The position numbers were made by a program, and so were the translations under genes. Below the pieces are notes generated by a model. The model saw only the letters and a program-made list of their open reading frames with translations. It ran no database searches and was not told where the DNA came from. From Psychrobacillus sp. BL-248-WT-3 (GTDB lineage: Bacteria > Bacillota > Bacilli > Bacillales_A > Planococcaceae), in NCBI RefSeq assembly GCF_012843435.1, contig NZ_JABAFC010000034.1, positions 1-40,403 of the forward strand: DNA of 40,403 nt, written 5' to 3'. Positions 1-40,403 of this stretch are shown here, piece by piece; the stretch's first letter is position 1; every line of letters begins with the position of its first letter.

Positions 1-1
1 T

Positions 2-46
2 AAAGCCGGTGAAATTTTACTTATTGTAAAATTTCATCGGCTTTTT
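2..46 (+). terminator. Terminator of a gene left of the window
   Basis: A 19-bp perfect inverted repeat (arms 2-20 and 26-44, five-base loop) runs into T residues. It must serve a plus-strand gene that ends before position 1. Confidence 0.85.
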
Positions 47-108
47 CATTTAAGAGGATGGTTTTGTCCCAGTCTCTATTTTTTCTTAATAATAAAAAGT
101 GAATTATA

Positions 109-117
109 TGATAAAAT
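109..117 (+). promoter_or_regulatory. Extended -10 promoter candidate
   Basis: TG-A-TAAAAT lies 36 bases before the lipoprotein start. No convincing -35 hexamer is seen 17 bases upstream, so recognition would rely on the extended -10 element. Confidence 0.35.
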
Positions 118-152
118 CGTAGATACTTCCATCTTAATGAAAAGGAGAAAAA

Positions 153-626
153 ATGAAAATAAAATTATTAATTTTACTATGTTCTGCTTTTGTTTTCTTA
201 AATGCTTGCAACCAGAATCCCGAGCTGAAGGTTGACACAATTAGGTATGAATTTAAAGAACCTACACAATTTCCTTTTGAAGTAAATGATGTTTCTACGA
301 ATATTGATTTAGAAGCTCCAGACTTCCTTCATCAATTTATTTTTCATTATCGTAACATTGAAACTACTCAACAAATCAACTATATCCTCAGTAAAGTATT
401 AGAAAAACCCGAAAAAGTATCTAATGATAACATGACAGAATACAAACTTGAAAATGGTGTACTCGCATTTTATGAAGAGGGGGAAACTTCCCAATCTTTA
501 TGGTGGGAAACAGAAGATGGGTTTCTTGCTCGATATATTTACTTTATTAATGGTAATACAACTGAATTAGGAGAATACAAATTAGAAATTGATGAATTAA
601 TTAAACTAGCAAACGAAGTTCAATAA
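153..626 (+). CDS. Small putative lipoprotein, function unknown
   Basis: The 157-residue product begins with a charged N-terminus, a hydrophobic stretch (about residues 5-18) and a lipobox LNAC, with Cys19 as the probable lipidation site. It should therefore be anchored on the outer face of the membrane. The mature part is acidic and soluble, with no motif I recognise. The ATG follows AAAAGGAG at good spacing. The gene stands alone between two terminators. Lipoprotein export is well supported by the signal; the role is unknown. Confidence 0.8.
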   Translation: MKIKLLILLCSAFVFLNACNQNPELKVDTIRYEFKEPTQFPFEVNDVSTNIDLEAPDFLHQFIFHYRNIETTQQINYILSKVLEKPEKVSNDNMTEYKLENGVLAFYEEGETSQSLWWETEDGFLARYIYFINGNTTELGEYKLEIDELIKLANEVQ

Positions 627-634
627 ATCACTAT

Positions 635-664
635 AAAAACGCTTGGATATGTCCAAGCGTTTTT
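635..664 (+). terminator. Rho-independent terminator
   Basis: A 9-bp stem (639-647 with 652-660) and four-base loop are followed by TTTT. It lies directly after the lipoprotein gene. Confidence 0.85.
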
Positions 665-771
665 ATTTGTTATTATTTAAATGTTATTACTATGGATAGC
701 TCGAGTTTTCTCCATTAGCTGAACTACTTAAAATAAAATGGTCTACTTTTTTGATCTGAAAGAAAAGTTTT

Positions 772-1794
772 TTACCATTTAGCCTTGTGCTCTTCAATAC
801 ATCCTAACATCTGCTGGATCGTTAGAATAGTTCCGTCTTCTAAATGAATCTTGCCATTATAATACCCCATCATCTGATTTACTTCCGAGGAAACCAACTT
901 AACATCTGTCTTCGCTACTCGATGGAAGAAAGGAGTGAAGGTGAGATCAACGTCTTTAGAAAACTTAGTCTTAATTTTCCAAGGGACCATGAAATCAGTA
1001 TTTTGATACTGAAACACTAAATCCTCATGAATCTTTGACAAATGACCGTCTACAATAACAGCATTTTCTGTCATCCCAGTGCCATCTGTCCATTTACCTC
1101 CAAAGTTAAGCCCAATTTTTCTTGCCCCTACACGTTGAGATGCAAAGCCCCAGTTCCAAATTGCCTCGCGAGGCCAAACGCCTCTTCCATAGTCGAGTAC
1201 TGCAAAGTTATCTTCGCCTTGAAAGGAATAAGAGGAACTACCCATCTTCACAAAGCCTTTAGCAGGAAGGAGGTGATGCTTCGCAGTAAATTGGAATTGA
1301 GTTCGGTTCCATGGAATAACCACATTTAAAGAATCCTCATCTGGTGGATGAGAAATAACCAAATCAGCATGCAAAACTTCTCCATCAAAATCTGGAACTG
1401 TAACTGTCATATGAGTTTCGTTTTGAAGATATAGGAGCTGAATGGACATTTCCTCAGACTGTAATCGAACGCTTTCCAGTACATTAGTTGGCATTTTCAC
1501 CTTTGTACCTAAAGGAATAGTTACCGTTCTTTCGACAAAGCGTTGCGTCTCATAATTTAGGAAATAAACAAAACAGACAGCAGCATAATCTAAATGACTA
1601 ATAGTTACTGAAAATAAGACTTCATCTCCAAAGATGCACCAATAATTCCATTTTTTCTTTCGCATATAGTGACCTTTAAGATTACTTTCAATTATAGGTC
1701 TTCTAGCGAATCCAATTGCCTTCGGATTTAAATTTCCCTTATCATCGCAGAGCAAAGTCGGCACTAAGATTTCCTTTTCTGCATGTTGTCGCAT
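772..1794 (-). CDS. DUF2804 family protein
   Basis: The 340-residue protein resembles the DUF2804 family as I recall it: beta-rich, many Trp and Phe, internal stretches such as GRGVWPREAIWNWG and a C-terminal GYYNGKIHLEDG. No signal peptide or membrane helix is visible, so it is probably cytoplasmic. No biochemical role is known to me. The ATG start follows AAAGGAAG. It is divergent from the amidase-domain gene, with about 115 bp between them. The family call rests on recall, not a search. Confidence 0.75.
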   Translation of the reverse strand: MRQHAEKEILVPTLLCDDKGNLNPKAIGFARRPIIESNLKGHYMRKKKWNYWCIFGDEVLFSVTISHLDYAAVCFVYFLNYETQRFVERTVTIPLGTKVKMPTNVLESVRLQSEEMSIQLLYLQNETHMTVTVPDFDGEVLHADLVISHPPDEDSLNVVIPWNRTQFQFTAKHHLLPAKGFVKMGSSSYSFQGEDNFAVLDYGRGVWPREAIWNWGFASQRVGARKIGLNFGGKWTDGTGMTENAVIVDGHLSKIHEDLVFQYQNTDFMVPWKIKTKFSKDVDLTFTPFFHRVAKTDVKLVSSEVNQMMGYYNGKIHLEDGTILTIQQMLGCIEEHKAKW

Positions 1795-1911
1795 CAGCCA
1801 ACTTCCTTTCCCAAAAATATAGAATAAAAGATAAAAGATTGTTCAGTTAACTTCATACTAGCATATATTCTTCTTAAATACATATAAACAAGATAGGAGG
1901 AGGTGGTAAAA

Positions 1912-2400
1912 ATGGCAAAATATAATAGAAACGCTGCCATTCATTATGCGGATCAATGGTGGAACAGCTATAATCCTAATTTCCCTATATTTGATGTGGA
2001 TTGTACAAATTATATTTCACAATGTTTATTGGCAGGCGGGGCCCCTATGAGAGGGCAGGCAAATAGGGAAAAAGGGTGGTGGTTAAGTAACAATTCATGG
2101 AGCTTAAGCTGGACGACACCCCATTCGTTACGGTGGTACTTAGCTGGATCTACAATTGGATTGCAGGCAACACAGGTTAATTCCGCAAGCCAGCTAACAA
2201 TAGGAGATTTAATCTTTTATGATTTCCAAGGGGATGGAAGGTGGGATCATTCTACAATTGTTACAAGGGTTGAAGACGGGGTGCCGTACGTGAATGCTCA
2301 TACAAACAACAGTAGAAATAGATATTGGGAATATCAGGATTCCTATGCGTACACCCCTAATACGAAGTATGTATTCTTTCATGTAAAGGATGATTTTTAA
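1912..2400 (+). CDS. Amidase-domain protein (Amidase_6 type)
   Basis: The 162-residue protein matches the putative amidase domain of Bacillales. It has a DCTNYISQC motif with Cys31 as likely nucleophile, WDHSTIV with His113, and NAH with His130 as candidate catalytic partners. The many Trp residues (QWW, GWWLSN, SLSWTTP) are typical of the family. The domain is often found in cell-wall or spore-associated hydrolases, but this protein has no signal peptide and consists only of the domain. I prefer the ATG at 1912, about seven bases after AGGAGGAGG. An in-frame GTG at 1903 overlaps the ribosome site itself. Confidence 0.8.
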   Translation: MAKYNRNAAIHYADQWWNSYNPNFPIFDVDCTNYISQCLLAGGAPMRGQANREKGWWLSNNSWSLSWTTPHSLRWYLAGSTIGLQATQVNSASQLTIGDLIFYDFQGDGRWDHSTIVTRVEDGVPYVNAHTNNSRNRYWEYQDSYAYTPNTKYVFFHVKDDF

Positions 2401-2422
2401 GTAAATTACGCATACCAGAACA

Positions 2423-2450
2423 ATAAAAGCTCCCGAACCTACTCGGGAGC
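2423..2450 (-). terminator. Terminator of degV-like gene
   Basis: An 8-bp perfect stem (2429-2436 with 2443-2450) is followed on the minus strand by TTTTATTG. The plus-strand side lacks a T tract, so it mainly serves the minus-strand gene. Confidence 0.75.
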
Positions 2451-2476
2451 ATTGATGTTTAAAATGTCTTTCTTAC

Positions 2477-3328
2477 TTAAGGCAAATACCATAGGACTGC
2501 TATTGTATCCTCACCTGCATGTACTGCAAGAGAGGTGCTTATCTCACCTATGGTTACATCTAAAATTGGACAAGAAAGCAAAATAGTTTCTTTTAAGCTT
2601 TCCGCTTGCCCAAGAGCGTTGGCATGCATAATATAAACAGTCTCGATACCATCATTTTCAACAGAGTCTACAACTTTATCCACTAAATATTGAATTGCTC
2701 TTTTATGGGAGCGTACCTTATCTAGCTCCTGTAGCTGTCCCATATTATTTATTTGGATAACTGGTTTTATTTTTAAGAGACTGCCTAAGTAAAATTGGGC
2801 GCTACTTAAACGTCCACCTTTATATAGCTGAGTAAGATTACCGATTAAGATGTAGTTTTTAAACTTAGTAGCCTCTGATTTTAGGTGTTCCACTATTTCG
2901 GTATAGGGCAGTCCCTCATGTTGTAGTTTAATACCCTTTTCAACTAAACCAGTAATTCCAGCAGAAAGTGATAGGGAGTCTATACAATCTACTTGCACTT
3001 GAGCAATTTGTGCTCCGGCAACAGACGATGAAAGGGTCCCGCTTAAACTATTTGATACATGTATGGCGATGATGGATTCGTACTCTTTACTTAACTTCGA
3101 GTAAAGCTGAGCAAACTCACCTGCTGATGGCTGGGAGGTTTTTATAGAATCCGCACCATTACGAATTCGTTCGTATAACTGATCAGACGTTAAGTCTACA
3201 CCATCTACAAACTGCTCCGTACCGAAATGTATATTAATCGGAACTGTAAAGACATCGGGATGTTCTTGTAAATAATTATTTATATATGCGCTGCTATCAA
3301 TAACCCATGCAATTTTATGTGGAATCAT
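2477..3328 (-). CDS. DegV family fatty-acid-binding protein
   Basis: The 283-residue protein is full length for DegV. The N-terminus reads AWVIDSSAY, the usual DSS motif. TSQPSAGEF and HVSNSLSGT, which contact the fatty-acid head group in this family, follow, and the C-terminal part holds the HAGEDTIAV segment. Relatives bind fatty acids and some present acyl chains to fatty-acid kinase FakA for phospholipid synthesis. The next gene upstream on this strand encodes a PlsY-like acyltransferase that would use acyl-phosphate, so the pairing is metabolically sensible. I place the start at the ATG at 3328, ten bases after AGGA. The ATG at 3337 abuts that site. Confidence 0.88.
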   Translation of the reverse strand: MIPHKIAWVIDSSAYINNYLQEHPDVFTVPINIHFGTEQFVDGVDLTSDQLYERIRNGADSIKTSQPSAGEFAQLYSKLSKEYESIIAIHVSNSLSGTLSSSVAGAQIAQVQVDCIDSLSLSAGITGLVEKGIKLQHEGLPYTEIVEHLKSEATKFKNYILIGNLTQLYKGGRLSSAQFYLGSLLKIKPVIQINNMGQLQELDKVRSHKRAIQYLVDKVVDSVENDGIETVYIMHANALGQAESLKETILLSCPILDVTIGEISTSLAVHAGEDTIAVLWYLP

Positions 3329-3396
3329 TCTGTACATCCTATCTATATATATTTACGATAATAATGTAGCATATTCAAATGTAAGTGTTATATTGA

Positions 3397-3981
3397 CTAG
3401 TTGTTAGTTTCTTTTGACTTGCTCCACCAACGTTCATTCCAGGAATCAACTATATCAAACCGATGACGGAAAAGAATAATGGCAATAGCTAGAGACAAGG
3501 GGGCAAGCTCTCGGTATTCAGGTATAACTAAGCATAAAACACCATATGCACAGAAGGCGAAAATCATGCTTAAGGTTGCACTTCTGGAAAGACCTAAGAA
3601 AAATAAAAAAATAATAGCTAGCATTCCAAATAAAAATGGATTAAGTGCTAATGATACCCCAATGAACGTAGCTATTCCTTTGCTTCCTTTTCCTTTTAAC
3701 CAAATAGGATATAGGTGCCCTATGATGACGAAGAATGCTGCAATCGAAATAACCAAAATCGAAAAATTTAAATAATGTCCAATATAAAGTACGAGAATCC
3801 CTTTTAAAGCATCTCCAAGAAAGGTTAAGATGAAGGCAGTCTTACCTAGAACAGCGCCTGCATTTCTAGCACCGAGGTTCCCACTTCTCATGTGCCGAAG
3901 ATCAGTTTTCTTCCATTTGCCAATCCACCAGGCTGTAAGAATGTTGCCGACAAAATAGCTGAAAATCCAGTAGAGAACCAA
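3397..3981 (-). CDS. plsY: PlsY-like glycerol-3-phosphate acyltransferase
   Basis: The 194-residue polytopic membrane protein carries the PlsY motifs: SGNLGARNAG at residues 33-42 and GHLYPIWLKGKGSKG at 88-102. The second holds the glycine-rich acyl-phosphate site. About five hydrophobic segments are visible. PlsY transfers an acyl group from acyl-phosphate to glycerol-3-phosphate in the first step of phosphatidic acid synthesis. The start is a TTG seven bases after GAGGTGAT. The protein is diverged from the housekeeping PlsY I remember (motif 1 usually reads SGNPGATN), so it may be a second, specialised copy. The symbol denotes the family. Confidence 0.82.
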   Translation of the reverse strand: MVLYWIFSYFVGNILTAWWIGKWKKTDLRHMRSGNLGARNAGAVLGKTAFILTFLGDALKGILVLYIGHYLNFSILVISIAAFFVIIGHLYPIWLKGKGSKGIATFIGVSLALNPFLFGMLAIIFLFFLGLSRSATLSMIFAFCAYGVLCLVIPEYRELAPLSLAIAIILFRHRFDIVDSWNERWWSKSKETNN

Positions 3982-4149
3982 CAGATCACCTCAAAATAAC
4001 ATTTGTAATGTTTCCTATTTATACTATATTTTACACTAAGTATACCTGCTGCATACATAATTCTAGTAGTAACGGAAGACTTTTAAAGTTTCATAGAAAT
4101 TGGTATGATTAGAAGGATAAAAAAGACTGACAATTAAGAGGGTGTTAAT

Positions 4150-4731
4150 ATGACGGAACAATCATTATCAGTACGTGACGCAATTATCCAAAGAAGATCT
4201 ATTAAATTATTTAATGGAGAGCTAGTTGATCGAGATACATTAGTATCTATTATGGAGGATGCTCTTTGGGCTCCAAATCATCAGATGAGACAGCCATGGC
4301 GTTTTATCGCAGCATGCGGCGAAGAAGGTTTAACAGAATTGCATGAGCTGCTAAAAGAATATGGCATTCCAAAATGGAAAGAGCTTTCAGAGGATGCTCT
4401 AGAGAAGCAAATGCAAAAATTTAAAAATCCTGGAGCATACCTATTTGTCATTGTTCCGGAAGATGCACGTCAAAAGGAACGTTTAGAGGATTATGCAGCA
4501 GCTAGTATGCTTGTGCAGAACATCCAACTTCTAGCTTGGGAAAAAGGTATTGGATCATGCTGGAAGACACCAGGATTCCTAGACAATCCAAAGTTCCGTG
4601 AAGCTTTAGGAGTTCAATCTGGAGAACGTATTATCAGCATGTTCCAGGTCGGTTATTACAATGAAGCACCTCAACCAAAACCACGTAAGAGTATTGATGA
4701 AGTTGTAACATTCTTTGGAAATCAAAAATAA
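4150..4731 (+). CDS. Nitroreductase family protein
   Basis: The 193-residue protein has the nitroreductase fold signature. The N-terminus reads IIQRRSIKLF, followed by a flavin-contacting APNHQMRQPWRF and a C-terminal GIGSCWKTPGF. These enzymes are FMN-dependent NAD(P)H oxidoreductases acting on quinones or nitroaromatics; the physiological substrate cannot be read here. It is probably a cytoplasmic homodimer. The ATG follows GAGGGTGTTAAT. It is a single-gene unit ended by the hairpin at 4739. Confidence 0.88.
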   Translation: MTEQSLSVRDAIIQRRSIKLFNGELVDRDTLVSIMEDALWAPNHQMRQPWRFIAACGEEGLTELHELLKEYGIPKWKELSEDALEKQMQKFKNPGAYLFVIVPEDARQKERLEDYAAASMLVQNIQLLAWEKGIGSCWKTPGFLDNPKFREALGVQSGERIISMFQVGYYNEAPQPKPRKSIDEVVTFFGNQK

Positions 4732-4738
4732 AATGCAA

Positions 4739-4787
4739 AAGGCAAGCAAAAAGAGGGGAATCCCTGATGTTGCTTGCCTTATTTTTT
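4739..4787. terminator. Bidirectional terminator
   Basis: An 11-bp stem (4739-4749 with 4770-4780) is followed by a T run on the plus strand. On the minus strand, TTTT follows the hairpin, which contains the stop codon of the convergent membrane-protein gene. Confidence 0.8.
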
Positions 4788-5546
4788 ATAGTAGGGGGGA
4801 ACTAGGCCGCTTTCACTATGAAGAGATACTGTGTTTCGATCAACTATATAATGAATTTTGTAAGTTCCGTTCAAATACCCCTTTTCCCAGCTTTCTGTGA
4901 AGGTAACAATATACTCATGATCACCTCTTTTTCTTGCAGAGGACTTTCTAGATACCTGAAAGCCTTCAATTTCCCCATTCCATTTCTTTTTATCCTTTGG
5001 AAAGTTACTAGAAATAGTATCTTCTCCAGATGTTGCACGTTCAATCGCGTCTTCACTAGTAAAAGGGGGCCGAGTTTCAGATGAAAGGGAGAAACTTCCC
5101 CATAGTATTAGAGTAAGGGCAACCGGAATAAGAAGTCCGAATTTAATATGGCGACCATCCATATTTTGAGTGTATAGCCATCTATCCACTAGGCCGTATA
5201 GGAAGGCCGGAACTATTCCTAAAAATAGTATGTCTAGATCCTGGAATAAGAAAATACCACCAAATAAGCCATGTAACAAAATATATAACCAATTATACTT
5301 GGGTAATATTTTTCTTAGCATTAATTCTAAAACAATAGAAACGGCTGTCCCGTATATAAAAATGATGATACCACCGTAGTAAAATATTAGAATAGCCCAG
5401 CCGATAAATTCTTCTCCACGATCATATGGTGAAAGAGAATCGTTGCCAATCAGGCCATAAGAAGAAAAGCTTAAAGCAAAAAGCATGACAGTGATAAGAG
5501 TAGTAACAACTTTTCTAGTGATGAGTTTGATCACTTGGTCTTTCAT
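4779..5546 (-). CDS. Unknown membrane protein with soluble C-terminal domain
   Basis: The 255-residue protein has about five hydrophobic segments in residues 10-155, followed by a hydrophilic domain of about 95 residues rich in charged residues. That domain ends with a beta-type pattern (HEYIVTFTESW, TYKIHYIVD). I do not recognise the family. Either the domain faces the outside or it is a small cytoplasmic module; topology is not decided. The stop codon lies inside the stem of the shared terminator. The ATG follows AGGTGGAG. Confidence 0.7.
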   Translation of the reverse strand: MKDQVIKLITRKVVTTLITVMLFALSFSSYGLIGNDSLSPYDRGEEFIGWAILIFYYGGIIIFIYGTAVSIVLELMLRKILPKYNWLYILLHGLFGGIFLFQDLDILFLGIVPAFLYGLVDRWLYTQNMDGRHIKFGLLIPVALTLILWGSFSLSSETRPPFTSEDAIERATSGEDTISSNFPKDKKKWNGEIEGFQVSRKSSARKRGDHEYIVTFTESWEKGYLNGTYKIHYIVDRNTVSLHSESGLVPPYYKK

Positions 5547-5610
5547 TCATCTCCACCTTTTCATTGGAATATTAACTCTTGTTGTAAGAATTATACAGTA
5601 ATTACATAAT

Positions 5611-5646
5611 AAAAAGCACATGAATCTAAAAGACTTCATGTGCTTT
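5611..5646 (-). terminator. Terminator of M20 dipeptidase gene
   Basis: A 9-bp perfect stem (5616-5624 with 5635-5643), extended by A-T pairs, gives TTTTTATT on the minus strand. Confidence 0.8.
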
Positions 5647-5651
5647 ATTGT

Positions 5652-7049
5652 TTATTTTTTTAATTCATCTTTTGATAGGCTAGCGAGTTCACTATAGTAA
5701 TCACCAATAACTCGTAATCCTTTATCAAAATTTTCTAGATGGAAATGCTCATTAGGAGCATGGAAGTTTTCAGTGGATAATCCAAAGCCCATTAATACTA
5801 CTGGAAGTCCAAGAATTTCATCAAATGCTGCTACGATTGGGATTGATCCACCACCGCGTGTATAAGCCGTTGGGACAGCATATACTTTTTCATAGCTACG
5901 TCCTGCAGCCTGGATAGCCGGATGGTCGAAAGGAGTGATGAAAGGTTTACCTTTATCAAATTCAGTTACTGTTACGGTCACGCCTGCAGGTTTATGCTTT
6001 TCAATATGAGCCTTCAGCTTTTCAACTATTTCATCTGGATCTTGGTCTGGTACTAAGCGACAAGTAATTTTAGCTCCTGCCTCGCTAGGTAAAACCGTTT
6101 TAATGCCTTCCCCAGAAAAACCACCAAATACCCCGTTAATTTCAAGAGTTGGACGAGCCCAAACTCGTTCTAAATGTGTATAACCCTTTTCTCCAAATAA
6201 CTCATCTACACCGACCTCTTGTTTTAATTCCTCTTCATTAAAGCCAAGTGCCGCATATGCTTCACGTTCTTCATCCATTAATGGACGAACATTGTCGTAG
6301 AAGCCTTCCACTTCGATTGTACCTTCTGCGCTGCGGAAAGATTCGAGAATAGAAACTAATGCATGGATAGAGTTTTGTACTCCTCCACCATAAAGCCCAG
6401 AGTGAAGGTCACCCTTAGCTCCTTTTACATCAATTTGTACACCACATAGGCCGCGTAGACCGTAGCATACAGCAGGCTGTCCAGGTCCCTGCATTCCTGT
6501 ATCAGAAATAACGATTACATCTGCTGCCAGCTTTTCTTTATTATTCTCGATATACTCCTCTAAGTTAGGGCTACCAACCTCTTCTTCACCTTCTATTAGA
6601 AACTTCACGTTAACTGGTAGTGAACCTTCTAATTGGAGAAGTGCTTCCACAGCTTTGACATGCATGAAAACTTGTCCTTTATCGTCACTGGCACCACGAG
6701 CATATAGCTTATTATCACGTACCTCAGGCTTGAATGGCTCTGATTCCCAAAGGTTTAATGGATCTACAGGCTGAACATCATAATGTCCATAGATCAGTAC
6801 CGTTGGCTTGTCTTCCGCATGTAACCAGTCAGCATATACTACGGGATGACCTTTCGTTTCATCAATTACAATATTTTCTAGTCCCGCTTGTTTAAAGGAG
6901 TTTGCAAGCCATTCTGCACCTTTTTGCATATCCGCTTTGTGCTCTGACAAGGAAGAAATACTTGGTATGCTAAGGAATTTTTTTAATTCTTCTAAATGTT
7001 GTTCTCTTTTTTCTGCAAAATAGTTATCTAAATTAGTTATTTGGCTCAT
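5652..7049 (-). CDS. M20 family dipeptidase
   Basis: The 465-residue protein carries the full metal site of the M20 metallopeptidases. It shows YGHYDVQP (His89, Asp91), ASDDKGQ (Asp122), EGEEEVGS (catalytic and metal-binding glutamates near 155-157), SDTG and a C-terminal ENFHAPNEH. The length and motif style fit the CNDP-like dipeptidases that Bacillales annotations call dipeptidase. A lid/dimerisation domain lies between about residues 200 and 350. It is likely a cytoplasmic di-zinc enzyme that cleaves dipeptides or related N-acyl amino acids. It is a single-gene unit. Confidence 0.92.
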   Translation of the reverse strand: MSQITNLDNYFAEKREQHLEELKKFLSIPSISSLSEHKADMQKGAEWLANSFKQAGLENIVIDETKGHPVVYADWLHAEDKPTVLIYGHYDVQPVDPLNLWESEPFKPEVRDNKLYARGASDDKGQVFMHVKAVEALLQLEGSLPVNVKFLIEGEEEVGSPNLEEYIENNKEKLAADVIVISDTGMQGPGQPAVCYGLRGLCGVQIDVKGAKGDLHSGLYGGGVQNSIHALVSILESFRSAEGTIEVEGFYDNVRPLMDEEREAYAALGFNEEELKQEVGVDELFGEKGYTHLERVWARPTLEINGVFGGFSGEGIKTVLPSEAGAKITCRLVPDQDPDEIVEKLKAHIEKHKPAGVTVTVTEFDKGKPFITPFDHPAIQAAGRSYEKVYAVPTAYTRGGGSIPIVAAFDEILGLPVVLMGFGLSTENFHAPNEHFHLENFDKGLRVIGDYYSELASLSKDELKK

Positions 7050-7274
7050 AGATTTATCCTTCTTTCCAAAGATAGTTTAGTAAAAATAGTATATCACAAT
7101 TTCAAGGTAACTAAATCATTAGAAAAGTTTGTTAAATATAGAGATTAACGAATTAATCACTATGTAAATTATAAAGGTTTTTAGCTTATGTATAAAGAAT
7201 ACTAACTACGATTAACTCAAATAGAAGATAGGCTATTACAAAAAAAATCAAAATGATAGAGGGAGTGGATAGGA

Positions 7275-7961
7275 ATGAAGAAATATGTTGAAATTGGTTA
7301 TCCAATCTATGAAGGGATGCCTGTTTATCCCGGTTTACCAGAAGTTAAATTAGAGCCAAGAGAGCGTTTGGAAAAAGGGGATGATTGGAACGGTAGCGTT
7401 CTTAGCATGTATCTTCATGCTGGTACCCATGTAGATGCACCTTATCACCATTTAAATAATGGGAAGGGAATAGATGCTATTCCAATTGAAGACTTCATTT
7501 ACGAAAATCCACTATTAATTGATTGTCCAGTTGGCCCTAATGGTTTTATAACAATTGAGCTACTTGAAAAATATGAAGATCTTAAGACTGCTGATATTCT
7601 TATCTTTAATACAGGAAACTGGAAACACCGCGGGACTGACTTTGAAATATATGCTAATAACTTTCCGACTGTCTCACCAGAAGCAGCCGAATATATTCGG
7701 ACAAAATTGCCGAACTGTAAAGCAGTCGCTATTGATACGCTAAGCATTGAAAACTTAACAGAAGCAAAAGAGAATGGCTATTTCGTCCACCATGCTTTCT
7801 TAGACCATGAAAGGTACAAAGAACCGACCATGCTTATTTACGAAGACATTAATCCTGAACCTTTAATAGGCAAAAGACTTATTTCTGCCTTCACTGCACC
7901 ACTACGTATCAAAGACCATGATGCCTCGGTAGTTAATGTCATCGTACAAGTGGAGGAATAG
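7275..7961 (+). CDS. Cyclase family protein (kynurenine formamidase-like)
   Basis: The 228-residue protein has the HxGTHxDxPxH motif at residues 48-58 (HAGTHVDAPYH), the metal-binding signature of the cyclase/KynB arylformamidase family. Members hydrolyse N-formylkynurenine, isatin or related amides. No tryptophan-degradation gene is nearby, so the substrate is unknown. The N-terminus (SYPIYEGMPVYPG-like) is typical. The start ATG follows AGAGGGAG. The stretch 7050-7274 upstream holds only an AT-rich, weak promoter-like region. Confidence 0.87.
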   Translation: MKKYVEIGYPIYEGMPVYPGLPEVKLEPRERLEKGDDWNGSVLSMYLHAGTHVDAPYHHLNNGKGIDAIPIEDFIYENPLLIDCPVGPNGFITIELLEKYEDLKTADILIFNTGNWKHRGTDFEIYANNFPTVSPEAAEYIRTKLPNCKAVAIDTLSIENLTEAKENGYFVHHAFLDHERYKEPTMLIYEDINPEPLIGKRLISAFTAPLRIKDHDASVVNVIVQVEE

Positions 7962-8062
7962 CGATTAGACTTTGATATAGAAGCGATATAAAAGTTAGAA
8001 GAGTGACTAGTTAAATTACTAATCTGTTCGGTATAAATCTTTCTTTAAGATCAAATGAATGA

Positions 8063-8122
8063 TATAATAAAAAAACTCAGTATAGAGGTTACCCATTTGT
8101 CAGTTGGCAATGGGTAGCCTCT
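8063..8122 (+). promoter_or_regulatory. Promoter and hairpin leader of the cation exporter gene
   Basis: A perfect TATAAT sits at 8063-8068, with a poor -35 about 17 bases upstream. Just after the expected start point comes a 12-bp hairpin (8084-8095 with 8111-8122, one G-U pair) with a 15-base loop, then TTTCG. The T run is too short for a classic terminator, so it may be an attenuator, a leader stem, or a weak terminator of the upstream gene. Confidence 0.5.
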
Positions 8123-8158
8123 TTCGTGTTTTAAGGGAAGTTGCGGAGGGGAAACATT

Positions 8159-9064
8159 TTGGAGCTTTACACAAACTTGCGCGCCGGTGAAAAAGGTGCT
8201 TACTTATCGATAGTGACTTATATTGTCCTAAGTATTTTTAAACTAACAGCAGGATATCTAGGGAATTCAGAAGCCTTAAGGGCAGATGGTCTTAATAATA
8301 CGACAGACATCATTGCTTCTGTTGCAGTGTTAATCGGGTTACGTATTTCACAGCGACCACCAGATGATGACCACCGATACGGCCACTTTCGTGCCGAAAC
8401 AATAGCCTCGCTAATTGCTTCCTTTATTATGATATACGTTGGAATCGAGGTATTGATATCTGCGGTAAAGAGTATGACTAATCCTGTGGAAGTAACCCCC
8501 GACATACTAACAATATTTGTCGCCCTAATAAGCGCAGTCATTATGTTTGGTGTCTACAAATATAACTACAATTTGGCTGAAAGGATTAAAAGTACAGCCG
8601 TAAAGGCCGCTGCTTTTGATAATAGGTCCGATGCTTTTGTAAGTATCGGAACGGCTGTTGGGATTGTAGCAGCAATAATTGGCTTCCCGATTATTGATAC
8701 AATAACAGCTTTTATCATCGGTATTATAATTATTAAGACTGCAATTGATATATTTAAAGAGGCTGTATATTTATTAACAGATGGCTTTGACAGTAAATTT
8801 TTAGCTAAAATCCGTGCAGATATAGAAAGAATGCCACAAGTACGTGAAATTACTGAAATTCGAGGTCGTCAACATGGCGGTATGATGCTAATTGATATAA
8901 CCATTAGTGTTAATCCAAACTTAAACGTTCGCCGATCGCATGATATTTCTAATAAAATTGAACAACATATACAATCTCTTAACAGTGAGGCCGTTACATT
9001 TGTCCACATTGAACCGTATGACCCGAAGGAAATGGTTATTTCGGAAGATGATTATCATTTTTAG
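8159..9064 (+). CDS. Cation diffusion facilitator, probably manganese exporter
   Basis: The 301-residue protein has the six-helix CDF domain and a cytoplasmic C-terminal domain. The metal-site motifs are RADGLNNTTD (Asp43 to Asp50, helix 2) and FDNRSDAF (helix 5). The cytoplasmic part contains RGRQHGGMMLIDITI. Asn/Asp-type sites of this form are known from the Bacillus manganese exporters MneP and MneS rather than from zinc CDFs with His in helix 2. Manganese is therefore the likely substrate, by inference. I choose the TTG at 8159, eight bases after GGAGGGG; the TTG at 8141 has no ribosome site. A strong terminator follows. Confidence 0.87.
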   Translation: MELYTNLRAGEKGAYLSIVTYIVLSIFKLTAGYLGNSEALRADGLNNTTDIIASVAVLIGLRISQRPPDDDHRYGHFRAETIASLIASFIMIYVGIEVLISAVKSMTNPVEVTPDILTIFVALISAVIMFGVYKYNYNLAERIKSTAVKAAAFDNRSDAFVSIGTAVGIVAAIIGFPIIDTITAFIIGIIIIKTAIDIFKEAVYLLTDGFDSKFLAKIRADIERMPQVREITEIRGRQHGGMMLIDITISVNPNLNVRRSHDISNKIEQHIQSLNSEAVTFVHIEPYDPKEMVISEDDYHF

Positions 9065-9073
9065 CCACAGAAG

Positions 9074-9117
9074 AAAAAAGTCAAAACCCTGATTTAATAG
9101 GGTTTTGACTTTTTTTT
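9074..9117 (+). terminator. Rho-independent terminator
   Basis: A 12-bp perfect stem (9079-9090 with 9099-9110), preceded by A's and followed by seven T's. It is convincing for the CDF gene. Confidence 0.92.
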
Positions 9118-9147
9118 ATAACGTAAAAATATATGTCATACCTTTAT

Positions 9148-9176
9148 TTGAAAAATATAGTTTATAATGTTATATT
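9148..9176 (+). promoter_or_regulatory. SigA-type promoter of ABC operon
   Basis: TTGAAA at 9148 and TATATT at 9171 are separated by exactly 17 bp, directly upstream of the three-gene ABC transporter operon and after the CDF terminator. Confidence 0.6.
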
Positions 9177-9225
9177 GATTAAAAATAAGGAATATTCTGT
9201 AATTTATGGAGGAGGATTGAAAAGA

Positions 9226-10098
9226 ATGTTTAGATTAGCGATTAAAAATCTTTCAAAAAGTTATAAGAAACAAAAAGTACTAGATGATATTAGTTTAACC
9301 ATCGATTCGCCGGGAATTTGGGCCTTAGTTGGACCAAATGGAGTGGGAAAAACTACTTTCTTAAATGTTATTACTAACATACTTTCCGCTAGTTCAGGAA
9401 GCGTAGAATTGGTCGGTAAATCAAATAAAGATTATAAAGTGTTCAAAGAGGTTGCTTATCTACAAGACAATTCTGTGCTGTTCGAATATTTAACAGGCTA
9501 TGATCACTTAAAATACATATGTGAGGTAAATAAAATAAGTAAAACTCGAATAAATGAAGTAGCGGAATATGTGGGCATGACCAATTATGTAAAAAAGGTA
9601 GTGGGGAATTATTCTCTTGGTATGAAGCAGCACCTATTGCTAGCTATGGCTTTGGTGAATAAGCCCAAGCTATTATTATTGGACGAGCCATTAAATGGTT
9701 TAGATCCGACAAGTGCCATTCTCATGCGAAAGATATTGCTAGAGTTGGCAGAGAAGGGTACAACTATTATTCTTTCCTCCCATAATCTTGCGGAAATAGA
9801 CCGTGTGACCAAACAAATCCTATTTTTAAAAGACAAAAAAATACTCCAAGTCAATATGGCAGACCACGAATCCATTACCTATTATCTCACTTTGTCGGAT
9901 TCTCAAAAGGGGAAGTCCTGTCTTAGTAAAAATGGCTTTTTAGTCAGCGAACAACACGACAAACTCAAATTTGAGTTAAAAGAGCAGTCCTTATCCACAG
10001 TAATAAGCATTCTTCAGGAACACCAAGTAGAAATCTACGACATCGAAAAGGAAATAACGGGTTCAGAAAAACTATATGAAGAATTATTTGGACTGTGA
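9226..10098 (+). CDS. ABC transporter ATP-binding protein
   Basis: The 290-residue nucleotide-binding subunit shows Walker A GPNGVGKTT (about 36-44), a signature YSLGMKQ (129-135, degenerate LSGGQ as in CcmA/lantibiotic-type exporters), Walker B LLLLDEP (149-155) and the H-loop SSHNLAE. About 70 extra C-terminal residues form the accessory domain usual in this exporter subfamily. I prefer the ATG at 9226, about seven bases after GGAGGA; the upstream in-frame ATG at 9133 lies before the -35 of the likely promoter. It is the first gene of a three-gene operon with two permeases. The cargo (peptide, drug or lipid) is unknown. Confidence 0.9.
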   Translation: MFRLAIKNLSKSYKKQKVLDDISLTIDSPGIWALVGPNGVGKTTFLNVITNILSASSGSVELVGKSNKDYKVFKEVAYLQDNSVLFEYLTGYDHLKYICEVNKISKTRINEVAEYVGMTNYVKKVVGNYSLGMKQHLLLAMALVNKPKLLLLDEPLNGLDPTSAILMRKILLELAEKGTTIILSSHNLAEIDRVTKQILFLKDKKILQVNMADHESITYYLTLSDSQKGKSCLSKNGFLVSEQHDKLKFELKEQSLSTVISILQEHQVEIYDIEKEITGSEKLYEELFGL

Positions 10099-10108
10099 GG
10101 AGCTCAAT

Positions 10109-11206
10109 GTGAAAATATTCCTATTTGAGATCAAGAAAATACTCCATGCAAAGGCATTTACCATCTTCATTCTCTTAACTGTGTTATTTATTTGTGGATT
10201 ATATACTCGGAATGTTCTTCAGCAAGATTTGGTTGTAGCCACTAAGGTACAGCAATTCTCCGAACATAGAGGCAATGTGTTTCAGGAAATCGAGCGAAAC
10301 AGACAGGAACTAGAAACAGACTCAGATCCAGAAGCGGAGAATAAATTAAACGCTGCCCTAAACTTATATGATGAAATAACTGAACTCATTCAAGCTGCAC
10401 AAGACAAAAAATGGGAAGTAGAATTGGCAACAGAAATTAAAGTCTATCAATCTGCGATCGCTTATCAAGATATGAATGGTGACTTCAGACAGAGTAAGGC
10501 AGACATGTTGGATACTATTTCGCTCAATGAAGAGCTGTTAAAGGAAGGACTGCCAAAGGAGGATTTGAACCTTTCCATTCAGACATCCCTCTTTATGAAA
10601 AATGTAGTTTCTCTCCTATTAAATCCTTTTGGATTTTTGGTTCTCTTACTGATTCTTGGGACATCCATTACGAGAGAGTTTGAGGAGAAAAACATACATA
10701 TGGTATATGTTTTACCCTTGTCGAGACCCTATTATTTAATGAATAAGTTCGTTAGCTTTTTTGTATTAGGTGTACTTTGGATGTCCATCGTGTTTTTGAC
10801 TTCTTTTTTACTTCCTTATCTATTTACTGACAACATGGAAAATGGTTTTTCTTATCCATTGACTACAACCGAAGGAAATTTTCTTACATCCGGCAATTAC
10901 CTCCAAGAAGCGATTTCCTATAGTTTCGTCTATATGATTTTTTCCGTCGCCTTAATCACTCTCACGGGTTTTTTAGTAAGGAATACAATCATAAGTTATT
11001 TACTTGTCATCTTTTTACACATCGGGAACTACATCGTATTGGTGAATGGTTTTGTCTATCAGGTAAACCCATTTACATACGGTATGATTGATCTCGCTGT
11101 GTTGAATGATAAAACTAAGGTACTTTTTGGAGCAAGTTTCTTATTAGGAGTATCGGTCATTTTAATCCTGGTTGCTATATATATGAGTAAAAGGAGAGGA
11201 ACTTAG
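10109..11206 (+). CDS. ABC transporter permease, subunit 1
   Basis: The 365-residue protein follows the ATPase gene by 10 bp when read from GTG 10109, which is preceded by TGAGGAG. An in-frame ATG at 10076 would overlap the ATPase gene and has no ribosome site. One helix (about 12-30) is followed by a charged, helical outside loop of about 130 residues. Five or so helices follow in the C-terminal half, the ABC-2 type layout. A cytoplasmic TREFEEKNIHMV segment after the second helix is the usual ATPase contact. It would pair with the next gene product as a heterodimeric channel. Confidence 0.85.
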   Translation: MKIFLFEIKKILHAKAFTIFILLTVLFICGLYTRNVLQQDLVVATKVQQFSEHRGNVFQEIERNRQELETDSDPEAENKLNAALNLYDEITELIQAAQDKKWEVELATEIKVYQSAIAYQDMNGDFRQSKADMLDTISLNEELLKEGLPKEDLNLSIQTSLFMKNVVSLLLNPFGFLVLLLILGTSITREFEEKNIHMVYVLPLSRPYYLMNKFVSFFVLGVLWMSIVFLTSFLLPYLFTDNMENGFSYPLTTTEGNFLTSGNYLQEAISYSFVYMIFSVALITLTGFLVRNTIISYLLVIFLHIGNYIVLVNGFVYQVNPFTYGMIDLAVLNDKTKVLFGASFLLGVSVILILVAIYMSKRRGT

Positions 11207-12493
11207 TTGAGAGGATTTTTATTTGAGTCTAAAAAGGTACTTAAAAAGAAAACGACATTAGTTTCGATTTTCCTCTCCTTTCTAGCTGCCGTTGGTCTTT
11301 ATATCTTTAACTATGCGGTTGCTGAAGAGATTCAGGAAGGAAATATAACCAGGCTAGAAAGTTATCCTGAGATGTTCACAAATTTCGCAAATGAATCTAG
11401 AGTAGAAAAAGACAAGGCCATCGAGGCAGGAGATACCGCAAAAGCGGAAGAGATGGATTCATTTATTAGTCGCTATTTAGAGTCCATTGCCAACTATGAA
11501 AAAATGATAGAAGCCTATGAGCAAGAAGATTGGATGTTCTTACATGAAAAAGATATTGATAGTTTACAGATATTTGTGGAAGATCCAGAGGCTGCAACAT
11601 ACGGCATTGAGGAACAATTGGTCTCTCATTTTACATTAAGAGCCACTTACGAGGAATTAAAGCTGCTAAAGGATATTGACAGTAAGCCTTTTGTTCAAAA
11701 TATGACATCTCAGCCTCTTCTTGCGACAATCTATGATGATTTTACTGGGACGTCTTTGGAACAGTATCAAACTATGACCAAAAGGTATGGTCAAGAAGGC
11801 TTTTCCTTCTTAGTTCAACTTATTCAGCTGTTTTATATTCCTGCAGTTGTATTGATTGGTTGCTTTATTTTTGGGAATAGCATTGCATCAGAAACAACCA
11901 AGAAGAAGAGGGGCCTGAATTTCTATAGAGTATTGCCTTATTCTAGAATGAAACTATTTTTCGCAAAATATATTAGTGGATACATGTATCTACTAATCTT
12001 TTCTCTCCTTATGTTAGCAATACCATTAGTTTGTAGCCTCTTCACCAAAGGGTTAGGTAGTTTGAAAAATCCAATCCTTGTATATGAAGGCACAAAATCA
12101 ACAAGTATTTTTGGTAACTCCTTGAATGCTAGAGAAGACCAATTTCACTTTATAGAATTCCAAGAGTATTTTTGGAAGGTCTTCATATTCTTAATCGCTT
12201 TTTCATTCTTTATGTACTCGATCTATTTCTTATTTGCCCTTTTGACAAAAAATGCGAGCCTTTCCATGGTTTTGTCAGGGGCGATCACTTATATTGGGAT
12301 GAACATTCTTGCTTCTGAATTTAATCCTTTTGTATATACAGATATCCATAGAATTATCACTGGAGAAATAGCTACCCGTACATTTAATTCTGGTTTTACA
12401 TTTAATACAGGTTTATATATCTCTCTGGCTTTAGGCATTATTCTAACCATTTTGGGTTATCTAACTTTTCGATTTAAAAGACAAGTAACTTGA
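11207..12493 (+). CDS. ABC transporter permease, subunit 2
   Basis: The 428-residue protein starts at a TTG placed immediately after the stop codon of the first permease, with AAAGGAGAGG in that gene's tail, so the two are translationally linked. The layout repeats that of subunit 1: one N-terminal helix, a long acidic outside loop (about 40-205), then several helices, with SETTKKKRGLNFYRVLPYS as ATPase contact. The two permeases are similar in plan but not in sequence, which fits a heterodimer. A long palindromic terminator ends the operon. Confidence 0.85.
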   Translation: MRGFLFESKKVLKKKTTLVSIFLSFLAAVGLYIFNYAVAEEIQEGNITRLESYPEMFTNFANESRVEKDKAIEAGDTAKAEEMDSFISRYLESIANYEKMIEAYEQEDWMFLHEKDIDSLQIFVEDPEAATYGIEEQLVSHFTLRATYEELKLLKDIDSKPFVQNMTSQPLLATIYDDFTGTSLEQYQTMTKRYGQEGFSFLVQLIQLFYIPAVVLIGCFIFGNSIASETTKKKRGLNFYRVLPYSRMKLFFAKYISGYMYLLIFSLLMLAIPLVCSLFTKGLGSLKNPILVYEGTKSTSIFGNSLNAREDQFHFIEFQEYFWKVFIFLIAFSFFMYSIYFLFALLTKNASLSMVLSGAITYIGMNILASEFNPFVYTDIHRIITGEIATRTFNSGFTFNTGLYISLALGIILTILGYLTFRFKRQVT

Positions 12494-12556
12494 ATAGGAA
12501 GCCTTTCATTTGTGTATCTAGGTGCAACTATATATGCATGATTCTCCTTAGCCTTT

Positions 12557-12607
12557 AATCACTCTCTATACTAGTAATTTTAAATTACTAGTATAGAGAG
12601 TGATTTT
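12557..12607 (+). terminator. Very long palindromic terminator
   Basis: Arms 12557-12580 and 12582-12605 are perfect inverted repeats of 24 bp around one base, followed by T's. It closes the ABC operon. The rest of 12494-12785 holds only AT-rich sequence and a possible promoter. Confidence 0.85.
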
Positions 12608-12732
12608 TTGGTCATTAATTGGCATGGAAAAATAATTATAGAGTATAATGATAGAGTATTCCTTTTCTTTGGAAAGTCTTACGCTTAGTTTTTTGGAGTT
12701 GTGTTAATTTTGCGACAACTTAAATCGCGGTA

Positions 12733-12741
12733 TGCTATATT
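12733..12741 (+). promoter_or_regulatory. Extended -10 candidate before CNNM gene
   Basis: TG-C-TATATT lies about 45 bases before the start codon. A TTGCGA hexamer is present but 20 bases away, so this is a weak call. Confidence 0.35.
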
Positions 12742-12785
12742 TATAATTAAAATATATGAACGTGAATAAATAGGAGGATTTTAAA

Positions 12786-14051
12786 TTGTACATAGAATTT
12801 GTACTTTTAGCTGTTTCCATTGTAGCTTCCTTTTTCCTTTCCGGAAGTGAAACAGCCTTAATGACAGTAAATAGGACAAAGGTCCAGCTGAAAGCAGAGC
12901 AAGGGGAGGTTGCTGCAGTTAAATTACTTGCTCAGCTAATGAAGCCGGACCGAATGATTATAACGATTCTCATTGGTAACACGGTAGCTAATACATCTAT
13001 GACGTTATTAGCTATATTAATAGCAGACCACTATGATTGGCATATTGGTTGGTCCGTTGTAGTTGTGGCAGCATTTATAATATTATTTTGTGAGGTATTG
13101 CCGAAAACCATTGCAGCAACATTTTCTGAAACGATTGTTTACATAGTAGCACCATTTATACGTTTCTTAGTCGCAATTCTTCGTCCTATTACTATCTTGA
13201 TTTCAGAATTTACAAATATGCTCATCAGAATAGGATCTAATGGGGCAGTAAAAGAAACCATGATTACGAAGGAAGAATTGCTTTCCATGGTGGATCTTGC
13301 TTCAAGTGATGGTACGTTTGAGGTAGAGGAGTCGGAGAGAATTAGAGGAATTCTGGACTTTCCAAATAAGGATGTCTCGGATGTTCTTTGTACACATAGA
13401 ACAGACGTGGTAGGTATCCCAATAGAAGCTACTTACGAAGAAGTAAGAGATATCATTTTAGAACACTCATATACGCGCTATCCTATATATGAAGAGAGCT
13501 TAGACACGATTGTTGGGATGTTCTATTCGAGAATGCTAATAGAATGGTCTATAGAACCGTCACTTACGCTAGAGGAAATTGTTGATAAAGAACCATTGTT
13601 TGTCGTACAAACATTAAGTGTAGAAAAAGTATTTAAGTTGATGCTCAACAAGAAGAAGCATATGGCCATCGTTTTAGATGAATACGGGGGTACACTTGGT
13701 ATTGTTACGCATGAAGATTTAATAGAAGAAATGATTGGCCAAGAAATTGAGGATGAGACGGATGAGGATGAAGAAATCCTTCTGTTTGAACAATCGCAAA
13801 ACCATCTGGTATGCTCCGGACGTTTTGAAATTGAAGACCTAAATGAAATGTTCGAGCTTTCTATTGAAACAGAAAATGATACAATAGGTGGTCTCGTTTT
13901 AGAACAGCTCGGTCATGTACCAGAAGAAAATGAAAAGTTCCGTTTTGAAAACCTGTATATAGAAATAAACGAAATGGATCGCAATAGAATTGTACGAGTA
14001 ACGATTACAAAGGATTCAGAGGAAGATACTACCGAAACACAAGAGGATTAA
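12786..14051 (+). CDS. CNNM/HlyC-type transporter with CBS domains
   Basis: The 421-residue protein has the CNNM transmembrane domain (DUF21, about 1-190, with the motif SGSETALMTVNRTK), two CBS domains (about 200-320) and a C-terminal CorC_HlyC domain (about 335-410). Relatives include Bacillus YhdP/MpfA, which exports magnesium. Annotations still often say hemolysin, which is misleading. Nucleotide or magnesium binding by the CBS pair is the known control of this family. The start is a TTG preceded by AGGAGG; Tyr-Ile-Glu-Phe is a normal family N-terminus. It is a single-gene unit with its stop codon inside the terminator. Confidence 0.9.
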   Translation: MYIEFVLLAVSIVASFFLSGSETALMTVNRTKVQLKAEQGEVAAVKLLAQLMKPDRMIITILIGNTVANTSMTLLAILIADHYDWHIGWSVVVVAAFIILFCEVLPKTIAATFSETIVYIVAPFIRFLVAILRPITILISEFTNMLIRIGSNGAVKETMITKEELLSMVDLASSDGTFEVEESERIRGILDFPNKDVSDVLCTHRTDVVGIPIEATYEEVRDIILEHSYTRYPIYEESLDTIVGMFYSRMLIEWSIEPSLTLEEIVDKEPLFVVQTLSVEKVFKLMLNKKKHMAIVLDEYGGTLGIVTHEDLIEEMIGQEIEDETDEDEEILLFEQSQNHLVCSGRFEIEDLNEMFELSIETENDTIGGLVLEQLGHVPEENEKFRFENLYIEINEMDRNRIVRVTITKDSEEDTTETQED

Positions 14052-14069
14052 ATTCTCTTGTGTTTTTTT
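14037..14069 (+). terminator. Terminator overlapping the CNNM stop codon
   Basis: A 9-bp stem (14037-14045 with 14055-14063) is followed by seven T's. The TAA at 14049-14051 lies in the loop. Confidence 0.85.
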
Positions 14070-14149
14070 ATTTAGGTGCCATTTTTAATTGGTTTTTTAT
14101 AGAAGACAATGCAATAGATCGAACTAAAAGTATACAGTGGTTATATTAT

Positions 14150-14626
14150 CTATTTTATTTTAGTAATTGTGGGTTGTACTTCACTTAATACATCAATAAA
14201 ATGATTGCCTGTTACATATAAGTGATGTTCAAGAGTAGAATCTTCTGGTAACGGAAGACTACCGTCAATACTTTTATACCAGGATTCAAAACTTGAATTT
14301 TCTATTTTGTAAAAAGTAGAATCGTACAAGTGATTTGGCAAAGCAGCGTCTTTTCTTTCCTTGTAAATTTCACCAAAAAGGTTTTCCAAATCCGATCTTA
14401 TATGTTCTTCCAAAATGCGAAAATGACGAACTGGATAAAAATAATTCTCGTCTTGCTTATATGTGAATTTAAATTCCTGTACAGGGTTGTTGAGTGTACA
14501 TGTTGCGAATGTTAATTCGAATTTTTCAAAATCATAATGCATGGATACTAAGTCCATTGGTTCTTTAAAACGGTCAAATGGATTGTTTTGTATTGGTTCC
14601 CAAGTTATTAATTTTCCATTTTCCAA
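14150..14626 (-). CDS. Hypothetical protein
   Basis: The 158-residue acidic, soluble protein is rich in aromatic residues and has no signal peptide or membrane segment. I do not recognise a family. A TTG start is preceded by AGGAGG on the minus strand at normal spacing, which supports real translation. It is divergent from the ECF sigma factor gene; the 200 bp between them carry long-range inverted repeats. Function unknown. Confidence 0.65.
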   Translation of the reverse strand: MENGKLITWEPIQNNPFDRFKEPMDLVSMHYDFEKFELTFATCTLNNPVQEFKFTYKQDENYFYPVRHFRILEEHIRSDLENLFGEIYKERKDAALPNHLYDSTFYKIENSSFESWYKSIDGSLPLPEDSTLEHHLYVTGNHFIDVLSEVQPTITKIK

Positions 14627-14652
14627 AATTATATTCCTCCTAGGAAGTTAGT

Positions 14653-14812
14653 GGTTGGCTTTGGCCGCTAGTAGATAGTGTAGGTTGGTTGATGCGTACT
14701 TTACTACATGATACCTTTCTTGTTTCTTACACGTTTGTAATTTTTCTGAAAGAGAATCCGATGGAGGGTAAGGTTAGGATTTGGCATTATATAGTTATAA
14801 GAAAAGCCAACC
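14653..14812 (+). repeat. Long-range inverted repeat before the sigma gene
   Basis: GGTTGGCTTT at 14653-14662 is perfectly complementary to AAAGCCAACC at 14803-14812, which abuts the sigma ribosome site CGGAGG. A second GGTTGG at 14683-14688 could pair with the same CCAACC. Pairing would need a transcript starting upstream of 14653, which is not shown. Confidence 0.35.
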
Positions 14813-14826
14813 GGAGGATATTAAAA

Positions 14827-15375
14827 ATGCAAATTACAATTGAGAATATATATGAAGAATATAACCGTTACATATACTACCTATGTCTGAAACTGACTAA
14901 AAACCCTGTAGAAGCAGAAGATTTAATGCAAGAGGTATGGATGAAAGTTGTAAGGTACGAGTCTTATATGAAGGAAGTAGACCACGTAAAAGCATGGTTA
15001 ACAACTATTTGTATGAATACATTCCGCGACCGTTACCGTAAGCAAGTAAGACGCAGTAAATACGTTGCAAATCAACCTGATCAGTTAGATATTTCATTGC
15101 TGGACCTCATTGCTTCAGATGTTTTATCAGTAGAGGAGCAGCTAGAAAAAGAAGACGTTTGTGAAATTGTCCGCACTAAGATTTCTGAACTAGATGCTAT
15201 TTATCAAAAGACTGTCATGTATTTCTATGTACATCAATTTTCACTAAATGAAATTGCAGAGGTTATGAAAGTGTCTATAGGAACTGTAAAATCACGCTTA
15301 TTCCGAGCAAAACAACGTCTAAAAGAAATGATTATGAATGACGATCTAGCAAAAGAATCATTAGCTTTTGCGTAA
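14827..15375 (+). CDS. ECF-type RNA polymerase sigma factor
   Basis: The 182-residue protein has sigma region 2 (about 8-75, with LCLKLTKNPVEAEDLMQEVW and the DNA-facing CMNTFRDRYRK) and region 4 (about 115-165, with FSLNEIAEVMKVSIGTVKSR as helix-turn-helix). It lacks regions 1 and 3, as ECF sigmas do. I place the start at ATG 14827 behind CCGGAGGA; the longer reading frame to 14689 adds 46 residues outside the fold and no ribosome site. No anti-sigma gene follows, which is unusual since most ECF sigmas are paired with one. A terminator comes immediately after. The regulon is unknown. Confidence 0.88.
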   Translation: MQITIENIYEEYNRYIYYLCLKLTKNPVEAEDLMQEVWMKVVRYESYMKEVDHVKAWLTTICMNTFRDRYRKQVRRSKYVANQPDQLDISLLDLIASDVLSVEEQLEKEDVCEIVRTKISELDAIYQKTVMYFYVHQFSLNEIAEVMKVSIGTVKSRLFRAKQRLKEMIMNDDLAKESLAFA

Positions 15376-15392
15376 AATATGTATAAATAAGG

Positions 15393-15437
15393 ACGTGAAA
15401 TCTTGATGAAGGTTTCACGTTTTAGTATTTTTTTAGT
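15393..15437 (+). terminator. Rho-independent terminator
   Basis: A 10-bp stem (15393-15402 with 15411-15420, two G-U pairs near the loop) is followed by TTTAGTATTTTTTT, just after the sigma gene. Confidence 0.75.
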
Positions 15438-15453
15438 TAGGCAATAAATTCAA

Positions 15454-15549
15454 TTGAATGAAATCGATGACAAAAGCGGCGATTATTATGATCTTTTAAT
15501 TTGTGACGCTTGTAGCAGTAGTCTGCGACTTCAATGGGAAGAACGATAA
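15454..15549 (+). other. Short open frame with CDAC motif, possible remnant
   Basis: A 31-residue open frame from a TTG reads as protein-like sequence ending in CDACSSSLRLQWEER. There is no ribosome site. It could be a decayed gene end or chance. Confidence 0.2.
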
Positions 15550-15577
15550 GACACGTACTTTATATTTATAAAAAGGT

Positions 15578-15612
15578 AACGAGCTTGGAATAGCAAACCC
15601 AAGTTCGTTTTT
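15578..15612. terminator. Bidirectional terminator
   Basis: An inverted repeat pairs AACGAGCTTGG with CCAAGTTCGTT (one G-U) around an eleven-base loop. T tracts lie on both sides (TTTTTCT on plus, ACCTTTTTATA on minus). It mainly serves the minus-strand gene at 15622. Confidence 0.65.
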
Positions 15613-15621
15613 CTATTTTAA

Positions 15622-16128
15622 TTAGTCTTTGTTAGTAGATTGGGAAGTATGAACATTTTGCTCAACGGGATAATTGCTAGCCTCAATTTTAATCCTTGAT
15701 ATTACTTCTTCTTCATTAAGCTCAGTAGGTTCAACGCTATAGCGCAGCTGATCGATGAGCTCACTTACTTCATACCACTCCATCAAATCGTCCGGATAAT
15801 CTAAATCAGATGCAATAATCCGATACATCATGTAAGCTAAATCAAATATCGCAGAATGACTATTAGCCTCTAGTATTTTAGCTGCTAAATAACCTAAATA
15901 ATCTCTTGTACATGTTTCAATGGTTGGTGCTTGTATTGATAACTCTTGTAAAGCCCTTTTGAAATAAACTTCCACTTCGAAAATACTCTCATTATATGAG
16001 ATGGAAGAAACTATATTTACGGATGGTGATGATATATCGTTTGCTAATAAGTTATGGGACCAATTCACATAGTCCTTAGTGGTCACAGTTCTTTTTTGTA
16101 TTTTATAAAATAGAGCATTGGTTTTCAC
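15622..16128 (-). CDS. Hypothetical protein
   Basis: The 168-residue soluble, acidic protein is predicted largely helical and has no recognised motif. A GTG start follows AAGGAGATT on the minus strand. It is a single-gene unit ending at the terminator at 15578. It is divergent from the small HCSC protein unit. Function unknown. Confidence 0.65.
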   Translation of the reverse strand: MKTNALFYKIQKRTVTTKDYVNWSHNLLANDISSPSVNIVSSISYNESIFEVEVYFKRALQELSIQAPTIETCTRDYLGYLAAKILEANSHSAIFDLAYMMYRIIASDLDYPDDLMEWYEVSELIDQLRYSVEPTELNEEEVISRIKIEASNYPVEQNVHTSQSTNKD

Positions 16129-16239
16129 TGTATTAATCTCCTTAAATAATAATCTCTTTTATAACTTTATACACGATGAACAAAAAAATTTCTATGCAAT
16201 ATGCTATAGAAATAGCTGTTAGTGTTCTGCTTTGAGATA

Positions 16240-16248
16240 TGCTATTAT
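16240..16248 (+). promoter_or_regulatory. Extended -10 promoter
   Basis: TG-C-TATTAT matches the extended -10 pattern. The -35 area is weak. Transcription would start near 16255, giving a leader of about 130 bases before the HCSC gene. Confidence 0.5.
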
Positions 16249-16275
16249 TGTAAAAAAATAGAGGGGTAAGACACT

Positions 16276-16320
16276 ATGAATTATATAATCCAATTGTTCA
16301 GCTACATGCCGAGCTTGTAG
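16276..16320 (+). CDS. Candidate leader peptide, 14 residues
   Basis: The mini-ORF has a strong ribosome site (AGAGGGG) nine bases before its ATG and reads MNYIIQLFSYMPSL then TAG. Its last four codons, including the stop, form part of the 5' arm of a 17-bp hairpin. This geometry is that of leader peptides whose translation controls a downstream gene. It is too short for a normal protein. No amino acid is enriched enough to suggest amino-acid attenuation. The Pro three codons from the stop recalls arrest peptides, which is only a suggestion. Confidence 0.5.
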   Translation: MNYIIQLFSYMPSL

Positions 16321-16377
16321 GGTGCGCTATTGCCATTCCTTGAAGCACCTTGCAAGCTCGGGTTTCTCAAGGGAGCT
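16309..16377 (+). promoter_or_regulatory. Leader RNA with competing folds over the ribosome site
   Basis: Arms 16309-16325 and 16345-16361 form an unbroken 17-bp stem (two G-U pairs) with a 19-base loop. Loop bases CCTTGA (16338-16343) are complementary to TCAAGG (16367-16372), which overlaps the ribosome site AAGGGAG (16369-16375), so a pseudoknot is possible. Alternatively AGCTC of the 3' arm (16355-16359) can pair with GAGCT (16373-16377), also covering the ribosome site and excluding the first stem. There is no T tract, so control would be at translation. Confidence 0.5.
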
Positions 16378-16385
16378 GATACAAT

Positions 16386-16661
16386 ATGAAAAATCGTTCG
16401 AAATCTTACACTCGCCATCAGCGAGAGCGAGCCATTCAAAAAAAGATAGGAATCGTAAGAAACGTTTTTAATTGGGACGACAACGAAGAAAAATTTCTGC
16501 CCGTAAGAGGTAAGTTTAACAAAGGCAAGGTTCATTGTTCTTGTTGGATGTGCCGTTATGAACAAAATCTTGGGGTTCCAAAAGCCAAATATCAAGCAAA
16601 ATGGCATGCTATGAAAAAAGAGATAGACTTAGAGTTAACTGTCGATATGGGAAATAACTAA
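16386..16661 (+). CDS. Small basic protein with KVHCSCxxC motif
   Basis: The 91-residue protein has a strongly basic N-terminus (KNRSKSYTRHQRERAIQKK) and a central GKFNKGKVHCSCWMCRYEQ. Its three closely spaced Cys plus His could bind a metal such as zinc. I recall a scattered bacterial family of small basic proteins with a GKxHCSCxxC signature and no assigned function. The basic character would suit nucleic-acid or ribosome binding, which is inference. The ATG lies ten bases after AAGGGAG. The gene is alone, behind a leader mini-ORF and hairpin, and shares a terminator with the convergent ABC-F gene. Confidence 0.75.
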   Translation: MKNRSKSYTRHQRERAIQKKIGIVRNVFNWDDNEEKFLPVRGKFNKGKVHCSCWMCRYEQNLGVPKAKYQAKWHAMKKEIDLELTVDMGNN

Positions 16662-16684
16662 CGTTTCCAGTCAAAAGAATATGC

Positions 16685-16723
16685 AAAAAAGCTGATCGCG
16701 ATACTTCTCACGATCAGCTTTTT
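16685..16723. terminator. Bidirectional terminator
   Basis: An 8-bp core stem (16691-16698 with 16711-16718) is flanked by A's and T's on both sides. It serves the convergent HCSC-protein and ABC-F genes. Confidence 0.88.
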
Positions 16724-16744
16724 AATGTTTATCAGGTTAAAGTT

Positions 16745-18307
16745 TTACTCTTCAATAATTTCTTTCCCTGTAGAGAACCATTCTTCAACGTTCCAAACCT
16801 TTGTCGCTAAGCCCTCATAAAATTCAGGCTCATGGCTGACAAGAACAATTGTGCCTTTGAATTCCTTCATTGCACGTTTCAACTCTTCTTTTGCATGAAT
16901 ATCTAAATGGTTAGTTGGCTCATCGAAAATTAGCCAATTACTTTCTTCCATCATTAGCTTACATAAACGAACCTTCGCTTGCTCACCACCACTTAAACTG
17001 GAAAGAGGGCGAGTAATGTGTTCACTTTTAAGTCCGGTGCGTGCCAATGCTGCTCGAACCTGGCTTTGCTCCATGCTTGGATAAGTTTCCCATACAGACT
17101 CAATTGGTGTAATGTTACCAGCTTTTACTTCTTGTTCAAAGTAAGAAGGGAAGAGGAAGTCGCCTCGGATTACTTTTCCACCAATTGGAGGGATTTTCCC
17201 TAGCATGGTTTTTAGTAAGGTAGATTTACCAATACCATTCATCCCTACAAGGGCAATTTTCTCTCCGCGCTCTATCGTAAACGTTAAAGGGGGAAGAAGT
17301 GCTTTGTCGTAACCAATCTCTAAATGCTCCGCTTCAATGACATAACGCCCAGAGCTACGAGACTCCTTAAAGCCGAACTCTGGCTTCGCTGCAGTCTCAG
17401 GACGGTCAATACGCTCAATGCGATCCAATTGTTTTTGGCGAGACTTAGCTCGTCCAGTTGTAGAGTAGCGTGCTTTGTTTTTAGCGATGAATTCCTCTTG
17501 TTTTTTGATGAAATCCTGTTGTTTTTCATAAGCGTCCAGATGCTGTCTTTTATTTAGCTCCGCAAGCTCTAAGAATTTTTCATAGGAAGCTGTGTAGCGT
17601 GTAAGCTTCGAGAATTCTAAATGGAAAATGACATCTACAATTCCATTCATGAATTCTGTATCATGAGAAATTAATAAGAATGCATGTGGATAGTTTTTAA
17701 GATAGTTGGATAACCAATTTACATGCTCTTCATCTAAATAGTTAGTAGGCTCATCTAGTAAAAGAACTTTTGGCTTTTCCAATAAAAGCTTGGCAAGTAA
17801 AACCTTTGTACGCTGACCACCGGATAATGCCTCTACTGGACGGTCTAGTCCGATTGCATCTAGACCAAGTCCTCTAGCAACCTCTTCGATCTTCATATCT
17901 AGTGAATAGAAGTCTCCAGCATCCAGTGCATCTTGAATTTCTGCCATTTGTTCGAGTAACACTTCAAGCTCTTCAGGTGTAGCATCACCCATTTTTCCAA
18001 TAATCTCGTTAAGCTCTTCTTCCTTTTTATAAAGAGGTAAGAAGGCATCACGAAGTGTATCAAACATGGAACGCCCTGGCTGTAAGCGTGTATGCTGATC
18101 TAAATATCCATAATGCGTACCTGGAAGCCATTCTACTCGACCCTCGTCATATATAATCTCTCCCGTTAAAATGCTCATCAATGTTGATTTTCCAACACCA
18201 TTTGCCCCAACTAGCCCTACGTGTTCGCCCTCAACTAAGCGAAATGAAACCTCTTTAAATAATGTACGATCACCGAATGTATGTCCCAAATTTACTACGT
18301 TTAACAT
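16745..18307 (-). CDS. ABC-F family ATPase (YfmM-like)
   Basis: The 520-residue protein has two ABC domains and no membrane part. The first has Walker A GANGVGKST (35-43), signature LSGGQRTKV and LLLDEPTNYLD. The second has GMNGIGKST, LSGGEQAKV and LIFDEPTNHLD. The linker between them carries the basic FIKKQEEFIAKNKARYST and RAKSRQKQLDRI, which reaches the ribosomal P-site in ABC-F proteins. It resembles Bacillus YfmM as I recall it. ABC-F proteins resolve stalled ribosomes or protect from antibiotics. I start at ATG 18307 behind GGAGGAAAAAA; the longer frame adds 28 unrelated residues. A 48-codon ORF overlaps this start. Confidence 0.9.
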   Translation of the reverse strand: MLNVVNLGHTFGDRTLFKEVSFRLVEGEHVGLVGANGVGKSTLMSILTGEIIYDEGRVEWLPGTHYGYLDQHTRLQPGRSMFDTLRDAFLPLYKKEEELNEIIGKMGDATPEELEVLLEQMAEIQDALDAGDFYSLDMKIEEVARGLGLDAIGLDRPVEALSGGQRTKVLLAKLLLEKPKVLLLDEPTNYLDEEHVNWLSNYLKNYPHAFLLISHDTEFMNGIVDVIFHLEFSKLTRYTASYEKFLELAELNKRQHLDAYEKQQDFIKKQEEFIAKNKARYSTTGRAKSRQKQLDRIERIDRPETAAKPEFGFKESRSSGRYVIEAEHLEIGYDKALLPPLTFTIERGEKIALVGMNGIGKSTLLKTMLGKIPPIGGKVIRGDFLFPSYFEQEVKAGNITPIESVWETYPSMEQSQVRAALARTGLKSEHITRPLSSLSGGEQAKVRLCKLMMEESNWLIFDEPTNHLDIHAKEELKRAMKEFKGTIVLVSHEPEFYEGLATKVWNVEEWFSTGKEIIEE

Positions 18308-18447
18308 ATGATTTTTTCCTCCAAAAAGAAAGCTCGCAAAACTGATAAAACGATAATTTTCTCTGTATCTTTGCTTAAAAAAGCATCGCAAAGATTACAG
18401 ACGGGGCAGTTAACATACTCCAACCCTACCAAAGGACGGGTTTCCAT
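18301..18447 (-). CDS. Upstream ORF of 48 residues overlapping the ABC-F start
   Basis: An ATG at 18447, about nine bases after AGGGGAA on the minus strand, opens a 49-codon frame. Its TAA lies inside the first codons of the ABC-F gene (7-base overlap), and the ABC-F ribosome site lies within it. The product contains NCPVCNLCDAF, a CxxCxxC cluster. A hairpin (ATCTTTGC 18367-18374 with GCAAAGAT 18388-18395) sits inside the frame. It may be a regulatory upstream ORF, since ABC-F genes are often controlled by leader translation, or a small metal-binding protein, or chance. Confidence 0.4.
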   Translation of the reverse strand: METRPLVGLEYVNCPVCNLCDAFLSKDTEKIIVLSVLRAFFLEEKIIC

Positions 18448-18485
18448 ACGTCTCTTTCCCCTATCTGCAAACAGAAAAATACGTT

Positions 18486-18668
18486 TTACAGTTCAGCGAG
18501 CTGTTTGTTTAGTTTAGCAAGGTCTTCTTCCATTTGTGCTAGTCTACGCTCAGCATTCTCGACTTGAGTAGGATGTCCATTTGATTCAAGCTTTTCCATG
18601 TCACCTTGTAATCGAATATAGTCCATTTTTAACTCAGCAATTTGTGTCTGCAGCTGTTGTTTTGTCAT
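18486..18668 (-). CDS. Small coiled-coil protein (SE1832/SE1561-like)
   Basis: The 60-residue protein is almost wholly charged heptad-like helix (QTQIAELKMDYIRLQGDMEK, then AERRLAQMEEDLAKLNKQL), predicted to be a coiled-coil hairpin. It resembles the short staphylococcal/Bacillus family named SE1832, by recall. The role is unknown. The ATG follows GAAGGTGA. An extended -10 element (TG-C-TACAAT) lies about 30 bases upstream. It may be co-transcribed with the ABC-F gene downstream. Confidence 0.7.
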   Translation of the reverse strand: MTKQQLQTQIAELKMDYIRLQGDMEKLESNGHPTQVENAERRLAQMEEDLAKLNKQLAEL

Positions 18669-18695
18669 GAATGTTCACCTTCAGCTTTTTGCTTC

Positions 18696-18704
18696 ATTGT
18701 AGCA
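18696..18704 (-). promoter_or_regulatory. Extended -10 promoter candidate
   Basis: Read on the minus strand, TG-C-TACAAT lies about 30 bases before the coiled-coil gene. The -35 match is poor (TTGCGC at 19 bases). Confidence 0.4.
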
Positions 18705-18715
18705 CAAAAATTAAC

Positions 18716-19720
18716 TTAATGCGCAATTTCTTCTTCCTCTTTTTTGGAGACTATCAATTGTTCTATGAGTTCCACTACATCTGTAAGGTGATTGCTAAAA
18801 TCTAGCTGCTTTTGTTTATATTTGTAGGCATTTTTGCGATTCTCGTGAAGAATGATTTCCATTATTGCATTTTGCAAGTAGGATTGTTTTATCTTTCTTC
18901 CAAGTCCCAGATTTGTAAAACCATGCTTCTCAGTAGGAAAACCGTAGTTAACCTCTTCCTCATGCGCACATAGGACAATACATGGTACCTGGAATTGTGA
19001 AACTAAATAAGGCACATAGGATCCCGAGCTAATCACGATATCGCTTAATGGAATATAAATTTCCGGTTCATTCGTTTTAATAATGCCGATAGATTTCCTT
19101 GTGAGAGCGAAACGTTTTAGCTCCGTTACATCATGCTTATATTGATCATTCACAAGTACACTGATGCGCAATGGAATATGGAGCTGTACTAGATGCCGAA
19201 GTGTTCGGTACGTTAAGTTTTCGGGATCCTCATGTGGAAAAGCGACAACTATATGCGGAGGCAAGTCCGGCATGTTATTATTTTTATAAACGATCTTGTG
19301 TACAGGAATGTAGCCAGTTGGCCCATATACATAATTCTCCTTGGAAACTTCTTTAGGAGTTTCATAGAGTGCCTGAAAGACAATATCAGCGAGTAATCCG
19401 CCATCTCCATGATCATCAAAATGAACCAGGCATCGGTTATCCTTTTTTAATCTTTTAATAAGATCTTTTTCAGAATTACCACTATCATGAATGATACAAT
19501 CCGGCTGGAAGGAGTCCATCTCTGCTACTAATTGAGCATTTGTTTTATACAAGAAAGGTTTAATCTGCTTTTTTTCTAAGTAGTAAATGAGGCTTGTATT
19601 AGAAGAAGGAACAAAAACTTTATTTTCCTTCATCTTCATTGCAGAAAGAAGGCTATTTGCACGATCGGCAGGATACAATCCACGATGAGGCAGCGTGTTT
19701 AATAAATAAGCAAGTTTCAA
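18716..19720 (-). CDS. SpsG/PseG-like GT-B-fold protein
   Basis: The 334-residue protein looks like the SpsG/PseG group. The N-terminal half carries DCIIHDSGNSEKDLIKRL and VHFDDHGDGGLLADIVFQA, recalling the IDD...DLLLDQ region of PseG. The C-terminal half carries ISSGSYVPYLVSQFQVPCIVLCAH and NLGLGRKI, typical of the sugar-nucleotide-binding Rossmann domain of GT-B enzymes. PseG hydrolyses UDP-sugar in pseudaminic acid synthesis and SpsG acts in spore-coat polysaccharide synthesis. No other such gene is adjacent, so the role stays open. Start is TTG 19720, the first possible codon after an in-frame stop; AAAGGAAG lies about 13 bases before. Confidence 0.65.
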   Translation of the reverse strand: MKLAYLLNTLPHRGLYPADRANSLLSAMKMKENKVFVPSSNTSLIYYLEKKQIKPFLYKTNAQLVAEMDSFQPDCIIHDSGNSEKDLIKRLKKDNRCLVHFDDHGDGGLLADIVFQALYETPKEVSKENYVYGPTGYIPVHKIVYKNNNMPDLPPHIVVAFPHEDPENLTYRTLRHLVQLHIPLRISVLVNDQYKHDVTELKRFALTRKSIGIIKTNEPEIYIPLSDIVISSGSYVPYLVSQFQVPCIVLCAHEEEVNYGFPTEKHGFTNLGLGRKIKQSYLQNAIMEIILHENRKNAYKYKQKQLDFSNHLTDVVELIEQLIVSKKEEEEIAH

Positions 19721-19830
19721 ATTTCATCATCTTCCTTTCAGACATATTCCTTCTATTGTATGGGGACGGGCAGGGGGATATGACAATTTGGCTAGGAAAG
19801 TGATGACTACATTTAAGAGGAGGTATAAAA

Positions 19831-20589
19831 GTGACTAAAAGAACAGCTATAGTAGTTGGAGCGACGGGCTTTACAGGTCAATTTTTAGTGAAGCAGCTCT
19901 GTGAGAGTGATGAATATACAGCAATTTCAATTATTGCTAGAAGGAAACCCGATTTTAATCATCCAAAGCTTGACGTAAGAGTAAAGGATTTTGAGCAACT
20001 GGAGGAAAAGGATCTAGATATTGCAGATGACTTGTTTTGTTGTTTAGGGACTACGATAAAAAAAGCTAAGTCGAAAGAAAATTTTCAAAAAGTGGATTTT
20101 GAGTACCCTCTACAGATTGCTTCCCTAGCAAAAAAGAGAGGTATACCTAATTTTCATGTTATTTCTGCAGTTGGTTCAAACAAAAAGTCTCCTTTTTTCT
20201 ATAGTCAGGTAAAGGGCAAACTAGAGGAAGAGTTAATAGCACTAAACATGCCGAGTCTCTCCATATTTAAACCATCTCTAATAATAGGTGGGAGAGAGGA
20301 ATTTAGATTAGGCGAACGTCTATCCGAAGGTTTATTTAAAGTGTTAAACCCAGTGCTGACAGGTCCCTTTAAAAAGATGAGGGCAGTCGAAGGACGCCAG
20401 CTCGCCTTTGCTATGTATCATTACGCCGTTCATGATCAGAAGAATAAGGTGAATATTTATCAAAACATAGATATTTTAAAGGCTAAACAAATCGAAGTGA
20501 AGGAAGAGCAGTCTATTTCTAGAGAAGAGCTTTTTAATTGGGAGAAAAGAGAAGGTATTTTTGTAGATAAGGAAAAAAAGGATAAGTAA
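19831..20589 (+). CDS. Atypical SDR, NAD(P)-binding oxidoreductase
   Basis: The 252-residue protein begins with a Rossmann motif GATGFTG (10-16), followed by SIIARRKP at the end of the second strand. A central LFCCLGTTIKKAKS and FHVISAVGSNKKS follow. YSQVKGK supplies a YxxxK pair. It belongs to the extended/atypical SDR group related to human HTATIP2/TIP30. Substrate unknown; probably cytoplasmic. The start is a GTG behind AGAGGAGG. No clear terminator was found between it and the next promoter. Confidence 0.85.
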   Translation: MTKRTAIVVGATGFTGQFLVKQLCESDEYTAISIIARRKPDFNHPKLDVRVKDFEQLEEKDLDIADDLFCCLGTTIKKAKSKENFQKVDFEYPLQIASLAKKRGIPNFHVISAVGSNKKSPFFYSQVKGKLEEELIALNMPSLSIFKPSLIIGGREEFRLGERLSEGLFKVLNPVLTGPFKKMRAVEGRQLAFAMYHYAVHDQKNKVNIYQNIDILKAKQIEVKEEQSISREELFNWEKREGIFVDKEKKDK

Positions 20590-20755
20590 GAAAGATGCTA
20601 TTGTCGTTCATGCAAGAAGTGCATATACTGCATTAAACTAGGTAATCCCGTATTTAAAGGGATAATACTGGGTGTAGCCCAGAAGGGAGCTATTTCAGTC
20701 AAAAGGATGAACTTCATCAAACAGGAACTTTTCTACTAAAATGGAGCTATTTTTT
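20590..20755 (+). other. Unassigned region with serial small hairpins
   Basis: This gene-free stretch has three separate perfect 5-bp hairpins: ATCCC/GGGAT, CTGGG/CCCAG and GATGA/TCATC. GGAGCTATTT occurs twice, about 55 bases apart, the second followed by a T run. It does not match any riboswitch class I could recall. It could be a 3' UTR or a small RNA. Confidence 0.3.
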
Positions 20756-20764
20756 TGATATAAT
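20756..20764 (+). promoter_or_regulatory. Extended -10 promoter of flavin reductase gene
   Basis: TG-A-TATAAT is a perfect extended -10 element, 29 bases before the start codon. No good -35 is present. Confidence 0.6.
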
Positions 20765-20792
20765 AAGAACGAAAAAAGGAGGTTCTGTTAAG

Positions 20793-21359
20793 GTGAAAAT
20801 TCTATTGGTGGACGGAACAATTATCGGAACAAAAACAGGTGTATTATTAGAACAAGTGAAAGAATATATAGAAGAAATCAATAAAGACTATACATTGGAA
20901 ATCATCAAGCTTTCTAATTATGAGCATCAATTTGTGGACGGGCGACCATTTCAACAATATAACGATGATATGAAGCTATTGGTTAGTAAATTTGATCAAG
21001 CAGACGGGTTTATTTTTGCGACGCCTATTTTTCAAGGATCTATTCCAGGCGTATTAAAAAATACCTTCGACTTCTTGCATCCAAAATCTATGCGTTACAA
21101 GCCGGTTTCAATCGTAGCCAACGGAGGTACATTTCAGCATCATCTAGTGGTTGAAAACCAGTTGAAGCCTATTCTAGATTATTTTAAATGCTTAGTTACT
21201 CCAAACTACGTGTACACGCAAACGAGTCACTTTGATGAAAACAACAAAATCATTGATAAAGATGTCCATGCTCGATTAAAGGAGCTTGCTCGCGTATTTG
21301 TTTTATATGCAGATATGAGCAACAGCCTAACAAAAGAGGCAACGATTCGAATAAATTAA
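20793..21359 (+). CDS. NADPH-dependent FMN reductase family protein
   Basis: The 188-residue protein has a flavodoxin-like fold. The N-terminal strand MKILLVDGTIIGTKTG leads into the phosphate loop. FATPIFQGSIPGVLKNTFDF is the family signature (usually TPxYxGSxPGxLKNxID) that holds FMN. ANGGTFQHHLV follows. These enzymes reduce FMN, quinones or azo dyes using NAD(P)H. The partner is not evident. The start is a GTG behind AAAAAAGGAGG. It forms a single transcription unit with its own promoter and terminator. Confidence 0.88.
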   Translation: MKILLVDGTIIGTKTGVLLEQVKEYIEEINKDYTLEIIKLSNYEHQFVDGRPFQQYNDDMKLLVSKFDQADGFIFATPIFQGSIPGVLKNTFDFLHPKSMRYKPVSIVANGGTFQHHLVVENQLKPILDYFKCLVTPNYVYTQTSHFDENNKIIDKDVHARLKELARVFVLYADMSNSLTKEATIRIN

Positions 21360-21401
21360 TTGCTTTCCCTATACTCTAGTAATGGGGAAGACAGACATTA
21401 G

Positions 21402-21439
21402 ACTGTAAACAATTTTGTAAGTTGTTTATAGTTTTTTTT
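21402..21439 (+). terminator. Rho-independent terminator
   Basis: An 11-bp stem (21402-21412 with 21422-21432, one non-Watson-Crick pair) is followed by eight T's, after the flavin reductase gene. Confidence 0.88.
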
Positions 21440-21482
21440 GTTTATTTCTAGTTAACTCTAGTTATTTGTGTTAATTTATTGC

Positions 21483-21505
21483 TTCAATAGAATCAAACTA
21501 TTGAA
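21483..21505. repeat. Inverted repeat upstream of arsB
   Basis: TTCAATAG and CTATTGAA are separated by seven bases. Sites of this form can be ArsR-type operators, but this one lies about 90 bp upstream of the likely promoter. A second inverted repeat, TTGTTGC (21513-21519) with GCAACAA (21574-21580), lies between. Neither is assigned. Confidence 0.35.
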
Positions 21506-21594
21506 TGACCATTTGTTGCTTACCCGAACTATTTAAAGCGCTCAGCATCCATCAGAATAAAGTGAGAGTATAGGCAACAAGTTGAAGGCACCTA

Positions 21595-21623
21595 TTTACT
21601 ATATCCACTCAACCGATTATAGT
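21595..21623 (+). promoter_or_regulatory. SigA-type promoter of arsB
   Basis: TTTACT and TATAGT are spaced 17 bp apart, 36 bases before the arsB start. This is the best match in the 299-bp gap. Confidence 0.55.
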
Positions 21624-21658
21624 AATATTATTTGATTCGTTCGTAGTGGAGGGTTTTT

Positions 21659-22957
21659 ATGGTTTCAACTGTATTAGCAATTATCATTTTTATTATCACT
21701 CTCGCATTAGTTATATTACAGCCTAGAAACTTATCCATTGGCTGGTCTGCGTGTGGGGGAGCGTTAGTAGCTCTTCTAGTAGGGGTAGTAGATGTACACG
21801 ATGTACTTGATGTGACGAGTATTGTATGGAATGCGACTCTTGCGTTTATAGGAATCATCATTATTTCTTTAATTTTAGATGAAATAGGATTTTTTGAGTG
21901 GTCCGCACTCCATGTAGCGAGGGCTGCAAAGGGTAATGGAGTAAGAATGTTTATCTTTGTAACAATTTTAGGTGCGGTAGTTTCCGCATTATTTGCGAAT
22001 GACGGAGCTGCACTAATTTTAACTCCAATTGTTCTAGCGATGGTACGCAACTTGAACTTCAATGAAAAAATGGTTTTTCCGTTTATCATGGCGAGTGGAT
22101 TTATAGCAGATACTACGTCACTTCCATTTGTCATAAGTAATCTAGTCAACATTGTATCTGCTGACTTTTTCGGAATTGGATTTGTGGAGTATGCATCCAG
22201 AATGATTGTGCCTAACTTATTTTCATTGGTAGCTAGTATCATCGTGCTTTATTTATTCTTCCGAAAAAGTATTCCCAAAAATTATGACACCGCTGATTTG
22301 AAGAGTCCGATGGAAGCAGTAAAAGATGTGAAAATGTTCAAGCTATCCTGGTATGTATTAGCGATCTTACTGATAGGCTACTTCTCTAGCGAATTTATTG
22401 GAGTACCTGTTTCCTTTGTAGTGGGAGTTATTTCGATTTTCTTCTTAATTATGGCTAGAAGAAGCCCTTCAATTGAAACCGGTAAAATTATTAAGGGAGC
22501 ACCTTGGAATATTGTTTTCTTTTCAATTGGAATGTACGTTGTTGTCTACGGACTACAAAACGTCGGGATGACGTCGATTTTAGCGGATGTGATACAGTCA
22601 GCAGCAGACCAGGGTCTTTTTGTTGGAACAATATCGATGGGCTTTATAGCTGCTATACTTTCTTCAGTAATGAATAACCTTCCGACAGTCATGATTGATG
22701 CGTTAGCCATTGCGGAAACATCCACAACTGGAATTATGCGTGAAGCTCTTATTTATGCTAACGTTATAGGCTCTGATCTTGGACCAAAAATTACTCCAAT
22801 TGGGTCGCTTGCCACATTGATATGGCTGCATGTGCTCTCTAGAAAAGGAGTAAAAGTTTCCTGGGGCACCTACTTTAAAGTAGGAATCGTTCTTACTGTA
22901 CCAACCCTTTTTATAACGCTGGTAGGTCTCTATATTTGGCTACTCATTATTTTATAA
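21659..22957 (+). CDS. arsB: ArsB arsenite/antimonite efflux permease
   Basis: The 432-residue protein with about 11-12 hydrophobic helices aligns by eye along its whole length with staphylococcal plasmid ArsB as I recall it. Shared stretches include [61 protein letters not shown] and [17 protein letters not shown]. ArsB exports arsenite, alone or with the ArsA ATPase. The ATG follows GGAGGG. No arsR, arsC or arsA is adjacent, so control must come from elsewhere or the gene may be constitutive. Ends at a strong terminator. Confidence 0.92.
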
Positions 22958-22992
22958 AAAAACGTCTGAGTTTATCGCTCAGACGTTTTTTT
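22957..22992 (+). terminator. Rho-independent terminator
   Basis: A perfect stem of at least 10 bp (22961-22970 with 22978-22987), extended by A/T pairs, with a T tail. It starts at the arsB stop codon. Confidence 0.93.
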
Positions 22993-23011
22993 GTATGGAG
23001 TGTTGCGAGGC

Positions 23012-23040
23012 TTATCACCGTTGATCAGAATTTATCACCG
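23012..23040 (-). repeat. Two copies of the GGTGATAAA repeat family
   Basis: TTATCACCG occurs at 23012-23020 and TTTATCACCG at 23031-23040, 20 bp apart. They have the same flank types (CGTT and CGCTTA) as the six-copy array at 28515, in the opposite orientation. They lie between the convergent arsB and tetR-like genes. Confidence 0.7.
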
Positions 23041-23077
23041 CTTAACGAGTTTTCCCAATTCTTAGCCCATGCATGAT

Positions 23078-23668
23078 TTAGTTTGCATCCCCTTGCTTAT
23101 TCGGGAACCAGTTGAGTGAATTGGAAAAAGAGTAGAGATACTCGTTTAGCTCGTCAGGAGAGGTAGCAAATTGATTGCTATGCCATTCCACTAAAATACC
23201 CATAATGGCGTTGGTTTGGTAGCTAACAAAATACTCCATTTTTTCATCTGGAAGGTAGTCGATGGAATTCATCGTCATTTCCTTCATCATTTTTCGGATC
23301 GCGTGAAATAACTTGTAATAGTACTTAACGGGATTGGCTTCATCAAAAATGATTTGGTAAAACCCTTCATACCTTTTTACGTGATGAAAGATAATAATCA
23401 TATCGGATTTTAAATTTTGTATATTAAAGTCAGTTTGATGATATGGCTCTTCGTAAGACTTTCTTAAATCGTCTATGATTTCCTCGAAATAGCTTTCAAA
23501 AACACCATGTACATTTTGATAGTGAAGGTAAAAGGTGCCTCTATTAATTTTGGCACACCGACAAAGCTCAGCAATATTAATGGATTCTAACGGTTTAGTT
23601 TTAAGTAGTATTAGAAGTGCATTTCGCAGGCTTTCTTGTGTTTTTATAATCCGTAAATCAGTTTTCAT
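23078..23668 (-). CDS. TetR/AcrR family transcriptional regulator
   Basis: The 196-residue protein has an N-terminal helix-turn-helix with the family signature INIAELCRCAKINRGTFYLHYQNVHGVFESY (quoted in part: AKINRGTFYLHYQN, about residues 37-50), and an all-helical ligand domain behind it. The style matches the B. subtilis-type regulators that control an adjacent dehydrogenase. It is divergent from the SDR gene at 23821, with TGTACA elements between them, so it probably represses that gene and itself. I start at ATG 23668 behind GGAGGAAA; the longer frame adds nine residues. Confidence 0.88.
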   Translation of the reverse strand: MKTDLRIIKTQESLRNALLILLKTKPLESINIAELCRCAKINRGTFYLHYQNVHGVFESYFEEIIDDLRKSYEEPYHQTDFNIQNLKSDMIIIFHHVKRYEGFYQIIFDEANPVKYYYKLFHAIRKMMKEMTMNSIDYLPDEKMEYFVSYQTNAIMGILVEWHSNQFATSPDELNEYLYSFSNSLNWFPNKQGDAN

Positions 23669-23715
23669 TATTTTCCTCCAAATGATAATAAACATATTTT
23701 TGGATTTCGTCCTAT

Positions 23716-23791
23716 AATGTACATTTTTAGATTTTGTGTTGTTTGTGAAAAGTAGTTAGATTAAGTATAATTTTAAATGAACAGGTGTACA
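23716..23791. promoter_or_regulatory. SDR promoter with candidate TetR operators
   Basis: TTGTGA (23743-23748) and TATAAT (23766-23771) are 17 bp apart, driving the SDR gene. A perfect 10-bp palindrome AATGTACATT lies at 23716-23725 and a second TGTACA at 23786-23791 just downstream of the -10. Two copies of one hexamer in the divergent region suggest operator sites for the adjacent TetR protein. Confidence 0.5.
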
Positions 23792-23820
23792 ATAAAATAT
23801 CCTTAAAGGAGGAAAAAATC

Positions 23821-24579
23821 ATGAAATTACAAGACAAAGTAGCTATCGTAACTGGAGCAGCATCCGGTATGGGTAAAGCAATCGCAGAAGGCTATGCAGC
23901 AGAAGGTGCAAAAGTTGTCGTATCGGACATGAATTTAGAAGGTGCGAAAGCGGTTGCAGAAGCAATCATAGCTAATGGTGGAACTGCCTTTGCAATTGAC
24001 ACAAATGTAACTAAGGACGACGATCTTACTCGTTTATTTGATGAAACGGTTAAAACGTATGGCAAGCTAGATATCCTTGTAAATAACGCTGGAATTATGG
24101 ATGGCATGGAGCCAGTAAATGAAATTTCAGATGCACGCTGGGATATGGTATTTGCAGTGAATACTACAGCAACAATGAAAACAATGCGTATTGCAACTGA
24201 CCTTTTCTTAAAACAAGGAAGCGGTGTAATTGTAAACAACATTTCTGCTGGTGGTCTTTATGGAGGTCGTGCTGGAGCAGCATACACAGCTTCTAAGCAT
24301 GCAGTTGTTGGTTTGACGAAAAACACAGCATTCATGTTTGCTGATAAAGGAATTCGTTGCAACGGAATTGCTCCAGGTGCAGTAATAACAAATATCTCTT
24401 CCACTATGAACAACGTGAGCCCATACGGAGCTGGAAAACAACAGCTAGGTATGCCATTAAACCCACGTGCTGGACAACCTGAAGAAATCGCAAAACTTGC
24501 TATCTTCTTAGGCTCTGAAGATGCTAGCTTCATCAATGGTGTAGTAGTAACAGCTGATGGCGGTTGGACTACTTACTAA
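23821..24579 (+). CDS. SDR family oxidoreductase (FabG-like)
   Basis: The 252-residue classical short-chain dehydrogenase has TGAASGMG (11-18, cofactor loop), LVNNAGI, a catalytic Ser in NNISAGG and YTASK (Tyr and Lys), and a C-terminal GVVVTADGGWT. It is an NAD(P)H-dependent oxidoreductase of unknown substrate; annotations of such proteins range from glucose dehydrogenase to 3-oxoacyl reductase. The ATG follows AAAGGAGGAAAAAATC. It is divergent from a TetR-family gene that probably controls it, which suggests induction by a xenobiotic or a pathway substrate. Confidence 0.9.
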   Translation: MKLQDKVAIVTGAASGMGKAIAEGYAAEGAKVVVSDMNLEGAKAVAEAIIANGGTAFAIDTNVTKDDDLTRLFDETVKTYGKLDILVNNAGIMDGMEPVNEISDARWDMVFAVNTTATMKTMRIATDLFLKQGSGVIVNNISAGGLYGGRAGAAYTASKHAVVGLTKNTAFMFADKGIRCNGIAPGAVITNISSTMNNVSPYGAGKQQLGMPLNPRAGQPEEIAKLAIFLGSEDASFINGVVVTADGGWTTY

Positions 24580-24596
24580 TAGGTAAAAAAATTCTC

Positions 24597-24632
24597 AACC
24601 ACTGAAGTTACTTTTAACTTCAGTGGTTTTTT
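24597..24632 (+). terminator. Rho-independent terminator
   Basis: A 14-bp perfect stem (24597-24610 with 24615-24628) with a four-base loop and T tail, separating the SDR gene from the pspA operon. Confidence 0.93.
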
Positions 24633-24648
24633 ATATTTGTAAATAGGA

Positions 24649-24675
24649 TGAAACCTTTGGTTGCATTTTCTCGTA
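24649..24675 (+). promoter_or_regulatory. SigW-type (ECF) promoter of the pspA operon
   Basis: TGAAAC at 24649-24654 and CGTA at 24672-24675 are separated by 17 bases. This is the known -35/-10 pattern of Bacillus ECF sigma W promoters (usual spacing 16-17). In B. subtilis the homologous pspA-ydjGHI operon is SigW-dependent, so motif and context agree. Confidence 0.75.
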
Positions 24676-24680
24676 TAAAA

Positions 24681-24770
24681 GATATAACTCATAGGTAAGG
24701 TAGCTTAAAGTAGCTCCAATTTAAAATGGTGATAAGAACAGAAATCCCTTACAGTTGTAGGAGTTATATC
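24681..24770 (+). promoter_or_regulatory. Structured 5' leader of the pspA operon
   Basis: GATATAACTC (24681-24690) pairs perfectly with GAGTTATATC (24761-24770), and inside it GTAAGG (24695-24700) pairs with CCTTAC (24747-24752). The closing helix begins about where the SigW transcript should start. The remaining loop is about 46 bases. No known riboswitch was recognised. Confidence 0.45.
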
Positions 24771-24813
24771 CAATTGTTAAACTATAATATAAAACGATAA
24801 GGGAGAGTGCGTA

Positions 24814-25533
24814 ATGGAAATTTTAAGAAGATTCCGTGACATTATGTCGAGTAACATCAATGCTTTATTGGATAAGGCAGAGGATCCAGAAAAAATGATT
24901 GACCAATACTTACGCGACCTAAATAGAGATCTTGGTAAAGTAAAATCTGAAACAGCAACAATTATGGCTGCTGAAAAACGTGCGACACGCGAGCTAGAGG
25001 AGTGTCAAAAAGATATCGCAAATATGCAAAAGTATGCAATAAAGGCATTAGAAGTTGGTAATGAAGAGGATGCAAGAAAATTCCTGAATAAAAAGGCAGA
25101 ATACACGGCGAAGGAAACCGATTTAAATACGGCAAAAGAATTAGCCTCCGCGAATACGGTTCAAATGAGACAAATGCACGATAAGCTAGTAGAGGATATT
25201 GGAGAATTGGAATCTAGAAGATCCATTCTTAAAGGAAAAGCTTCTGTAGCCAAAACTCAGAAGAGGGTTAACGAATTTGCGACTTCCGTGGGAGGGGCAA
25301 CTCGTTCAATGTCTGCATTTGATAAAATGGAAGCTAGAATAAACCAAGAGCTAGATGAAGCAAATGCAATGGCGGAGCTAAACAAAGGCACAGGTGAAAA
25401 CATTGAGGATCTTGCTTCTAAGTATGATACAGATTCAAATGTGGAAAACGAACTTTCTGCACTGAAGGCTCAATTAAACGTAGATGATGAGCTGGCAGCT
25501 TTAAAGGAACAGCTACAAACGAAAGAAGAATAG
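24814..25533 (+). CDS. pspA: PspA/LiaH-family envelope stress protein
   Basis: The 239-residue protein is a PspA/IM30 family coiled coil. The N-terminal amphipathic helix (EILRRFRDIMSSNINALLDK) is followed by EDPEKMIDQYLRDL and a long coiled coil to about residue 185. The acidic C-terminal extension ends in repeated DELAALKEQL-like units. PspA binds stressed membrane from the inside and oligomerises there. Gene order (pspA, zinc-ribbon, TPM, SPFH) equals the B. subtilis pspA-ydjG-ydjH-ydjI operon, which stabilises the envelope. A SigW-type promoter lies 139 bp upstream of the ATG. Confidence 0.93.
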   Translation: MEILRRFRDIMSSNINALLDKAEDPEKMIDQYLRDLNRDLGKVKSETATIMAAEKRATRELEECQKDIANMQKYAIKALEVGNEEDARKFLNKKAEYTAKETDLNTAKELASANTVQMRQMHDKLVEDIGELESRRSILKGKASVAKTQKRVNEFATSVGGATRSMSAFDKMEARINQELDEANAMAELNKGTGENIEDLASKYDTDSNVENELSALKAQLNVDDELAALKEQLQTKEE

Positions 25534-25545
25534 AGTAGACACAAT

Positions 25546-25577
25546 AAATAGGCTGTGGCATACGCTGCAGCCTATTT
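25546..25577 (+). other. Intra-operon hairpin
   Basis: AAATAGGCTG (25546-25555) pairs perfectly with CAGCCTATTT (25568-25577). The following bases are A's, not T's, so it is not a terminator on the plus strand. It may stabilise the pspA mRNA end or serve as a processing site, lowering downstream expression relative to pspA. Confidence 0.5.
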
Positions 25578-25610
25578 AAAAAATAGTACGAAAAGGCGAG
25601 GAGCGAAAAG

Positions 25611-26639
25611 ATGGTTATCCATTATAAATGTCCAAACTGTGGATCTGATATGGAATTTGACAGCACTTCAGGTATGTTGTCCTGTAATAGCTGTGGTAGA
25701 AAGGATAACATAGAGGACTTCTCAGATGAATATATTACGACGACATTTGAGGAGGACGAAGCAAAGCAATACAATTGCAACAACTGTGGAGCTGTTATTA
25801 TCACGGAGGCAGATACGACAGCCACTAGCTGCAGTTTTTGTGGAGCGGCTGTAGTATTAGGGGACAGATTGTCCGGTGATCTTGCTCCTGCTAAGGTTAT
25901 TCCCTTTACCATTAATAAGGAACAGGCGATGGAAGCATTTCGTAAATGGTGTAAGAACGGTCGGCTAACACCTGCTGGATTTATGACTGCGGACAGAGTA
26001 AAAGGAATCACCGGGATCTATGTGCCCTTTTGGCTGTATGATTTAGATACAAAGGCAAAAGTCGATGCAGTTGGTACAAAGGTGAGAACCTATACAAGAG
26101 GTGACTATATTTATACGGAAACTAAGTTCTATGATGTATATCGAGATTTAGATCTTAGGTATGTAAAGGTACCTGTTGATGCATCTGAAAAGCTGGACGA
26201 TGAGCTAATGGATAAGCTGGAGCCGTATGATTACAGCAATTTAAAGGATTTTAAAACTCCTTATTTAGCAGGCTATATAGCGGAGAAATACAACTATACA
26301 GACCAGGAACTATTCTCTAGAGTTAAAACGAAGGTACAGCCGTACATAGACAATTATATTAGCTCTACAGTCGCTGGTTACTCCTCTGTTCAATATAAAA
26401 ATAAACAAATTAATACAAATAAGAAAACGGCACACTATGTCCTTTTGCCAGTTTGGATGGTTTATTATGATTTTGGCAATAAAGAGCATATTTTTGCTAT
26501 GAATGGCCAGACAGGAAAAGTAGTAGGAAAGCCACCGCTTAGTATGGGCAAGGTTGCTGGCTGGTTTAGTGGTATAGCTGCCGCGTCCTTTATTATACTG
26601 AAGGGCATTTCCTTTGCACTTGGTGGTGTTCTATGGTGA
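25611..26639 (+). CDS. ydjG: YdjG-like zinc-ribbon membrane protein
   Basis: The 342-residue protein has two N-terminal zinc ribbons: YKCPNCGSDM...SCNSCGR and YNCNNCGAV...SCSFCGAA, both CxxC pairs. A central beta-rich domain (about 85-290, with GIYVPFWLYDLD) and a C-terminal hydrophobic helix (about 315-340) follow. In B. subtilis YdjG and YdjH bring PspA to the membrane, so a scaffold role in the stress complex is likely. The gene follows pspA by 77 bp and overlaps the next gene by 7 bases, indicating coupled translation. The ATG follows CGAGGAG. Confidence 0.88.
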   Translation: MVIHYKCPNCGSDMEFDSTSGMLSCNSCGRKDNIEDFSDEYITTTFEEDEAKQYNCNNCGAVIITEADTTATSCSFCGAAVVLGDRLSGDLAPAKVIPFTINKEQAMEAFRKWCKNGRLTPAGFMTADRVKGITGIYVPFWLYDLDTKAKVDAVGTKVRTYTRGDYIYTETKFYDVYRDLDLRYVKVPVDASEKLDDELMDKLEPYDYSNLKDFKTPYLAGYIAEKYNYTDQELFSRVKTKVQPYIDNYISSTVAGYSSVQYKNKQINTNKKTAHYVLLPVWMVYYDFGNKEHIFAMNGQTGKVVGKPPLSMGKVAGWFSGIAAASFIILKGISFALGGVLW

Positions 26640-27409
26640 AAAAGTATTCTATTTTATTCATTGCATTTTTCCTTTTATTGCTTCCCATAGGACTAACTGA
26701 AGCAGCCGACGCAAAGCAACGCGTTTTTGATGAGGCGGGGCTATTGACTGCTAGCGAAATAGACGCATTAGAGAAGCTATCATCCGAATATAGCGAGAAA
26801 AACGAAACAGATTTTGTATTTCTTACAACTAATGGAGCAGATGATAAGGGACTAGATACTTACGTAGAAGACTTTGCAGATCGTACAGGAATTGGCTACG
26901 GTAAGCACAATGGCAGTGCTGCCATAGTAGGCATAGATATGGTCAATAGAGATGTTGTATTGAGGGGCTTCGATAAAGCTGAGGAATACCTTGATAATCA
27001 AAGAATGGACCTACTCAGAGATAAAATTACGCCTGAGTTATCTGCAGGAAGCTATTACGATGCATTTAGTAATTTTATCCTTACCGCGGATAAATATATG
27101 GAATATAATCCTGGTGTAAATCCTGAAAGTATCCTTTTCAAATGGTGGTTCCAGCTTGGAGCTTCTCTAGCTCTTGGAGGTATAATTGTTGGGCTGATGG
27201 CATTTAACTCGGGAGGTAAGGTAACAGTAAATAGTAGAACCTACTTTGAAGAAAATAATTCAAGAATAAACAGTAAGCGTGATGTCTTCGTCAATCAAAC
27301 GGTTTCCAAAGTAAAGAAGCCTACGAACAATAATAATGGCGGAGGAAGCAGTGGTGGCGGTGTTACAAGTGGTGGTAGATCATTTAGCGGAAGCAGCGGG
27401 AAATTTTAA
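26633..27409 (+). CDS. ydjH: YdjH-like TPM-domain membrane protein
   Basis: The 258-residue protein has a signal peptide (KKYSILFIAFFLLLLPIGL) with a probable cut near EAADA. An extracytoplasmic TPM_phosphatase domain (about 30-150, with RVFDEAGLLTASEIDALEKL and NRDVVLRG) is followed by one transmembrane helix (about 175-195) and a low-complexity Gly/Ser tail (GGGSSGGGVTSGGRSFSGSS). This is the YgcG/YdjH layout. It overlaps the ydjG-like gene by 7 bases, and the products are expected to form a membrane complex with PspA. Confidence 0.88.
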   Translation: MVKKYSILFIAFFLLLLPIGLTEAADAKQRVFDEAGLLTASEIDALEKLSSEYSEKNETDFVFLTTNGADDKGLDTYVEDFADRTGIGYGKHNGSAAIVGIDMVNRDVVLRGFDKAEEYLDNQRMDLLRDKITPELSAGSYYDAFSNFILTADKYMEYNPGVNPESILFKWWFQLGASLALGGIIVGLMAFNSGGKVTVNSRTYFEENNSRINSKRDVFVNQTVSKVKKPTNNNNGGGSSGGGVTSGGRSFSGSSGKF

Positions 27410-27446
27410 CGCTTAAAGCTTTCTTAATCATGAAGGGAATGAGGAT

Positions 27447-28448
27447 ATGTCTTTTTTTAGAAATCAATTTTCAGATGTGGTGGAATGGCGAGAATTCAGA
27501 GAAGATATGATTTTTTGGAAGTGGAGCAATGAAGAAATTAAGAAAGGGAGTAAGCTAATCATTCGACCTGGTCAGGACGCTGTGTTTTTCAATGGCGGAC
27601 GCATCGAAGGAGTCTTCGAGGACGACGGCGAATATGATATTGAGTCTCAAATCATACCGTTTCTTTCTACATTAAAAGGGTTTAGATTTGGATTTAATAG
27701 TGGGATGCGCGTGGAGGTTCTTTTCGTCAATACGAAGGAATTTACTGTAAAATGGGGAACACAGAATCCAATTAATATTCCAACGCCTCAGATGCCAGGT
27801 GGAATGCCTATTCGAGCGAACGGAACATTCAACTTTAAAGTAAATGACTACATGGCCCTAATCGACAAGATTGCTGGCGTTCGCACAAGCTATCTAGTAG
27901 AGGATATTAAAATTCGTATTACCTCTGTTTTAGATCAGCTATTAATGAAATGGATTAGCAAAGAAGGCAAAGATATGTTCAACCTTCAGGCTAATGCCTC
28001 AGATATAGCTAGCGGTATTAAAGACGATTTAGACATGCAAATCATGGATATGGGGATGAAAATCACTGGCTTCCATATTATGAGCTTTAATTATCCTAAG
28101 GAGATTCAAGATATGATTACTAAAAATGCTTCTCATGGCATGATTGGAGATCTCTCTAAATATCAGCAGGTTTCTGTTACAGATGCAATGGCCTCTGGAA
28201 AGCTTTCTGGATCAGGCGCAGCTTCAGATATGGCAGGAATGATGATGGGTATGAACATGGCAAATGAAATGATGAAAAACATGAACCAAAGTAACCCTAG
28301 CCAAGGTCAAGGTCAGTCTTCATCACAAAATAACCAATCGAGCAATGGAAGCTCAAGCAATGGTCAAATGCCAAACTTCTGTCCAAACTGCGGACAAAAA
28401 ACAACAGGTGCCAACTTCTGTCCGAACTGTGGACAAAAGCTAGTTTAA
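27447..28448 (+). CDS. ydjI: YdjI-like SPFH protein with C-terminal zinc ribbons
   Basis: The 333-residue protein is an SPFH/virion-core-like protein. A central domain (about 20-225) carries NPINIPTPQMPGGMPIRANG and an Ile/Met-rich helix. A Met-rich stretch (AGMMMGMNMANEMMKNMNQS) and a Gln/Ser linker follow. Two tandem zinc ribbons of the form NFCPNCGQK end the protein. SPFH proteins form membrane rings or microdomains. As the last gene of the pspA operon it likely supports membrane fluidity or repair. Ends with a hairpin terminator. Confidence 0.9.
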   Translation: MSFFRNQFSDVVEWREFREDMIFWKWSNEEIKKGSKLIIRPGQDAVFFNGGRIEGVFEDDGEYDIESQIIPFLSTLKGFRFGFNSGMRVEVLFVNTKEFTVKWGTQNPINIPTPQMPGGMPIRANGTFNFKVNDYMALIDKIAGVRTSYLVEDIKIRITSVLDQLLMKWISKEGKDMFNLQANASDIASGIKDDLDMQIMDMGMKITGFHIMSFNYPKEIQDMITKNASHGMIGDLSKYQQVSVTDAMASGKLSGSGAASDMAGMMMGMNMANEMMKNMNQSNPSQGQGQSSSQNNQSSNGSSSNGQMPNFCPNCGQKTTGANFCPNCGQKLV

Positions 28449-28451
28449 TCA

Positions 28452-28492
28452 AAAGGGATAATCAACCTGTGTTGGGTAGATTATCCCTTTAT
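28452..28492 (+). terminator. Terminator of the pspA operon
   Basis: A 12-bp perfect stem (28452-28463 with 28479-28490) begins four bases after the stop codon. The T tail is only the TTT of the stem plus ATT. Confidence 0.75.
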
Positions 28493-28514
28493 TGTGGGTT
28501 AGTTTAAGCTAAGT

Positions 28515-28625
28515 GGTGATAAAACTACTGTGAACGGTGATAAATCTCGATGAGCGGTGATAAAACTGCGCGAACGGTGATAAATCTCGCTAAGCGGTGA
28601 TAAAACTACTACGAACGGTGATAAA
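28515..28625 (+). repeat. Six-copy phased GGTGATAAA array
   Basis: GGTGATAAA occurs at 28515, 28536, 28556, 28576, 28596 and 28617, at 20-21 bp steps. After the first copy, the flanks mostly alternate between AACGGTGATAAATCTCG and AGCGGTGATAAAACT, giving a 40-bp higher order. The sequence between cores varies slightly. It has no internal dyad. It fills the gap between the pspA operon terminator and the topB promoter. Two further copies lie at 23012. Confidence 0.9.
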
Positions 28626-28671
28626 ACCAAGAAACGTAAGAGTAAAGTGTGATCATATCTTGCGCTGCTAA

Positions 28672-28700
28672 CTGAATCTAACGAAAACCTATGCTATATT
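28672..28700 (+). promoter_or_regulatory. Promoter of topB
   Basis: CTGAAT and TATATT are spaced 17 bp apart, with a TG one base upstream of the -10 (extended -10). It lies about 30 bases before the topB start and just after the repeat array. Confidence 0.5.
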
Positions 28701-28731
28701 ATTCATAGGGATTTACGAAAGGATGTTTGGA

Positions 28732-30921
28732 ATGGCAAAACGCTTAGTATTAGCAGAAAAACCATCTGTGGCAAGAGATATTGCAAGAGTACTTAAATGT
28801 GACAAAAAAGGAAATGGCTATATAGAGGGTAAAGATTATGTAGTGACTTGGGCTCTAGGGCACCTCGTAACATTAGCAGACCCAGAAAGCTATGATGTTA
28901 AATATAAAACATGGAATTTAGAAGATTTACCGATGTTACCAGAAAGCCTTAAACTGACTGTGATTAAACAATCAGGTAAACAATATAATGCTGTTAAATC
29001 GCAGCTTACACGTGGTGATATTAATGAGATTATTATTGCTACCGATGCTGGACGAGAAGGCGAGCTAGTTGCGCGCTGGATTATCGCTAAAGCAAAGGTG
29101 AATAAGCCGGTTAAACGTCTTTGGATTTCATCCGTAACAGATAAAGCGATCAAGGATGGCTTTGCAAACTTAAAACCAGGTAAAGCATATGAAAACCTTT
29201 ATGCTTCTGCAGTAGCCCGTTCTGAGGCAGATTGGTACATTGGGCTTAATGCCAGCCGTGCACTATCTACCAAATTTAATGCACAGCTTAATTGTGGACG
29301 AGTTCAGACTCCAGTAGTGGCGATTATTGCAAAACGTGAGGATGAGATCAAGCATTTCAAAGCGCAAACCTACTATGGAATTGAAGCACAAACAGTAGAT
29401 AATTTAAAGCTTACTTGGCAGGATGCAAAAGGAAATGGTCGTAGCTTTGAAAAAGAAAAAGTAGACGTGATCGTGAAAAAGCTTGGTAAAGGTAACGCTA
29501 CCGTAACAGAAATTGAGAAAAAGCCGAAGAAGTCATTCGCCCCTGGCCTGTATGATTTAACTGAGCTGCAACGTGATGCCAATAAAATCTTTGGCTACTC
29601 TGCAAAAGATACGTTGAATATCATGCAAAAGCTGTATGAGCAACACAAGGTATTAACTTATCCACGTACAGATTCACGTTTTATCTCATCCGATATTGTG
29701 AGCACTCTCCCAGAACGTTTGAAAGCCTGCGCGGTGGGTGAGTATCGACCATTAGCAAATAAAATTTTAAGCAAGCCTATAAAGGCCTCTAAATCATTTG
29801 TAGATGACAGCAAGGTATCGGATCACCATGCAATTATACCAACGGAAGGTTATGTAAACTTCTCTGCCTTCAATGATAAGGAACGTAAAATTTATGATTT
29901 AGTTGTAAAACGTTTCCTAGCGGTGATGTTCCCTGCATTTGAGTACGAACAATTAACGTTGCGTGCAAAAATTGGTGACGAGAACTTTGTAGCTAGAGGA
30001 AAAACGATATTAGTGAGTGGTTGGAAAGAAGTTTATCAAAATCATATGGAAGATGAGTCAACGGAGGATTTAAAGGAACAGATTTTACCACGTATCGAAA
30101 AGGGAGATTCTTTACATGTTAAGTTAATAGCTCAAACGTCTGGTCAAACAAAACCACCTGCACGTTTCAATGAAGCTACGTTACTAACTGCAATGGAAAA
30201 CCCTACAAAATATATGGAAACGCAGGATAAACAGCTCGCGGACACGTTAAAATCCACTGGTGGACTAGGGACAGTTGCAACTCGTGCGGATATCATTGAT
30301 AAGCTATTCAACTCATTTTTAATTGAGAAGCGTGGGAAGGATATTCATATTACATCAAAAGGCCGTCAGCTGCTTGACCTAGTGCCTGAAGAGTTAAAAT
30401 CTCCGACATTAACTGGTGAGTGGGAGCAAAAGCTGGAAGCAATCGCTAAAGGGAAATTGAAAAAAGAAGTTTTCATAGCCGAAATGAAGAACTATACGAA
30501 AGAAATCGTTTCTGATATTAAAGGCAGTAATAAAAAATATAAGCACGACAATATATCCACTAAAACTTGTCCTGACTGTGGAAAACCTATGCTTGAAGTG
30601 AACGGCAAAAAAGGTAAAATGCTTGTGTGTCAAGATCGGGAATGTGGTCACCGTAAAAATGTGGCACGCGTGACTAACGCTCGTTGCCCACAATGTAAGA
30701 AAAAGTTAGAGCTTCGCGGGGAAGGCGATGGTCAAATCTTCGTATGTAAATGTGGTCACCGTGAGAAGCTATCTGCTTTTGAGGCTCGTCGCAAAAAAGA
30801 AGGCGGCGGTAAAGTAGATAAAAAATCAGTGCAGCAGTACTTGAAAAAGCAAAACAAAGAAGAAGAACCGATTAATAATGCATTTGCGGATTTATTAAAA
30901 GGTATAAAATTCGATAAATAA
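28732..30921 (+). CDS. topB: DNA topoisomerase III (type IA)
   Basis: The 729-residue protein has an N-terminal TOPRIM domain (RLVLAEKPSVAR; DAGREGE, with acidic metal ligands). The type IA core follows, with the active-site Tyr310 in LTYPRTDSRF, plus SDHHAIIPT and the GLGTVATRADII segment. Two C-terminal zinc ribbons (CPDCGKP...CQDRECGHR and CPQCKKK...CKCGHR) end in a basic tail. It decatenates and relaxes negatively supercoiled DNA by single-strand passage and works with RecQ-type helicases. I start at ATG 28732 behind AAAGGA; the ATG at 28723 lies within that site. Length matches Bacillus TopB. Confidence 0.95.
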   Translation: MAKRLVLAEKPSVARDIARVLKCDKKGNGYIEGKDYVVTWALGHLVTLADPESYDVKYKTWNLEDLPMLPESLKLTVIKQSGKQYNAVKSQLTRGDINEIIIATDAGREGELVARWIIAKAKVNKPVKRLWISSVTDKAIKDGFANLKPGKAYENLYASAVARSEADWYIGLNASRALSTKFNAQLNCGRVQTPVVAIIAKREDEIKHFKAQTYYGIEAQTVDNLKLTWQDAKGNGRSFEKEKVDVIVKKLGKGNATVTEIEKKPKKSFAPGLYDLTELQRDANKIFGYSAKDTLNIMQKLYEQHKVLTYPRTDSRFISSDIVSTLPERLKACAVGEYRPLANKILSKPIKASKSFVDDSKVSDHHAIIPTEGYVNFSAFNDKERKIYDLVVKRFLAVMFPAFEYEQLTLRAKIGDENFVARGKTILVSGWKEVYQNHMEDESTEDLKEQILPRIEKGDSLHVKLIAQTSGQTKPPARFNEATLLTAMENPTKYMETQDKQLADTLKSTGGLGTVATRADIIDKLFNSFLIEKRGKDIHITSKGRQLLDLVPEELKSPTLTGEWEQKLEAIAKGKLKKEVFIAEMKNYTKEIVSDIKGSNKKYKHDNISTKTCPDCGKPMLEVNGKKGKMLVCQDRECGHRKNVARVTNARCPQCKKKLELRGEGDGQIFVCKCGHREKLSAFEARRKKEGGGKVDKKSVQQYLKKQNKEEEPINNAFADLLKGIKFDK

Positions 30922-30928
30922 CTACAAA

Positions 30929-30965
30929 AGATGAGTTGGATCATATTTGACCAGCTCATTTTTTG
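30929..30965 (+). terminator. Terminator of topB
   Basis: ATGAGTTGG (30931-30939) pairs with CCAGCTCAT (30951-30959, one G-U), followed by six T's. Confidence 0.85.
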
Positions 30966-30991
30966 TACAAAAAAAGTGCTCATTAAAACAC

Positions 30992-31014
30992 AAAAAAGAC
31001 CTTCTTCAAGGTCT
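30992..31014 (-). terminator. Terminator of the small minus-strand gene
   Basis: AGACCTT and AAGGTCT enclose a CTTC loop. On the minus strand six T's follow. Confidence 0.85.
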
Positions 31015-31016
31015 AG

Positions 31017-31172
31017 TCATTTCAGTTCGCTATTTACATGTTCACGAATGATAAGTAATTCAATAACATCCTGTGAGGAATAGGAATAAGGTGCATTTTC
31101 AGGTATGAGTTCATTAAATTGTTTTACTAGGTCATTAAGGATGTCTACATAAAAATCGTTTAAGTTTATCAT
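31017..31172 (-). CDS. Small hypothetical protein, 51 residues
   Basis: From ATG 31172, nine bases after AAAAGGAG, the product is a 51-residue acidic protein (INLNDFYVDILNDLVKQFNE; SSQDVIELLIIREHVNSEL). It looks like two or three helices, possibly a small dimer. I do not recognise it. An in-frame ATG at 31202 would add a Lys-rich tail that actually encodes the ribosome site. A dedicated terminator follows, supporting a real gene. It is divergent from the copper operon; a link to copper is not shown. Confidence 0.65.
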   Translation of the reverse strand: MINLNDFYVDILNDLVKQFNELIPENAPYSYSSQDVIELLIIREHVNSELK

Positions 31173-31271
31173 TTTGTTCTCCTTTTTCTTTTTTAGAAGC
31201 ATGAACTATTCTATTTCATTTTATTCATCCGACTTGAATTTATTATTCTCGAAAATTTAAAATCATTTCAT

Positions 31272-31300
31272 TTGCATACCCCTAAAGGGTATCATATACT
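31272..31300 (+). promoter_or_regulatory. Copper-operon promoter with CsoR operator
   Basis: ATACCC-CTAAA-GGGTAT at 31276-31292 is the GC-flanked inverted repeat typical of CsoR operators. It covers the spacer between TTGCAT (31272) and TATACT (31295-31300), spaced 17 bp. Bound CsoR would block polymerase; copper(I) would release it. It lies 35 bases before csoR. Confidence 0.75.
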
Positions 31301-31326
31301 GTAAATAAGAATAGGAGGTTGGTTAC

Positions 31327-31656
31327 TTGGACAATGTAATAGAGGAAAATACAATATTACCAACTGATTTGTCCTGTAGGAAAAGTCACCATCCTGAGCA
31401 TGTAAAAAAAGATTTAACCAATAGACTGAATCGGGTGGAAGGTCAAATCCGGGGTATTAAAGGAATGGTTGAGAAGGATATCTATTGTGATGATATTATA
31501 ACTCAGCTGTCGGCAACTCAGTCGGCTTTAAACAGCGTCGCTAAAGTTCTTTTGCAAGGGCATTTAAAAGGCTGCGTAGCTGATAGGCTAGCAGAAGGCG
31601 ATGAAGAAGTATTAGATGAATTACTTGTGACGATTCAAAAACTAATGAGAAAATAG
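31327..31656 (+). CDS. csoR: Copper-sensing repressor CsoR
   Basis: The 109-residue helical protein has the CsoR/FrmR fold. TNRLNRVEGQIRGIKGMVEK forms the first helix. The copper(I) ligands are Cys54 (DIYCDD), His79 and Cys83 (GHLKGC), with the same 25 and 4 residue spacings as B. subtilis CsoR Cys45-His70-Cys74. It acts as a tetramer that leaves DNA when copper binds. The start is a TTG seven bases after AGGAGG. It is the first gene of csoR-copZ-copA and sits directly behind its own operator, so it is autoregulated. Confidence 0.95.
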   Translation: MDNVIEENTILPTDLSCRKSHHPEHVKKDLTNRLNRVEGQIRGIKGMVEKDIYCDDIITQLSATQSALNSVAKVLLQGHLKGCVADRLAEGDEEVLDELLVTIQKLMRK

Positions 31657-31667
31657 GAGGAATGGAA

Positions 31668-31877
31668 ATGTTAAATCAAGTTACATTAGAAGTTAAAGGT
31701 ATGTCATGTGGACATTGCGTTAAGTCAGTAGAAACTAGTGTAGGTGAGCTTGATGGCGTAGAGCAAGTAAAAGTCTATTTGGAATCAGGTAAAGTAGATG
31801 TTTCCTATGAAGAAGATAAAGTTACTCTAGCTAAAATTAAAGATGCGATCGATGAGCAAGGCTACGATGTTCAATAA
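31668..31877 (+). CDS. copZ: Copper chaperone CopZ
   Basis: The 69-residue HMA-domain protein has the copper(I) motif MSCGHC with Cys14 and Cys17, and a typical beta-alpha-beta pattern (VTLEVKG, VEQVKVYLESGKVDVSYEE, AIDEQGYDV). It carries copper(I) to the N-terminal domains of CopA and can donate it to CsoR. I choose ATG 31668, seven bases after AGGAGG; the ATG at 31662 is one base from that site. The length equals B. subtilis CopZ. Confidence 0.94.
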   Translation: MLNQVTLEVKGMSCGHCVKSVETSVGELDGVEQVKVYLESGKVDVSYEEDKVTLAKIKDAIDEQGYDVQ

Positions 31878-31882
31878 TAGAT

Positions 31883-31910
31883 AGGGTGCTAATTAGCACT
31901 CTCTTTATTT
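31883..31910 (+). terminator. Weak terminator/attenuator between copZ and copA
   Basis: AGGGTGCT (31883-31890) pairs with AGCACTCT (31895-31902, one G-U), followed by CTTTATTT. It could reduce read-through from csoR-copZ into copA or protect the short upstream mRNA. Confidence 0.55.
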
Positions 31911-31949
31911 AATCTGAATATACCCCCCAGCCGTATGTGAGGAGAGGTA

Positions 31950-34373
31950 ATGAAAATGGATAACAACATAAAGCAGACCAGCTACAAGATAACAGGTATG
32001 ACCTGTGCAGCATGCTCTGCGAGAATTGAAAAGGTTATTAACAAAATGGATGGTGTAGAAGAAGCTAATGTTAATTTGGCACTAGAGAAATCTGTCATTA
32101 AATATGACCCGGAGAAAGTAACAGAAGAAGATTTTGAGAAAAAAATTGAGGCACTTGGTTATGGCGTGGTGAAAGAGAAAAAAGAATTTGCTATTACCGG
32201 CATGACTTGTGCAGCATGCTCAGCCCGTATTGAAAAAGGTTTAAATAGATTAGAAGGTGTAAGCTCTGCCAATGTGAACCTAGCGCTGGAGCGAGCAACT
32301 GTAGAATTTAACCCTTCCACTCTTACGGTAAATGACATTATCGAAAAGGTAGAAAAGCTAGGGTATGGGGCAATTATAAAATCTGAGGATAAAGAGACGG
32401 TTGACTACCGAGAGGAAGCAATCAAGAAGCAAAAGACAAAGTTTATTATTGCAGCGATATTTTCTTTGCCACTTCTATGGACGATGGTCGGTCATTTTTC
32501 TTTTACAACATTTCTTTATGTACCTGAATTTTTGATGAATCCGTGGGTGCAAATGGCACTAGCAACACCTGTTCAATTTATCATTGGGGGACAGTTTTAT
32601 ATTAGTGCTTACAAAGCATTGAAAAATGGTAGTGCTAATATGGATGTCCTTGTCGTGTTAGGTACATCGGCGGCTTATTTTTATAGTGTTTATCAAGCTA
32701 TTATAACGGTCGGTGAACACCATTCCGCTCAGCTTTACTTTGAAACAAGTGCAGTCCTTATTACGCTTATTTTATTAGGGAAATTATTCGAAGCAAAGGC
32801 AAAGGGGCGTTCTTCAGAGGCCATCAAAAAATTAATGGGTCTGCAAGCGAAAACAGCATTGGTTCTAAGAGATGGTTCTGAGTTAATGGTTCCCATTGAG
32901 GAAGTGCTAGTAGGTGACACGATCCTTGTGAAGCCCGGGGAGAAAATTCCGGTCGATGGAATAGTAATAGATGGAAATAGTGCAGTGGATGAATCCATGC
33001 TAACCGGAGAGAGTATACCTGTTGATAAAGTACCTGGAGCTTCATTGTTTGGGTCAACTATCAATAAGAACGGATCCATTCAAATGCAGGCAACAAAAAT
33101 TGGAAGAGACACCGCGCTTGCTCAAATTATTAAAGTAGTAGAGGACGCTCAAGGATCAAAAGCTCCTATTCAGCGTTTGGCAGATAAAATCTCGGGGATT
33201 TTCGTTCCCATTGTAGTAGGAATTGCAATTGTTACATTTCTCATTTGGTTCCTCCTCGTCGATCCCGGAGAGATTACGCCAGCACTGGAAGCGTTAATAG
33301 CGGTACTCGTCATAGCCTGTCCATGTGCGTTAGGCCTTGCAACACCCACTTCGATAATGGCTGGCTCTGGTCGTGCTGCAGAGTTTGGAATATTGTTTAA
33401 GGGTGGCGAACATTTAGAAACGACACACCATATTGACACGGTAGTTGTAGATAAAACCGGCACAGTCACTTATGGAAAGCCAAAGCTAACAGATGTAATG
33501 GTGGCAGAGGGTATAAAAGAACTCGACTTTCTTTCATATATCGGGGCTGCTGAAAAACAGTCTGAACATCCTCTGGCAGAGGCGATTGTGGATGGCATTA
33601 AAGGACGTGAAATAACGCTGCAGCAAGTCACATCCTTCGAGGCAATTCCTGGTTACGGTGTAAAAGCAATGATCAATGATCAGGAAGTACTGGTTGGAAC
33701 TAAAAAATTAATGAATCAAAACAATGTCCAAATAGTGGCCATTCTTAATCAAATGGAGGCACTAGAGGCACAAGGAAAGACAGCTATGCTCGCAAGTATA
33801 GATGGGAAGTACGCTGGTATGATAGCTGTTGCTGACACCATTAAGGAATCTTCCATTCAGGCAATTCAACGATTGAAGGATATGAACATTGAGGTCATGA
33901 TGATCACAGGGGATAATCAGCTAACAGCTGCTGCAATAGGAAAACAGGCTGGAATTGACCATGTTATAGCGGAGGTGCTTCCTGAAGGCAAGGCTGAGGA
34001 AATTAAAAAGCTGCAATCCTTGGGGAAAAAAGTAGCGATGGTTGGAGACGGCATCAATGATGCACCTGCATTAGCAGTTGCCAATATAGGAATGGCAATC
34101 GGCACAGGAACAGATGTAGCCATGGAGGCAGCTGATATTACATTAATTCGCGGAGATTTAAACAGTATTGCGGATGCTATTATAATGAGTCGCAAAACAA
34201 TGAGAAATATAAAGCAAAACCTTTTCTGGGCATTTGCTTATAACGTATTAGGGATCCCAATCGCAGCAGTTGGATTGCTCGCACCATGGGTTGCTGGAGC
34301 AGCCATGGCATTTAGTTCTGTTTCGGTAGTTTTGAACGCTTTACGTTTACAACGCGTTAAATTGGATAAATAG
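31950..34373 (+). CDS. copA: Copper-exporting P1B-type ATPase CopA
   Basis: The 807-residue protein has two N-terminal HMA domains, each with MTCAACSARIEK (Cys19/22 and Cys87/90). Eight expected membrane helices follow, with the copper-transport motif Cys457-Pro-Cys459. The actuator loop has TGES, the phosphorylated Asp501 is in DKTGT, SEHPLAEAI supplies the nucleotide-binding His-Pro, and GDGINDAPAL is the hinge. It pumps copper(I) out of the cytoplasm. The ATG follows GAGGAGAGG. A GC-rich run of C's (CCCCCCAGCC, about 31923) lies just upstream and could be a second, weaker CsoR-like site. Confidence 0.96.
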   Translation: MKMDNNIKQTSYKITGMTCAACSARIEKVINKMDGVEEANVNLALEKSVIKYDPEKVTEEDFEKKIEALGYGVVKEKKEFAITGMTCAACSARIEKGLNRLEGVSSANVNLALERATVEFNPSTLTVNDIIEKVEKLGYGAIIKSEDKETVDYREEAIKKQKTKFIIAAIFSLPLLWTMVGHFSFTTFLYVPEFLMNPWVQMALATPVQFIIGGQFYISAYKALKNGSANMDVLVVLGTSAAYFYSVYQAIITVGEHHSAQLYFETSAVLITLILLGKLFEAKAKGRSSEAIKKLMGLQAKTALVLRDGSELMVPIEEVLVGDTILVKPGEKIPVDGIVIDGNSAVDESMLTGESIPVDKVPGASLFGSTINKNGSIQMQATKIGRDTALAQIIKVVEDAQGSKAPIQRLADKISGIFVPIVVGIAIVTFLIWFLLVDPGEITPALEALIAVLVIACPCALGLATPTSIMAGSGRAAEFGILFKGGEHLETTHHIDTVVVDKTGTVTYGKPKLTDVMVAEGIKELDFLSYIGAAEKQSEHPLAEAIVDGIKGREITLQQVTSFEAIPGYGVKAMINDQEVLVGTKKLMNQNNVQIVAILNQMEALEAQGKTAMLASIDGKYAGMIAVADTIKESSIQAIQRLKDMNIEVMMITGDNQLTAAAIGKQAGIDHVIAEVLPEGKAEEIKKLQSLGKKVAMVGDGINDAPALAVANIGMAIGTGTDVAMEAADITLIRGDLNSIADAIIMSRKTMRNIKQNLFWAFAYNVLGIPIAAVGLLAPWVAGAAMAFSSVSVVLNALRLQRVKLDK

Positions 34374-34386
34374 AGTAATAAGGAAT

Positions 34387-34414
34387 ACGGCTGCTGAGTG
34401 GCGGTCGTTTTCTT
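34387..34414 (+). terminator. Weak terminator after copA
   Basis: ACGGCTGC (34387-34394) pairs with GCGGTCGT (34401-34408, two G-U), followed by TTTTCTTT. A TTTACA hexamer just downstream may start a separate promoter for the next gene, but the -10 is unclear. Confidence 0.5.
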
Positions 34415-34468
34415 TACATAAGAAAAATACTATTAAATATAGACTATGCATGAAGAGGAGCGAGATAG

Positions 34469-35017
34469 ATGAAGAAGATAGCTATAACAGGGTTATGCTC
34501 ATTATTTTTACTGGCAGGCTGTGGTGATGATAGTAAGGAAGCTGCAAAAGACACAAATACAGAGCAGGAGCATGCTCATATGGATCATATGGACGACGGT
34601 GGAGTAATTCCGGAGGGCTTGGCTGAGGCGGAGAACCCTAAATTTGAAGTAGGAAGCAAGGCCATAATAGAAGCAGATCATATGGAAGGTATGAACGGTG
34701 CAGAGGCTACTATTGTTGGTGCCTTCGATACAACTGTATATGCGGTTACTTACGAGTCTACAACGGATGGGAAAAAAGTAGAGAACCATAAATGGGTAAT
34801 ACATGAGGAATTAGAAGCTACGGATGGCAAGGGAATAGTTGGCTCTAATGTGATACTAAATGCTAAACACATGGAGGGAATGGACGGAGCAGAGGCTATC
34901 ATTGAATCGTCTGAGGACACGACAGTTTACATGATTGATTACATTTCGACTACCGATGATACTGAGGTTAAGAATCATAAATGGGTTACAGAGGATGAAC
35001 TATCAGAAGCTAAGTGA
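34469..35017 (+). CDS. YdhK-like lipoprotein with two DUF1541 repeats
   Basis: The 182-residue protein has a signal peptide with lipobox LLAGC (Cys18), then a His/Met/Asp-rich stretch (EHAHMDHMDDG). Two tandem copies of the DUF1541 unit follow, each of the form HMEGM(N/D)GAEA...TTVY...YxSTTD...VKNHKWV...EEL. The His and Met clusters suggest outside copper binding. Similar proteins sit next to copper ATPases in Gram-positive bacteria. It lies 95 bp after copA. A role in extracytoplasmic copper capture is inference from composition and context. Confidence 0.85.
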   Translation: MKKIAITGLCSLFLLAGCGDDSKEAAKDTNTEQEHAHMDHMDDGGVIPEGLAEAENPKFEVGSKAIIEADHMEGMNGAEATIVGAFDTTVYAVTYESTTDGKKVENHKWVIHEELEATDGKGIVGSNVILNAKHMEGMDGAEAIIESSEDTTVYMIDYISTTDDTEVKNHKWVTEDELSEAK

Positions 35018-35091
35018 CCGAAAGCTCTATTGTTTAAATCTTAACTGTTAGGGAAAAATAATAAAAGTTACGTAAAACTTGAGGAGGACTA

Positions 35092-35421
35092 ATGATGAAT
35101 ACGAAGTATGAAGAATGTATAAAGGCGTGTTTAGAATGCCTAGAGGCTTGCAATCATTGTTATGACGCTTGTCTCAAGGAAGATCATGTAAAAATGATGG
35201 CAGGTTGCATACGTTTAGATCGTGAATGTGCAGATATTTGTGCATATGCAGTCCAGGCGATGACAAGAAATAGCCCGTTTGTGCAGGAAATTTGTAAGCT
35301 TTGTGCTCAAATTTGTGATGCGTGTGGTGAAGAGTGTGCCAAACACGATCATGAACACTGTCAGAAATGTGCAGAATCTTGTCGTAAATGTGCTGAAATT
35401 TGTCGTCAAATGGTCGCGTAA
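35092..35421 (+). CDS. Cys-rich four-helix copper-binding protein (Csp3/YhjQ-like)
   Basis: The 109-residue protein has about 20 Cys residues spaced along helices as CxxxC (CIKACLECLEACNHCYDAC; CKLCAQICDACGEEC; CQKCAESCRKCAEIC). This is the DUF326 four-helix bundle that, in the Csp copper-storage proteins, fills its core with many copper(I) ions. No signal peptide is present, so it is cytosolic like Csp3. Both an ATG at 35092 and at 35095 follow AGGAGG. Its place after csoR-copZ-copA fits copper sequestration. Confidence 0.9.
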   Translation: MMNTKYEECIKACLECLEACNHCYDACLKEDHVKMMAGCIRLDRECADICAYAVQAMTRNSPFVQEICKLCAQICDACGEECAKHDHEHCQKCAESCRKCAEICRQMVA

Positions 35422-35438
35422 AAAAAGGGAAAATTACC

Positions 35439-35475
35439 AGACAGCTATATCTTTTTATAGCTGTCTTATTTTTAT
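35439..35475 (+). terminator. Terminator of the copper island
   Basis: A 10-bp perfect stem (35439-35448 with 35457-35466) is followed by TATTTTTATT. Confidence 0.88.
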
Positions 35476-35635
35476 TCGTAAAATTAGGTATTTTATACTA
35501 ATTGATAGAAAAATACATAAATTTTTAATTGATTATTATGCCTCATATCAACTTATGACTAAAGGTTATTTAATTATTTTGACAAATTAGTTAAACTATA
35601 AAGAACAATAAGGTACGGAAGGGATGGTGATTAGG

Positions 35636-36298
35636 ATGAGCTTAGTTAAAGCGACTGGCAATGGGATGTCTAACTTTACGGCTAGTATAAAGGCAGTACA
35701 ACGTAAAGATGCAGGTCAGGCATATAGAAGGCACGCAGAGTATTTCCTGCCAAAAACTCCCTCTTTAAATGATTTAGAAGAACTTTTACTGGGGAATAAA
35801 GAAAAAGAGAAAGACACACCAGAGCTTTCTGCTGCTATTCGTGAGTTTCAGCAAATGGAAAAGCAATCTATAATGGATATTAAGGGGCCGGGTATTCCCA
35901 TACAAAGCATAGGAGGACCGACACCTGAAAAGACAATAGAACTATTGGAAAAAGTTCGCAGTCAAGCTCTTGCAGAAACACCTGAAACGCCACAGCATTT
36001 ATTGGTCGCTGCAAGTGCAACCTCGAAAATTAGACAAGAGCAAGCCCAGCTTACGTTAAATGAAATGGCGAATAGACAAATCAAGATAGAGGTTCAACGA
36101 CAAAAGGATATAGAGTCTGAAGTGTTTAATCGCTCTATGCAGGTAGATTTTCAAACACCAAAGGTTTTGGAGGATGATTTGCAAAATCTACAAGCGAAGC
36201 GGTTAAAGGAGCAGGCAATTGCCAAATATTCTTATCAGGTTCATTTAAAAATGTATGGCTTTTCTGATCAACAACCGAGCTTTTTCCAGATAGCATAG
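35636..36298 (+). CDS. Hypothetical protein, faint SprA-like segment
   Basis: The 220-residue soluble protein (from ATG 35636; in-frame starts at 35624 and 35627 overlap the AAGGGA ribosome site) is predicted helical in its C-terminal half. The segment GPTPEKTIELLEKVRSQALA followed by TPQHLLVAASATSKIRQEQA resembles the PeaTi-Ka-qVRrAALaP...D..VAaqA pattern of the SprA-related putative metalloprotease family. The HExxH zinc site of that family is absent. It may be a non-catalytic relative, or the match may be chance. It precedes ybaK by 10 bp, so the two are probably co-transcribed. Confidence 0.7.
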   Translation: MSLVKATGNGMSNFTASIKAVQRKDAGQAYRRHAEYFLPKTPSLNDLEELLLGNKEKEKDTPELSAAIREFQQMEKQSIMDIKGPGIPIQSIGGPTPEKTIELLEKVRSQALAETPETPQHLLVAASATSKIRQEQAQLTLNEMANRQIKIEVQRQKDIESEVFNRSMQVDFQTPKVLEDDLQNLQAKRLKEQAIAKYSYQVHLKMYGFSDQQPSFFQIA

Positions 36299-36308
36299 GA
36301 GTAATAGA

Positions 36309-36800
36309 ATGGCTAAAAAACAAAAAACCAATGCTGTCCGCATGCTGGAGCAGCAAAAAATACCATTTGAATTAATTGAATATGAGCTGACTGGCGATCA
36401 AGTGGATGGGGTAACTGTAGCAAATAAAATAGGCTACCCCGTTTTTGTCGTGTATAAAACACTACTTTTGACAGCTGGACCAAACAAATATTATGTCTGC
36501 ATTATCCCTGTGGACCAGGAGTTACATTTCAAAAGAGTGGCAAAGGAGGTTGGAGAGAAAAAGGTGGAGCTGCTACATCTAAAGGATCTCCTCCCGACGA
36601 CTGGATACATAAGAGGAGGCTGCTCTCCCATCGGAATGAAAAAGTTATTTCCAACCATTGTGGACAGTAGCGCAGAAAATAATGACTATATCATTGTTAG
36701 TGGAGGCAGGATAGGGCTTCAGGTGAAGGTGACACTAGCTGACTTACTTCACATGACGAATGGCAAAACGGCTTTAATTACCAATTCCAAAATGGACTAG
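36309..36800 (+). CDS. ybaK: Cys-tRNA(Pro) deacylase YbaK/EbsC
   Basis: The 163-residue protein is a typical YbaK/EbsC editing domain. It shows TNAVRMLEQQKIPFELIEYE at the N-terminus, VYKTLLL with the substrate-contacting Lys, and GYIRGGCSPIGMKK, the family signature. It hydrolyses Cys-tRNA(Pro), which ProRS makes by mistake. The ATG follows AGGAG. It sits 10 bp after the preceding hypothetical gene and ends in a terminator. Confidence 0.93.
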   Translation: MAKKQKTNAVRMLEQQKIPFELIEYELTGDQVDGVTVANKIGYPVFVVYKTLLLTAGPNKYYVCIIPVDQELHFKRVAKEVGEKKVELLHLKDLLPTTGYIRGGCSPIGMKKLFPTIVDSSAENNDYIIVSGGRIGLQVKVTLADLLHMTNGKTALITNSKMD

Positions 36801-36845
36801 CATTCTTCCTTCAAGCGATTATAATAGATATAGTTAGAAATGATT

Positions 36846-36877
36846 CCATTCCAACTGTTTAGTTGAGAATGGTTTTT
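36846..36877 (+). terminator. Rho-independent terminator
   Basis: CCATTC and GAATGG close a stem that also pairs AACT with AGTT, followed by six T's, after ybaK. Confidence 0.85.
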
Positions 36878-36903
36878 TCGTTAAAGGAAAGTAGGACTGA
36901 ATT

Positions 36904-37551
36904 ATGAAGGAACTTGGTTTGCGTTGGGCCTTTTTTATAGTGGGCATAACGATTATGTCATTAGGAATTTCGATGACTATTAAAGGCTACTTGTTTGGTA
37001 TAGGACCTTGGGATGTTTTACACGTTGGTCTTTTTAATCATTTAGGGTTATCCATTGGTACATGGGCTATTTTGACAGGCATTATAATTGTTTTCATTAC
37101 AATGATCAGCACTAAAAAAATTCCTGCATTAGGTACATGGCTTAATATCTTGTTTGTAGGATCATTCATCGATATGTTTAATTGGCTTTTGCCTAATCCG
37201 ACAGAATTCTTGGGTCAGGCAGTGATATTTATATTAGGGGTAATAGTTATGAGCATCGGGATCGGGATTTATGTATCACCGAATCTTGGCGCTGGACCAA
37301 GGGATTCTTTAATGCTTTTTATAATGGACAAAACAGATTGGAGCTTAAAGAAGGTGCGGACAGGCATTGAAGTTATCGTAGCTATTGCCGGTTGGCTGCT
37401 TGGTGGACCGGTGGGGATTGGGACTATCCTTATTGCGTTTGGTCTTGGCCAGCTCGTGCATTACACATTACCCGCCTCACAAAAATATTTACTAAAGATA
37501 AGTGGCTATACACTACCCTTCATGAACAAAAGCGCTGAGAAGCATATATGA
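36904..37551 (+). CDS. YczE/YyaS/YitT family membrane protein
   Basis: The 215-residue protein has about five to six hydrophobic helices with family motifs: GISMTIKGYLFGIGPWDVLH, IGIGIYVSPNLGAGPRDSLM and a C-terminal GPVGIGTILIAFGLGQLV. The repeated G-P-(W/R)-D unit after helices 2 and 5 shows an internal duplication. YczE of B. subtilis affects surfactin and antibiotic synthesis, and the biochemical role of the family is unclear. It is a single gene with its stop codon in the terminator. Confidence 0.88.
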   Translation: MKELGLRWAFFIVGITIMSLGISMTIKGYLFGIGPWDVLHVGLFNHLGLSIGTWAILTGIIIVFITMISTKKIPALGTWLNILFVGSFIDMFNWLLPNPTEFLGQAVIFILGVIVMSIGIGIYVSPNLGAGPRDSLMLFIMDKTDWSLKKVRTGIEVIVAIAGWLLGGPVGIGTILIAFGLGQLVHYTLPASQKYLLKISGYTLPFMNKSAEKHI

Positions 37552-37566
37552 TTCTCAGCGCTTTTT
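37528..37566 (+). terminator. Terminator overlapping the YczE-like gene end
   Basis: AAAGCGCTGAGAA pairs with TTCTCAGCGCTTT around a ten-base loop that includes the stop codon, and T's follow. Confidence 0.9.
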
Positions 37567-37627
37567 CATATTTTAAATTAGCGGAGCATACATTATCTAT
37601 TGAATGAACCATAGAAAGGATGACTAT

Positions 37628-38689
37628 TTGAACGGAACAATTACGCACTTTATGGGCAAATCTTATACAGGACAAGGTGTTAAAAACTTCTATAAGGAGA
37701 TCATTCAGGAAGCAAAAAAGGTATATTTTTTTAAAGGGCCAGCAAGTTCTAGACTCTCAGATACGTTAAAGGAAATTGGATACGCAGCGATACGGAGAGG
37801 CAATGATATGGAATGGTTTTTAGATCCGCTAGATGAGGACGCAGTAGAGGCTGTTTATATTGTGGATACAAAAACACTTTATCTTCAAACAAATACTATT
37901 GATCCCTTCTTCTATGGGACTGGTCATGAATGGGTAACTTACTATGACGCCTATCAACCGGACAGACTTCGTGATGTGGGACTAGTTGTCCGTGATAAGC
38001 ACCTTGAGGGAGAGGCTTGGCTAGCGAAGGGCTTGCAAGCACTATCCAGAGCTAAGCTCATCCATGATGATTGGGAGCAGCTCATCCAGCCGGGGATGGA
38101 TTGGAACGGCATTAATTCTTTATTAGAGGAACTTCAAAAGAAGCATATAGGATTCGTAAAGCTTCAAAAAAACCCTAAGCTGACTCATCGTTTAATGGGT
38201 TCGCTCACACCTTTAGGAGCAAAAGATACGTTTGCTTCCATTTCCAAAAATTTAAAAACCCGCTTGTATATAAAGGGACTGCCAGGGAGCGGAAAGTCCT
38301 CCTTTATGAAAAAGTTTGGAGAAGAAGCGAAATCGCACGGACTAGATGTTCAATACATTTGGTGCGGACTCGATGCAAATAGTATTGACGGGGTTGTGGT
38401 TCCAGAGCTTCAATTGAGCATTGTTGATGCAACAAGTCCTCATGTCTACGATCCAGAACGCGAGGGTGATGACATTGTTGATTTCTTCCCATATATTGAC
38501 CAAACAAAATGGAGTGAAGAGGAATTGACGAAAATTCGAGAGGCTTATACGAGTGAAATGGAGCTTGCTACAGACTACATCAGTACTTATTTTGCCGAGG
38601 CGAAGCTTATTAAATCGCTTTACGACTCTGCAATAGATGAGGAAAAATGGAGAGAGATTCACGATAGAATGCTAGAAACAGTTGAGTGA
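37628..38689 (+). CDS. PRK06851-like P-loop protein with one decayed P-loop
   Basis: The 353-residue protein looks like two tandem P-loop NTPase halves, as in the Firmicutes family known by the provisional name PRK06851. The second half has an intact Walker A, GLPGSGKSS (about 217-225). The equivalent place in the first half reads FFKGPASSRLSD (about 35-46), without GKS/T. Function unknown; the family is annotated as ATPase or nucleotide kinase. I choose TTG 37628, eight bases after AAAGGA. The ATG at 37604 has no ribosome site. It is a single gene. Confidence 0.78.
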   Translation: MNGTITHFMGKSYTGQGVKNFYKEIIQEAKKVYFFKGPASSRLSDTLKEIGYAAIRRGNDMEWFLDPLDEDAVEAVYIVDTKTLYLQTNTIDPFFYGTGHEWVTYYDAYQPDRLRDVGLVVRDKHLEGEAWLAKGLQALSRAKLIHDDWEQLIQPGMDWNGINSLLEELQKKHIGFVKLQKNPKLTHRLMGSLTPLGAKDTFASISKNLKTRLYIKGLPGSGKSSFMKKFGEEAKSHGLDVQYIWCGLDANSIDGVVVPELQLSIVDATSPHVYDPEREGDDIVDFFPYIDQTKWSEEELTKIREAYTSEMELATDYISTYFAEAKLIKSLYDSAIDEEKWREIHDRMLETVE

Positions 38690-38718
38690 GTAGGGTTTCC
38701 TACTCGCTTTTCTTTATT
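38685..38718 (+). terminator. Terminator overlapping the P-loop gene stop
   Basis: GAGTAGG and CCTACTC with a four-base loop, extended by pairs around the stop codon, followed by TTTTCTTTATTT. Confidence 0.8.
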
Positions 38719-38773
38719 TGCGGGGAGTACGGATTTTTCAAAGGGACATATCTTAGTCTTTCTTCTACAACAA

Positions 38774-38782
38774 TGGTAAAAT
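38774..38782 (+). promoter_or_regulatory. Extended -10 promoter of kbl
   Basis: TG-G-TAAAAT lies about 34 bases before the chosen kbl start. There is no clear -35. Confidence 0.4.
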
Positions 38783-38815
38783 AAAGTGGAATATTTGTGT
38801 GAAAGGAAGATGAAC

Positions 38816-40006
38816 TTGTCTAAAGTATTAAATAGTTTTCTGACAGAAAACCTAGAGCAACTAAAGAGTCAAGGTCTATATAACGAAATCGATCCAGTAG
38901 AGGGAGCGAACGGACCAACAATTATAGTTGGCGGTAACGAGCTAATCAATCTATCCTCAAACAATTACCTGGGACTAGCTACAAATGATGAGTTGAAGCG
39001 TATTGCAAAAGTAACGATAGATAAATATGGTGTTGGAGCAGGAGCGGTACGTACGATTAACGGAACGCTAGATCTACACGTAAAGCTGGAGGAAAAGCTT
39101 GCTGAATTCAAGGGAACAGAAGCAGCAATCTCTTATCAATCTGGTTTTAACTGTAATATGGCTGCTATATCTGCCGTAATGGATAAAAATGACGCGATTC
39201 TATCTGACCAATTAAACCACGCATCCATTATCGATGGTTGTCGACTTTCAAAAGCTAAAATCATTCCATTTAATCATTCCGACATGGAGGATCTTCGCAA
39301 GAAAGCAAAGGAAGCAACAGAATCAGGCCAGTACAATAAAGTAATGGTCATTACAGATGGTGTGTTCTCTATGGATGGTGACATCGCGAAGCTTCCAGAA
39401 ATAGTAGAAATAGCAAAAGAGTTTGACCTAATCACCTATGTGGATGATGCACATGGCTCTGGTGTGACAGGTAAGGGTAAAGGTACAGTGAAGCACTTTG
39501 GACTAGAAAAAGAAATTGATTTCCAAATCGGTACTCTTTCTAAAGCAATCGGAGTAGTTGGCGGATACGTTGCAGGGAAGAAGGACTTAATCGACTGGTT
39601 AAAAGTTCGTTCACGTCCATTCCTATTTTCTACAGCCTTACCACCTGGCGATGTAGCAGCAATCACTGCAGCAGTCCAAATGATTATCGATTCTACAGAG
39701 CTTCATGACAAGCTATGGGAAAATGGAGACTACCTTAAATCTGGCCTATCGAAGCTTGGATTTAACATCGGTGATTCTGAAACACCAATCACTCCATGCA
39801 TCATCGGAGACGAAAAGCTAACGCAACAATTCTCTAAACGACTGTTTGAAGAAGGTGTCTACGCAAAATCTATCGTGTTCCCAACAGTACCAAAAGGAAC
39901 CGGCAGAGTGCGCAACATGCCAACAGCAGCCCATACAAAAGAAATGCTAGACGAAGCCATCGCTACCTATGAAAAAGTAGGAAAAGAACTAGGCGTAATT
40001 AAATAA
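38816..40006 (+). CDS. kbl: Glycine C-acetyltransferase (2-amino-3-ketobutyrate CoA ligase)
   Basis: The 396-residue PLP enzyme of the alpha-oxoamine synthase family shows [45 protein letters not shown] and the PLP-binding Lys243 in GTLSKAIG. The closing [20 protein letters not shown] is also typical. It splits 2-amino-3-ketobutyrate with CoA into glycine and acetyl-CoA, the second step of threonine degradation. Length and motifs favour Kbl over BioF, though BioF-like activity cannot be excluded. Start TTG 38816 lies about eight bases after AAAGGA. The usual partner gene tdh (threonine dehydrogenase) is not present here. Confidence 0.9.
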
Positions 40007-40018
40007 GAACGAATAACC

Positions 40019-40046
40019 GCTACCAATTGATTTGGTAGCTTTTTTT
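40019..40046 (+). terminator. Terminator of kbl
   Basis: GCTACCAA (40019-40026) pairs perfectly with TTGGTAGC (40032-40039), followed by seven T's. Confidence 0.92.
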
Positions 40047-40118
40047 GTGCGGTGAGGTGGCAGCTGGAATAAAAGACTGGGCAAGTCATAGGGGAATGGG
40101 CTAGGGGGGAATGTTGAA

Positions 40119-40339
40119 CCGCCCATAAACATGCGGAATGCGCCCGTAAATAGGTTAGAAGTGTCCTATAAAAGGATGAGAGTGTCCCATAAAGAGTGGA
40201 AGCGCCCGTAAACTCCAAAAAGTGTCCCATAAATGAGCGAGAGGCGCCCGTAAATAGGTTAGAAGTATCCCATAAAAGGATGAGAGTGTCCCATAAAGAG
40301 TGGAAGAGCCCGTAAACACCAAAAAGTGGGGAATGTAAA
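40119..40339. repeat. Phased CCC(G/A)TAAA repeat array with 104-bp duplication
   Basis: Ten or eleven units end in TAAA at 40126, 40147, 40169, 40190, 40209, 40230, 40251, 40273, 40294, 40313 and, degenerate, 40336: steps of 19-23 bp. Two core types occur, GCGCCCGTAAA and GTGTCCCATAAA. Bases 40141-40224 recur at 40245-40328 with about four mismatches, a 104-bp tandem period. This fills most of the gene-free end of the window (40047-40403); nothing else was seen there. Confidence 0.9.
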
Positions 40340-40403
40340 ATATTTTGTGTAAATGTATTACTATCTTTATTCTAAACACATACTTACTTTATCCGTTAAG
40401 GGG

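Follow-up and report, generated by a model that had tools for sequence, protein, structure and literature searches.

Attenuation of the erm and cat kind relies on a leader ORF followed by hairpins that mask the ribosome site of the next gene, and the position of the ribosome decides whether that site is free; erm and cat leaders depend on a specific stalling site or on a peptide together with a drug. In trp-type attenuation, an early pause turns expression on and a ribosome at the stop codon turns it off, through alternative pairing. To our knowledge, most sensory uORFs described so far depend on stalling that is specific to a peptide or to codons. The toiL uORF, located upstream of topAI-yjhQP in Escherichia coli, is summarised as containing sequence that pairs with the downstream ribosome site, which is unmasked when antibiotics of several classes stall ribosomes at various positions; toiL is 8 codons long, with conservation of the first seven residues, and induction also follows from stalling at the start codon (PMC12121999). 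Two other motifs are outlined in PMC8632094. One, uORFC-6-1, lies upstream of hflX, mostly in Bacillales, and is a uORF candidate with RNA structure past the start codon and a feature known from antibiotic-resistance leader peptides. The other, odc1 (uORF-25-1) of alpha-proteobacteria, combines an extended stem, a large loop and a pseudoknot with a uORF of constant length, which encodes a highly conserved 11-residue peptide and starts two bases before the main start codon (PMC8632094).

The leader described here precedes a gene for a small protein with an HCSC motif. A short uORF and pairing to the next ribosome site are common to it and toiL; going by the summary of toiL, it differs in that its peptide is unselected, that a ribosome at the start codon leaves the site closed in our folding model and that a second, late lock is present, and both the target and the phylum are other ones. 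It resembles erm and cat leaders in its ORF, masking hairpins and position logic, but has no conserved peptide at codons 2-7 and its target is no known resistance gene. With trp-type leaders it shares position logic and alternative base pairing; unlike them, it would act on translation start rather than on a terminator, and it has no run of codons for a single amino acid. Within what is outlined of uORFC-6-1, the two have in common a uORF with downstream RNA structure and a link to ribosome stress, with a different target gene, while odc1 shares the constant uORF length and the stem-loop with pseudoknot and differs in its conserved peptide and in where its uORF starts. A literature search, mostly at the level of abstracts, found no description of the leader-HCSC pair.

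The leader locus in the Psychrobacillus window

The window, i.e., the whole stretch of 40,403 nucleotides that was analysed, contains the HCSC gene with its leader and, on either side, one gene of the opposite strand (Table 1). A first-pass annotation of this DNA had reported an extended -10 element, a mini-ORF with a ribosome site and a 17-bp hairpin (P2 in this work; 16309-16325 with 16345-16361) with the final codons of the ORF and its stop in the 5' arm, and all of these are present. The promoter element is a mixed case: the pattern TGnTATnAT is retained in a same-genus locus (L002), but a simple promoter scan, which found 1 site against 1.8 expected, did not pick out TGCTATTAT. The leader folds at -44.4 kcal/mol, compared with a mean of -32.2 (sd 3.4) for shuffled sequences (z -3.6), and 1 out of 200 shuffles equalled it.

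Table 1. Features of the HCSC locus and its flanks, in window coordinates.
Feature	Position	Strand	Basis or remark
Extended -10-like promoter element TGCTATTAT (putative)	16240..16248	+	Read in window letters; TGnTATnAT kept in L002
Leader-ORF ribosome-binding site AGAGGGGT (AGAGGGG)	16260..16267	+	Window letters; conserved with ORF
Leader ORF, 14 codons + TAG, peptide MNYIIQLFSYMPSL	16276..16320	+	Length conserved, peptide not
P1 5' strand, within leader ORF codons 6-10	16293..16303	+	Minimum-free-energy fold; P1 in relatives
P2 5' arm, containing last codons and stop of leader ORF	16309..16325	+	Fold; covariation
Loop strand TTCCTTGA (anti-SD), complementary to HCSC ribosome site	16336..16343	+	Flank covariation
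P2 3' arm	16345..16361	+	Fold; covariation
TCAAGGGA, SD-side strand of loop/SD helix	16367..16374	+	Overlaps HCSC ribosome site; flank covariation
HCSC ribosome site AAGGGAG	16369-16375	+	Overlapped by TCAAGGGA
P1 3' strand, ribosome-site end up to HCSC start codon	16374..16385	+	Minimum-free-energy fold; relatives
HCSC gene, 91 aa, basic N-terminus, GKVHCSCxxC (window: GKVHCSCWMC)	16386..16661	+	Relatives; phrog_4499; purifying selection in family
Inverted repeat AAAAAGCTGATCG...CGATCAGCTTTTT between the two convergent genes	16685-16724		Probably a two-way terminator
Convergent ABC-F gene, ribosomal-protection-like	16745-18391	-	NF000355, 399 bits, cutoff 380
Divergent gene of no known family	15622-16128	-	Other flank of HCSC locus

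A terminator scan over 16130-16760, in which loops were limited to 8 bases, found no terminator and did not report the inverted repeat. The same end of the ABC-F gene adjoins HCSC in the same-genus locus L002; the printed flank of another locus of the genus, L004, differs. Rfam at the gathering score gave 0 matches in the window (sub-threshold E values were 0.95 or worse), and in 12 relatives it gave 42 tRNAs and one c-di-GMP riboswitch, none of them at the leader. In Bacillus sp. M6-12 (L081, 2307-9706), the HCSC gene and its leader are located within a long tRNA array with 42 tRNA matches, perhaps a phage- or plasmid-like element.

Leader ORF and helices in related loci

The locus set took in the best 80 of 134 HCSC stretches from a search of genome contigs. 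Out of 150 loci, 120 distinct upstream stretches remained after removal of 29 upstream duplicates and of L051, which was too short. The leader element is present in 99 of them: 95 have a correctly positioned motif C[CT][TC]GTA[AG], and 4 with an altered motif (L030, L044, L106 and L140) were recognised by eye. Many of the hosts are Bacillus-like and some live in the gut, the genera ranging from Lysinibacillus, Sporosarcina, Cytobacillus, Paenibacillus and Brevibacillus to Flavonifractor and Anaerotruncus. The 21 stretches without it belong to 10 distant relatives from the phylum, 10 of the 13 relatives from viral contigs and a fragment (L137). Two of the 95 motif loci, L071 (8 codons) and L029 (beside a damaged gene), were removed, and counts on 93 loci refer to the remainder; as a caveat, the loci share ancestry. 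Single-linkage clustering put 86 of these 93 leaders into one cluster, and greedy clustering at 70% identity was used instead; applied to 91 leaders (two loci lack a standard HCSC start), it yielded 25 representatives.

An ORF that spans 13-16 codons and has its own ribosome site, as expected of a leader-ORF attenuator, was found in 86/93 motif loci compared with 1.4% of shuffles, and in 24/25 representatives compared with 1.3%. Of the 85 loci with a called start, 61 have an ORF of exactly 14 codons and 82 one of 13-15. Among the 7 loci where no ORF with a ribosome site was called, three of Paenibacillus (L041, L059 and L079) have ATT as the nearest start. Selection on the peptide was examined in 31 disjoint pairs of loci at codons 2-7, later codons being excluded since they also base-pair. 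By codon position, 54, 54 and 61 of 186 sites differ (0.29/0.29/0.33), and 24 of 112 changed codons (0.21) are synonymous, the neutral expectation being 0.22. In the HCSC genes of the identical pairs (2303 codons), the corresponding values are 0.159/0.130/0.374, with a synonymous fraction of 0.505. Judged by these substitution patterns, HCSC is under purifying selection and leader codons 2-7 are not. Since change is equal across codon positions and the ORF is conserved, it follows that the reading frame and the length are kept, and the peptide drifts. No residue is common to the leader peptides at codons 2-7, and control codons for a single amino acid, of the trp type, are absent. The conserved peptide of arrest leaders (erm, tna and cat) was thus not found at codons 2-7, the later codons being confounded by pairing, and neither was a conserved leader peptide of the toiL type over the same codons.

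At its other end, the ORF nearly always closes as C-NYG-UAR in the 99 leaders, most of these letters being demanded by the motif search. The last codon is CTG, TTG or CCG in 95/95 motif loci, again with letters largely fixed by the search; the penultimate residue varies (S, C, G, N, R, Y or I). The leader of L140 ends in Ser, and that of L030 lacks the usual stop and ends 3 codons later. The stop is UAA or UAG in 98/99 leaders, 95 of which were found by requiring UAR, so the zero count of UGA among the latter is circular; of the four found without this requirement, L044 has UGA, and the statement that the stop is always UAR was dropped. Pairing in P2 may or may not be the whole reason for the fixed end, and the near-fixed last codon and stop fall outside what the attenuator model presented below explains.

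Covariation of P2 was analysed in 38 leaders hand-picked from the 95. Out of 646 cells, 92.4% are paired, compared with 31.6-47.5% in slid controls; 13/17 pairs show changes on both sides, and 112 cells are double-changed, compared with 33.7 in shuffles, while the core of the helix is near-invariant. Divergent leaders such as L012, L080, L086, L088, L091 and L092 were left out, so that these figures flatter P2 somewhat; clustering-based tests that include divergent leaders agree on P2. The first-pass annotation had named lack of conservation of the mini-ORF, or of compensatory changes, as grounds against its proposal, and neither was observed.

For the helix formed by the hairpin loop and the HCSC ribosome site (loop/SD helix), which the same annotation had proposed as a pseudoknot, complementarity is present in the window, and covariation could be assessed only at the flanks of the fixed SD core, in 90 loci (3 of the 93 lack the core). 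Flanks +1, +2, +3 and -1 were reached by 3, 0, 0 and 0 of 500 shuffles, with no excess over shuffles at +4, -2 and -3; in 23 representatives, the numbers for the same four flanks were 11, 7, 37 and 0 of 500. When a strand was compared with partners from foreign leaders, its own partner beat at least 75% of them in 24/25 representatives for P2, 17/25 for the loop/SD helix and 19/25 for a third helix, P1; just 9/25 beat 90% of swaps for the loop/SD helix. As judged from these alignments, covariation is strong for P2 and moderate for the loop/SD helix.

P1, which pairs leader codons with the region up to the HCSC start codon, was not named in the first-pass annotation; it is present in the minimum-energy fold and is the main lock of the folding model. 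Of the 73 loci with a called start and a P1 of at least 7 bp, 60 have a P1 that begins 18-25 bases past the start of the leader ORF. It thus lies just past an initiating ribosome, which would explain both the free leader start and the fixed length. In clostridial loci P1 is weak or shifted. The second cover of the ribosome site that had been suggested, AGCTC (16355-16359) with GAGCT (16373-16377), did not hold up: complementary in the window, it is exact in 7/93 relatives, and a helix of the P2 3' arm with the SD exceeds the shuffled 95th percentile in just 9/93, which is near chance.

In 61/92 loci, P2 and the SD strand are separated by a linker of 5 or 6 bases; the median is 5 nt, under a P2 of 16 bp. 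As a rule of pseudoknot spacing, 11 bp need 8 nt. The short linker strains the coexistence of P2 and the loop/SD helix. A partly unzipped P2 together with the loop/SD helix has a median net energy of about -4 kcal/mol before the entropy of the pseudoknot loop; strict mutual exclusion of the two helices was therefore dropped, their partial coexistence being near neutral in energy.

Ribosome position and access to the HCSC start

With a 29-base ribosome footprint placed at successive leader codons, and without pseudoknots, we computed how costly it is to open the ribosome site and start of HCSC. This walk used 80 of the 95 loci; the other 15 had no called start, an ORF outside 13-16 codons, a non-standard HCSC start or a loop/SD helix below 6 bp. 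The median cost is 11.4 kcal/mol with no ribosome and 11.8 with a ribosome at codon 2, falls to 6.2, 5.5 and 6.1 at codons 4, 6 and 8, and is 8.0 at codon 10 and 9.5 at codon 14. For a ribosome at the start codon (codon 1), an earlier walk over 69 loci gave 12.6. A low cost in the middle, defined as more than 1 kcal/mol below both the no-ribosome and the codon-14 values, was found in 74/80 loci compared with 19/80 with shuffled leader bodies. Other footprint sizes gave 74/80 and 71/80, and the earlier walk showed the pattern in 22/23 representatives; the six of the 80 loci without it are L006, L016, L032, L070, L105 and L127. In this pseudoknot-free computation, pairing thus changes with ribosome position, as in leader-ORF attenuators.

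The first-pass annotation held that the direction of control could not be decided from sequence. The modelled costs favour HCSC being ON when a ribosome sits at about codons 4-8, OFF when the leader is empty or only its start is occupied, and in between when the ribosome is at the stop. Because P2 and the loop/SD helix could partly coexist, the HCSC start may be opened only in part by a ribosome at codons 4-8, and because a partly opened P2 is near neutral in energy, this order of states is favoured, short of proof.

The reading that we prefer, and to which we give about even credence, is that the leader is a translation attenuator that reads ribosome position, is blind to the peptide and turns HCSC on when ribosomes slow down within it. 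The start of the leader ORF is free, so ribosomes could enter constantly. Whether the leader is empty or carries a ribosome at its start, P1 would bury the HCSC start, with P2 folded alongside, and HCSC would be off. A ribosome slowed or stalled at about codons 4-8 would cover the 5' strand of P1 while P2 stays folded, so that the HCSC start opens. A ribosome at the stop, which lies inside the 5' arm of P2, would melt P2, and the loop strand could then close on the ribosome site, giving a partly off state. HCSC would thus be made under slow elongation, irrespective of the codons. Comparison across loci shows that the ORF is kept without its peptide, that P2 is conserved with covariation and that the leader is paired with HCSC; the energy profile is computed, and we infer the on/off direction, the signal and the role of HCSC. 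The earlier suggestion that translation of, or stalling on, the leader sets HCSC expression survives in that the ORF and the helices are conserved together and fit ribosome-controlled access; its variant with a specific stalling peptide is unsupported, because codons 2-7 show no selection on the peptide.

One rival to the attenuator, plain translational coupling, in which passage of the ribosome opens P1 and P2 and the ORF does no more than link HCSC to translation initiation, with no sensing of stalls, agrees with the model in that a ribosome past about codon 4 opens P1, but a conserved loop/SD helix that closes the site again at the stop would be superfluous, and we think coupling rather unlikely. 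Nascent-peptide arrest of the erm or tna kind, in which a particular peptide, perhaps its C-terminal SL, CL or CP, stalls with a drug or metabolite, would suit the shortness of the ORF, similar to that of known leaders, the stop inside the hairpin and the recurrent CTG, TTG or CCG as last codon (95 loci, biased by the motif). Against it speak the lack of peptide selection at codons 2-7, the variable penultimate residue and the aberrant ends of L140 and L030; moreover, the C-terminal codons are paired in P2, which can explain their conservation. We regard arrest as unlikely.

Some ribosomal proteins bind their own leader stems, and the HCSC protein, which is basic, might likewise bind the stem of its own leader, the ORF being secondary. 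The near-invariant core of P2 and the failure to find a further target gene downstream of the leader are in keeping with such feedback, which leaves a fixed-length, translated-looking ORF in 86/93 loci unexplained and seems to us distinctly improbable. Least probable by far is a sensor of release factors or termination, in which slow termination at a UAR stop would hold P2 open and HCSC on: the predominance of UAA and UAG (98/99 leaders, 95 of them from a search demanding UAR, with UGA in L044) suits it, but in the model a ribosome at the stop codon lets the loop strand close the ribosome site (9.5 compared with 5.5 kcal/mol mid-leader).

Distribution and nature of the HCSC family

Counting the genome of the window each time, 12 of 101 related genomes carry an HCSC relative, as do 31 of 200 sampled from the family, 14 of 398 from the class and 7 of 398 from the phylum; 13 viral contigs have one too. 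This patchy spread suggests that HCSC is an accessory gene. In the neighbourhood of 93 loci, the commonest families recur in at most 8 loci and at varying distance. Behind an intact-looking leader in L012 (also searched as G032), HCSC is split over two frames; together with the damaged or shortened copies L029, L170 and L171, this split suggests repeated loss of the gene. In the viral contigs L141, L145, L147 and L149, HCSC lacks the leader, and related ORFs (up to about 500 aa) lie about 1.4-3.5 kb downstream of it; the ORF of L141 matches DUF2828 (E 1.8e-33).

A covariance model of the leader, run on the 398 class genomes with few candidates scored per genome, matched 19 of them, including all 14 with HCSC. 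Several of these 14 leaders had trained the model; those of G014, G170, G204 and G260 had not, and neither had the leaders of G001 and G032, matched in a further search. Five of the 19 genomes have the leader without an HCSC match: G405 has an HCSC-like start followed by a stop, and G389 encodes an HCSC-like N-terminus, preceded by a ribosome-site region that is altered; in G190 and G168 the stretch examined holds no HCSC frame, and in G370 the leader match is weak. A weak match in G027 had the look of a terminator hairpin and was rejected. The leader was not seen ahead of a second target; as few candidates were scored per genome, others may be missed.

The N-terminus of the HCSC protein is basic, and in the motif region all 101 aligned members have the same K, C, S, C and C. 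Out of 26 members, 21 match phrog_4499, a phage family of unknown function, at E values up to 0.01 (window protein, 1.8e-5); the same profile also matches within an Escherichia coli control genome. The window protein had no match in Pfam or NCBIfam, and the 26 members had only hits confined to single members (E 0.006 or worse). In the PDB, one search found no match at E 1, and another found two at chance level (E 0.35 and 0.48). The PDC-M06A models of PADLOC matched 1 to 3 of the 26 members (best E 4.1e-5) and, in a set of five proteins, one at E 0.0076, and were set aside. Searches by tblastn against phages and against plasmids gave no match. AlphaFold models are helical and of moderate quality (pLDDT 76.6 and 80.9, pTM 0.50 and 0.44; the latter pTM is that of a relative, also helical), and their structural comparison gave no convincing relative. 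We infer that the small HCSC protein probably binds RNA or ribosomes as part of a stress response.

In a wider reading, which we offer as tentative, the leader would be a dedicated RNA and a general, codon-blind gauge of elongation speed, able to tell a ribosome slowed in its middle from one that has yet to start or is about to finish. It would have spread by gene transfer through Bacillota along with a small CxC..C protein acting against translation stress or damage to ribosomes.

The leader is best read as a conserved, peptide-blind translation attenuator, seen only with the HCSC family; it may gauge the position of the ribosome rather than the peptide, and may thereby sense slowed protein synthesis. 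It provides a design for a reporter and a handle on the function of HCSC proteins, for which Pfam, NCBIfam and the PDB offer no convincing named relative. If this is true, a length and helices conserved around a free peptide would make up a sensor of elongation itself, and the uncharacterised HCSC family would consist of proteins induced by slowed translation.
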